From IMG/VR virus record IMGVR_UViG_3300025652_000161, positions 1 through 41,349 of that record: a DNA stretch of 41,349 nucleotides. One strand, written 5' to 3'. The notes beneath the pieces are model-generated. The model was not told where the DNA came from. It ran no database searches and saw only the letters and a list, made by a program, of their open reading frames with translations. This document shows positions 1 to 41,349 of this stretch, one piece after another. Positions within the stretch are counted from its first letter, which is position 1. Every line of letters starts with the position of its first letter. A program made the translations under genes and the position numbers. Origin of the DNA: a virus.

Positions 1-60
1 GATTTGTGGTTCTACTTGTACTCGGAAGAGCTATCAGCGCTGGGGTTCTTCGATGAATGA
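1..60 (+). CDS. C-terminal end of small MazG-like protein (left copy, cut by window edge)
   Basis: The window opens in frame inside this gene: the last 19 codons and the TGA are identical to the end of the 73-codon gene at 40078-40299. Only the C-terminal helix remains, beginning DLWFYLYSEEL. See the full copy for the family discussion. Confidence 0.8.
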   Translation, partial: DLWFYLYSEELSALGFFDE

Positions 61-113
61 CGCACATCGATCTGTTCAGCGGGATCGGGGGGTTCGCATG
101 GCTTACGTGCTAA
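57..113 (+). pseudogene. Remnant of cytosine-5 methyltransferase gene
   Basis: The ATG overlaps the stop of the preceding gene (ATGA), as in the right copy. The frame encodes the N-terminus with motif I (DLFSGIGGF). It then crosses the deletion junction at 98-100, reads four foreign codons and stops at 111-113. Everything from motif I to motif X is gone, so this copy cannot be active. The junction shares only a single T between the two sides. Confidence 0.85.
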
Positions 114-121
114 TACAGACG

Positions 122-346
122 CTACTCAATCATCAGCCCAGCAGCAGCGAGTCGGCCCCGCAAGCGCTGGCGAATGATCTCCAATGACTGGGCTGAATAG
201 TACTCACCGCCCATGTTAAGCACGTCGGTCAGTAGCTCGTCCGTCTCGATCACCGTATCGCGATAGTCGATGGCACGCGCAGCTTGGAATGCCATTTGCT
301 CAAACAACTTTTTGTTGCGCTCCGTTAGAGTTTCTTCGTCCACCAT
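122..346 (-). CDS. Small conserved phage protein, unknown function (left copy)
   Basis: A 74-residue charged, helical protein (VDEETLTERNKKLFEQ near the start). It contains the phrase TDVLNMGGEYYSAQSLEIIRQ. I chose the ATG at 346 because it lies just inside the end of the upstream metallopeptidase gene, whose stop is at 325; such overlaps are the rule in this operon. The ORF could extend upstream to 382, but that part is antisense-like overlap. The right-end copy has GTG in place of this ATG. No function is recognised. Confidence 0.6.
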   Translation of the reverse strand: MVDEETLTERNKKLFEQMAFQAARAIDYRDTVIETDELLTDVLNMGGEYYSAQSLEIIRQRLRGRLAAAGLMIE

Positions 347-639
347 TTTGTGAAGTTTGGGTTGTCTTGTAATACCGTGCAAAGTCCTGTTGACAGCAGC
401 CGCACCAAGCGCTCTTCAGTCTGCTCTCCAGCCAGCGCCAGCGCGTCAAACAGCGCGTGGGTGATTTCGTGCAGCAAAGTATCTGCGACGGCTTGTGGTT
501 GCTGGTCGCCGTTCACCACGATTAGCTGTTCGGACACGTCGCAAAAACCGTGGCTGTCAGTCGCCGCTTCGATCTGGCGATCAACCCAGCGAATCTGGTA
601 TATCAAGTTTAGAATCTTGATTTGTTTCGGCGGCTCCAT
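325..639 (-). CDS. Zincin-like metallopeptidase-fold protein (HEITH)
   Basis: A 104-residue protein with the zinc-metallopeptidase signature HEITH at about residues 57-61, followed by ALFDALAL and a C-terminal VLQDNPNFTKWW. This shape is common in small phage proteins distantly related to SprT/IrrE-type zincins. The ATG at 639 is preferred over an upstream in-frame ATG at 777 because it has a G-rich ribosome-binding site two bases away and lies downstream of the terminator at 687-724. The longer version would read straight through that hairpin. Substrate unknown. It is the last-but-one gene of the leftward block. Confidence 0.7.
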   Translation of the reverse strand: MEPPKQIKILNLIYQIRWVDRQIEAATDSHGFCDVSEQLIVVNGDQQPQAVADTLLHEITHALFDALALAGEQTEERLVRLLSTGLCTVLQDNPNFTKWWTKKL

Positions 640-686
640 ACCCCCAGATAGTACCGAACTGGCTGTGAGCGTCCAACATGGGGTAC

Positions 687-724
687 AAAAAACCCCCGCC
701 GAGTCCTTCAAGCTCGACGGGGGG
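687..724 (-). terminator. Rho-independent terminator of the leftward operon
   Basis: Read on the minus strand, an 11-bp stem (one G-U pair) CCCCCGUCGAG/CUCGGCGGGGG closes a 9-base loop. It is followed directly by six U residues (A687-A692 on the plus strand). It sits between the gene ending at 756 and the metallopeptidase start at 639. On the plus strand one stem pair is a mismatch and there is no U-tract, so it works leftward only. Confidence 0.9.
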
Positions 725-755
725 AACACATATAACAAGTAACGCGGAAAACCAA

Positions 756-986
756 TCAAACCGCGCCGTGAGTACAATTTAGTACATTGCAGTCAGCATC
801 GTCAAGTATGTAAATATGCGCGTCAGCCACTTGATTTGCATAATTCAGCGCCAGCCCGAATGCACTCGCTTCTTCTTCTGAGTCGAATTCCCACGACTTG
901 ATCTCGTCTTGGCGTACCAGTGACGGATCGGAGTATTGCAGCCACGCGACCATCGACGCGCCGTGGATAGTGTACACGTAGATCAT
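756..986 (-). CDS. Small acidic protein of unknown function
   Basis: A 76-residue acidic protein (WEFDSEEEASAFGLALNYANQ, then HIYILDDADC). The spacing of the glutamates and the AFGLAL helix resembles small phage proteins built on one beta-hairpin and one helix, but no family is recognised. The start codon overlaps the stop of the upstream RlpA-like gene (ATGA at 983-986), so translation is probably coupled. It is the last gene before the terminator. Confidence 0.65.
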   Translation of the reverse strand: MIYVYTIHGASMVAWLQYSDPSLVRQDEIKSWEFDSEEEASAFGLALNYANQVADAHIYILDDADCNVLNCTHGAV

Positions 987-1348
987 GGAAGTATGGTCAG
1001 CTTCACTTTGATCAACCCAGCGTCCGTGTCGGCTAATTTTGCGAACGCTGCGCGGGACAAATCGATGCCACGATTCAGCCGCTTGGCTGGGCCGCGATCA
1101 TTCACGCGCACAATCACAAAGCGTGGCCCAAGCTGGACGCGTACCCGCGTGCCGAATGGGACATCCCACATGGCGCACGTCATGTCGCGTGGCTCAAACA
1201 CTTCGCCGGATGCTGTTAGATTCCCCGCGCACTCGTCGCCGTACCAACTAGCGGTAACAGTGGCAGTCGGCGGGGCGGCATAGGGGCGCGTCACGATCCA
1301 TGCGAATATGCACGCGCCGGTTACGATGGTGAGTATTATTGTTTTCAT
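983..1348 (-). CDS. RlpA-like septal-ring lytic transglycosylase (double-psi beta-barrel)
   Basis: A 121-residue protein with an N-terminal hydrophobic signal or membrane anchor (MKTIILTIVTGACIFAWIV). It then carries the RlpA core: ASWYGDECAGNLTASGE, VPFGTRVRV, RVNDRGPAKRLNRGIDLS. RlpA-type domains cleave or bind peptidoglycan glycan strands in the periplasm. The start at 1348 rather than 1447 is fixed by the ATGA overlap with the upstream gene's stop. A cell-wall enzyme in the leftward block rather than next to the holin is unusual; it may alter the wall early in infection or during lysogeny. Confidence 0.85.
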   Translation of the reverse strand: MKTIILTIVTGACIFAWIVTRPYAAPPTATVTASWYGDECAGNLTASGEVFEPRDMTCAMWDVPFGTRVRVQLGPRFVIVRVNDRGPAKRLNRGIDLSRAAFAKLADTDAGLIKVKLTILP

Positions 1349-1593
1349 GCGCTGTACTGTACTAATTCGTTGCAGTTGCGGATCATCCAGTGCTGGTTCC
1401 AGCGTGGTTTGCGCTTGAACGTCTCCATCTGTTCCTGGTTTTTCCATGTCGCCAGCTTGATGAACTTGTTCACATGCTTGGCTTTCAGCACGCCGCCGAA
1501 TCCGTTGTCACGGAGCCAGCGGCGGTGCATCAAGATGTCGTCTTGTATCCGGCGCAGTTCAAGCCGGAATTGTCGTGGGTTATTTAGTGTCAT
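1345..1593 (-). CDS. Small basic protein of unknown function
   Basis: An 82-residue protein rich in Arg, Lys, Trp and Asn (FRLELRRIQDDILMHRRWLRDNGFGG). It looks helical and basic, possibly nucleic-acid binding, but no family is recognised. It is coupled by four-base ATGA overlaps to the genes on both sides. Confidence 0.6.
   Translation of the reverse strand: MTLNNPRQFRLELRRIQDDILMHRRWLRDNGFGGVLKAKHVNKFIKLATWKNQEQMETFKRKPRWNQHWMIRNCNELVQYSA
1351..1365 (-). promoter_or_regulatory. Dispersed 15-bp motif copy (TTAGTACAGTACAGC)
   Basis: An exact match to the motif at 39848-39862, three bases upstream of the RlpA-like start codon on the minus strand. It lies inside the end of the upstream gene. 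The function is unknown; see findings. Confidence 0.4.
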
Positions 1594-1916
1594 AATGCTT
1601 GAGAGAATAGTGGGTCATGCCCGATCACTTCAGATACTTCGTCATCCGGCTCGCATTGGTAGATGAATAACATGTCTTCGCCATCCCAAAAGCTGACGAC
1701 GTGATAGTCACCAACGCGTGCGCTTATATGTGAGCCAGCGCCGTCGCTCCACGTTGACACGTCAGCGCGTGCGTAGTTGCGCGTCAGCTTGTCCGCGATA
1801 GTTTCCAGCGCATCAAACTCAACAACGCAAATGCCATCCGTGTAAAATAATTCCACATTTCTTGCCCATGCGTCAGCCAGCGTGGCCGCGTTTAGTAGTG
1901 ATTGTGTTTTTGTCAT
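1590..1916 (-). CDS. Unknown acidic protein of the leftward operon
   Basis: A 108-residue protein. The centre resembles an alternating beta structure (HISARVGDYHVVSFWDGEDMLFIYQCEPDDE) and the N-terminus is a helix. No motif points to a function. It shares ATGA overlaps with both neighbours, showing it is part of the transcribed series. Confidence 0.6.
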   Translation of the reverse strand: MTKTQSLLNAATLADAWARNVELFYTDGICVVEFDALETIADKLTRNYARADVSTWSDGAGSHISARVGDYHVVSFWDGEDMLFIYQCEPDDEVSEVIGHDPLFSQAL

Positions 1917-2293
1917 TCCTGGTTTTCTCCGATTGCTTTGGTGAGTGCATCCGTTGCCATGTCGGCGATGTCTTGCACTTGTTTGTTGGCTAATGGATTA
2001 CGCAACATGTCATCGCCAGCCGCGACATACTCGTCGAGCTTGTCATACGTGGCGTGCATGACAGCGACCATCGCCGACAAAGCGTCCAGCAACTCCGGCG
2101 CGGCTGCGATTAGCCGTGCGTTGGCTGATTCTGACTCCGAATAGACATCAGAAAAGCGTGTGCGTATGTCGGCAACAATCATGCTGCCATCATCACCGCC
2201 GCCGACCATTAAACAGTCTTCACCGTCAATCGTGATTCGTTGCAACAGTTGCCACGGGGCCGGAGTGTGTTTGAGTTTGGTTTCTAGTTTCAT
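1913..2293 (-). CDS. HTPxPW / NARLIAAAPELL phage protein
   Basis: A 126-residue protein with two hallmarks seen in many phage and prophage proteins of unknown function: an N-terminal HTPAPW box and a central ANARLIAAAPELLDAL helix. A C-terminal helical tail follows. Such proteins usually sit in accessory early regions, as here. The molecular role is not known. Its start is embedded in the 16-base leader AAAAACTGATATGAAA, which is repeated at the next upstream gene. Confidence 0.7.
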   Translation of the reverse strand: MKLETKLKHTPAPWQLLQRITIDGEDCLMVGGGDDGSMIVADIRTRFSDVYSESESANARLIAAAPELLDALSAMVAVMHATYDKLDEYVAAGDDMLRNPLANKQVQDIADMATDALTKAIGENQE

Positions 2294-2294
2294 A

Positions 2295-2729
2295 TCAGTT
2301 TTTGGGATAGTGTTTCATTTCGATTTGGAAGCTTCTCAACATACTGCTGTAGTGACAAAAACCATCCAGCCCATCGCTATGCGGCTCGTAAATTGCGTGG
2401 ACGCTTTCCACGTCTTCAATCTTCGCTTCGATAGTGTTTTCACCCCATACCATTGCCAGCGTCCCGCGACCACTCCCCCAATATTGCAGCTTACCGTGCA
2501 AATTGATCCGCGTTCCGCTCGCGACATAACCCACGGACGTCTTGTTAAACATTTGGAAATTCAAATAGCCTCTGACTTTCCGTTTTCCGTGGGCGTGGGT
2601 TTGTGATTCGATAAACCACTTCAAGCATTCATCGCTTTTGCCGGTGATCGTTGAGCTACCGCCCAAGTTGTATTTGCATCCGTCATGCTTGTAATAAACA
2701 TGAATCGGATATTCGTTTTGGTTTTTCAT
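2295..2729 (-). CDS. Unknown protein, first gene behind a leftward promoter
   Basis: A 144-residue protein of mixed charge (KYNLGGSSTITGKSDECLKWFIES, then GKLQYWGSGRGTLAMVWGE). The pattern suggests a beta-rich domain. No family recognised. It starts about 40 bases downstream of the GTAAGA-17-TAATAC promoter at 2773-2801. The ATG sits in the A-rich leader AAAAACTGATATGAAA, without a Shine-Dalgarno sequence. Confidence 0.65.
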   Translation of the reverse strand: MKNQNEYPIHVYYKHDGCKYNLGGSSTITGKSDECLKWFIESQTHAHGKRKVRGYLNFQMFNKTSVGYVASGTRINLHGKLQYWGSGRGTLAMVWGENTIEAKIEDVESVHAIYEPHSDGLDGFCHYSSMLRSFQIEMKHYPKN

Positions 2730-2772
2730 ATCAGTTTTTTTGTTGCCCCATCTATGGCCGGAGCCGCCAAGT

Positions 2773-2801
2773 GTATTACGCTGTAATGTGCTAAATCTTA
2801 C
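2773..2801 (-). promoter_or_regulatory. Leftward promoter candidate, containing a dispersed motif
   Basis: On the minus strand GTAAGA (2796-2801) is followed after exactly 17 bases by TAATAC (2773-2778). The same arrangement, sharing GTAAGATTTAGC, lies upstream of the gene at 5405. The spacer contains TAGCACATTACAGCGT, which recurs exactly at 10607-10622. It occupies one of the few gaps in the leftward gene block. Confidence 0.5.
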
Positions 2802-3013
2802 GCTGTTTTTTCGTCGATCCCAACCAAGCCGCCGTTACGCGGTGCGGCATAGCAGCGGTCGTCGCCGTCCCAAATACCGTCGCCGTTAACTGCTCCGAGA
2901 TAATGAAAGCCGCCGATCCGCTTCATCAGCTTGTCTTGGGCTTCTTCTGCTGTGTTGTACCAATTAGTTTGGTATGCTTCGCTTGAGTTTCGGTATGTCG
3001 CTTTGTATTTCAT
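2798..3013 (-). CDS. Small unknown protein
   Basis: A 71-residue protein (KYKATYRNSSEAYQTNWYNTAEEAQDKLMKRIGG). The beta strand followed by a TAEEA helix resembles small single-domain phage proteins, but no family is recognised. The start overlaps the stop of the upstream gene (ATGA at 3010-3013). Confidence 0.6.
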   Translation of the reverse strand: MKYKATYRNSSEAYQTNWYNTAEEAQDKLMKRIGGFHYLGAVNGDGIWDGDDRCYAAPRNGGLVGIDEKTA

Positions 3014-3339
3014 GTTCCTGGTATTTCTGGTTTAGTAGATAATTCCAAATTATAGCCGCACGTAGGGCCATGTTCGCCAAGCACCCAAGGCGCGTGCCGC
3101 TTCAGCACCCGCGTTTGCGCGTCAGCTACCATCTGAATCCACGGGCATCCGTCATTGACTGGGTCAAATTGCACGTAGCTCGTCAATTCGCCGTAATGCT
3201 GCGCGTAGAATATCGCCAGCTTGGCTTTGTCAGACAGCCCGTCGAACCATTCGCCCAGCGCTTGAACGCACTTGTCGCGATCCGAATGTGCAGACTGGTC
3301 ACTCCAGTCCATTGAGTCTATTTCGTATGTGATTTTCAT
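3010..3339 (-). CDS. Unknown protein
   Basis: A 109-residue protein with Trp-rich segments (DSMDWSDQSAHSDRDKCVQALGEWFDGLSDKAKLAIFYAQHYGE). Acidic N-terminus; the middle is a predicted amphipathic helix pair. No recognised family. It is coupled to the downstream gene by ATGA and separated from the upstream gene by six bases. Confidence 0.6.
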   Translation of the reverse strand: MKITYEIDSMDWSDQSAHSDRDKCVQALGEWFDGLSDKAKLAIFYAQHYGELTSYVQFDPVNDGCPWIQMVADAQTRVLKRHAPWVLGEHGPTCGYNLELSTKPEIPGT

Positions 3340-3345
3340 GGTGCT

Positions 3346-3714
3346 TCAAAAGACTTGAAATACGACTGTCTTGTCCGACGTGACGCCAGCGTAGCCGTAG
3401 CCGTTATCGTTTAAATATTCCAAAACGACTTCTTCGCGCTCGTCGTCGTCTAGCTCGTCAGCTTCGCCGTCGTCGTCGCCAAACGGCGTGCTGTTGGGCA
3501 TCTCGATGCTGTAGTTGTCAATGATCTCGTCGAGTGTCATCTCGCTGAAGTCGCAGCAGATCGCGATCACGTCGTACTCGATCGTCGTCCCGCAATCGTC
3601 TTCCAGTTGCTCGAAATGCTCGAAAAGCACTCGCAGCCCGTCGTAGCTGAAGTTGTCGGGGCGTAGCTGCTCAAAGCCGCGCCGGAAGTCGTGTTGAGTA
3701 AGTGTTTTGATCAT
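3346..3714 (-). CDS. Acidic protein of unknown function
   Basis: A 122-residue, strongly acidic protein: residues around 75-95 contain GDDDGEADELDDDEREE. It begins with a basic stretch (TLTQHDFRRGFEQLRPDNFSYDGL). Acidic small phage proteins sometimes act as DNA mimics, but nothing specific shows that here. Its start overlaps the stop of the 56-residue gene upstream (ATGA at 3711-3714). Confidence 0.6.
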   Translation of the reverse strand: MIKTLTQHDFRRGFEQLRPDNFSYDGLRVLFEHFEQLEDDCGTTIEYDVIAICCDFSEMTLDEIIDNYSIEMPNSTPFGDDDGEADELDDDEREEVVLEYLNDNGYGYAGVTSDKTVVFQVF

Positions 3715-3881
3715 GCTTTTGCCTCCAAGTATAGTGCTTGCAAACGCTTCCGCGCTGCCATGAATGCTGGTTCAGTTAAGTTTAACGTGCGTTCATCATA
3801 CCCCCACGGTTGGTAGCCATGAGTTGCTGTCATGCGCTCCCACATCTTCCTGTAGGTTCTGTGTATTTGTTTTTTGTTCAT
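3711..3881 (-). CDS. 56-residue basic protein
   Basis: An open frame of 56 codons (MNKKQIHRTYRKMWERMTATH..., ending LQALYLEAKA). It is supported by perfect four-base ATGA overlaps at both ends: its ATG at 3879-3881 with the upstream stop, and its TGA at 3711-3713 with the downstream ATG. Helical and basic. Function not recognised. Confidence 0.65.
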   Translation of the reverse strand: MNKKQIHRTYRKMWERMTATHGYQPWGYDERTLNLTEPAFMAARKRLQALYLEAKA

Positions 3882-4198
3882 GCTTTTGCTCCCGTGATGG
3901 TGATTTTGCTTTTAACGACTACAACGCTGACGCTGTCGCCGACGTTTCCCAAATTCTCGACAAGCTCGCCGCGCAAATCCAACACGGGAAGTGCTTTGCC
4001 GTGATTCATCACGCGGGAGACTTTGCGCTTGGTTGGTTCAGCGCTGGGCGTGATTGTCAGCACGTTGCCGCGCTGTTTGGTTGCGATCGCTACGCCGTAG
4101 TCAAATCCGGCGTCAACGAGTTTGGGATTCCACAAGCAGACTCGCTTCTTTTGCTTGTTTTGCCCAATTCGGGCTGTTTGTTTGTGTATTGGTTTCAT
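3878..4198 (-). CDS. Possible AbrB/SymE-like beta protein
   Basis: A 106-residue protein. The first third is basic. The rest reads as two short beta units: AGFDYGVAIATKQRGNVLTIT, then a segment with ALPVLDLRGEL, LGNVGDSVSVVVVK and ITIT. The phrasing 'G, gap, GDxVxVxV, K, ITIT' resembles swapped-hairpin AbrB/SymE-type folds, which bind DNA or RNA. The similarity is weak and unverified. The downstream gene overlaps by ATGA. Confidence 0.5.
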   Translation of the reverse strand: MKPIHKQTARIGQNKQKKRVCLWNPKLVDAGFDYGVAIATKQRGNVLTITPSAEPTKRKVSRVMNHGKALPVLDLRGELVENLGNVGDSVSVVVVKSKITITGAKA

Positions 4199-4312
4199 GG
4201 TTTTTGTGGCTCTCGCCGTTTGTATTTACGTTTCGGGGTTGTGTTTCTTACTTTTAAGCGATCGCAATGCGTCGCGGTCTACACTCCGAAGAGCGCAGAG
4301 CGCGGGGCATTA
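4199..4312. other. Short gap in leftward operon
   Basis: About 110 bases without a convincing gene. An 18-codon frame starts in TGATAATG directly after the upstream stop but has no recognisable content. The last part before 4198 is A-rich with GAGAG, which may serve as a ribosome-binding site. Confidence 0.4.
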
Positions 4313-4981
4313 TCAATACTCGGCGTTGGTGTATGGCGTGAGTACGGCTGTTTTGCCGGTGAGAGTGCGTGCCATAAAGCCGCCCAGCTTTTCGGAATAG
4401 CGTGTGATGACTTCCCACTTCCGCGCGACAAAAAGCTCTGCTAGTTCGCAAGTGGGGTTTTGGGCGTAGCCAATGCTGGCCCGTTCATTCTCGTTTTCCA
4501 ATGGCTCGCCGTTCAAGTCGGCGACGTACCAACCAAGCGTCCAGTCGAGAAAGTAGCTATCGGCCAAGCTGTCAACGGGGCCGAATAATTCCACGTTGCC
4601 GTAGTTGCCGCGTGGATCGCCGCCCAAGTGGCGCTCGATTGCAACGTATACGTCGTCGCTGTAATACCACTCACCGCAAGACGTATCGTCAGTCGGTGAA
4701 AAAACAACGTATTGAAAGTCGCCAGAGAAGTTGTTTTCGTGGTTGTACGTGTTCTCACACTCCGACGCGGTGTATTCGCGGCCCGTCATGGTTTCAATTT
4801 CGGCTTTGATCCGCGCTATATTCGGCATCATCCAGCCGTCAATACCGTTGTTAGGCGTGTTTATGCCGTCAAGCAATCGGTCAACGCCATCATTCTGGAC
4901 TGGTTCCCCCAGTATGGACTTGATCCACGCGTCGCGGTCGATTGACGTGTACTCGTAGTTTTTTTGGTCGATGTTAATCAT
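4313..4981 (-). CDS. Unknown 222-residue acidic protein
   Basis: A 222-residue protein, acidic and aromatic-rich. It has segments such as WIKSILGEPVQNDG, MTGREYTASECENTYNHENNF and SYFLDWTLGWYVADLNGEP. There is no signal peptide and no membrane segment. I do not recognise it. It is the largest gene of the leftward block and follows the first gene by 19 bases, so it is probably expressed early from the promoter at 5431-5459. Confidence 0.65.
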   Translation of the reverse strand: MINIDQKNYEYTSIDRDAWIKSILGEPVQNDGVDRLLDGINTPNNGIDGWMMPNIARIKAEIETMTGREYTASECENTYNHENNFSGDFQYVVFSPTDDTSCGEWYYSDDVYVAIERHLGGDPRGNYGNVELFGPVDSLADSYFLDWTLGWYVADLNGEPLENENERASIGYAQNPTCELAELFVARKWEVITRYSEKLGGFMARTLTGKTAVLTPYTNAEY

Positions 4982-5000
4982 TGTTTTTGTGTTTTGTTTT

Positions 5001-5405
5001 TTAGCCGTAGTAGACCACTCCTCGCTTGTTTTCGGCGCGAAGCACTACGTCTTGAAAAGTGGTTTTGGAGTCGATGCTTGCGCCCGTCTCAACGTCGGTA
5101 AAGCACTTGTCGCGACGCGGGTTGTAAGTGCATTTGCCCATAGCCGGATACGTGAAAGTGACGCTTGACGGGCTGAGTGCTTGCGCCAGCGAGAACTTGT
5201 CAATTTCACCAATAACCCAAGCGTGAACCGACTTCTTGCCGCCGTCCGCTATCTTCTGGCGTGCTTTGTCATTCACGTGGAAGCGTGCGTTGACTAAGTG
5301 GATGTTACTTGTGTAGCCAATCACCTTGCCGTTTTGCACTACGCTAAAAACGTAATTGCCTTGCTTGGCTTGGTTAATGTTCCAGTATACTTTTATTTTT
5401 TGCAT
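5001..5405 (-). CDS. First gene of the leftward operon, unknown function
   Basis: A 134-residue basic protein (MQKIKVYWNINQAKQGNYVFSV). A beta-rich first half with NGKVIGYTSNIHLVNARFHVND is followed by HAWVIGEIDKFS. Not recognised. The promoter candidate at 5431-5459 lies about 25 bases upstream. Being first in an operon read away from the terminase suggests early expression. Confidence 0.65.
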   Translation of the reverse strand: MQKIKVYWNINQAKQGNYVFSVVQNGKVIGYTSNIHLVNARFHVNDKARQKIADGGKKSVHAWVIGEIDKFSLAQALSPSSVTFTYPAMGKCTYNPRRDKCFTDVETGASIDSKTTFQDVVLRAENKRGVVYYG

Positions 5406-5430
5406 TTTGGTTTTTCTCTCTCGTCGTGGT

Positions 5431-5459
5431 GTTATACGTGTGGCGGGGCTAAATCTTAC
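5431..5459 (-). promoter_or_regulatory. Leftward promoter of the small-gene block
   Basis: On the minus strand GTAAGA (5454-5459), a 17-base spacer and TATAAC (5431-5436) precede the gene starting at 5405. It shares GTAAGATTTAGC with the promoter candidate at 2773-2801. It sits in the roughly 100-base divergent gap before the rightward terminase genes. Confidence 0.55.
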
Positions 5460-5505
5460 TGCAAAGAGCTATACAAGCCGAAACTATCCGGTAAAAGTAG
5501 CCGTC

Positions 5506-5922
5506 ATGGCGAAAACGGGGCGACCAAGTAAAAGAACACCGGAGATTGAAGCGAAGCTTGAACGTGCGCTGGGCAACGGGCTTTCGCGGGATTCGGCCAG
5601 CAAATTCGCCGGAATTGGGCGTGAAACGCTGGCGCAATGGGCGAAGCGAGATGCTACTTTCGGGGCGAAATTGGCTGAAATTGAGAGCGCTTGGGAATTG
5701 CGGATGGTAGAGGCGGCGACCAACGGCATCCAAAAGCAACCCAAGCTGGCTGTAGATTTGCTCGAAAGACGGCGTAGCGCGTGGAATAAAGACGCACAAT
5801 CCGGCCAACTTGCAACCAACGGGCGAAACTCCATTGCTCCCGCGCTGGTCATTGCGCTAATGAACGCGCCAGAAACAAACGCCAAGCGAACGCCAGCGAC
5901 GCAAGTGATTGACGTACAATGA
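5506..5922 (+). CDS. Small terminase subunit-like DNA-binding protein
   Basis: A 138-residue protein. The N-terminus (AKTGRPSKRTPEIEAKLERALGNG, then SRDSASKFAGIGRETLAQWAKRD) is a helix-turn-helix of the type found in phage small terminases. A helical centre follows (IESAWELRMVEAATNG, QPKLAVDLLERR). The small terminase recognises the packaging site and loads the large subunit. It is the first rightward gene, about 0.5 kb before the large terminase. The ATG at 5506 is preferred over an upstream start at 5356 that would overlap the divergent promoter region. The Shine-Dalgarno is weak. Confidence 0.75.
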   Translation: MAKTGRPSKRTPEIEAKLERALGNGLSRDSASKFAGIGRETLAQWAKRDATFGAKLAEIESAWELRMVEAATNGIQKQPKLAVDLLERRRSAWNKDAQSGQLATNGRNSIAPALVIALMNAPETNAKRTPATQVIDVQ

Positions 5923-6104
5923 CAAGCGTTGTCTTGACCGGACAGCGTGCAGCTATGGTGATCGCGTGCGATCGCGCACATGACGCGCGTTTTCCTGGCC
6001 CCACGACACGGGGGGTGGCCCACCCCCACGACGGGGTAGTGTTTATAATATATACCCCCCATCCAACACGCCCCATATTTTGTCAAGGGGCATTAATTCC
6101 ATGA
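5919..6104 (+). CDS. Doubtful 61-codon frame between terminase small subunit and ArfA-like gene
   Basis: This frame begins with an ATGA overlap of the small-terminase stop and ends with TGA overlapping the next ATG at 6101, as real coupled genes here do. The translated sequence (TTRGVAHPHDGVVFIIYTPHP) does not look like a folded protein, and a strong GC hairpin lies inside it. Listed because of the double overlap; it may be non-coding. Confidence 0.25.
   Translation: MTSVVLTGQRAAMVIACDRAHDARFPGPTTRGVAHPHDGVVFIIYTPHPTRPIFCQGALIP
6011..6027 (+). other. GC-rich perfect hairpin
   Basis: GGGGGTGG and CCACCCCC form 8-bp arms around a single base. There is no following U-tract, so it is not a typical terminator. 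It lies between the small terminase and the iterons, with a TATAAT box 17 bases downstream at 6044-6049. It could be packaging- or regulation-related; unproven. Confidence 0.5.
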
Positions 6105-6262
6105 ATAAGACCCCCCAGCAGCAAACCCCCGCCAAACCACGCTTTTTAGCTGCGCTCAACACGGGCCAACGCGTACACCGCCCCAAGCGAGGTGCTGGCA
6201 GCTACGACCGCAAGCGCTTGTCAACACCGCGAATCGCAAAAAACACCCACGATTTTTGTTGA
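6101..6262 (+). CDS. ArfA-like small basic protein
   Basis: A 53-residue basic protein. Its core (QRVHRPKRGAGSYDRKR) resembles the KGKGSYxRK core of ArfA, the alternative ribosome-rescue factor that enters the empty A site of stalled ribosomes and recruits release factor 2. A ribosome-binding site (AAGGGG) precedes the ATG at 6101. The C-terminus is short (KNTHDFC). Similar tiny basic proteins occur next to phage terminases. The ArfA link rests on motif similarity only. Confidence 0.5.
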   Translation: MNKTPQQQTPAKPRFLAALNTGQRVHRPKRGAGSYDRKRLSTPRIAKNTHDFC

Positions 6263-6284
6263 ACCCAGATTGCCAGATTCCCAG

Positions 6285-6347
6285 TGTTCGATAATCAAAC
6301 ATCCCAGTGTTCGATAATCGAACATCCCAGTGTAAGAAAATCGAACA
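6285..6347. repeat. Three 23-bp iterons with a 17-bp near-palindrome
   Basis: Three copies start at 6285, 6308 and 6331, exactly 23 bases apart. The central copy TGTTCGATAATCGAACA is a perfect inverted repeat (8-bp arms, one-base centre). The first has one arm change (CAAACA) and the third keeps only the right arm. They lie just upstream of the large terminase. Candidate repressor operators, late-promoter control or packaging recognition sites. Confidence 0.8.
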
Positions 6348-6363
6348 CTAATAAGTATATACT
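6332..6363 (+). promoter_or_regulatory. Rightward (late) promoter candidate overlapping iteron 3
   Basis: GTAAGA at 6332-6337 is followed by a TATA-like stretch (GTATATACT, 6355-6363). It repeats the -35-like hexamer and spacing of the leftward promoters. It overlaps the third iteron, so a protein bound there would control transcription of the terminase and virion genes. Confidence 0.45.
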
Positions 6364-6394
6364 AAGCTATAACCCCCAATAGAAGAGAGAGAGT

Positions 6395-8029
6395 ATGACA
6401 GAACCACAACCAGAAGCGCCAAAAGCCGGTATCCGGATAAGCAACAGAACCGCCGACGAGATCGAGTCTGACGGCGATACAGTACAGCGTACTAAAGTCG
6501 GGTTACGCAAGAAGCGCGTGCTGGCGCGTAAAGACGGCTCCACGACGTTTTCAAGCGGGAAGCGCGTCGGTAGACCGCGCAAGACCAAAACGGCTTCAGA
6601 GACTAAATCTGAAACACTAAATGCAAACTCCGACAAACCGTCGCCGGAACTCATAGAAAAAGCCGCGCAATTACAGAATTTTCCGGAAATGTTCTTGGGC
6701 ATAAAACCGTACGACTGGCAGTACGACGTGCTAAAAGCGCTGAACTACAAAGAAAGCAAAGTGGCGCTGAAAGCTGCGAACGGTTCCGGCAAGACCAGTC
6801 TGGTGGCTGCGTGTGCTGTGTTGTGGCATTGTATGCGGTTTCCGGAAAGCACATGCGTGACCACGGCTGGGGTGTTCCGGCAAGTGAAGGATCAGTTGTT
6901 CCCGTACATCCGCAAATATGTGGGCGGCTTGAACGGTGGCGAGGGGTGGACAGTCAACGCGACGGACGTGCGCTTTCAGAACGGCAGTAAAGCGATCGGC
7001 TTCAGTACGAGCGAGGGGGGTCGCTTTGAGGGGTGGCACAGAACGGGGCCGACATCGAATCTTTTGATGATCGTGGACGAAGCAAAGACAGTTCCCGATG
7101 GTATCGCTGAAGCAATCAGCCGTTGCCAGAGCAGTCGGCTACTTATCATGTCATCTCCTGGTTCTACTAGCGGCTTTTTCTATCGGGCGTTTACAAAAGA
7201 AGCGAGTTTGTGGGAGAGCTTCACGGTCACGGCATACGACTGTCCGCACATCCCCGAATCGTGGTGCGAAGAGCAGTTTGTTAAGTACGGGAAAGACCAT
7301 CCGCTGGTGCGTTCGATGGTATTTGGCGAGTTCATGGACGTGGGGGAAGACACGATGGTCATCCCGTACAACTCGTTACAGCAATGTATGCAGAACCCAC
7401 CCAGCCATATTGGCAAAGACAAGACGGCGTTTTGTGATTTTGCGGCTGGGGGAGACGAGAACGTGCTGGCGATCCGTGTGGGTAACAAGATTGATAAGCT
7501 GATATTCTGGAAAGAGCGGAACACGATGTCGGCTGTTGGGCGTTTCATCATGGAGTTCCAGCGTAACGGGCTGAAAGAACAGGAGATATTCGCTGATGCT
7601 GGGGGTCTGGGTATCCCGATGTGCGACGCTTTGGCTGAAGCTGGGTGGACAGTGCATCGAGTAAACAACGGCGAACGTGCGTATGACGACAAACACTACT
7701 TGAATCGTGGTGCGGAGATATGGTTTACGGCTGCGAGATCAGTTGAGTTAAACGAAGTGATATTGCCGGATGACGAGTTGTTATTCGCGCAAATGACCAC
7801 GCGCAAGTGCAAGACAAACAGCAAGGGGAAGCTGCAACTGGAGTCCAAAGACGATATGCGGAGCCGTGGGTTGCCATCGCCTGACCGTGCGGATGCGGTG
7901 CTGGGGGCGATTTCGTGTGGGGGTCAGGGGAGTTCGCTGAATCTGGAGCCGCGACCAAGCTTTATGGCCGAATTGGCGAACGTCCATATTGGCGGTGAGT
8001 TAGACACGGGCTTTAACGCGGGGTATTAA
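6395..8029 (+). CDS. terL: Terminase large subunit
   Basis: A 544-residue DNA-packaging motor. Residues 1-90 are a basic, probably disordered extension containing GRPRKTK. The ATPase domain has Walker A (ANGSGKT, about 128-134), Walker B (MIVDEA, Asp228-Glu229) and the coupling motif SSPGS. The RNase H-like nuclease domain shows CDFAAGGDE (Asp348), FADAGGLG and SPDRADAVLGA. It cuts and pumps concatemeric DNA into the prohead through the portal. The ribosome-binding site is GAGAGAGAG. It is preceded by the iterons and a promoter candidate. Confidence 0.95.
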   Translation: MTEPQPEAPKAGIRISNRTADEIESDGDTVQRTKVGLRKKRVLARKDGSTTFSSGKRVGRPRKTKTASETKSETLNANSDKPSPELIEKAAQLQNFPEMFLGIKPYDWQYDVLKALNYKESKVALKAANGSGKTSLVAACAVLWHCMRFPESTCVTTAGVFRQVKDQLFPYIRKYVGGLNGGEGWTVNATDVRFQNGSKAIGFSTSEGGRFEGWHRTGPTSNLLMIVDEAKTVPDGIAEAISRCQSSRLLIMSSPGSTSGFFYRAFTKEASLWESFTVTAYDCPHIPESWCEEQFVKYGKDHPLVRSMVFGEFMDVGEDTMVIPYNSLQQCMQNPPSHIGKDKTAFCDFAAGGDENVLAIRVGNKIDKLIFWKERNTMSAVGRFIMEFQRNGLKEQEIFADAGGLGIPMCDALAEAGWTVHRVNNGERAYDDKHYLNRGAEIWFTAARSVELNEVILPDDELLFAQMTTRKCKTNSKGKLQLESKDDMRSRGLPSPDRADAVLGAISCGGQGSSLNLEPRPSFMAELANVHIGGELDTGFNAGY

Positions 8030-8130
8030 AGCTGGTGGCGGCGTGATGTTGTGTTGGCGGTGGAGATCGCCGCAACGGTTTAGGAGCGTTTACGTCTCTG
8101 TACGCTTGGTTGGATCGCATGAATCAGTAA

Positions 8131-8343
8131 TTGCGTCCGTCATTTGTCGTGGTCTGGTTATTTGCTTTAATACAGAAATTTATGGAACTATCCACAGTTT
8201 GGCTGGGGGATAGAAAACAGAGACGTGAAGACAAGAAGATTGATCGGGCGGCTGAAATCCACGGGGATAATGCTGATGCCATTGATGCTGCTTTGGGCGG
8301 CGGGGTGTCGGACGGTGGATCATCCGGTAACGCGGCTGACTGA
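8131..8343 (+). CDS. Small membrane protein, possible inner spanin partner
   Basis: A 70-residue frame starting with TTG at 8131. The N-terminus is hydrophobic (FVVVWLFALIQKF), and a charged helix (GDRKQRREDKKIDRAAEIHGDN) and a glycine/serine tail follow. ATG at 8182 is an alternative start without the hydrophobic stretch. The lipoprotein gene starts inside it in another frame, as in Rz/Rz1 pairs, though the coiled-coil is short for an inner spanin. Role inferred from position only. Confidence 0.45.
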   Translation: MRPSFVVVWLFALIQKFMELSTVWLGDRKQRREDKKIDRAAEIHGDNADAIDAALGGGVSDGGSSGNAAD

Positions 8344-8488
8344 CGGAAACGTCAAACGGTTAATGGCGCTGCCGGAGTTTGGCAATGTGCAGAAGTCTAC
8401 CCAGCCGGTAACACGCTGGGCGAGTGAGGCGCTGCATACCGTCAACGACTTGGAATATCAATTGCGATATGCAAGAGAACAGAAGTGA
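8225..8488 (+). CDS. Small lipoprotein, outer-spanin-like
   Basis: An 87-residue protein with a signal peptide ending in a lipobox (LMLLWAAGC; Cys28). The lipidated C-terminal part (VTRLTDGNVKRLMALPEFGN, then SEALHTVNDLEYQLRY) resembles small phage lipoproteins. Outer spanins span the periplasm to fuse membranes at lysis. It overlaps the preceding frame and ends two bases before the portal start. Confidence 0.65.
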   Translation: MKTRRLIGRLKSTGIMLMPLMLLWAAGCRTVDHPVTRLTDGNVKRLMALPEFGNVQKSTQPVTRWASEALHTVNDLEYQLRYAREQK

Positions 8489-8489
8489 G

Positions 8490-10331
8490 ATGTATGAGGC
8501 GGTTCTGGAGTCGATCCACGACCGAGCGAAGTGGGAGCGCAGACAGGCGCTTTACTATGAAATGCGGCATGACGGTTTACGGCGAAAGAACAAGCCGTGG
8601 GCTGGGGCAAGTGATTTACATTTCCCGCTAATAGACACGGCGGTCAGTAAGCTCAAGCCGTTCTATTACCAGCAAATCACGGGGCGCGACACGATTTGCT
8701 CGTTCGTCCCAATGCGACAGCAGTTAGCTCCGTTGACGACGGCGGTTGAGCGCTGGTTCGATTACCACATCAAAGAGAAAACGAACTTCCAGAAAGAGTC
8801 GTTGACGTGGATTGATCACATGTTGATGTCGGGTCATTCCGTGCTGAAAGTATTTTGGGATGACAAAAACAAGTCGTGTAAGTTTGAAGCTGTAGATCCA
8901 CTTTACTGGATTGTTCCAGAACACACGACTGATCTGCACGACGCAGACTGGATGGTTCAGATTATGCCCATGAGCGTAAGCGCGTTTCTACGGGATGATC
9001 GATATGACCATTCATTTCTGGACAAGATACGCGGTGATGGTCGTGACGAGAGCGTGAACACTACGCAGCGGGACAACGAAAAGTTTCGGCGCGAGGGGCT
9101 GACATACAGCGATAACGAGAACATGGTTATTGTCTGGGAACACTATAAGCGGGACGAAAACGGGAACTGGATTGTATGCACGTACTCGCCTCTTGCTCCG
9201 GATCACGATCTTCGACCACCCATGAAGCTGCCATATCGGCACGGCAAAGCGCCATTCGTGGACACGACGTACGAAGTTAAGGACAAGGGGTGGTACGCCG
9301 GACGCGGAGTGCCGGAGCAAGTTGCGCCGGAAGAGTCGTATCTGAACAAGCTGATGAACGGCAAATCAGACGCAATTACGTTCTACAACACGCCAATGTT
9401 CCGCAGTGAGCGCGACATACCCAACAGTAGCAACATCCGGTTTAGACCAGGACAGATACTGCCATACGCGTTGCAGCCGATAATGATGCCGCAACCGCCG
9501 ATAAGCTGGGAACAGGAGATTGTGCAGACGCGAATGATCGCCGAGCAACGATTGTCGCTACCGGATTTTGGTGTTGGCCAGATGATCAACACGAAAGAAC
9601 GGCGCACAGCCACGGAAGTAAACGCTATTGGCGGGATGATGGAACGCTCCGTCGATCTGCGTGCGCGGATATTCCGGTTGGCGCTGGCTCGCGTCTATCG
9701 ACAAGCGTATCAGCTTTATTTGCAGTACGCGCCGAAAGACTTGATGTTCCGGTATCTGGAAGACGCGACGAGTTTGCAAGCCGATGCGCTTCACGGCGAA
9801 TACACGATTGAGCCGAAAGGCGGTGTAGACGGGGTAGATCGTTCGATGTTGATGCAACGTGCCATCATGCGGAAACAGCTAATGGCGCAGTCGCCGTGGA
9901 TAGACCAGATCGAACTGGACAAGTCCATACTGGAACTGGACGACCCAAGTCTGGTCAAGCGGCTGGTACGCGATCCGCAGTTCAAGTCAGCGGACGAATC
10001 GGAAGACGAAGCTCATAATATCCCCATCATGGAACGCGGTTACACGCCGGTTCCAAACCAAGCTGACGATCCAAGACCAAGATTGCCGGTGCTTCTGGGT
10101 TACATCAACAAGATGAGCCAGCAAGGCGAAGAGCTTGAGCCGGAGGGGAAACAGGCATTTATGGCACGCATTAGCACGTTGCTTGAACAACTTGAGCAAG
10201 TGGACATGAATGCAGCCAGACAAGTACGGAAAGAACTAAATGATACGGTTAACAGAGATGCACAAGCGGGTGTTGTCAACAATGCTCAAGCCGCTCCGAT
10301 GGGTCAACCAACCCAAATGGGAGACGGATGA
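8490..10331 (+). CDS. Portal protein
   Basis: About 613 residues. The sequence matches podovirus-type portal/head-tail connector proteins: an early KPWAGASDLHFPLIDTAVSK, DHMLMSGHSVLKVFW, a central GVPEQVAPEESYLNKLMNG, then TATEVNAIGGMMERSVDLR and an acidic helical C-terminus. It forms the dodecameric ring at the capsid vertex for DNA entry and exit. ATG at 8490 is preferred because it follows the lipoprotein stop with an AAGTGAG-like site; starts at 8424 or 8469 would overlap that gene. Confidence 0.9.
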   Translation: MYEAVLESIHDRAKWERRQALYYEMRHDGLRRKNKPWAGASDLHFPLIDTAVSKLKPFYYQQITGRDTICSFVPMRQQLAPLTTAVERWFDYHIKEKTNFQKESLTWIDHMLMSGHSVLKVFWDDKNKSCKFEAVDPLYWIVPEHTTDLHDADWMVQIMPMSVSAFLRDDRYDHSFLDKIRGDGRDESVNTTQRDNEKFRREGLTYSDNENMVIVWEHYKRDENGNWIVCTYSPLAPDHDLRPPMKLPYRHGKAPFVDTTYEVKDKGWYAGRGVPEQVAPEESYLNKLMNGKSDAITFYNTPMFRSERDIPNSSNIRFRPGQILPYALQPIMMPQPPISWEQEIVQTRMIAEQRLSLPDFGVGQMINTKERRTATEVNAIGGMMERSVDLRARIFRLALARVYRQAYQLYLQYAPKDLMFRYLEDATSLQADALHGEYTIEPKGGVDGVDRSMLMQRAIMRKQLMAQSPWIDQIELDKSILELDDPSLVKRLVRDPQFKSADESEDEAHNIPIMERGYTPVPNQADDPRPRLPVLLGYINKMSQQGEELEPEGKQAFMARISTLLEQLEQVDMNAARQVRKELNDTVNRDAQAGVVNNAQAAPMGQPTQMGDG

Positions 10332-10569
10332 TGAACGAGCATTACGGGCTTTTTACTCAACAAAAAGCGGTAAGAAACTAAAAGCGTGGTTGTTAAATGC
10401 AGCGCTTCAACACAACGCAACAGCCACCGAGTGCGGGGGTGAGCTTGCGTGGAAAGCCGGATATGCTAATGGATTCCGTGGCGCTATTGCATCAATCGAT
10501 GCGTTAATGGTTCCACCCGAAACTTCGTCCACGGACGCGGAAGAAGAGTTCGACTGGTTGCGTCCATAA
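10282..10569 (+). CDS. Small phage protein between portal and scaffold
   Basis: About 95 residues if started at ATG 10282, inside the end of the portal gene. Motifs: TDDERALRAFYSTKSGKKLKAWLLNAA, then WKAGYANGFRGAIASIDALM. Proteins of this shape lie between portal and scaffold in other phages, with unknown role. The exact start is uncertain (10240 also possible). Confidence 0.6.
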   Translation: MLKPLRWVNQPKWETDDERALRAFYSTKSGKKLKAWLLNAALQHNATATECGGELAWKAGYANGFRGAIASIDALMVPPETSSTDAEEEFDWLRP

Positions 10570-10606
10570 CTTACAGCTACGAGATCGTGCGACTTGTGGC
10601 TGAAAC

Positions 10607-10622
10607 TAGCACATTACAGCGT
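10607..10622 (+). promoter_or_regulatory. Dispersed motif copy (TAGCACATTACAGCGT)
   Basis: A 16-base exact match to the minus-strand site at 2778-2793. It lies in the 95-base gap upstream of the scaffold gene and is followed by a small imperfect hairpin (GTGCCAC, loop GTAT, GTGGGGCAT). Possibly a promoter or control element. Confidence 0.4.
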
Positions 10623-10664
10623 GCCACGTATGTGGGGCATGGCTGATTTTAAGCATACAACAAA

Positions 10665-11594
10665 ATGGCTGGAGTAGAGACGACGATGGAAGAGCTTTCC
10701 GCAATCGCAAAAGCGATGGATAGCGGGAAGAGTTTGGAAGAAGCGCGGTCAACAATTGCACCGCCGGAAACGGAACCGGATAAACCGGAGTCGGAAACCC
10801 AAGCTGATCCACCGCCGGAACCAGGACAGCCGGAAAGTAATGGTGAGTTGAACCCGTCGAGTGGCGGGGAAAGTTCTTTGACAGAAAAGACCGAGCCGAA
10901 AGAGCCGGATGTCCCGCGTGAAGCGAAGGAAATGGAGCGCAAAATGCGTTCGTGGAGTTCGTTAAACGCCGAGAAGGAGAAGCATCAAAAACGGGTCGAT
11001 GAGTTTGAACAGCGTCAAGAGAAGTGGAAGTTGCAGCAAATGGAGTCTACGAATGAACTTCGTGACGAAGAAGGCTACAGCGCCAAAGATTACGACAAAG
11101 TTGAAGCGGAGTTCCGTGAAGACGGGGAAGATAAGTTGGCTGACGAAGCAAAAGCGAATGCTGCATCATTGCGGGAGAGCGAGCGGGTAACCGCACAGAA
11201 GCTTAACCAAAAAGATTTCAGCAAGACGTTTAGTGATAATTACGCGTCAGCCAGAGCGAACTATCCCGATCTTGGGAACCACGAAAGCGAACTGTTCAAG
11301 CGCACCGAGCAAGTGTTTTTGCATTATCCGGAATTGTTAGGGGATGCAGACGGGCCGCGTAAAGCGGCGTGGGTTGCGTCACGCGACATACTGGCGACAC
11401 AAGCAGAGTCTTTTCGAGATGAGAACCAACGACTCACTAATGAGTTAGAAGAGTACAAGTCAAAGCTATCGATTGGTGGTTCACAACCAGCGCCACGTCC
11501 GGCGACAAAAGAGTTTATGGACATGGATACGGATGCACGATTTAAGATGCTGACAGAACAAGCTGCACAGATGGACAAGCAATCGGGGGGATGA
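10665..11594 (+). CDS. Capsid scaffold protein
   Basis: A 309-residue acidic, Pro/Glu/Ser-rich, highly helical protein: a low-complexity acidic region (about 30-90), a long coiled-coil (EKEKHQKRVDEFEQRQEKWK), then FLHYPELLGDADGPRKAAW and a C-terminal helix. Composition and position just before the capsid gene fit a scaffolding protein that templates the procapsid and is then released. An internal ATG at 10686, preceded by GGAG, is a possible start. Confidence 0.75.
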   Translation: MAGVETTMEELSAIAKAMDSGKSLEEARSTIAPPETEPDKPESETQADPPPEPGQPESNGELNPSSGGESSLTEKTEPKEPDVPREAKEMERKMRSWSSLNAEKEKHQKRVDEFEQRQEKWKLQQMESTNELRDEEGYSAKDYDKVEAEFREDGEDKLADEAKANAASLRESERVTAQKLNQKDFSKTFSDNYASARANYPDLGNHESELFKRTEQVFLHYPELLGDADGPRKAAWVASRDILATQAESFRDENQRLTNELEEYKSKLSIGGSQPAPRPATKEFMDMDTDARFKMLTEQAAQMDKQSGG

Positions 11595-11609
11595 TTAGTA
11601 CAGTACAGT
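11595..11609 (+). promoter_or_regulatory. Dispersed motif copy (TTAGTACAGTACAGT)
   Basis: It lies directly after the scaffold stop and about 30 bases before the capsid ATG. It matches the sites at 39848-39862 and 1351-1365 in 14 of 15 bases. TACAGT could act as a -10 hexamer; unproven. Confidence 0.4.
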
Positions 11610-11637
11610 AAACTATTTAAAAGAAAGATATTAAGTT

Positions 11638-12726
11638 ATGGCAGATTTAATGACGCTATCAAGTGATCTCTCTACCCAGTATAGGGAACACTTTGAATCA
11701 CAACTGCTCACATACGCAGTTCAAGCCACCCGCAAAGCGGAGTTTGGCCAAAAAGCACCTCTTCCCAAAGGGGTGGGATCGAAGCAAATTAGCTTCTTCA
11801 AGTACGGCGCACCGGACGACACGAAGATCGCTGATCTGACTGACGCCAGCGGTGACGAGACGTTGAGCAGCACGGCTTACGTGCCAGTTGACGTGTTCAA
11901 CACTAGCGCCGGAGCCGGTGACGGTGTTCGTCAATTGTCACTTTCCAAGGTGACGGCAACACTTCAGCAGATTGGCCAAGTTGTGGTCATATCGGACGTG
12001 TTGAATAATACGGAATTCCTCAACAGTCTTTCGCAAGCGACTAAAGCGAATGGCGAAGATGCTGCGCTGAAATGCGACAACATCGTTCGTCAGCAGTTGT
12101 GCCGCACGGTTGCCGGTAGTGGTGGTGCTACCAACTTGACAAGTCACGCTGAAACCGCAGGAGCTAACACAATATTTGCTGGGGCTGCTACTAAACTGAC
12201 AGATTTGTCTAGTAGCGCAGTGAAGTGTTCAGCTTCAGACGTGTTGGACGTTGTTACCCAGATGCGGATTAACCGCGCTCCAGAGATCGGCGGTGGTTAC
12301 GTTTCTGTCGCTGCACCACAAGTGCTTCGCGATTTAATGCGTGACGATGATTGGTTGAATGCTGCCACACGTTCCAACGTAGGCGCATTGTACAACGGTG
12401 AAGTTGGTTCGCTGTATGGCGTCCGCTTTGTGGAAGACACTAACCCGTACCGCGTGCTAGATGCCGCTGATGCAAATCACGACACATATAACGCAGCGGG
12501 TGATGCTTTTTGCACCTTGTTTTTAGGTGGGGAAGCGTTTGGTGTTCCAGCGTTGAGCGGTGACAGTCCAATGAGTCCGTCCATTCAGATTGTGGATACT
12601 CCGGACAAAAAAGATCCGTTGAACCAAGTGGTCACGGTTGGTTTCAAGACCATGTACACCGCCAAGGTGCTGACTCCGAATTACTACATTCGGTACTTTA
12701 GTAACGTCGGTTACACTGGTCTGTAA
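11638..12726 (+). CDS. Major capsid protein, N4-gp56-like
   Basis: A 362-residue protein with features of the N4-gp56 capsid family: an early LPKGVGSKQISFFKYG, a central VVVISDVLNNTEFLNSLSQ, SLYGVRFVEDTNPY, and a C-terminal VDTPDKKDPLNQVVTVGFK (about 318-336). HK97-fold coat proteins form the icosahedral shell. The gene is followed by a strong terminator, typical of capsid genes that must be highly expressed. Upstream is AAAGAAAG rather than a classical Shine-Dalgarno. Confidence 0.9.
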   Translation: MADLMTLSSDLSTQYREHFESQLLTYAVQATRKAEFGQKAPLPKGVGSKQISFFKYGAPDDTKIADLTDASGDETLSSTAYVPVDVFNTSAGAGDGVRQLSLSKVTATLQQIGQVVVISDVLNNTEFLNSLSQATKANGEDAALKCDNIVRQQLCRTVAGSGGATNLTSHAETAGANTIFAGAATKLTDLSSSAVKCSASDVLDVVTQMRINRAPEIGGGYVSVAAPQVLRDLMRDDDWLNAATRSNVGALYNGEVGSLYGVRFVEDTNPYRVLDAADANHDTYNAAGDAFCTLFLGGEAFGVPALSGDSPMSPSIQIVDTPDKKDPLNQVVTVGFKTMYTAKVLTPNYYIRYFSNVGYTGL

Positions 12727-12736
12727 TTGATTCATG

Positions 12737-12780
12737 GGGGTGGGGTGGCTTTTGTGCTGCCCCATCCCTTTTATTTATTT
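12737..12780 (+). terminator. Rho-independent terminator after capsid gene
   Basis: A 9-bp stem GGGGUGGGG/CCCCAUCCC (one G-U pair) spans 12737-12768 around a 14-base loop. It is followed by TTTTATTTATTTT. It probably attenuates transcription after the capsid gene. Confidence 0.85.
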
Positions 12781-12782
12781 TA

Positions 12783-13043
12783 ATGCCAACATACGAGTAC
12801 AAGTCAGACACGGGTGAAGTGATTGAGCTAGAGCGCCCGATCACGGAACGAGATGACGCACCAGACGGGTTTAAACGATTGATTTACCCAACGCGAATAA
12901 GCGTTCCAAACGGTGCATACGATGAAAAGGGAATGAATAAAGAGACAATTCGCCGTGGTTACCACGAACAAGAACAGAAACTGGGAAGCCGCTGGCGCAG
13001 CAAGCATTCGGTGAAATCAATTAAATCAGCTTGGGGAATTTAA
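12783..13043 (+). CDS. Small FmdB-like-start protein without zinc cysteines
   Basis: An 86-residue protein beginning MPTYEYKSDTGEVIELERPI, which resembles the start of FmdB-type zinc ribbons. The cysteines that bind zinc in that family are absent. The remainder is basic (RRGYHEQEQKLGSRWRSKHSVKSIKSAW). It starts immediately after the capsid terminator. Role unknown; perhaps a minor head protein. Confidence 0.6.
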   Translation: MPTYEYKSDTGEVIELERPITERDDAPDGFKRLIYPTRISVPNGAYDEKGMNKETIRRGYHEQEQKLGSRWRSKHSVKSIKSAWGI

Positions 13044-13046
13044 ATT

Positions 13047-13361
13047 ATGAGTTATCAAAACGAAAGATTCAGAAGTTTTAGTAGTGTCACGCAGCAGATC
13101 AAAGCGTGTAGCGGAACGAAAGCGGACGTGGTCACCACTTCACCGCATCATTTGACAGTGCAGAATTTGGGGGTCGTTCCGGTTTACGTAAAGCTGGGGG
13201 ATACAGCAACAACCAGCACGGGTGGGTTCAGTTATATACTGGCGGCTTGTGGTTCAGCTAATGACGGAACAGGCGGCACACTTAATATCAGCGGGTACGT
13301 CGGGACGATCAGTTTCATAACGGGTGGTACAGCGGCTAACGTCGTGGTTAGCAACGGATAA
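13047..13361 (+). CDS. Small beta-rich virion protein, unknown
   Basis: A 104-residue Ser/Thr/Gly-rich protein (PHHLTVQNLGVVPVYVKLGDTATTSTGGFSYIL). It ends in repeated strands (TLNISGYVGTISFITGG). Such proteins often decorate heads or join fibres. No family assigned. Confidence 0.6.
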   Translation: MSYQNERFRSFSSVTQQIKACSGTKADVVTTSPHHLTVQNLGVVPVYVKLGDTATTSTGGFSYILAACGSANDGTGGTLNISGYVGTISFITGGTAANVVVSNG

Positions 13362-13363
13362 CA

Positions 13364-15865
13364 ATGAGCGCAACTATAACCAGCAACGCCGGTGGCATTA
13401 AGCGATCCGGCGTCACAATCGAAAACGAACCCATCGTCCGGTCGGATGGTTCGGGTGAGGTGATGCAATGGCAACCGTCTGATGAAGGGACAGACGGTGT
13501 TTTCATAAACCAACACTCTTTAGTGGGCCATCTTCAGCTTGGTGTAGGTATATCACCGGCTACCGAGGGGCATCCGTTTGAAGTAGGTGGAACCACAGGT
13601 GCGAGTTGTGGAATGGGTTTTGTAAACACCGACGCAGTTATGTCAGATGATGAACAGATTGCGAGAATTGCGTTTAAATCACTTGATACACATCTAGACA
13701 CCGACCACCAAACAGTTGCAAAGATCGTTGTCCGCGCTGCTGAAGATTATGATGCGTCAGATGACAACGCTTCAGACATGGAGTTCTACACGTCTGCGTC
13801 TTCTGAAATCGTAAACACTTCAACGACACCCGATCTCATTCTTAGTAGCGGCGGCAACTTGGGCGTGGGCGTTTCGCCAGTATCATCGTCTGGAATTTCG
13901 AGGTTCTTACACATTGGAGGAGCCACGGCGGGAGTGGTGCTAGAAGATACTGACGGCCCGAATAAGTGGGAAAATTATTCAGCGGGAGGCAATTTAAAAT
14001 GGGAATACAATGGAGGTTCTTCTGCACTGACCATCTCAAGCGCGGGAAACGTGGGCGTGGGCGTTGTGCCAGACTCGAAGTTAGATGTTTTTACAACCAG
14101 CTATAACAATATCCGAATTGGTGAAGACAAAGACAATCAGTCTACGCAGCGTGGTGGAATATTAGCTCAACCGTATTTGACAGCAGAACAAGCGACTGCT
14201 GGGATGTTGATGTATATTGACGGAACCGGTGCAACACAAGATACGGCTAATCTTCAAATTGGAGGCGGACACGGTTCGTATAATGCGGTTAAACAAATTT
14301 CATTTTACACAGCCGCAAACGCAACGACGACAACTGGCACAGAACGTCTTTCCATCAACAGCGCGGGTAAGGCGGAAATCACTGCCACGGGCAACGGTGA
14401 TTGGGCACTTAAAGCGGCGAACACACACGCCAATGGGTCTGGGGCATTGATAGTCGCAGGAGGTTCGGCATCAACAGATGTGGCTCTTGAGGTGAAGCAC
14501 TCCACCAACACAACTGCACTAAAAATCGACGGCACGGGTTTAACAACGGTATCCGCAATCACTGAAACCAATGGAGTTTTACGAAGCAATCTGTTGACTA
14601 ACAGCGGCTTCGACGTGTGGTCAAACTCGACGTTGGAGAACACTGGCAGCGATCTGATCGATAACGGTGATTTCGCTAGTGCCAGCGATTGGGGAGTTTC
14701 GACGGGTGCTTGGGTTATTGGGTCGGGCGTTGCCACGTTTACCACCGGCAGCGGGACTTCGATTTTATCGCAAGGATCGCTTGGGACAACGAGCGGGAAA
14801 CTTTACAAACTGACATTCACGGTTGGAACAGCTACAGCGACGATTGCCATCACAAACGCATCCGCTTCTGGGACGCTTGTTGCTGAAGCAGATTATGCCG
14901 TTGGGGCGCATACGGTGGTGTATGAGGATGTTGGCAACAACGACATTGCGTTCACTTCGTCTGGCGGAAACAGCTACACGCTGGACAATGTTTCGCTTTA
15001 CGAAGGAGTGCCGGGGTGTATTGCGGGAGCGGGTACAACAGCGTTTGATGGATGGTGGAAAACAAATGCCGGATTAAGCATATACCGGCAACACAATGAC
15101 GGCGGGACATACACCAAAGACGGTTCATTTTATGCGCTCAAAACGACAACGACCGGAACGGCCAAGGTTGTCGCTTGGCCAAATACCACGGTTCGCTCGC
15201 TGCCAGAACATTACCAACGATTTAATGGGCGAAAAGTGACTTTCGGCTGTTGGGCTAAAACAACAACCGCAAACCATATTCGACTGCAAATTGATGATGG
15301 CGGCACACCGTTATCTAGTTCGTATGTAAACAACGATGGCAATTGGCATTGGCTTGAGTTGACTGACACAATTGACGCCGCTGGTTCTCAAGCGTGGTTC
15401 AAAATTGCATTCGATGCCACATCAGCAGATGCCTACATCTCCCAACCGATGCTTGTTTTCGGCAGCGCAATCGGCTCTGGTAATTATAGCCGACCGAGCG
15501 GGGAAGTTATTTGGTGTGAGACTGGTATTACCACGCAGCAAAATCTTTCGCCAGCAGCGACAGATGATAAGATTCTAAATCTTGAAGCACTTTCCAGCGG
15601 CAAGGTTCCGAAAGGCGCAACGGCAATAGATATGCGCGTGAGTGTTCGCAATTCCAGCGTTGTATCGGGTAAAGGCGTTGAGTATGGGGCGGAGTCAACT
15701 TTCACCGATTGGTTAGCGGCTCTGCCAATGGTAAACAATTTCACAACCCACGCAGTCGGTTGGGTAGATTGCGATTCTAACGGTGACATTTACCAGAAAG
15801 TGGGTGTAACAGGTTCAACTTTGGCCGGTTTGTACAACACCGTAAAAGCAATTCAACTTAGATGA
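13364..15865 (+). CDS. Tail fibre / host-contact protein
   Basis: An 833-residue Gly/Ser/Thr/Asn-rich, beta-structured protein. Residues about 55-240 carry three GVG(I/V)xP repeats (near 60, 165 and 229), typical of phage fibre stems. Residues about 405-560 form a carbohydrate-binding-like domain (LLTNSGFDVWSNS, then ASDWGVSTGAWVI), followed by a second beta domain (HYQRFNGRKVTFGCWAK). It probably binds host surface glycans. No intramolecular chaperone motif was recognised. Confidence 0.7.
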   Translation: MSATITSNAGGIKRSGVTIENEPIVRSDGSGEVMQWQPSDEGTDGVFINQHSLVGHLQLGVGISPATEGHPFEVGGTTGASCGMGFVNTDAVMSDDEQIARIAFKSLDTHLDTDHQTVAKIVVRAAEDYDASDDNASDMEFYTSASSEIVNTSTTPDLILSSGGNLGVGVSPVSSSGISRFLHIGGATAGVVLEDTDGPNKWENYSAGGNLKWEYNGGSSALTISSAGNVGVGVVPDSKLDVFTTSYNNIRIGEDKDNQSTQRGGILAQPYLTAEQATAGMLMYIDGTGATQDTANLQIGGGHGSYNAVKQISFYTAANATTTTGTERLSINSAGKAEITATGNGDWALKAANTHANGSGALIVAGGSASTDVALEVKHSTNTTALKIDGTGLTTVSAITETNGVLRSNLLTNSGFDVWSNSTLENTGSDLIDNGDFASASDWGVSTGAWVIGSGVATFTTGSGTSILSQGSLGTTSGKLYKLTFTVGTATATIAITNASASGTLVAEADYAVGAHTVVYEDVGNNDIAFTSSGGNSYTLDNVSLYEGVPGCIAGAGTTAFDGWWKTNAGLSIYRQHNDGGTYTKDGSFYALKTTTTGTAKVVAWPNTTVRSLPEHYQRFNGRKVTFGCWAKTTTANHIRLQIDDGGTPLSSSYVNNDGNWHWLELTDTIDAAGSQAWFKIAFDATSADAYISQPMLVFGSAIGSGNYSRPSGEVIWCETGITTQQNLSPAATDDKILNLEALSSGKVPKGATAIDMRVSVRNSSVVSGKGVEYGAESTFTDWLAALPMVNNFTTHAVGWVDCDSNGDIYQKVGVTGSTLAGLYNTVKAIQLR

Positions 15866-16722
15866 CAATTAACAACACAACACCGATTGACGATGCTGCT
15901 CAAATTGTATCAGTAACAATCACGCACGGCAGCGATTCGTATGACTATGATGCCAACACGCCAAAGTTGGAAGGCGACGAACTGCAAGCGCATTGCGATG
16001 CCAATGAGTTCAAGTGGCTAAATAACATCTTGTATCAAGTCTACGGGCGCAACATCCAGTTTCCGACATTGGATGAATGGGACGAGTGGATTGCCGCTGG
16101 TTGCAAGCTGGAGGAAATTACCAAAACAACCGTCACGCCAGCGCAACCGGCTGTTGATGCCGTGATGGGCGAGCGGCAAGTAATCGTTGAAAGCGAAGTT
16201 GATGAGGAAGTTTCCACAACTGAAATCGTCGAGGTAGATGGCAAGTTTGTTGAAAAGACAACGACCGAGACAGTCACCAAGACGGTCAGCACTCCGCAAT
16301 TTACAGAACATCAACTTTACAACGAAGACGGCACGGCGAAAACGCGAGTTGTCACGGAAGCAGTCGAGGCAGTCGAGGCAGTCGAAGGTGTTGAGGGAGT
16401 GGAAGCAGTTGAAGCTGTAGAAGCTGTCGCCGCTACACTTTACGAGGAAGGCGATGAGTTGCCAGAAGGCAAATCTGTTGGTGATGAGAAGACTGCGGCT
16501 ATCGAAGCTGTCGAAGCTGTTGAAGCTGTCGCCTACGTCGCAGCAGTTGAGGCAGTTGCAGCAGTCGCAGAAGTGACTGAGCCGGTGCTGCATTCCGTGC
16601 CGAGAATGGAGTCGTACACTATAAGCGAGCCAATCGCAGCGGTAGCGGAGCAAAGCGAAACCGTAGTTGTCCGCGCTGAAACCGTAGTTGAAAAAGTCGC
16701 GTGGAAAGACACAGCGGAATGA
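15862..16722 (+). CDS. Tail-associated protein with (EAV)n low-complexity region
   Basis: A 286-residue acidic protein. Residues 1-90 look folded (LNNILYQVYGRNIQFPTLDEWDEWIAAG). The rest alternates short motifs with runs of the tripeptide E-A-V/V-E-A, mainly at about 171-192 and 214-235. The repeats extend the chain without obvious catalytic residues. The ATG overlaps the fibre gene stop (ATGA), so the two are co-translated; possibly a fibre-linked or assembly protein. The tripeptide repeats may expand and contract. Confidence 0.6.
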   Translation: MTINNTTPIDDAAQIVSVTITHGSDSYDYDANTPKLEGDELQAHCDANEFKWLNNILYQVYGRNIQFPTLDEWDEWIAAGCKLEEITKTTVTPAQPAVDAVMGERQVIVESEVDEEVSTTEIVEVDGKFVEKTTTETVTKTVSTPQFTEHQLYNEDGTAKTRVVTEAVEAVEAVEGVEGVEAVEAVEAVAATLYEEGDELPEGKSVGDEKTAAIEAVEAVEAVAYVAAVEAVAAVAEVTEPVLHSVPRMESYTISEPIAAVAEQSETVVVRAETVVEKVAWKDTAE

Positions 16723-16770
16723 GATGCGAGCAAACAGTAAACATAGACGGAACTGAACACTGAAAGGACA

Positions 16771-16917
16771 ATGGCTGCTAAACGAAAAGGACTTTACGCA
16801 AACATCCACGCAAAGCGTAAGCGCATAAAAGCGGGGAGCGGTGAGAAGATGCGGAAGATAGGATCGAAAGGCGCACCAACAGCTAAAGCGTTTAGTCGAT
16901 CAGCAAGTAAGAAATAA
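16771..16917 (+). CDS. 48-residue lysine-rich protein, first of the basic cassette
   Basis: A 48-residue protein beginning MAAKRKGLYANIHAKRKRI, then AGSGEKMRK and GAPTAKAFSRSA. The same wording occurs, as far as I recall, in small proteins of other aquatic phages. It is very basic, so it probably binds nucleic acid or packaged DNA. Ribosome-binding site GAAAGGA. Function unknown. Confidence 0.7.
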   Translation: MAAKRKGLYANIHAKRKRIKAGSGEKMRKIGSKGAPTAKAFSRSASKK

Positions 16918-16924
16918 TTTGGCT

Positions 16925-17236
16925 ATGGCAGCTAAAGCAAAAGATTCACGATTAACGAAAGCTGGGGTCAGTGGCTACAACAAGCCTAAACGAACTCCGT
17001 CCCACGCAACTAAGTCTCACGTCGTGGTTGCTAAAAGTGGTGGTGAAATCAAGACTATTAGATTCGGTCAGCAAGGCGTTAAGACAAATCAAACTGCTGG
17101 CCAGCGAGAAGCTTTTAAAAGCAGACATCAAAAGAATATAGCTAGGGGGCCAATGTCTGCTGCATACTGGGCTAACAAAGTAAAATGGAGTCCAAGCAAA
17201 ACGGCTTCTAGCTCTAGCAAGTGGAAGAAAGGATAA
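16925..17236 (+). CDS. Basic phage protein of the KDSRLTKAGVSG family
   Basis: A 103-residue basic protein: KDSRLTKAGVSGYNKPKRTP, then SHVVVAKSGGEIKTIRFGQQ and RGPMSAAYWANKVKW. From memory this wording recurs in other phage and large-virus genomes, where the role is unknown. The ATG at 16925 is preferred over a TTG at 16919. The preceding 19 bases (GAAATAATTTGGCTATGGC) are repeated before the gene at 17343. Confidence 0.7.
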   Translation: MAAKAKDSRLTKAGVSGYNKPKRTPSHATKSHVVVAKSGGEIKTIRFGQQGVKTNQTAGQREAFKSRHQKNIARGPMSAAYWANKVKWSPSKTASSSSKWKKG

Positions 17237-17239
17237 TTT

Positions 17240-17335
17240 ATGCCAAAAGGAGCAGGAACATACGGAAGTACAGTGGGAAGACCACCGAAAAAGAAAACGA
17301 TTAAAAAACCCGCAGCAAATAAGCGAAAGAAATAA
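17240..17335 (+). CDS. 31-residue lysine/glycine-rich peptide
   Basis: MPKGAGTYGSTVGRPPKKK, then KPAANKRKK. The GRPPKKK segment is an AT-hook-like motif that can bind the DNA minor groove. A good AAAGGA ribosome-binding site precedes the ATG, and the gene lies between two other members of the basic cassette. Short but well supported by context. Confidence 0.65.
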   Translation: MPKGAGTYGSTVGRPPKKKTIKKPAANKRKK

Positions 17336-17342
17336 TTTGGCT

Positions 17343-17591
17343 ATGGCTAAAAAAGAAACAGAGAACCAGCAGACCGTTGTTATCAACGGTGAAGAACACA
17401 ACGTAGCGGACTTGTCACAAGAGCAAGTGACGCTACTGAACCACGTAGCTGATTTGGAAAACAAGATTCGACAGATCAGCTTTAATCTGGATCAAGCGCA
17501 AGGGGGTAGAAATTACTTCATGGGTTTGTTGACATCCAGCTTGGACGTAAAAGCAGAGCCGGAAGCTGCTGAAGAGTCTGCCGGTGAATGA
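17343..17591 (+). CDS. Small helical protein, NGEEHNVADL type
   Basis: An 82-residue protein with TVVINGEEHNVADLSQEQVTLLNHVADLENKIRQ and NLDQAQGGRNYFMGLL. A short beta hairpin is followed by a helical coiled-coil. The pattern matches a family of small phage proteins of unknown role (I think the DUF6447 type; uncertain). It ends in ATGA overlap with the next gene. Confidence 0.6.
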   Translation: MAKKETENQQTVVINGEEHNVADLSQEQVTLLNHVADLENKIRQISFNLDQAQGGRNYFMGLLTSSLDVKAEPEAAEESAGE

Positions 17592-17983
17592 CGAACGTCT
17601 TAGACCACGCTCAACTGGAGCGCTTTGCCGAGCAAGCAGTCGGTCATTACGGCTGGCTTCTGCTCGCGGCGTTCTTTGCGCTGATGGGAAAGGACGTGTT
17701 GGTCAACTTCGTGCAGGGGTTAGTAATTTACTGGGGCAGTGACTTTACGAATGACGAGATTCTATACATCAGTGGACGCCAAGCGCGGGTCATTCGACTT
17801 GGGCTTACGTCATGTACGTTTTTCATGTCAGATCGCAGAACCAAAATGATCGTACCCAATTCGCAGCTTAAACAATTGACGATTGAAAAGAAGTTGCCGG
17901 TCAATGGCGGGGAAACGTATTTGCCGAAAGGCAGTGAATCTGGGGCTATGAAAGTGGAGTTAATTAACCCAACAGAAGAATGA
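17588..17983 (+). CDS. MscS-like small membrane protein
   Basis: A 131-residue protein. Residues 21-49 are hydrophobic (YGWLLLAAFFALMGKDVLVNFVQGLVIYW). Residues 60-103 resemble the MscS beta-domain: ISGRQARVIRLGLTSCTFFMSDRRTKMIVPNSQLK, with the typical PN at about 90-91. MscS channels open under membrane tension. This is far shorter than a full channel and lacks a clear pore helix, so it may be a holin-like or channel-modulating protein. It sits among lysis genes and is coupled by ATGA on both sides. Confidence 0.55.
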   Translation: MTNVLDHAQLERFAEQAVGHYGWLLLAAFFALMGKDVLVNFVQGLVIYWGSDFTNDEILYISGRQARVIRLGLTSCTFFMSDRRTKMIVPNSQLKQLTIEKKLPVNGGETYLPKGSESGAMKVELINPTEE

Positions 17984-18114
17984 AAAGATTTTTAGTCATA
18001 ACAACAATATCAGCGCTGGTCATTTTAGTTGGGGCTGGTTGTAAAACGATGAGCGGTTCCTGGGAACTTGACAGCCCGTTCATCGACATCGAGTACACCG
18101 CTCCAGAAAAATGA
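17980..18114 (+). CDS. 44-residue lipoprotein
   Basis: Signal peptide and lipobox (ISALVILVGAGC), with Cys21 as lipidation site and a 23-residue exported tail. ATGA overlaps join it to the MscS-like gene and to the next gene. It is a second lipoprotein besides the one at 8225; possibly a short spanin or entry-exclusion lipoprotein. Role unproven. Confidence 0.6.
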   Translation: MKRFLVITTISALVILVGAGCKTMSGSWELDSPFIDIEYTAPEK

Positions 18115-18284
18115 GAGTGCTTGAGATAATGGATTTAGACATAGCGAAAGTGACAGGCGCTTGGGTGCTGGGGATTGGTAATTGGATGTTGAAGATCGAC
18201 ACGATTCTACACATTACCGTGAGTCTGTTAAGCATCGTGTACATCAGTTTGAAGATTTTAGAGTGGTATCAAAAAGACAAATAA
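18111..18284 (+). CDS. 57-residue single-span membrane protein
   Basis: MRVLEIMDLDIAKVTG, then an aliphatic membrane segment (ILHITVSLLSIVYISLKILEW) and a short charged end. The start overlaps the lipoprotein stop (ATGA). Similar tiny proteins near holins are common in podovirus-type phages. Probably part of the lysis set. Confidence 0.6.
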   Translation: MRVLEIMDLDIAKVTGAWVLGIGNWMLKIDTILHITVSLLSIVYISLKILEWYQKDK

Positions 18285-18285
18285 T

Positions 18286-18474
18286 ATGGAAAAAATAAGC
18301 GGTAAAAAGACTTACAGTATGGCGGCTGGTGCAATAGCAGTTGCGGTTGGCGGCTGGCTACAAGACCCAGAAGCAATGCCCATTGCAACTATGGTGCAAA
18401 TTGTCATCACAGCACTGCTTTCGGTGTTTATTCGGAGCGGTGTAAAAAAAGCAGAAGTTGCTGCCAGCGAATAA
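18286..18474 (+). CDS. Holin-like protein
   Basis: A 62-residue protein with a GKKTYSMAAGAIAVAVGG segment, a short linker containing DPEAMP, and a second membrane segment (MVQIVITALLSVFIRSG), then a charged tail. The GKKTY start and two spans resemble phage holins that permeabilise the inner membrane. The neighbouring lipoprotein and membrane proteins support a lysis role. Confidence 0.65.
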   Translation: MEKISGKKTYSMAAGAIAVAVGGWLQDPEAMPIATMVQIVITALLSVFIRSGVKKAEVAASE

Positions 18475-18486
18475 CACTAGAACACA

Positions 18487-21024
18487 ATGGCCGACATTCA
18501 AATCAGTTCGTCGGATGAATTATCGACGGGTGTATCGTTAAATCCCGCGAACTTTCATAATCTGATCAACAACGCTTCCGTGCAATCGGGGGTGATTGGT
18601 GACAAGACTGCGACGACCACGCTTGAATCGTCGGATGAGCTACTGTTAAAGCAAGCCAGCAGCAGCGCACTTCGCAAAGTTACTTGGGCTAACTTGGCAT
18701 CAGAAGTGTCGGCTGATTTTTCGCTTAGTGTTGCCAGCGTTGACGAGGCGAAGTCTGATTTTTATACCAACTGGGAAAACGGCAGCGCCGGAGCCAGTGG
18801 CAAAACAAAAGACAATTTGGTGGCGGCTGGGTATTTGCCGGTATCAAAGCTGGCAACGTCGGAGCATCCGGTCATCGATGTGATGGCATACGGTGCGCTG
18901 GGAGACAACACGGGTACAGTTGTGGCGCAATGGTTGACAGGCGGCACACACGCTCGCGGGTACACCAATCTGGCTGGCATACAAACGGACTATCCGTGGG
19001 TCGAGTCACTGTTTGACACCATTGACTTCGCAGCGTGCCAGAAGGCGCTTGATGTTGCTTGGCAGTTAACCAGAGCGACATACGGCAAAGCGGAAAACAC
19101 ATCGGCTGGCGGGTTGTTGGGGCAAGACAGCAGCGACACGGAGTTGACTAAGTCTGGCACTGCGCGTTCAGTGACGGTGCATTTTCCGGCTGGCTGGTAT
19201 AAGACTAACAAAACTTTAATTGCCCCACCACGGGTTATCATTAAAGGTGATGGCGGCAAACACACGACGATCCGTTACACGGGTGATCTGTACGACAACG
19301 CTGGTATCCGTAAATCATCTGGATACACCGATTCAATTACGGTAGGCGGCGTGGCACACACATTGGCGCGTGTGTTGGACGAAAAGAAGTGGAAGTACTA
19401 CAACGACAACACTAACTACAAGCTGCCAAAGCGTCGTGACGGTATGCACGCGATCATGCTGATTCGCGACGATATACTTTACACGCACGCCACAGTGACG
19501 CTTGGCTTGTATAATGGAGTGACAACAGTCACGTCCACACAAGCAAGCACTCCCACGTCCGCGTCGTTTGCGGTAAACAACGGCTCTGGCTACGATGACG
19601 GTGATACATCAATTGTCTATGATGGGGGCAGTTCAATTTCAGCGAGCGTTTTGCACTTTGAAGGCGGTAGCAGCTACACGTCAACAAACAGTCTGGGTGC
19701 TAGTGGAACAGCTACTGGCGGTGCGCTCGATGTTTTGGAGTCTGGTTATTTTCAAACCGGCGTAATTGACAATGAGAAATTCTACCAGCAAGCCACGTTA
19801 ACAGTCGCTACCAGTCACCCGCGCATTTATCCGTACACTAGAATCAAGTTTCCAAGCGGCGTGTTTGTTGTTACGGCAGACGCAGCCGTCGATGCTGGAA
19901 CGCTTACTGGCTACGTTGAATCTGGAACCATATCGAACACGCACGTTGGAACAGTTGACATATACTCGCAGGGGTTTAATCCGGCTGGAGCAGAACAAGA
20001 CGGCGACGAAAATTTAAGCGCATCCAAAAACCGCGTCCACGATTACGACGGCGAGATTAGCGGCATTCAGTTCAGCAGTTTGGTGCGGGATAACAGCGTC
20101 GGGTTATGGCTTCCTGGTTTCCAACACGACAACATTCGTTACACTGATTTGATTTTCAAGGGCTATGGGTCGTTTGATAAAGACACCCACATAACCGAGA
20201 CAACACCGCGCATGTCCACGAAGGGGATGATCGGGTGCATGTTAAACAACGGTAGCAATAGTCTGACACGCTCTTACGGCAAAAATTTACACTGGAGCAA
20301 CTGCACGTTTGAAGCGTGCTACGTCGGGTTAATGGTAACGACTGGAAAGGGGTGTCGCGTTGACGGCAGTCAGATGTGGGACAATCGGTTTTGTGTCCGC
20401 ATGGGCGGTTTGTTTCACACGATCTGCGACAACCGGATTGACAACTACAGCGGGGAAGACATGGCTGGTGAGTTTGACTACATCCCGTTTGCTGTTGGGG
20501 AATGTGCGATTTATTTGCGCTTGCCGGTTTGTTGTGTGATTAGCGCGAACACAATCCACCAGAACCAACGAGCGTTTGAGCTACACGGCTGCACGGGAGT
20601 CAGCATTACCGGCAACACAATAGCTGTTCCCGATCCGGCTGGCAGAAACGCTGCTCACGATTACACGCAAACGCATGGTTACATCGTTAAAGCGACTGCC
20701 GTAAATCAAAGCGCGGGAAATTACTCCGGCTATTCTTACACTGGTGAAGGCAATGCGTTCCGGCACAACACGGGATTTATGGTGACCGGCAATTCGTGGA
20801 TTTACACTAACTATACGCACGCCACTTACTCGCCAATTTGGATTGACAATGAATCTATTGTTAGTTTCGGCAGTCAAAACTCGCGGTTTGTTTACGGGCG
20901 AGCCACGACCAACGGACATCAACCGCTTGGAGCAGACAGTCCGTCGTCTTCAGCCCCTCTTACCACGACGGTTTACCAGCCGATTACCAATTCATCGACA
21001 GTTTATTTTTCCGCTGACTACTGA
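18487..21024 (+). CDS. Tailspike with pectate-lyase-like beta-helix
   Basis: An 845-residue protein. Residues 1-110 resemble a virion-attachment domain. Residues about 125-300 start the right-handed beta-helix entry (VIDVMAYGALGDN, then VTVHFPAGWYKTNKTLIAPPRVIIKGDGG). Later repeats (FHTICDNRIDN, CVISANTIHQNQRAFELHGCTGVSITGNTI) continue the helix. Such spikes bind or cleave host polysaccharide. Catalytic residues cannot be assigned by eye. The next gene starts at its stop. Confidence 0.8.
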   Translation: MADIQISSSDELSTGVSLNPANFHNLINNASVQSGVIGDKTATTTLESSDELLLKQASSSALRKVTWANLASEVSADFSLSVASVDEAKSDFYTNWENGSAGASGKTKDNLVAAGYLPVSKLATSEHPVIDVMAYGALGDNTGTVVAQWLTGGTHARGYTNLAGIQTDYPWVESLFDTIDFAACQKALDVAWQLTRATYGKAENTSAGGLLGQDSSDTELTKSGTARSVTVHFPAGWYKTNKTLIAPPRVIIKGDGGKHTTIRYTGDLYDNAGIRKSSGYTDSITVGGVAHTLARVLDEKKWKYYNDNTNYKLPKRRDGMHAIMLIRDDILYTHATVTLGLYNGVTTVTSTQASTPTSASFAVNNGSGYDDGDTSIVYDGGSSISASVLHFEGGSSYTSTNSLGASGTATGGALDVLESGYFQTGVIDNEKFYQQATLTVATSHPRIYPYTRIKFPSGVFVVTADAAVDAGTLTGYVESGTISNTHVGTVDIYSQGFNPAGAEQDGDENLSASKNRVHDYDGEISGIQFSSLVRDNSVGLWLPGFQHDNIRYTDLIFKGYGSFDKDTHITETTPRMSTKGMIGCMLNNGSNSLTRSYGKNLHWSNCTFEACYVGLMVTTGKGCRVDGSQMWDNRFCVRMGGLFHTICDNRIDNYSGEDMAGEFDYIPFAVGECAIYLRLPVCCVISANTIHQNQRAFELHGCTGVSITGNTIAVPDPAGRNAAHDYTQTHGYIVKATAVNQSAGNYSGYSYTGEGNAFRHNTGFMVTGNSWIYTNYTHATYSPIWIDNESIVSFGSQNSRFVYGRATTNGHQPLGADSPSSSAPLTTTVYQPITNSSTVYFSADY

Positions 21025-21680
21025 TGACCAAATCTAACATAGCAAATTTTGTTGGCGAAAAAGTCCACAGCACAGACGACGACAGCCAAGCTGTCTTCAA
21101 GACGTTCGTGGATCGTCGGTACGAAATGATCTGGAACGCCGAGCTATGGCGTGAGTCGCTTGGGACGGTCAGCCAGACAGTTGCGTCCGGAACAGACACA
21201 GTGTCGTTATCTACAACGATGGATTTTCCGGTATCAGCGTATTGGGATGAGCGTGAGATTACGCCGGTGGATTATCAGCGGGTGTTCCAGATGAACCCAG
21301 CGCTGCTTGCGGAGACGGGAACGCCGACAGACTTTATTGTGCTGCCAAAAACCACTGGGCCAAGCGGTACATACTCGCAGATCAAACTGTTACGCATACC
21401 GGACAGCGCCAAGACGTTGCTGGTGCTTGGTAAGCTGTACGTAACAGAACTGGGAGACAACGACAGTCCCATGTTAAGCGGCATCGACAACACACTTGTG
21501 GCGTTTGTAGAAGCTGATGCGCTTGAATATTTACAGCAGTACGCAAAAGCCCAAGCGAAGCTGCAAGAAGCCGCAGCCCACTTGCAAATGATGCGAGATA
21601 TAGAAAAGCACCAGAGTGCGCGGATTCAACAGTTAGTTCCGGATGTGGAATCAACTTGGGGCTACAATGATTTTAACTGA
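21024..21680 (+). CDS. Tail adaptor / head-tail connector protein
   Basis: A 218-residue protein (NIANFVGEKVHS, then VDRRYEMIWNAELWRESLG, and a C-terminal FVEADALEYLQQYAKAQ helix) typical of adaptor proteins that join the portal to the tail nozzle in podoviruses. The ATG overlaps the tailspike end and the stop overlaps the nozzle gene start, giving a compact tail module. Confidence 0.75.
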   Translation: MTKSNIANFVGEKVHSTDDDSQAVFKTFVDRRYEMIWNAELWRESLGTVSQTVASGTDTVSLSTTMDFPVSAYWDEREITPVDYQRVFQMNPALLAETGTPTDFIVLPKTTGPSGTYSQIKLLRIPDSAKTLLVLGKLYVTELGDNDSPMLSGIDNTLVAFVEADALEYLQQYAKAQAKLQEAAAHLQMMRDIEKHQSARIQQLVPDVESTWGYNDFN

Positions 21681-23257
21681 TGCCACGCTACGCATCCAAC
21701 TTGCTTGATGAGCCGCTAGTATTCGACAATTCAATTTCGTTTATTGGTGGTCAGGTGAGTGGCGTGCGTCCAAATCTCTTAAACACCAACCAATTCAGCG
21801 ACGGCAAAAACGTAGACGTAGACACGTTCGGCACAGTTGCCACACGTAAAGGCACGTTAAAGTTTCCAGCGACAGCGCACTCAACGAACATACAAGGGCT
21901 GTCGTACTTCGATAACCCAACGCAGATAGTAGAGCGGTTGGTCAGCGCGACTGGCGGCAACTTGTACCGCTGCGACGTGGGTGGCGTTGGTTGGACGCAG
22001 TTGACGGGCTTAAAGAACACTGTTCACGCCACTAACCAAGTGGATTTTGTTCAACTGGTGGACAAGATGTTCGTGACTGACGGAAGCAGTGTGATGCGAA
22101 TGATCACGAACGACGCGAACAGCACGGTTCCAAGTGAACACGGTCTGGCGTTCACAAGCGTAACATCGCACACTAACCGCTTGTTTGGGTTTGGGGTAAC
22201 CGGACAACCAAACGATGGGTTATGGGCGTCTGACATACTAGACGGCGAAACGTGGAACACGACCACCAACCAGATACGGATCGGTGGACACAGTGGCGAT
22301 CCAATACGTGCGCTGCATTCGTGGCACGATTTTAATCTCCTGGTTTTTAAGGAGCGCAGCATATACATCGTTAACACAGACCCGTCGCTGTTGCTTGCAG
22401 CTAACTGGCAGATCAAAAAGATCAGCGATAGATTCGGCTGCGTGTCACGCCGGACAGTGGCTCAAGTCGGCGGAGATTGTTTTTTCTTGTCGCGATTTGG
22501 CGTGATGAGTATCGGCCAGATAATGAACGGGGCGCAGACCATTGTTGAGCCGGAGCCGATCAGCACGCCGATACGCGATTGGATCGAGAAAATCAACTGG
22601 TCGAAAGCCCACACAGCGTGCGGCACGTTCTGGGGTAATCGTTATCTGTTGTCGGTTCCCATTGGTTCAGATACTCCAAACTACACATTCGTTTTTAATA
22701 CAGTAACCCGTTCATGGACTGGCTACTGGACGAACTGGACGCCAACGGTGTACGCCGAGTCTGCGTTTGCCGGTGATCTACGTCTGCACTTTGGTCAAAC
22801 AGACGGCAAGGTGTTGAAGTGGCTGGAATATGTGTCGCAAGACGACGAGACTGACAGCACTTACAAAGACGATGGCAGCTTTTACCCGTCCCACATCAAG
22901 ACGCGTGCATTTGTGTTTCGCGACCAGATGAACGACAAGATCGGGCGTAACGCTGAGTTTGAATTTAACAAGAGTCGCGCCAACGTGGATGTATTCCAGA
23001 CGCGTGACGACACTAGCAGCGAGCAGCGGCTAAATCCGTACAGCATCGACACGTCGGAAGGCACTGGCGTTACTTTGCCAGACTCTTTGCCGTTTGTATT
23101 TGGTGATGACGCGGTGATTCGCAGAGCGTTTAGCACAGTGTCGAAAGGGACGTTTAACGAGGTGCAGTACCGAGTGTCGGCTGCGGAGAACAAGCTGCAA
23201 CTGCGTGGTGTCAAAGCCAGCGCGATTGTTATGGGGCTGGACGCCGAAAAGAGATAG
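21680..23257 (+). CDS. Tail nozzle / stabilisation beta-propeller protein
   Basis: A 525-residue, beta-rich protein with the family-typical start (SNQFSDGKNVDVDTFGTVATRKG-like wording near residue 35-60). Later come HTNRLFGFGVTG, NLLVFKERSIYIV and RFGVMSIGQIMNG. It resembles P22 gp10/T7 gp12-type nozzle propellers that close the tail and guide DNA ejection. It follows the adaptor gene directly, as in other podoviruses. Confidence 0.8.
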   Translation: MPRYASNLLDEPLVFDNSISFIGGQVSGVRPNLLNTNQFSDGKNVDVDTFGTVATRKGTLKFPATAHSTNIQGLSYFDNPTQIVERLVSATGGNLYRCDVGGVGWTQLTGLKNTVHATNQVDFVQLVDKMFVTDGSSVMRMITNDANSTVPSEHGLAFTSVTSHTNRLFGFGVTGQPNDGLWASDILDGETWNTTTNQIRIGGHSGDPIRALHSWHDFNLLVFKERSIYIVNTDPSLLLAANWQIKKISDRFGCVSRRTVAQVGGDCFFLSRFGVMSIGQIMNGAQTIVEPEPISTPIRDWIEKINWSKAHTACGTFWGNRYLLSVPIGSDTPNYTFVFNTVTRSWTGYWTNWTPTVYAESAFAGDLRLHFGQTDGKVLKWLEYVSQDDETDSTYKDDGSFYPSHIKTRAFVFRDQMNDKIGRNAEFEFNKSRANVDVFQTRDDTSSEQRLNPYSIDTSEGTGVTLPDSLPFVFGDDAVIRRAFSTVSKGTFNEVQYRVSAAENKLQLRGVKASAIVMGLDAEKR

Positions 23258-23283
23258 TAAGATCATGGGTAAGATTTTTATTT

Positions 23284-23655
23284 ATGGAAGCACTGAAAAA
23301 CATGCCGGTCGTAAGGCCGGTAAGAGACAGAGACGAGTTCATTAAATTAAATAATGAAGCACTTGAAGATAGGCATTTGGCAATTGCTCCGACTCACGTT
23401 TTTGAGAAGTCGGGAGATATTATTGGCTATGCTAATGTTGGAACAATGACACCCGTGAACACATGGTTCCACAGTAAAAAATGCAAGGCACGGGATAGTT
23501 TGCAGATAATTAACGTGTTGGAGAACATGGTTAGAATAAGTGGTGGTCAAGCGATGCTTGCACCAGTGAGCAATCAGTCGCCGTTTTTGCCGGTGATGGA
23601 TCGTTTCGGTTATATTAACATGGGGTCATCCAACTTAATGCTAAAAACTTTTTAA
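23284..23655 (+). CDS. GNAT-like acetyltransferase-fold virion-associated protein
   Basis: A 123-residue protein shaped like phage GNAT-fold proteins: AIAPTHVFEKSGDIIGYANVGTM (central strands), WFHSKKCKARDSLQIINVLENM, and a C-terminal SPFLPVMDRFGYINMGSSNLML. Known homologues lie beside internal virion proteins. The acetyl-CoA-binding loop is not obvious, so it may not be an active enzyme. Two GTAAGA motifs precede the ATG. Confidence 0.6.
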   Translation: MEALKNMPVVRPVRDRDEFIKLNNEALEDRHLAIAPTHVFEKSGDIIGYANVGTMTPVNTWFHSKKCKARDSLQIINVLENMVRISGGQAMLAPVSNQSPFLPVMDRFGYINMGSSNLMLKTF

Positions 23656-23657
23656 TT

Positions 23658-24524
23658 ATGGGTTGTTTTTGTCCAGATGAACCAGATTACGGAGCCGCTG
23701 CACGCGAGTCAGCAGCGGCTGACATTGAAACACTAGAAGCGCGGAAAAAGATGGAGCGACTGTCCCGTCTCGGTGAGAAGGGGATAGTTGAGTACAAAGA
23801 CGCAGACGGTCGATCACAAGTTACGTCAGTTGATTTTACTGGCATTGGCGACATCGACTTGTCCCGTGCTAATCTGGACTATTACATCGAGTCTGCTGGC
23901 AAAATCAGTGAGTCGATGCTGGAGCAGTCGGAAGAGTATGGTGTCCGGTTTGTCGAGCAGCGGCGCAAAGAATTAGAAGCAGCCGATCCGGAAGGATTTG
24001 CGATGCGCCAAGAAATGGGACGGAAAATCATGGAAGGCGGTGAGAAGCATTTCATGGCAGCCGCGAAAGGGGCTATGGCAGGGGCGCGTGGTAGCCAATC
24101 TGCTCGCGGCAATTTGTTTGGTAACGCTCCCAGTCTGCAAGAAGCGATGGCTGTTGGCGATGTGGGTTACCGGATGTACCAGCAAGATTTAGCCAACATG
24201 GGATCGTACGGAGCCGGTGTCGCACCAACAGCGCAGTTCGGCGCATTAAGCGGAGCGCAGCAAGGGGCTAATCCGTTTCAGGGGCAGAACATAATGCAAA
24301 GCGGAGTCGGCGTAATGAATAACGCTCAGCACGGACAAGCGACTGGCAGTATTTATCAGCAGCAAACACAGATGGCACAGCAGGGGAGTCCGTGGAGCCA
24401 GATCGGCGGCATGGCTGCTGGGCTTGGGCTGACGGCGTTGACTGGCGGTGCGGCTGGCATGGCTGGTGGTATAGGATTTGGTAAAGGAGTGAGCAATATG
24501 TTTGGGGTTACACCCGTTGCGTAA
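23658..24524 (+). CDS. Internal virion / ejection protein A
   Basis: A 288-residue protein, Gly/Ala/Gln-rich. A helical N-terminus (CFCPDEPDYGAAARESAAADIETLEARKK) is followed by Gln/Gly repeats (GAQQGANPFQGQNIMQ) and a hydrophobic tail (WSQIGGMAAGLGLTALTGGAAGMAGG) able to insert into membranes. Consistent with podovirus ejection proteins that build a channel through the envelope. First of three. Confidence 0.65.
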   Translation: MGCFCPDEPDYGAAARESAAADIETLEARKKMERLSRLGEKGIVEYKDADGRSQVTSVDFTGIGDIDLSRANLDYYIESAGKISESMLEQSEEYGVRFVEQRRKELEAADPEGFAMRQEMGRKIMEGGEKHFMAAAKGAMAGARGSQSARGNLFGNAPSLQEAMAVGDVGYRMYQQDLANMGSYGAGVAPTAQFGALSGAQQGANPFQGQNIMQSGVGVMNNAQHGQATGSIYQQQTQMAQQGSPWSQIGGMAAGLGLTALTGGAAGMAGGIGFGKGVSNMFGVTPVA

Positions 24525-24528
24525 AAAA

Positions 24529-25269
24529 ATGGCTAGTTTTTCAAGTGGACTACAGATGGGCATGGGGCTGGCGCGTGACGTGCGTTCAGCCAACATGGCG
24601 GCGGCTGATCGTAAAGAGCAGAAAGAGTATCGCGACATGCGAACCAAAGCGCTCAAGAAACAGATGCGCCGTGGTAAAAAAGCTGATCAGCGTGCTGACA
24701 AAGCTGATACTAGAGCCGACGAATTCCACAAAGAGCGCATGGCTGCGATGAAGCGAGCAGCAAACCCAATGGTTAACGACTATGACAACAAACGCGGACT
24801 ATTGGAAAGACACGACGAGACAATAAACGCTGTCGTTACGAGACATACCGCTCGCATGGGAAATCTCAACAAAGCAGTTATTGCTGCCCAAGAACTCAAG
24901 CTGCCAAGTCTTCCCAATTTGCTGGCAATGCAAGAGCGAGAAAACGAAAAGCACGAACAATTTTTATTTGGGCTAGAGCAGTCGTTTATGTCCGCGAGCA
25001 ACCGCCCGTCCCAAGGGACTGTTAGCGTGGCTCCGTATGTAGATCAGATGGGGAAACAGCATTACGGCGTAAAGCTGGACGGCGCTGACATGATAACAGC
25101 AGAAGCATTTTACAAGAAGATGAGCGGGATGGTCAGTAAGCAACCACCAACAGGTGATTTGAGAGGCATGTTTGACTTACCAAGCGGAACACCGGACGCA
25201 AAACAGCCAGCGGCAAGTGGGGCTGCACAACAATTAACCGATCCCAACATTGACAAGTTTCTGCAATGA
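24529..25269 (+). CDS. Internal virion / ejection protein B
   Basis: A 246-residue protein if started at ATG 24529; an in-frame ATG at 24502 overlaps the previous gene. Very helical and basic (KKQMRRGKKADQRADKADTRADEFHKERMAAM), with coiled-coil character. The C-terminus contains low-complexity Pro/Gly/Ala. Its stop overlaps the giant gene's start (ATGA at 25266-25269), as expected for an ejection-protein operon. Confidence 0.65.
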   Translation: MASFSSGLQMGMGLARDVRSANMAAADRKEQKEYRDMRTKALKKQMRRGKKADQRADKADTRADEFHKERMAAMKRAANPMVNDYDNKRGLLERHDETINAVVTRHTARMGNLNKAVIAAQELKLPSLPNLLAMQERENEKHEQFLFGLEQSFMSASNRPSQGTVSVAPYVDQMGKQHYGVKLDGADMITAEAFYKKMSGMVSKQPPTGDLRGMFDLPSGTPDAKQPAASGAAQQLTDPNIDKFLQ

Positions 25270-28200
25270 GCAAAGTCACGGATGCAGTCCGGCAAGCGTA
25301 CCCCAAGTACGCAGACGTTAGTGATGACGACTTAACTGCTGCCATCGGGCAAGCATATCCTGGTTATCTGGATGAGCAGAAGTTCCCCGACTTCTCACGA
25401 CGCTTCACCGAGCTAGACGAAGATTACAATTTTGACGGTGGCTGGCTGGGCGGCATGGCGAACGCTGTTCGTCGCGGATCGTTACGAGCCGAGATGGCTG
25501 ACTTGGTGTTTGACGAAAGCACGTACGGGCTAAAAGAGCAGACACCCGAAAGCGCCAAACGCATTGCCGAGCTAAACGAAAAGCTAGGCAAAGTGCGTGG
25601 CTCCGGCGCTCTTCAATATTACAGCAGCCCAGAAGCACAAGACAATTTCACGGGGCGCATTGGCAGTATGTTCGCTTCGTTTCCGGAGTTTCTAGCCGAG
25701 TCGCTGACATCACAAATGGTTGTCGGCGCGAAGATCATGCCAAAACTGTTTGGCACATCGGTAGCCACCGGAACGGCAGTGGGCGCGTTATCTCCAGACC
25801 CAATTACAACGGCTGCTGGCGCTGGGTTTGGTGCGATGTTCGGAATGGCTTACGGCAACGGCATCACCAGTTTGGCGCAAGAGTACACCGGCACGATGAT
25901 GGAAGTGCTGTCGGAAAACGGAGTAGACACATCAAACGCCGAGCAGTTGGAAGCGGTTTTTAAATCTGAAGACGGGAAGAAGATAATTTCAGAAGCTAAA
26001 GCCGCAGCGTATTCGCGTGGTGTTCCAATCGCAGCACTTGACGCTTTGAGTTTCGGCATTGCTGGGAAACTTGGTGGCATCGGCAAAGAGATGTTGTTCC
26101 AGTCGGCAATGGGTGGTTCGGGAGAACTAGCGGGGCAAGCCACATCACTCGCGGTGACCGGCAAACAACGCGGTAACGTGGAAGACGTTGTCATCGAAAT
26201 GGGAGTGGGCGCGTTTGCCGACGTGCTGACAGATGTTGTTCCGGCCACATTGGCGAAGACTGGTAAGCTGGGCAAATCCGAGAAGATAGAACTGGAGAAA
26301 CTGTTTGAAGACGTAAGCGATCGACAAGCGCAAATTGATGAAGCGGAATCGATTGAAGAAGACGCGGTACTGGAGCAGACAAAACAAGATTCTCAAGAAG
26401 TCGATCCGCTGGATGAAGCGGCTGAAGCATTGTCAGAAAAAGTTGTGGCCGTTGAACCGCAAGAAGCGCGGGTCAAGACGACGCTTACGCCAGTAGTAGC
26501 AGACACGGAAGATGGATCGTTTAATTCAGAAGCTGACGCAACATTTGGAGTACAAATCGGGAACACGGTCGATAGCGTACCGTACGCTCGTTTTGAGTCC
26601 GTTATACTTACTAACGATAATCGCGTTACTGCTACAGTTACTGCTGACGGCAGTCTGGTTGTTAATCCAGATGAGCTACGAGCGAATGCAGAAGACTCTG
26701 ACTTGTCGCAAGACGAGTATTTGAAGCGAGTCGTTCAAGAAGAAGCGATCCACGCAGCGCATTTAGATTGGCTCCAGACGGAGTACATCAAAGAGACAGG
26801 CGACACCAAGCTGCAAAACTTTGTGCCGTATTTTGTGCAACGCATGGAAGCGGTGGCTGGAGAGATGACGCCAGAACAAGTTGAGCTAGTGCAAGGCGTG
26901 TACGGCTCTGACATCGATGGCGCACGGCTGGGACTGGAGTATGTCCGGATGCTAACGCAACAACGCCGTGAGGGAAGTGTCACGGAGGGTCTGGGAATCT
27001 GGGAGTTCTACGGCACGCAACCCAATCCAGAAACGCGCAACTATTTTAAACGAGCAATCAACTGGGTACGCAAGCGTGTCCAACCCAAGACCAGAAAGAA
27101 AGACGCAGCGCTGGCAGCGGAAGCTTCACAGCAATTGGATGGGCTGGCTTCGTTGCTGGCTGACATTGAAACAAAGAAAGAAACAGCTACTGCCGAGCCG
27201 GAAGTTGGTTCACAACCAGACACGGCTTTCGTTAGTGGGTTAACAGCTTCGCCAAACGAACTGACGGCGGCAGCGTTACAAGCTGGTGAGCCGGTTGGGA
27301 TAGTTGCTGTCCCAAGTCTTAAAAACCAGCAGCTAATCCCTAGCAAGAATGTCGTTACTCAAATAACAGATCACGCTAACCGTGGCAAAAAAGTGTTTAT
27401 CGATTCGGGGGCGTTCAGAGCATTTAAGCAAGGGGTTAAAATTGACTTTGAGCAATTTTTTACAAATCTTGACAAGATATTAGCCAACATTGAAAAGCCG
27501 GAAAACGTGACAATTGTCATGCCGGACATTATTGGTGACCAAGAAGAAACGCTGAATTTACAAAACCAATTTGCAGCCAACATCCAAAAGTACATCGATA
27601 GTAGTTACGATGTTGTTGTGCCGATTCAAGCTGGAACTAAACCGGCTGCTGAAATGCACAAGCAGTTAGTGGAAAAGTTTGGTGAAAATTTTCGTGTCGG
27701 CGTACCGTCCAATAAAGAAGCTATGCCGTTGGATGATTTCCGTAATTTGGTTAGCGAAATAAAGCCATCAAAACTGCACTTGCTTGGAGTGGGGCCAGAG
27801 AGCGGGGCCGAGCAAGTTAGTGTTGTGCGAGAGTTATCACCCGAATCAAATATATCAGTTGATTCTAGTACCGCTGCTAGAGCGGCAATTGGCGCTGTCG
27901 TTCCAAGTAAGTCGCAAATTGCGTCACAAGAATTTAGAGAAGCAGTTCGCGACGAAAGAATAGACGAAACGGAAGAAGCTGGCAGCTTCTGGATGGACGA
28001 CCAAGAGTTTGATGAGTCAACTGCTCAAGAGTTAGCTGACGATATGCAATCTGAAATAACTTGGTTGAGCAACGATCAGAAGCAAGCATTTGTAGAAGAG
28101 CTTTTAGATGGAAACTCCATCAACGATTCATTCAAAAATCTTCACGACAAAAAGATTCTGGACGACGACGAGTATGAAGTAACAACAGAAGCATTTACAG

Positions 28201-31200
28201 ACCCGCGGTTCAGTGACATTGAAAATAAATATTTGCAAGAGCCGGTTGGTAGAGAAATGCTTGAGAAGCGTGGCACAACTGCAAAAAAAGAACAGTCCGT
28301 ACAACGGAAAGACGAGCGTCAAAAGAAAGTCGTAAAGAAAGCCAAGGGGCTTGCCGCGCAGAAAGAATTACAAAGTCGTGCCGTAGAGCTTGATGAGTTC
28401 CAAAAACAGACAGATGCAAACAGCGAAGTTGTAACTGAATATCTGCGCCGCAGAGTTCAGAAAATGAACATTAAAGATGATGCGGACGCGCAAGATGTTT
28501 GGACGCATTTGTGGGAGAAAGCTGGAAAGTGGCTGGAAACTCACGATGACTTGACTGGGTTTGGAGCTAAAACCATTGCTGAAAATAAGCTGAAAGACAT
28601 CGGGCGTAAATCCGGACGGCGCGGCCAGACGTTTTTAGATGAAACCCGCACGACTGACGAAGAGACTGGAGAGAGTGCAGTCACAACTGGCAAAGATAAA
28701 ACGACACTAACCCCCACCGGACGCGAAGCGATAAAGTTGTTGGAGGATTTTTTCGGCAGTCTGTCGCCAGATGAAAGAAACGTCTCCGCTTTGTTCACCG
28801 ACTCCACAGATGCAACTGCCAGCACGGTTGCTGATGCGCTTGGCATTAAAAGAAACGCGGTTGATCAGCGCAAACATCGGCTTCTGAAAAAGATGGAGAA
28901 ACACATGGCCGACAAGGGCTATGATCCATCTGTAATTAGCGAACTGTTACAAGCCGCGAAGAAGCGGAAACTATCCGGCGAGATCGTTCGGGAAGCGCGT
29001 GCGAAAGATTTAAAGGGGCAGAAGCTGAAAGACTTCATCAAGAAGAAGCTGGCAGCGTTGCCGGAGAAGCAGAAGCAGCAAGTATTGTCGGAGCTTGGCA
29101 TTGCCAAAGCCAACAAACCCACCCCCAGCAAGACGGCAGACAAAGCCGCAGCCGCATCGAACAGCAAGACCAAGCGTTTGAAGTTCACAATGTCGCTTGA
29201 GAAGACGCTGGCCGATGAGCGCACGAAGAAGAAGCTGGAAGAGCCACGCTCATTCTACGATCCGATCACCAACAAAGAGACGCTGGCTAAAGCTAATGCG
29301 CGAATCGATGAGATCGGTTTAGACGCAGCCAAGCGCGAGGTGATGGAAGCTGAAGCGCCAGACGCGGTAATCTCCGCTATGGGTATTGTGTTGTTCCAGA
29401 AGTTCCAAGCAGCCGGACGATTGAACGACGCTATCGACATCGCGATGCACGTTGCTGACATTGCCAAGACGCAGGGGCAAGCCATCCAAGTGTTGTCGAT
29501 TGTAAGCCGCTTGTCACCGGACGGCTCATCGTTGTTGGCGGCTCGCATCATCAAGCGTGCGAAAGCAAAGCCGGAAACGAAAGACGCAACCAAGAAGCAC
29601 ATTAAGAATCTCGGTGGCGAGAAGAAGATCATTGAGCGTGTCCACAAGAAAGCCAAGCGGCTGGAGCGTTTGCGGAAAGACGGCAAGCTGAACGACATCA
29701 CGGAGTTGTCAGAGTCGGCTGCGTTGCTGGAAGAGATCATGTCAGTGGCTCCGACGACCGTGCTTGGGAAGATACGGGCGTTCCACACAATAATGATGTT
29801 GCTGAATTTCAAGACAGCAATACGTAATGTTCTGGGCAACGTCATTCTGTTTGTGCCGGAAACGGTGTCCGACTTCGCCGACGCGGCAATCGACAAGACG
29901 ATGAGCGTGGTCACCGGCAAGCGCACCAAGATGCGCCCGTTCACGTATTTCGGGAATAAGTGGAAAGGGCTTAAACAACCCGTAAGAGATTTTAACGCTG
30001 GCATGGAGTTGGCTCGCATTGAAGGCGAGTCCAAACGAGCGCAACTACAGAAGGGCTTTGACACGATGGTCATGCTGGCGCGTCTAACGTCCCAGTCGAA
30101 GTTTGAGTTGCAAGACGTGAAGCGGATGAACGCCCGTGTGTTCGACAGCAAAGCCATGCGAATGCTGGAAGACTCGCTGACGTTGCTGCTGTCACCGGCT
30201 GACCGTGCGTTCTACGTGGCTGCGTACCGCGCCGAGCTTGCCAACCAGATGCAGATCGCCAAGACGGACGTACCCAGCAAAGAGATGGTTGAGTACGCCC
30301 AGATGATTGGGATGCGTGCGATCTACCAGAACGACAATTTTGTTAGCAAGGGGCTACAGAAAACGCGTGAGGGACTGAACTGGATAACGGCTGGGAACAA
30401 AGAGTTCGGGCTGGGCGAAATGTTCTTCAAGTTCACGCGAGTACCAGGATCGTTATTGATTCGTGGCTTAGAGTTTTCACCGGCTGGTTTTATTCGTGCG
30501 CTTTACCAGTTGATCCCCCCCGTGTTTGGCAAGCAGTTCAACCAGCGCGAGTTCGTTGCGGCATTTAGTCGGGCTGCTGTCGGCACGGGCAGCGCGTTCA
30601 CTATCGGTTACATGCTTGAGCAGCTTGGCGTGTTGACGGGCGCTGAAGCGGAAGACACTGACCAGCGTGAACTGGAGCGCGAAATGGGGTTCCAGCGTTA
30701 CTCGATCAACGCATCGGCTTTGAAGCGGGTGCTATTGTCGGGCAATTTCTTTACGCCACAGAAGCCGGAAGTCGGTGACTTTCTGGTGAGCTACGATTGG
30801 GCGCAGCCAGTTGCTATGCCAATGGCAATGGGCGCAATCGTGAGCCAGAAGAAGCGCACAGGCAAAGGCGAAGACGATGCCGCCAGCTTCATGGCCAGCA
30901 TGATTGGGGCTGGCGCAAAGACGCTGGAAGAGCAGCCGCTGGTCAGCGGGATATTCCAGTTGTTCCAGAAGTTCACGTACGCTAAACAGGAACTGGAAGC
31001 CAACAACCCGTACGGCACAGTCAAGGCGCTGCTAGACAGTTACGCCGAGTTACCAGCGACGTTTGTCCCGACAGCCGTCAACCAAGTGAATCAGTATCTC
31101 GACAATGTCAGCCGCAACTCCACGGCAAGCGATGGCTTTGACAAGCTAATTGACCGAGTAGCAGCACGCACGCCACTTCTTGGCGGCAAGATGACAGAGC

Positions 31201-31667
31201 GCCGGACGACGACCGGACAGCCACGGTTGAAGATTCCCAGCGGCAACACTTTTTTCAACGTGTTTCTCAATCCGGCATTCACGAACACGATCAAGTCCAA
31301 CCCAATCGGTGACGAGTTGATGCGGTTGTATCGTGACAGCGGGCAGAAGCAGCAGTTCCCACGCAAAGCCAAGCGCTCGCTGACGGTAAACGGTGAGCGG
31401 CAGAAGCTGGACGCGGAACAGATCGCCCGATACCAGCACGCCACCGGCAAGCTGACGATCTACCGATTTGACCATTTGATGCGGACAGATCACTACGTGT
31501 CACGCGGCGACGAAGATCGGGCGAAGATTCTGGCCAATGAGATGACTGACATTGGCACGGCGGTTAAGGTGCTGATGTTTGATCATCGCCCCAAGACCAT
31601 GCGAAAAGCTGCTCGCCGGATGTTGATGGAGTTACAACAGTCCGGTGTGGACTTGAAGCAGTTGTAG
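25266..31667 (+). CDS. Giant polyvalent ejection protein with TGT-like and sigma-like modules
   Basis: A 2133-residue protein. Residues 1-40 (SKVTDAVRQAYPKYADVSDDDL) resemble N-termini of internal virion proteins. Hydrophobic segments about 130-200 may insert into the membrane. About 492-499 reads EEAIHAAH, a possible zinc site. About 690-880 resembles a guanine-transglycosylase barrel (DSGAFRAF, Asp713; MPDIIGD; VPIQAG; VGVPSNKE; LHLLGVG; Asp866). About 1056-1210 resembles ECF sigma regions 2 and 4. The C-terminal third has NFKTAIRNVLGN, typical of large polyvalent phage proteins. It is probably injected with the genome. Domain calls rest on motifs read by eye. Confidence 0.8.
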   Translation: MSKVTDAVRQAYPKYADVSDDDLTAAIGQAYPGYLDEQKFPDFSRRFTELDEDYNFDGGWLGGMANAVRRGSLRAEMADLVFDESTYGLKEQTPESAKRIAELNEKLGKVRGSGALQYYSSPEAQDNFTGRIGSMFASFPEFLAESLTSQMVVGAKIMPKLFGTSVATGTAVGALSPDPITTAAGAGFGAMFGMAYGNGITSLAQEYTGTMMEVLSENGVDTSNAEQLEAVFKSEDGKKIISEAKAAAYSRGVPIAALDALSFGIAGKLGGIGKEMLFQSAMGGSGELAGQATSLAVTGKQRGNVEDVVIEMGVGAFADVLTDVVPATLAKTGKLGKSEKIELEKLFEDVSDRQAQIDEAESIEEDAVLEQTKQDSQEVDPLDEAAEALSEKVVAVEPQEARVKTTLTPVVADTEDGSFNSEADATFGVQIGNTVDSVPYARFESVILTNDNRVTATVTADGSLVVNPDELRANAEDSDLSQDEYLKRVVQEEAIHAAHLDWLQTEYIKETGDTKLQNFVPYFVQRMEAVAGEMTPEQVELVQGVYGSDIDGARLGLEYVRMLTQQRREGSVTEGLGIWEFYGTQPNPETRNYFKRAINWVRKRVQPKTRKKDAALAAEASQQLDGLASLLADIETKKETATAEPEVGSQPDTAFVSGLTASPNELTAAALQAGEPVGIVAVPSLKNQQLIPSKNVVTQITDHANRGKKVFIDSGAFRAFKQGVKIDFEQFFTNLDKILANIEKPENVTIVMPDIIGDQEETLNLQNQFAANIQKYIDSSYDVVVPIQAGTKPAAEMHKQLVEKFGENFRVGVPSNKEAMPLDDFRNLVSEIKPSKLHLLGVGPESGAEQVSVVRELSPESNISVDSSTAARAAIGAVVPSKSQIASQEFREAVRDERIDETEEAGSFWMDDQEFDESTAQELADDMQSEITWLSNDQKQAFVEELLDGNSINDSFKNLHDKKILDDDEYEVTTEAFTDPRFSDIENKYLQEPVGREMLEKRGTTAKKEQSVQRKDERQKKVVKKAKGLAAQKELQSRAVELDEFQKQTDANSEVVTEYLRRRVQKMNIKDDADAQDVWTHLWEKAGKWLETHDDLTGFGAKTIAENKLKDIGRKSGRRGQTFLDETRTTDEETGESAVTTGKDKTTLTPTGREAIKLLEDFFGSLSPDERNVSALFTDSTDATASTVADALGIKRNAVDQRKHRLLKKMEKHMADKGYDPSVISELLQAAKKRKLSGEIVREARAKDLKGQKLKDFIKKKLAALPEKQKQQVLSELGIAKANKPTPSKTADKAAAASNSKTKRLKFTMSLEKTLADERTKKKLEEPRSFYDPITNKETLAKANARIDEIGLDAAKREVMEAEAPDAVISAMGIVLFQKFQAAGRLNDAIDIAMHVADIAKTQGQAIQVLSIVSRLSPDGSSLLAARIIKRAKAKPETKDATKKHIKNLGGEKKIIERVHKKAKRLERLRKDGKLNDITELSESAALLEEIMSVAPTTVLGKIRAFHTIMMLLNFKTAIRNVLGNVILFVPETVSDFADAAIDKTMSVVTGKRTKMRPFTYFGNKWKGLKQPVRDFNAGMELARIEGESKRAQLQKGFDTMVMLARLTSQSKFELQDVKRMNARVFDSKAMRMLEDSLTLLLSPADRAFYVAAYRAELANQMQIAKTDVPSKEMVEYAQMIGMRAIYQNDNFVSKGLQKTREGLNWITAGNKEFGLGEMFFKFTRVPGSLLIRGLEFSPAGFIRALYQLIPPVFGKQFNQREFVAAFSRAAVGTGSAFTIGYMLEQLGVLTGAEAEDTDQRELEREMGFQRYSINASALKRVLLSGNFFTPQKPEVGDFLVSYDWAQPVAMPMAMGAIVSQKKRTGKGEDDAASFMASMIGAGAKTLEEQPLVSGIFQLFQKFTYAKQELEANNPYGTVKALLDSYAELPATFVPTAVNQVNQYLDNVSRNSTASDGFDKLIDRVAARTPLLGGKMTERRTTTGQPRLKIPSGNTFFNVFLNPAFTNTIKSNPIGDELMRLYRDSGQKQQFPRKAKRSLTVNGERQKLDAEQIARYQHATGKLTIYRFDHLMRTDHYVSRGDEDRAKILANEMTDIGTAVKVLMFDHRPKTMRKAARRMLMELQQSGVDLKQL

Positions 31668-31832
31668 AACGCTAAACGAACGTGCGTGGTGTAAACCGCT
31701 GGCCGTCAACAGTGTTCGTTTTCCTAGCGGGACAACCACCCAATAGCTACAATGTAGTTATTCATTAGGGAATTTGGAATTAGTTCCGAGTAGCATCGCG
31801 ATCCAAACGTGTACTACAATGTGCTATCTCAA
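31668..31832. other. Candidate attP region with inverted repeats
   Basis: A 165-base gap between the giant gene and the integrase 3' end. It contains an inverted repeat (CGCTAAACGAAC at 31670-31681, with GTTCGTT at 31714-31720 and TAGCG at 31725-31729). A near-perfect 21-base palindrome AATAGCTACA-A-TGTAGTTATT lies at 31742-31762, and a related CTACAATGT recurs at 31814-31822. Attachment sites usually lie beside the integrase gene. No terminator U-tract is present. Confidence 0.5.
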
Positions 31833-32942
31833 TCAACTCGCTGATTTCAAAACAGTTACGTTGTCGCTCTCGTTTTGCAAAACACGAACGCATAACGAAC
31901 GCTCGATCTCGGATGCGTGTTCCCATGCGGTGTTGCGGTTATACAACTCATGCACTTTAGCGTCGCTGTGACCGACGATGTTCATGGTCACCCGCTGATC
32001 CAGTTTCTTGGTGAGCTTGGTGACGTACGTGTTCCGCATGTAGTGTGTTGAAAACGTCAGACCAATCTTCTTGATCTCCCGAAACCATTTGGGTGTCCAG
32101 TAGCGTGGGCTGGGGTTGGTGACCCACGTCTCGCCAGCGGGTTGGTAGCTTTGCAGAAACTCCATCAACTGCGCGGGGATGTACGCGTTGTGGTCTGCGC
32201 TGTTCTTGTTCGATAACCAAATCTTGCGCTCATCAAAATGCACGCTGTCCACGCGTAGCTGAACCGCCGAGCTAATGCGACAGCCGGTGAAGTACATCAT
32301 GTACGTTAGATACTGCCACTCCTGCCCCAGTTCGTGGCCGCGTTCAAACAGCGTGTTGATCTCGTCGTCGGTGAGCGCACGCTTCTGCTTCTTGGGCTTC
32401 GCGTTGGCGATCTTCATGTGTTGCCACTCATTCTTTGCTTCGATGCCCAGCTTGTCTTTCGCGAACTTCCAAATGGTAATCAGATCAGTCACTTCGCGGT
32501 TCCATGTGGTGGGCGACAGCGACTCGCCGTTTGGTTTCTTCCGGTTGTTCCGGTAGTCCAGCGCACGGGCTGGGGTCAGCGACTTGACGGTAGTGATGCC
32601 GGATAGTTTCAACTGCTTGCGCCATGTCTTTACGCGCCCGTACTTGTCGTCGAACACTTGCTCTTTGATCGCACCGCTCTCCACTTGCGACTGGTAGTCA
32701 GCCATGAACTTGTCGAGCAACTCGGTGCATGTCATGTCATGTAATGTACTAATACCGAGAGCCGAAAATGCGAGCTTGTTCTCGAAAGCAACCAGGAAAC
32801 GGTGGGCGTCGGTGTTACGTGCGGGTTTCTTGTTACGGCTATTACCGTGTCGAATGCCGCTTGACTTGTAGAACTGCTCGCCGTTGACGCTCCAATAAAG
32901 CCACCAGTATGGGGAGTCTCCGCGTTTCCGTAGTGTTGCCAT
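31833..32942 (-). CDS. int: Tyrosine recombinase integrase
   Basis: A 369-residue protein. The N-terminal part (TLRKRGDSPYWWLYWSVNGEQFYKSSGI) resembles an arm-binding domain, with a core-binding domain at about 65-180. The catalytic domain has all expected residues: Arg222 (TGCRIS), Lys246, His300 and Arg303 (STHYMRN), His325 (VGHSD) and the nucleophile Tyr334 (HELYNR). It integrates the phage at attP/attB, so the phage is temperate. It is coupled to the upstream ribbon-helix-helix gene (TAATG overlap). Confidence 0.95.
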   Translation of the reverse strand: MATLRKRGDSPYWWLYWSVNGEQFYKSSGIRHGNSRNKKPARNTDAHRFLVAFENKLAFSALGISTLHDMTCTELLDKFMADYQSQVESGAIKEQVFDDKYGRVKTWRKQLKLSGITTVKSLTPARALDYRNNRKKPNGESLSPTTWNREVTDLITIWKFAKDKLGIEAKNEWQHMKIANAKPKKQKRALTDDEINTLFERGHELGQEWQYLTYMMYFTGCRISSAVQLRVDSVHFDERKIWLSNKNSADHNAYIPAQLMEFLQSYQPAGETWVTNPSPRYWTPKWFREIKKIGLTFSTHYMRNTYVTKLTKKLDQRVTMNIVGHSDAKVHELYNRNTAWEHASEIERSLCVRVLQNESDNVTVLKSAS

Positions 32943-33205
32943 TACTTTTTCTTCTTCCAGCCCGACAGTTTTGTTGATTTCAGAAACTGACCCACTTTCA
33001 CAATCTCTATGTCACGGGAGTGTGGGATTTTTTTTGCGTCCGACTCGATGAGTTGGCATATTTCGTCCAACGATCTGTTCGCGAATGCGTTCAACGACAT
33101 GCCGAGTAGTTCAGCACACGCAATGAATCGGTCACGGTCATCTGACGACACTCGCATACTGTAATTAGTGTCTAAATTTCGCTCTCTAGTGCGTGGACGT
33201 GCCAT
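32942..33205 (-). CDS. Ribbon-helix-helix regulator or directionality factor
   Basis: An 87-residue basic protein with a ribbon-helix-helix pattern (TNYSMRVSSDDRDRFIACAELLGMSLNAFANRSLDEI) like Arc/MetJ-type DNA-binding proteins. The ATG at 33205 is chosen over 33247 because the latter runs into the promoter. It is the first gene of the lysogeny operon and a candidate repressor or excisionase. Its own operator may be the TTGTTG/CAACAA repeat upstream. Confidence 0.65.
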   Translation of the reverse strand: MARPRTRERNLDTNYSMRVSSDDRDRFIACAELLGMSLNAFANRSLDEICQLIESDAKKIPHSRDIEIVKVGQFLKSTKLSGWKKKK

Positions 33206-33339
33206 AAAGGTGATGATTAGCGGTAGTTGTTGTTTACAAGTCAACAATAAATTTTAAATAAACACCCAACATGTGGGACTGCGTATGTCCCTGCGTTTAA
33301 TAGATAATCTGACTGCCGTGATAAAAAAAAGAAATAAAC
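33206..33339. promoter_or_regulatory. Divergent control region (lysogeny switch candidate)
   Basis: Leftward promoter: TTGACT (33239-33244, minus strand), 17 bases, GCTAAT (33216-33221). An inverted repeat TTGTTG/CAACAA (33227-33232/33242-33247) covers its -35. Further right an inverted repeat GGGAC-7-GTCCC (33275-33291) precedes an AT-rich GATAAT box (33303-33308) that could serve the rightward genes. The layout fits a two-way operator between integrase/repressor genes and replication genes. Confidence 0.6.
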
Positions 33340-33585
33340 ATGCAACAAGTTGTTGACAATCAAACTACAAAAACCGAAACTCTTCGTCACGGAGACGAAA
33401 TGGAGTGCATTAACTGGGTGATTACGCATAAACCAACTAATATGAAATTGTCAGGGCAGTTCACACAATCACGCGAACTGGATACTGCAAAACACATGCA
33501 AGTCATGCTGCGCGATTTCAGAACACTAATTGGATACGGAGAAGACGACGACTATGCCATGCAACTCACGAAAGAAAGGGAGTAA
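33340..33585 (+). CDS. First rightward early gene, unknown
   Basis: An 81-residue protein (NWVITHKPTNMKLSGQFTQSRELDTAKHMQVMLRDFRTL). Mostly helical; no recognised family. Its end overlaps the start of the next gene by about 30 bases. The ATG follows an A-rich stretch (GAAATAAAC). Being first in the operon, it may be a regulator. Confidence 0.6.
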   Translation: MQQVVDNQTTKTETLRHGDEMECINWVITHKPTNMKLSGQFTQSRELDTAKHMQVMLRDFRTLIGYGEDDDYAMQLTKERE

Positions 33586-33913
33586 CGGTGAACTGGAGTT
33601 TGCCAGATTGCTCAACGACCGATTCGGCCCGACAGCCGGAGCGCGGCGTTCGCAGCAGTACATGGGTACGGCGCAGTCAGCCGACATCACGTCCAATCTA
33701 CCGTTCCACTTTGAAGTCAAACGCTGCGAGCGATTACAGTTCCGTGACTGGTGGAGCCAACTACAGAGCGAAGCCACCGACAAGATCGGCGTGCTGGCGT
33801 TCCGCTGGAACAACGGGCCGTGGATTGTTGCTATGGGGGTGGACGACTGGTGTAACGTGGTGAGAGAGAGCGATTTTTTTTGCACTACATGTGCTACCAA
33901 AACCGAAACATGA
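33554..33913 (+). CDS. Holliday-junction-resolvase-like nuclease (PD-(D/E)XK)
   Basis: A 119-residue protein. KGSNGELEFARLLNDRFG supplies the conserved glutamate. A segment reading ARRSQQYMGTAQSADI, then FHFEVKRCERL, supplies Asp and the E-x-K pair, and the C-terminus forms beta strands. This is the pattern of phage resolvase-type PD-(D/E)XK enzymes that cut branched DNA. ATG at 33554 is preferred over TTG 33530. It heads the recombination genes. Confidence 0.7.
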   Translation: MPCNSRKKGSNGELEFARLLNDRFGPTAGARRSQQYMGTAQSADITSNLPFHFEVKRCERLQFRDWWSQLQSEATDKIGVLAFRWNNGPWIVAMGVDDWCNVVRESDFFCTTCATKTET

Positions 33914-34077
33914 AAACTAAAACCGACAGACGGGTGAAAAAATACTGCCCGATAATTATCCCAGAAACCCAGCATCGAAAACTGAAGAAGCTGGCCAAAA
34001 AACGCGGACTACGCATGAACGCGTACGTGCCAAAACTAATCACCATCGCTCTTAAATCAGAACAACATGGCAGCTAA
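33910..34077 (+). CDS. Small basic protein with possible ribbon-helix-helix fold
   Basis: A 55-residue protein (KYCPIIIPETQHRKLKKLAKKRGLRMNAYVPKLITIAL). A beta strand followed by two helices is a ribbon-helix-helix-like layout. ATGA overlap with the nuclease gene. Possibly an early regulator; unproven. Confidence 0.55.
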   Translation: MKTKTDRRVKKYCPIIIPETQHRKLKKLAKKRGLRMNAYVPKLITIALKSEQHGS

Positions 34078-34669
34078 AAAGAAAGCCACGGCGAAACCAA
34101 CCGTGGAAGAAATACTAAACCGCGATCTACCAGCAGCCGCGTTGAAAGAGATGCCCCACAAGCAGGGGATGACGGCGATCAGCCCCATCTACGTGACTGA
34201 CCGCATGAACGAAGCGTTTGGGATCGGCGGCTGGCAGTTTGAGCCGGAAGTCATAAGTGACTCCGACAAGATGGTCATTGTGCGGGGGGTGTTAACCATC
34301 CCGTCGATCAATGCACGCATCGTGCAATTCGGGGGCAACGACAACCGTGACCGTGGCGACGCTTACAAAGGCGCTGCGACTGACGCGCTCACTAAGTGCT
34401 GCTCGTATCTTGGAGTCGGCGCTCACGTTTGGCGCAACAATCAGCCCAGAGAAGCGGCAGCGCCAGCCAAGCCCAACCGCAAAAAAGAGTTCAACCATGT
34501 AGCTGAGTTGGAGAAGGCTCTGGAGAAACACGAAGACGCAGCGAACAAGCTGCTGGCAGAAATCGGCTGGATAAAAACCGGCCAGACGTTCCGCGACTTG
34601 GATGAGAAAGCGGCGAAAGAAGTGCTGGATCGCCCATCTGATTTTCTAGCCAAGGCGCTGGCGGCGTGA
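34067..34669 (+). CDS. Rad52/Sak-family single-strand annealing protein
   Basis: A 200-residue protein. Residues 30-125 carry the Rad52/Sak core: DRMNEAFGIGGWQFEPEVI, VRGVLTIPSINARIVQFGG, RGDAYKGAATDALTKCCSYLG, then GVGAHVW. The C-terminus is helical. These proteins coat and anneal single strands during phage recombination. With the resolvase-like and exonuclease genes nearby it makes a Red-like set. Confidence 0.8.
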   Translation: MAAKKKATAKPTVEEILNRDLPAAALKEMPHKQGMTAISPIYVTDRMNEAFGIGGWQFEPEVISDSDKMVIVRGVLTIPSINARIVQFGGNDNRDRGDAYKGAATDALTKCCSYLGVGAHVWRNNQPREAAAPAKPNRKKEFNHVAELEKALEKHEDAANKLLAEIGWIKTGQTFRDLDEKAAKEVLDRPSDFLAKALAA

Positions 34670-34704
34670 AGAGATATCTGTATTAACCAAACACTACGAC
34701 AGAC

Positions 34705-34923
34705 ATGAAGACGCCAAGAAAGAATAAGAAAGCGATTGTTTGGCAAACGCTTTGCGGTGTTAGGGGCGCTGAAACTAAATATTTGGAAACATACAAGGTT
34801 TTGGGTAACCCGCGCCGGACGCTGGCGATTCAACGGCTTCAGTACGGGTGGGTTTTAGATCGAAGCTACACAAAAAACGCACTTGCAGTCAGTCGGGTTT
34901 GTCGCGGGTTAAGTTACGTCTAA
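34705..34923 (+). CDS. Small basic protein, unknown
   Basis: A 72-residue basic protein (RKNKKAIVWQTLCGVRGAE, then NPRRTLAIQRLQYGWVLD). No family recognised. It sits between the annealing protein and the exonuclease, in their direction. Confidence 0.5.
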   Translation: MKTPRKNKKAIVWQTLCGVRGAETKYLETYKVLGNPRRTLAIQRLQYGWVLDRSYTKNALAVSRVCRGLSYV

Positions 34924-34931
34924 CAACACAA

Positions 34932-35114
34932 ATGAGCGAAGATCGCGAACATCATCCATTCAGCCCCAGTAACTGGGGTAAGTGGCTCAATCATTGCCCA
35001 AAATTCAAGAGCGGTGAAGTCGGGCCAGCCGCCCATCGCGGCACATTAATGCACGACGAGTGGCAGAAGAAACACCTAGCAAAATGCTCAACCAAAAAGA
35101 TTACGAAGAAATAG
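34932..35114 (+). CDS. N-terminal part of RecB/Cas4-like exonuclease (frame 1)
   Basis: A 60-residue frame with the start of the nuclease family: HHPFSPSNWGKWLNHCPKF, then AAHRGTLMHDEW. This is the S-x-x-x-W-x-x-C-P and RGT-x-x-H pattern of DUF2800/Cas4-like exonucleases. It loses frame at 35081-35084 (A-run in GCAAAATG) and ends at 35114. The rest continues in the -1 frame. The break may be a mutation, an assembly error or programmed slippage on AAA. Confidence 0.65.
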   Translation: MSEDREHHPFSPSNWGKWLNHCPKFKSGEVGPAAHRGTLMHDEWQKKHLAKCSTKKITKK

Positions 35115-35953
35115 ACTGGGCGACTAACTACACGCTGGAGCAGTGCGGTGACGCTCCGGTGGAGTGCGAGACATTGGTGGACATAAACGTCGATGGCGAG
35201 TTCTTCACGCGTGGCTACGTGGACATGATTTGTCCGAGTCGCCGGAAGATTTTCGATCTAAAAACGGGGGCGCGGTACGACGACCGCATTCAACTGTCAG
35301 GTTATGCGCTTGGTTGGATGCAAAAAACCGAGTGCATGGAGATCGAGTGCCATCTGGTGTACAGCGCCGAGTCGAAAGTGGATCGGTGGGTGGTAACTCG
35401 CAGCGAAGCGGAAGATATAGCACGCCGTGTCCGCAATCGGATCACTAACCCGACAGCGTCGCCCATTCCAAACATGCGGTGCGGGTGGTGTTGTCATCGG
35501 CCTTACTGCACGGCGCATGAGAAGACCGCGCTAACGATCATCGACCGGCAGGACATGCTGGAGAAAGCGCGTAACCCAGCGGAGATCACCAGTCCACTCA
35601 CGGCTGCACGGCTGCGCGAGTACGTGCCGTCCATCGAAGCGTGGATTAAGTCGCTGAAAGAAAAGTGCGACGAGTTCAATGAACTACCAGGATTTAAACG
35701 GGTGACGCGCACCAACCCAATAACAGTTGGCGATTGCAAGAAAGTGTTTCAGAAACTGGCTGGTAACAACATTGGCCCGTACAACATTTTGAAAGTTGCC
35801 AAGATCAAGTACACCGATCTGGTGGCGGTATTCGCTGAATGCACGGGCTGCTCGACGGAAGAAGCTGAACAAGCGTTGCCACAAATCATCGGCGACGAAC
35901 TGTCCGGTGGCAGTAAATCATCTTACTGGAGAAAAACCAGTACAGTTAAGTAA
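35084..35953 (+). CDS. C-terminal part of RecB/Cas4-like exonuclease (-1 frame)
   Basis: A 289-residue frame from ATG 35084. It contains the PD-(D/E)XK core: FTRGYVDMICPSRRKIFDLKTG (catalytic D-x-K), QLSGYALGW (QxxxY motif), and a four-cysteine region (MRCGWCCHRPYCTAHEK) like the iron-sulphur site of AddB/Cas4 nucleases. It probably resects DNA ends for the Sak protein. Either translated by restart at 35084 or by -1 frameshifting from the preceding frame. Confidence 0.7.
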   Translation: MLNQKDYEEIDWATNYTLEQCGDAPVECETLVDINVDGEFFTRGYVDMICPSRRKIFDLKTGARYDDRIQLSGYALGWMQKTECMEIECHLVYSAESKVDRWVVTRSEAEDIARRVRNRITNPTASPIPNMRCGWCCHRPYCTAHEKTALTIIDRQDMLEKARNPAEITSPLTAARLREYVPSIEAWIKSLKEKCDEFNELPGFKRVTRTNPITVGDCKKVFQKLAGNNIGPYNILKVAKIKYTDLVAVFAECTGCSTEEAEQALPQIIGDELSGGSKSSYWRKTSTVK

Positions 35954-35968
35954 AAAAACTAAAACAAC

Positions 35969-36193
35969 ATGAGTGAGTCATACAAACAAAGTGATAAGCC
36001 CGACAAGGGAGCGATGTTCGACAACGACAGAAAAGAAAAAGACACGCAACCCGACATGACGGGGTCGTTGAACGTGGGTGGGGTGGACTATTTCATCTCG
36101 GCGTGGAAAAACGAGGCACAGTCTAGCGGAAAGAAATACCTGAAGCTGGCGGTGACTAAAAAGGACGGGGCGTCATTCAAGAAGGATTTTTGA
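35969..36193 (+). CDS. Small DUF736-like protein
   Basis: A 74-residue protein (QPDMTGSLNVGGVDYFISAWKNEAQSSGKKYLKLAVTKK). This resembles small phage/plasmid proteins of the DUF736 type, possibly single-strand-DNA or replication accessory factors. It is followed by a TTG-started gene overlapping its stop. Confidence 0.6.
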   Translation: MSESYKQSDKPDKGAMFDNDRKEKDTQPDMTGSLNVGGVDYFISAWKNEAQSSGKKYLKLAVTKKDGASFKKDF

Positions 36194-36588
36194 CGCCCGA
36201 CGATGCTGGGCTGGCTGGTCGTGAGACGGCGATCAGCCAGTTCCAGCAGTCTGTTTTAGCTGGCTATTACGCGCTGGCTACGGAGGTGGTTAGGCAAGGG
36301 GTTACGGAATACACACGATGGAAAAAATGCGGGTACATACGTGACGACTATCAAATTAACGAACTGAAATACTGGGACGACTGGAAATCCAAACGAACTA
36401 AATGGAGCGAACGAACAATGATGATAAGCGCAGCCAGAGCGCAGTTAGTCGGCATGAAAACCGACGCGCAATTTATGCAAAGCGGCATCGCGGTTTACAT
36501 GGAGATACTCGGCTATGAAAAAACCATCGACTGGTTGCAGGGAGAAATTGCCGCCCGTCTGGGCAGAGAAAGTGGATCGTGTGATTGA
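36190..36588 (+). CDS. Unknown helical protein, TTG start
   Basis: A 132-residue helical protein (QFQQSVLAGYYALATEVVRQGVTEYTRWKK, then GYEKTIDWLQGEIAARLG). TTG at 36190 follows AAGGA at five-base spacing and overlaps the previous stop. No family recognised. Confidence 0.55.
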   Translation: MTPDDAGLAGRETAISQFQQSVLAGYYALATEVVRQGVTEYTRWKKCGYIRDDYQINELKYWDDWKSKRTKWSERTMMISAARAQLVGMKTDAQFMQSGIAVYMEILGYEKTIDWLQGEIAARLGRESGSCD

Positions 36589-36853
36589 CGCGGTGGTTAT
36601 CGAGTTTGGCTTCGACGACGAGTCTGACATTTGGGAGCGCACGCGAGTCCCATACCGCTGCTGGGCGCGGTGGGTTGTGTGGAGTCTTATGGCTGAAATT
36701 GGTTTAAGCGCCAACCAGACAGGGAAACGCACAGGCTGGGGTTACACGTCTGTGTTATATGGTATCAACCGTCTTCGTGAAGATATTGCCAGAAACCCAG
36801 ACATACGCGGCATATTTAACCGAGTGACAGTCAAGATGAACGGTGAGTCTTGA
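36515..36853 (+). CDS. DnaA domain-IV-like DNA-binding protein (first)
   Basis: A 112-residue protein. Its centre (TRVPYRCWARWVVWSLMAEIGLSANQTGKRTGWGYTSVLYGINRL) has the helix order and spacing of the DnaA DNA-binding domain, which recognises DnaA boxes. ATG at 36515 overlaps the previous gene by 74 bases; a GTG at about 36572 or 36581 is possible. It may bind the phage origin or host oriC-like sites. Confidence 0.6.
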   Translation: MKKPSTGCREKLPPVWAEKVDRVIDAVVIEFGFDDESDIWERTRVPYRCWARWVVWSLMAEIGLSANQTGKRTGWGYTSVLYGINRLREDIARNPDIRGIFNRVTVKMNGES

Positions 36854-37406
36854 AGCCATAACTTGGGCGTTTCGCCAGTCGCTTACCCCCAGCGAGAAGC
36901 TGGTGCTGCTTACACTTGCCGACTATGCCGACGACGAGAACAAGTGCTGGCCCAAACAAGAGACTCTAGCCACGCGCACCGGACTGAAGCGCCCGACGAT
37001 CGCGCTGAAGATGAAGTCACTGGAGAGCGCCGGACTGCTCACACGAACCAAGCGGCAATACACCAGCGACATGACTTTTTTGAACATCAATGTAACTACA
37101 GTCACAAATGAAAAACCCAAACAAAAAACACGAACGACACGGGCGTTCGTACCCCCAACGATTGCTGAAGTCACGGCGTACGCCAGAACTATTAAAGCTG
37201 AATCCCAAGCTTCTCAGTTCCATGAATACTTCACCGTTGGAAAATGGCGAGATTCGCGTGGCGTTGCGGTAAGAAACTGGAAGCAAAAGTTTTTAACGTG
37301 GAAAGCATTTAATGAAAAACGCGGGAAAAATAGCAGCCGAAATAATGGGACGTTCGCCAGAGCGAGCGACTACGGGGCCGCAGCGATTAACGCCGGAAGC
37401 TCTTGA
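36843..37406 (+). CDS. Phage replication initiator-like helix-turn-helix protein
   Basis: A 187-residue protein starting with GTG. Residues 1-70 (LEAITWAFRQSLTPSEKLVLLTLADYADDENKCWPKQETLATRTGL) form the winged-helix domain found in O-like replication initiators and replisome organisers. The C-terminal half is basic (KWRDSRGVAVRNWKQKF). It precedes the DnaC-like loader, matching the lambda O/P or phage DnaB-loading pattern. Confidence 0.7.
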   Translation: MSLEAITWAFRQSLTPSEKLVLLTLADYADDENKCWPKQETLATRTGLKRPTIALKMKSLESAGLLTRTKRQYTSDMTFLNINVTTVTNEKPKQKTRTTRAFVPPTIAEVTAYARTIKAESQASQFHEYFTVGKWRDSRGVAVRNWKQKFLTWKAFNEKRGKNSSRNNGTFARASDYGAAAINAGSS

Positions 37407-37917
37407 ATGGTATCGTGAGTTTCTTGGCTTCGACACGGCTGGCGACTCGGCGCTTGAAGACGCATTGCAGTCTACTGGCGCGTTCATCAACGGCATGGTT
37501 CACCATGACCACCGCGCACGTTACTGGCTCACGCTTGTCGGCACTTGTGGCATCGGTAAAACCCATCTGGCGAAAGCTGTTTTCAAAACGCACCGCCACG
37601 TGGTTAACAAGTCCGGTAAGTTCGTGCGCTGGATTGATGCGCTTAACTACATGCGCGACGGACACCACAGTTACGCCGCCGAATTGTCGAAAGAACATCT
37701 TCTGGTTATCGACGACATCGGCGCAGAACACGGTTCCGAGTATGGCACACAAAAGCTTCTGGAATTGCTCGATAAACGAATGGGCAAGTGGACGTTCATT
37801 ACATCGAATCTCACAATGGAACGGTTCGCTGAACTCGACAACCGAATTGCGAGCCGACTCATACGTGATCACAACAAAGTTTTGCAGATTGTAACCACAG
37901 ACTACGCACTACGATGA
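37312..37917 (+). CDS. DnaC/IstB-like helicase loader
   Basis: A 201-residue AAA+ ATPase: Walker A VGTCGIGKTHLAKA (about 76-89), Walker B LLVIDDIGAEHG (Asp134-Asp135), sensor TSNL and an arginine-rich DNRIASRLIR segment. Such loaders place host replicative helicase on melted DNA. It overlaps the initiator gene by 95 bases; a later start (ATG 37345) is possible. Stop and next ATG overlap (ATGA). Confidence 0.85.
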   Translation: MKNAGKIAAEIMGRSPERATTGPQRLTPEALEWYREFLGFDTAGDSALEDALQSTGAFINGMVHHDHRARYWLTLVGTCGIGKTHLAKAVFKTHRHVVNKSGKFVRWIDALNYMRDGHHSYAAELSKEHLLVIDDIGAEHGSEYGTQKLLELLDKRMGKWTFITSNLTMERFAELDNRIASRLIRDHNKVLQIVTTDYALR

Positions 37918-38087
37918 TTTGGATGCAACCATCTCCCAAATGCCACGAATGCGGGGAACTAAACACAGCGGACGACTGCGTGTGTTGCAGAGACTGCGAC
38001 ACCCACCCGTGCGAGTGCGTGTGTGATGACTGCGGCGAACTAATCGAAGATACGGCGCACCGTGACGTGTGTGAATGCGATGGATAA
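37914..38087 (+). CDS. 57-residue cysteine-rich (double zinc-finger) protein
   Basis: Begins MIWMQPSPKCHECGELN and carries 12 cysteines among 57 residues in CxxC, CxC and CxxxC spacings. Likely two zinc sites. ATGA joins it to the loader and the next DnaA-like gene starts inside its end. Too small for most databases; role unknown. Confidence 0.6.
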   Translation: MIWMQPSPKCHECGELNTADDCVCCRDCDTHPCECVCDDCGELIEDTAHRDVCECDG

Positions 38088-38382
38088 CAAGAAGCTGCAA
38101 TCACTCTCCAAGTTGGCGTCTGAATATTATGGAGTGTCACTAGACAAACTAATGAGCGGCGACCGGCGGCAAAAATATGTGATTCCAAGACGTTGCTGCA
38201 TGTTTATCGCGTTCGACGCTGGTTACACAAAACCAGACATCGCCGAATTTTGGAAGTGCGATCGCACGACGGTTCACTCTGCGTGCAACAGATACGAACA
38301 CCAAGTTTCGGTTAATCCCAGAATCAAAAAAGAACTCATTCAGTTTTCTGAGTTTGTTAAGAAATTTTTAGAAAAAACATGA
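38080..38382 (+). CDS. DnaA domain-IV-like DNA-binding protein (second)
   Basis: A 100-residue protein. ASEYYGVSLDKLMSGDRRQKYVIPRRCCMFIAFDAGYTKP, then FWKCDRTTVHSACNRYE, closely follows DnaA domain IV. The D-R-T-T-V-H segment corresponds to the box-recognising DHTTV signature of DnaA. It lacks the AAA+ domain of DnaA. It could compete with or mimic host DnaA at its boxes. ATGA-linked to the next gene. Confidence 0.8.
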   Translation: MDNKKLQSLSKLASEYYGVSLDKLMSGDRRQKYVIPRRCCMFIAFDAGYTKPDIAEFWKCDRTTVHSACNRYEHQVSVNPRIKKELIQFSEFVKKFLEKT

Positions 38383-38588
38383 ACGAATATTCCGGCCCCG
38401 CAGTTGGCGAACTCCCACCAGTAGACCAGGATTTGGGAACGATAGGCAGACAGTTCTCCAAAAAAATATTGGAGCATGTGCTGAAAGGTACGTGGCCAGC
38501 CGAGCCACACGAAGAACCGATAGTCCGAGAGTTCAAAGCGTCTGGACTGTCGGTTAAGAAATTTATGGCTGCTAGGGCTGCTAAATGA
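38379..38588 (+). CDS. Small acidic protein, unknown
   Basis: A 69-residue protein (GELPPVDQDLGTIGRQFSKKILEHVLKGTWPAEPHEEP), helical at the end. The start overlaps the second DnaA-like gene's stop (ATGA). No family assigned. Confidence 0.55.
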   Translation: MNEYSGPAVGELPPVDQDLGTIGRQFSKKILEHVLKGTWPAEPHEEPIVREFKASGLSVKKFMAARAAK

Positions 38589-38591
38589 GCA

Positions 38592-39053
38592 ATGCTGACG
38601 GTGCTGCAAAGCGGTGCGCTGGGCGAGGCAATAGCCACGGCGCGTCTGCTACGCATGGGCTGCACGGTGTTGACCCCATCAACGCCGGAGCCGTTCGACA
38701 TAATGGCCATACTGAACGGTCGATGCGTGCGGGTGCAAGTGAAGGCTGCGTCCAGACCAAATCTGCATCAACGCCAGAAGCGCTACGCGTTTTCATGTTC
38801 TTACGGCGGGAACAAGCAGATGTACCCAGTGGGGTCGGTGGATATATTTGTGCTGGTAGCTACAGACATAGACCGTTGCTGGGTTATTCCAGCCGGAGAC
38901 ATGGATCGCAAGTCTGTAAAAATACCAGTCGTGACAAACGGTAAATGGCAAAAATATCTGGAAGCGTGGGAGCTATTAGAGCAGTACAGTGTGTCCCACG
39001 AAACATGTCAGAGTAGAAGTTCAATTTTAAATGGTAAAGAAAACTGCGTTTGA
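38592..39053 (+). CDS. PD-(D/E)XK endonuclease-like protein (second resolvase-like gene)
   Basis: A 153-residue protein: GALGEAIATARLLRMGCTVL, then PEPFDIMAILNGRCVRVQVKAA. The E, D and Q-x-K spacing fits PD-(D/E)XK DNA endonucleases of the type grouped with Holliday-junction or intron-endonuclease families. Later beta strands (VGSVDIFVLVATDIDRCWVIPAGD). Role in DNA processing is inferred. Confidence 0.65.
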   Translation: MLTVLQSGALGEAIATARLLRMGCTVLTPSTPEPFDIMAILNGRCVRVQVKAASRPNLHQRQKRYAFSCSYGGNKQMYPVGSVDIFVLVATDIDRCWVIPAGDMDRKSVKIPVVTNGKWQKYLEAWELLEQYSVSHETCQSRSSILNGKENCV

Positions 39054-39846
39054 AGTATTAAGTTTAGGTGCTGGTGTTCAGTCGAGTTGTTTAGCGCTCA
39101 TGGCAGCGCGGGGTGAAGTTGAGCCAATGCCGAAATGCGCCGTGTTTTCAGACACTGGGGCAGAGCCGGAAAAAGTCTACGATTACTTGTCTTGGCTCAC
39201 TGACGAATTGCCGTTTCCCGTGCATGTCGTACAACACAAGAGCGGACTAACCGCAAACATGGAAGACGCAATTAACAACGACGTGCGTATGGCACAGCCC
39301 CCGTTGTTTACAAAAAACCCAGACGGATCGCACGGCCAGATACCAAGAGTGTGTACTGTGGAGTACAAAATAAACCCCATTCGTAAGCTCACCAGAAAGT
39401 TGCTGGGGTTAAAGCCTAGACAGCGCCATAAAGATGAGCATTGCATTCAATGGATTGGCATTTCGCTGGACGAGATACAACGTATGCGAGAGTCTACGGT
39501 TCCGTATATTACAAACCGATTCCCGCTGGTGGAAAAGCGAATGCGACGTGGCGATTGCTTTGAGTGGATGAAGCGAAACGGATACCCAGAGCCACCGCGA
39601 TCCGCTTGCGTGTATTGTCCGTACCATTCCGATCATGAGTGGAGACGGATTAAGAAGACTGATCCAGAGGGGTGGAAAGAAGCGGTGCGTGTTGATGAGT
39701 TAGTGCGTGACGGATGGAAGAACATGGACAGCAAGATGTATTTGCACGCTGCAAGAATTCCGTTGAAAGACGTAGACTTATCGTCAGACGTGGATCGTGG
39801 GCAGTTAACTATGCTGGACGAATGTACTGGAATGTGTGGCAATTAA
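39031..39846 (+). CDS. PP-loop ATP-pyrophosphatase, PAPS-reductase-like
   Basis: A 271-residue protein. The PP-loop near the N-terminus reads SLGAGVQSSCLALMAARG, with an EPMPKCAVFSDTGAEP strand-turn following. A cysteine cluster (SACVYCPYHSDHEW) may bind zinc or iron. Family members reduce or transfer sulphur (PAPS reductases, DndC) or modify bases. The phage role is unknown. It overlaps the upstream nuclease gene by 23 bases. Confidence 0.75.
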   Translation: MVKKTAFEVLSLGAGVQSSCLALMAARGEVEPMPKCAVFSDTGAEPEKVYDYLSWLTDELPFPVHVVQHKSGLTANMEDAINNDVRMAQPPLFTKNPDGSHGQIPRVCTVEYKINPIRKLTRKLLGLKPRQRHKDEHCIQWIGISLDEIQRMRESTVPYITNRFPLVEKRMRRGDCFEWMKRNGYPEPPRSACVYCPYHSDHEWRRIKKTDPEGWKEAVRVDELVRDGWKNMDSKMYLHAARIPLKDVDLSSDVDRGQLTMLDECTGMCGN

Positions 39847-39847
39847 A

Positions 39848-39862
39848 TTAGTACAGTACAGC
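39848..39862 (+). promoter_or_regulatory. Dispersed motif copy (TTAGTACAGTACAGC)
   Basis: Identical to the minus-strand copy at 1351-1365 and one base from the site at 11595-11609. It lies between the PP-loop gene stop and the next ATG at 39872. Confidence 0.4.
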
Positions 39863-39871
39863 ACCCGAAAC

Positions 39872-40081
39872 ATGTCTGAACCGCACAGATCAGAGTCAGA
39901 ATTTCGGCTGAACTTTTGGCTAAAACGTGGGCGCAAGTTGCTGCTCGATCCGAAATCAAGTGGGTCTGAACTGCGAGCAGCGAGTATCGGCGTGCAATCA
40001 GTGGACCAGGGAATGTGTGACGAGCTAGAGCGCCGAGCGAAAGAAGCAATTGGAAGATTTAATCAGAAGAATAAACTATGA
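39872..40081 (+). CDS. Small protein, unknown
   Basis: A 69-residue protein (SEPHRSESEFRLNFWLKRGRKLLLDPKSSGSELRAASIG). Basic and helical. ATG at 39872 follows the dispersed motif copy. Its stop overlaps the next start (ATGA). Function not recognised. Confidence 0.55.
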   Translation: MSEPHRSESEFRLNFWLKRGRKLLLDPKSSGSELRAASIGVQSVDQGMCDELERRAKEAIGRFNQKNKL

Positions 40082-40299
40082 CTGACGAACAAATAAGAGA
40101 CAAGGGGCTGGCAGAATTTGCAGCCCGTGCATCCAAGAAGTTCAACGCGGGTATCCGTGAACACAACCCATGTGGGACGAAGGGGCTGTCGCGAATGGCG
40201 ACACTGCAACGAATCCGATCAGCCCAGGAAGAGGTGATGGATTTGTGGTTCTACTTGTACTCGGAAGAGCTATCAGCGCTGGGGTTCTTCGATGAATGA
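40078..40299 (+). CDS. Small MazG-like/helical protein (full copy)
   Basis: A 73-residue protein (EFAARASKKFNAGIREHNPCGTKGLSRM, then SAQEEVMDLWFYLYSEEL). The EE-x-x-D-x-W-x-Y-L helix resembles small MazG-type nucleotide-pyrophosphatase fragments. Weak match. Its last 59 bases and stop also form the left end of the window. The methyltransferase ATG overlaps its stop. Confidence 0.6.
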   Translation: MTDEQIRDKGLAEFAARASKKFNAGIREHNPCGTKGLSRMATLQRIRSAQEEVMDLWFYLYSEELSALGFFDE

Positions 40300-40871
40300 C
40301 GCACATCGATCTGTTCAGCGGGATCGGGGGGTTCGCATTAGCATGTCGTTGGTGCGAGCTAGAGACTATTTGCTTTTGCGAACAAGACCCGTACTGCCAG
40401 AAGATACTAGCAAAGCATTGGCCAGACGTGCCAATCGTCAGCGACATACGTGAGTTTGACGGAACACGATACACAGATGTCACTATTCTCACGGGTGGGC
40501 CACCGTGCCAGCCCGTGTCCGTCGCCGGAGAGCGTCGTGGGGAAGCAGACGACCGCTGGCTCTGGCCGGAGATGTATCGCGTTATTACGGAAGCAAGACC
40601 GCGTTTCGTCTTGTTTGAGAATGTTGCTGGTGTCCGAAACATGGGACTCGACGATGTTCTATCTGATCTGGAAGCCAGCGGGTACGCCACGGGGTCGGCT
40701 ATTATTCCGGCTTGTGCCATCGGGGCGCAGCACCGTCGAGATAGGTGCTGGGTATTGGCCGACTCCATCGGCGAACGACAATCGGGATCGGGGCCACTTG
40801 GGGATGCCATCCATTCAGCGACGCATCAAGAAGGGGAAGCAGTTAAACTTGGGGATGGTAGCGTCGGATAA
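40296..40871 (+). CDS. Cytosine-5 DNA methyltransferase, catalytic part
   Basis: A 191-residue protein with C5-methyltransferase motifs: I (DLFSGIGGF, 5-13), IV with catalytic Cys71 (GGPPCQP), VI (FENVAG, 107-112) and VIII (QHRRDR, about 145-150). It transfers a methyl group to cytosine, presumably to protect phage DNA from restriction. TAA at 869-871 of the 40-kb block ends this frame before the segment with motif X, which follows in the same frame at 40872. Motifs IX and X are thus missing from this chain. The left-end copy of the gene is deleted. Confidence 0.85.
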   Translation: MTHIDLFSGIGGFALACRWCELETICFCEQDPYCQKILAKHWPDVPIVSDIREFDGTRYTDVTILTGGPPCQPVSVAGERRGEADDRWLWPEMYRVITEARPRFVLFENVAGVRNMGLDDVLSDLEASGYATGSAIIPACAIGAQHRRDRCWVLADSIGERQSGSGPLGDAIHSATHQEGEAVKLGDGSVG

Positions 40872-40938
40872 GTGTGGAGCGTTGAACCCGAATTGGGTCG
40901 AGTGGCTTATGGGGTTCCCAATCGAATGGAGCGCTTAA
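40450..40938 (+). CDS. Overprinted companion frame within the methyltransferase gene
   Basis: A 162-residue frame, +1 relative to the methyltransferase. It reads like a second phage family: SGRRCIALLRKQDRVSSCLRMLL, TMFYLIWKPAGTPRGRLLFRL, YWPTPSANDNRDRGHLG, KKGKQLNLGMVASD and ALNPNWVEWLMGFPIEW. I recognise such wording from phage methyltransferase-linked proteins. It overlaps the methyltransferase for about 420 bases. Whether it is translated is unknown. Confidence 0.45.
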   Translation: MSLTEHDTQMSLFSRVGHRASPCPSPESVVGKQTTAGSGRRCIALLRKQDRVSSCLRMLLVSETWDSTMFYLIWKPAGTPRGRLLFRLVPSGRSTVEIGAGYWPTPSANDNRDRGHLGMPSIQRRIKKGKQLNLGMVASDKCGALNPNWVEWLMGFPIEWSA

Positions 40939-41054
40939 CTGCACTCGGCAACGCGATCGTGCCGCAACTGGCTTACGTGCTGATCAAGACGCTACTCAAT
41001 CATCAACCCAGCAGCAGCGAGTCGGCCCCGCAAGCGCTGGCGAATGATCTCTAA
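40872..41054 (+). CDS. C-terminal methyltransferase part with motif X (possible split subunit)
   Basis: Same frame as the methyltransferase, starting with GTG immediately after its TAA. It contains SVEPELGRVAYGVPNRMERL and the motif X phrase ALGNAIVPQLAYVLIK. If started independently it would be a small second subunit, as in known split C5-methyltransferases. Otherwise it is the tail of a gene broken by one nonsense codon. It overlaps the minus-strand gene ending at 40992. Confidence 0.5.
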   Translation: MWSVEPELGRVAYGVPNRMERLTALGNAIVPQLAYVLIKTLLNHQPSSSESAPQALANDL

Positions 41055-41216
41055 CGATTGCGCTGAATAGTACTCACCGCCCATGTTAAGCACGTCCGTC
41101 AGTAGCTCGTCCGTCTCGATCACTGTGTCGCGATAGTCGATGGCGCGAGACGCTTGGAATGCCATTTGCTCAAACAACTTTTTGTTTCGCTCAGTTAGAG
41201 TTTCTTCATCCACCAC
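40992..41216 (-). CDS. Small conserved protein, right copy, GTG start
   Basis: The right-end copy of the 74-codon gene at 122-346, with several substitutions. The position of the left ATG is GTG here (41214-41216), so the start codon has changed without loss of frame. The body (TDVLNMGGEYYSAQSLEIIRQ) is conserved. Confidence 0.55.
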   Translation of the reverse strand: MVDEETLTERNKKLFEQMAFQASRAIDYRDTVIETDELLTDVLNMGGEYYSAQSLEIIRQRLRGRLAAAGLMIE

Positions 41217-41349
41217 TTTGTGAAGTTTGGGTTGTCTTGCAGCACGGTGCAAAGTCCTGTTGACAGCAGCCGCACCAAGCGCTCTTCAGTCTGCTCTCCA
41301 GCCAGAGCCAGCGCGTCAAACAGCGCGTGCATAATTTCGTGAAGCAAAG
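41195..41349 (-). CDS. Metallopeptidase-fold protein, right copy, cut by window edge
   Basis: The C-terminal 50 codons of a second copy of the gene at 325-639. The zinc motif reads HEIMH instead of HEITH, then HALFDALALAGEQ. The N-terminus is beyond the window. Confidence 0.7.
   Translation of the reverse strand, partial: LLHEIMHALFDALALAGEQTEERLVRLLSTGLCTVLQDNPNFTKWWMKKL

Follow-up and report, generated by a model that had tools for sequence, protein, structure and literature searches.

Phages such as N4, the phiKZ-like phages and P23-45 inject whole RNA polymerases into their hosts, and T4 injects a polymerase-modifying enzyme, Alt. The locus described here raises the question of whether a phage could deliver, inside one of its virion proteins, only a sigma subunit for the RNA polymerase of the host. 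The stretch of DNA analyzed, called the window below, is a 41,349-bp IMG/VR virus record (IMGVR_UViG_3300025652_000161); its gene content, which includes O-like and DnaC-like replication genes, looks like that of a temperate short-tailed phage. The genes that frame the locus are the following.

6395: large terminase (terL)
8424: portal
11638: major head protein
21680..23257, plus strand: P22 gp10-like 'phage stabilization' protein, which anchors the ejection-gene position
23284..25269, plus strand: three small genes (123, 288 and 255 aa) in the interval between the gp10-like gene and the giant (ORF map)
25266..31667, plus strand: predicted ejection/polyvalent virion protein of 2133 aa with the sigma module (ORF), referred to as the giant
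31833, minus strand: integrase

An earlier note on this DNA had read the middle of the giant as an ECF-sigma-like module embedded in an injected virion protein, with sigma region 2 at about residues 1056-1110 and region 4 at about 1165-1210. All five peptides quoted there are in frame in ORF 25266-31667, namely YLRRRVQKM (aa 1059-1067), DAQDVWTHLWEKAGKW (aa 1074-1089), FGAKTIAENKLKDIGRKSGRR (aa 1099-1119), FFGSLSPDERNVSALF (aa 1162-1177) and ASTVADALGIKRNAVDQRKHRLLKKM (aa 1185-1210), and they jointly span aa 1059-1210, or DNA positions 28440-28895. We place an ECF-type sigma-70 module, consisting of sigma2, an acidic linker and sigma4, at giant residues ~1046-1215.

28407..28622, plus strand: sigma region 2-like part, aa 1048-1119 (TIGR02937 alignment; helices with pLDDT ~70; Foldseek matches to ECF sigma factors)
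28623..28745, plus strand: acidic sigma2-sigma4 linker, aa 1120-1160 (alignments; predicted disordered)
28746..28898, plus strand: sigma region 4-like helix-turn-helix, aa 1161-1211 (Sigma70_r4; pLDDT ~80; 3hug match)

The full 2133-aa protein matched the NCBIfam sigma70-ECF profile TIGR02937 with E=8.4e-7 in one continuous alignment, in which giant aa 1052-1213 correspond to profile positions 10-164 of 165 and both regions are covered in the right order. When the isolated segment was searched, TIGR02937 gave E=1.1e-8 and PHROG_1740 ('RNA polymerase sigma factor') E=5.9e-9; the match to Pfam Sigma70_r4 was weak (E=3e-4) and under the family cut-off. The window copy scores 28.8-35.1 bits, under the curated TIGR02937 cut-off of 42.9. 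A six-frame search of the whole record returned a single sigma match, at 28419-28907, which nearly coincides with the interval of the earlier note (28425-28910). The note's reading of both sigma regions, and of their ECF order and spacing, is borne out. In the window and its relatives alike, the layout is that of ECF factors, with sigma2 followed by sigma4, a short linker and no sigma3. The linker motif ET..D.ETG is kept in the alignments of both subgroups described below, and disorder is expected for the linker of a free ECF sigma. A PDB sequence search with the segment or its three-row profile gave nothing significant, and tblastn of the window protein or the segment found no match among named phages.

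A first scan of the genome collection with the giant as the query found nothing, and searches seeded with the giant recovered only L002-L005; the wider family surfaced through the gp10-like protein and the terminase. The contigs of relatives were fetched through the gp10-like neighbor, with the terminase as a second entry point, and the full records were searched with TIGR02937. The module was found at the same place in eight relatives, comprising L002, L003 and six more distant giants. The L002 and L003 giants are 66% identical to the window protein overall and ~55% identical in the sigma segment, and they match TIGR02937 end to end independently (E=4e-6 and 5e-6). The six others, which we term subgroup B (G003, G005, G006, G007, G042 and G045), score 50-62 bits against TIGR02937, over the cut-off of 42.9. 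In the N-terminal half they can be aligned with the window protein and share its QEE[AS]IHxAHL motif, whereas their C-terminal half differs from that of the window protein. Because subgroup B lacks the TGT-like stretch described below and has a different C-terminal half, two protein versions that differ elsewhere both keep the module. In every member whose giant gene is fully covered, the module sits in a protein of 1900-2150 aa and not in a free-standing protein of ~200 aa.

The module is under purifying selection, with dN/dS of 0.13-0.37 across pairs (the window-L002 value is rough, as its dS is near saturation), and the window's copy is diverging faster than the sequence on either side of it. 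Subgroup A (the window, L002 and L003) has a divergent sigma2, and subgroup B is missing the canonical region-2.2 sequence. In the records searched with TIGR02937, the giant was the only match that covered both sigma regions; weak partial matches in W01, W02 and G011 were confined to region 4. The giants behind the gp10-like genes of phages ctf1B273 and C75C1 carry no sigma module. By tblastn, crAss-like phages and contig MT836231 were seen to encode sigma factors, but as free-standing proteins.

A profile built from the seven phage segments alone, when run against five bacterial genomes, retrieved free-standing ECF genes of 190-266 aa and matched them nearly end to end, with E down to 1e-11. 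Comparison of an AlphaFold model with ECF sigma factors had been proposed as a check, and we built AF2 models from window-derived alignments without bacterial sequences. With 3 sequences in the alignment the model was poor (pLDDT 55.8); with 7 it improved to a moderate pLDDT of 64.6, with sigma2 at ~70, sigma4 at ~80 and the linker disordered. Although the global confidence of the models is low, the Foldseek matches in the PDB were almost exclusively sigma factors or sigma chains of RNA polymerase complexes, ECF types first, the best being 9m9e_F (E=4.2e-4). Region 4 matched 3hug_E, the domain with which an ECF sigma factor of M. tuberculosis binds the -35 element, with a TM score of 0.75, and among viral models the matches were mostly phage sigma factors. 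The profile searches, the reciprocal profile, the fold comparison, the conservation in two subgroups and the purifying selection all agree with the sigma identification; we regard the homology as practically beyond doubt, and we consider that the module, as judged from its sequence, probably works as a sigma factor.

The position of the giant bears on how the module might reach the cell. At the end of the structural operon, the gene order is gp10-like gene, three small genes and giant, and relatives share this order. In P22, gp7, gp20 and gp16 come after gp10, and the giant likewise follows the gp10-like gene and the three small genes. Family searches with the small genes gave no matches; by position only, they occupy the place of P22 gp7/gp20 or T7 gp14/gp15. 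The C-terminal half of the subgroup-B giants is homologous to Lederberg_8 of Pelagibacter phage Lederberg (25.6% identity, E=1e-21), a hypothetical protein whose gene lies two genes past one annotated as an internal virion protein and immediately ahead of the tail fibre gene, which is the T7 gp16 position. The C-terminus of the window giant itself has no match among named phages. Gene position, together with the homology between the relatives' giants and a protein in the place of T7 gp16, favors the earlier description of an injected virion protein, and the giant is likely delivered together with the phage DNA. Two other features of the giant bear on whether it is a protein of the polyvalent type.

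26736..26765, plus strand: QEE[AS]IHxAHL motif, aa 491-500 (alignment of nine giants)
27360..27578, plus strand: TGT/DpdA-like (queuine tRNA-ribosyltransferase-like) stretch, aa 699-771 (PHROG_887, E=4e-5), with the domain as a whole put at 27360-27890 (aa 699-875)

The motif, invariant in all giants whose sequence spans it, recalls a metal site or a degenerate metallopeptidase; it could belong to a protease whose role is to release the sigma module. The TGT/DpdA-like stretch, which is absent from the subgroup-B giants in the alignment, could have a role in the modification of nucleic acid bases, or it may be a remnant. Of these parts the sigma module is firm, and injection would follow from the gene position.

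The earlier note had named GTAAGA sites in this genome as candidate targets. The bare hexamer is not enriched in the window (17 versus 13.1 +/- 3.6) and was dropped as a promoter definition. By contrast, the bipartite element GTAAGA-N15-CGTA is enriched (3 copies versus 0.16 expected), and all three copies (5459, 4251 and 2801) are on the minus strand, each upstream of a leftward left-arm gene.

5434..5459, minus strand: candidate sigma promoter GTAAGA-N15-CGTAT; ATG 28 nt downstream; gene 5001-5405 (phage L5 gp82 family)
4226..4251, minus strand: candidate sigma promoter GTAAGA-N15-CGTAA; ATG 27 nt downstream; gene 3878-4198
2776..2801, minus strand: candidate sigma promoter GTAAGA-N15-CGTAA; gene 2295-2729

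A matrix trained on the window sites ranked left-arm sites of G006 and G007 first (19.9-24.0 bits versus shuffled maxima of 17.5/19.0); in the reverse test, window site 4251 scored 22.0 versus 17.4 for shuffled sequence, and the other two window sites fell inside the shuffled range. An unbiased scan that enumerated every 4-mer pair across seven left arms returned TAAG-N16-CGTA as the top dyad, with 13 copies versus 0.23 expected and a presence in 7/7 arms; a whole-genome dyad scan had been uninformative, as coding repeats swamped the signal, and the restriction to left arms gave the clear result. Whole-genome scans allowing one mismatch found almost only left-arm sites. The flanks are conserved as well (A after GTAAGA, A before CGTA and AT after CGTA), while the invariance of the boxes themselves is built into the search.

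Between one and four copies of the element, in the form GTAAGA-N15/16-CGTA(A/T), occur in each close-clade contig with >=1 kb left of terL. The element is absent from contigs with <0.9 kb left of terL and from distant contigs (terminase 53-60% identical), except for L113, which has an unrelated copy of the type seen at 6332, and L132, where the match is a chance one in a coding region. Over 39 records, the element occurs in 10/10 of the close clade, and the 29 others, controls that lack the sigma module, hold two single matches, as many as for the reversed pattern. The promoter proposal survives for 3 of the 17 hexamers, each of which forms part of a conserved, promoter-like bipartite motif whose occurrence is almost confined to relatives with the sigma module; it does not survive for the bare hexamer. 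Within subgroup A, the pairing of motif and sigma module is seen in the window only, because the L002 and L003 contigs have no left arm, and the association as a whole is not phylogenetically independent, because the sigma-carrying phages are one clade. ECF promoters take forms such as GGAAC-N16/17-CGTT and TGAAAC-N16-CGTA, and GTAAG-N16/17-CGTA shares their spacing and the form of their -10 box.

In three genomes of likely-host Verrucomicrobiota with related terminases (15.8 Mb), the element occurs 4 times and a reversed control 13 times; because it is rarer than its control, it is not a common promoter in those genomes. A search for Sigma-70-type promoters in the right arm found 1 versus 7.3 expected and gave no support for them. 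Just downstream of 11/16 sites listed for the relatives lies a small inverted repeat, GGC-N4..7-GCC (or GCC..GGC), for example at window 4190-4226. At the predicted 5' end of the transcript, it could form a 5' hairpin or serve as an operator; the sites in G042 and some in G045 are without it and look nearly leaderless.

Upstream of terL, at window ~6270-6355, is an array of 2-4 copies of a 17-bp palindrome (TGTTCGATAATCGAACA / TGTC-N9-GACA type) spaced ~22 bp apart, whose position is kept in all relatives while its sequence drifts. It is probably the control array of the late operon. The GTAAGA at 6332, upstream of terL, was rejected as a promoter site, being a decayed copy within this array. 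The terL operon has no sigma element, and because it has an array of its own, left-arm and late genes appear to be differently controlled.

These results suggest the following course of events. The giant would be made late, packaged into the virion and ejected along with the genome; once in the next cell, its sigma module would bind the host core RNA polymerase and steer it to GTAAG-N16/17-CGTA promoters before the leftward left-arm genes, which would allow immediate-early transcription without prior phage protein synthesis. We propose the function because of the homology and the co-occurring promoters, and the delivery because of the gene position. The whole model, an ejected giant whose ECF sigma module recruits host RNA polymerase to left-arm promoters, is in our judgment reasonably likely. 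As the module lies within a 2133-aa chain, proteolytic release may be needed before it can bind RNA polymerase; this point, together with delivery and early timing, is where the model is weakest.

Several other explanations have to be weighed against this one. The module might be a working sigma factor that acts only after new synthesis, late or upon prophage induction, and that is fused to a structural protein by happenstance. The giant gene does lie in the late structural operon, known phage ECF sigmas (phiEco32 and 7-11) serve middle or late promoters (PMC8948821), and the left-arm genes include one for a lytic-transglycolase-like protein that could be late. However, the terL operon carries the conserved TGTC-N9-GACA array and no sigma element, left-arm products resemble accessory genes, such as that of phage L5 gp82, and a sigma for late use need not sit within an ejection protein in both subgroups; we therefore hold this explanation to be unlikely. 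Somewhat less probable still is that the module is a sigma-derived adaptor for RNA polymerase or DNA that does not initiate transcription, and that either tethers the polymerase to the ejection channel to pull in DNA or blocks host transcription. Genome entry of T7 is coupled to transcription, which sets a precedent, and the divergence of sigma2 in subgroup A and the missing region-2.2 sequence in subgroup B would suit such an adaptor; yet both promoter-binding regions and the linker are under purifying selection, and a dedicated promoter-like element co-occurs with the module.

The element, in turn, might be unrelated to the module, being read by a host sigma factor or serving as an operator for a phage regulator. 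Its co-occurrence with the module in a single clade and the GGC/GCC repeat downstream of many sites, a possible operator, are compatible with this, but the repeat is missing at several sites where both boxes are invariant, the spacing and the CGTA box fit ECF promoters, and the Verrucomicrobiota genomes with related terminases contain fewer copies of the element than of its reversed control; we consider this quite improbable. That a helical virion segment resembles sigma factors by chance is hardly credible: the window copy does fall under the curated cut-off of TIGR02937, but eight relatives match independently, six of them over the cut-off, and the reciprocal profile and fold searches concur.

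If the favored model of an ejected sigma module is correct, delivery of the sigma subunit alone would be a smaller solution to a problem solved elsewhere by injected polymerases, and a domain for transcription initiation would cross the portal and tail and then work, or be cut free, in the cell. We lean, if only slightly, toward the view that there is a class of phages that packages a promoter-specificity factor and not an RNA polymerase, the host core enzyme being redirected before any phage gene is expressed. The sequence specifies both the protein segment and the promoter set, which makes the case open to direct testing.

Known systems offer partial parallels. Among proven cases the nearest is the phage 7-11 sigma gp47, which, together with host core RNA polymerase, uses GTAAtg-(16)-aCTA promoters in vitro (PMC8948821); these promoters are close in form to GTAAGA-(15/16)-CGTA. 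The phiEco32-like ECF sigmas (phi32_gp36 and 7-11 gp47) are likewise phage-encoded, but they are free-standing, and the genes they serve are late in 7-11 and middle and late in phiEco32, whereas the module of the window lies inside an ejection-type protein of ~2000 aa and has left-arm genes as candidate targets. The virion RNA polymerase of N4/Schitoviridae is a giant (~3500-aa) ejected protein that begins phage transcription on entry (PMC12633501); N4 delivers a whole RNA polymerase, whereas the window phage would deliver only a promoter-specificity factor for the host enzyme. In P23-45, a virion RNA polymerase fused to the tail-tape-measure protein transcribes the pre-early genes (PMC10770324). 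Here too a transcription component is fused to a giant structural protein, but it is a catalytic RNA polymerase and no sigma, in a long-tailed Thermus phage. T4 Alt, a packaged and injected ADP-ribosyltransferase, acts immediately to reprogram the RNA polymerase of the host (described in PMC5512222), by covalent modification and with no sigma role.

Polyvalent proteins combine several domains in one large chain and enter the host along with the phage DNA (Iyer et al. 2017; PMC5512222). The giant may be of this kind, having a TGT-like stretch and a conserved metal-site-like motif besides the sigma module; a sigma domain is not mentioned in the text of that paper. The ECF sigma of SU10 was detected by mass spectrometry through one peptide in an unpurified preparation (PMC4281155), and on both grounds we rejected it as evidence of packaging. 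Our search of open-access papers turned up no packaged, injected or virion-associated sigma factor, and no earlier case of one built into an ejection protein.

Verrucomicrobiota are the likely hosts, as suggested by terminase relatives and an ECF subfamily match. Terminases ~50% identical to that of the window occur in Verrucomicrobiota MAGs, and also in two MAGs labelled Chloroflexota/Aquidulcis, and the ECF subfamily model matched by the window module is that of Rhodopirellula/Verrucomicrobium. For this uncultured phage lineage, apparently associated with Verrucomicrobiota, the element provides a handle on early genes and hosts. Two Verrucomicrobiota MAG contigs with terminases ~50% identical, L142 (JAJVHY010000025.1) and L143 (CAMCXS010000033.1), one of them labelled Akkermansia, may be prophages and could lead to a relative that can be cultured.

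Some further features of the window were observed. Its ends overlap, with positions 1-99 identical to 40240-40338 and 99-398 92% identical to 40969-41268, as if the genome were circular or redundant and its ends stemmed from variants with and without ~630 bp; this ~630 bp includes most of a DNA methyltransferase gene. A gene of the PAPS reductase family (window 39031-39846; PHROG_424, E=1e-43) lies among the replication genes. In the late operon, a small protein encoded at window 17588-17983 matches the mechanosensitive-channel beta domain (PF00924, over cut-off), and its gene is adjoined by short ORFs whose products are possibly membrane-spanning.
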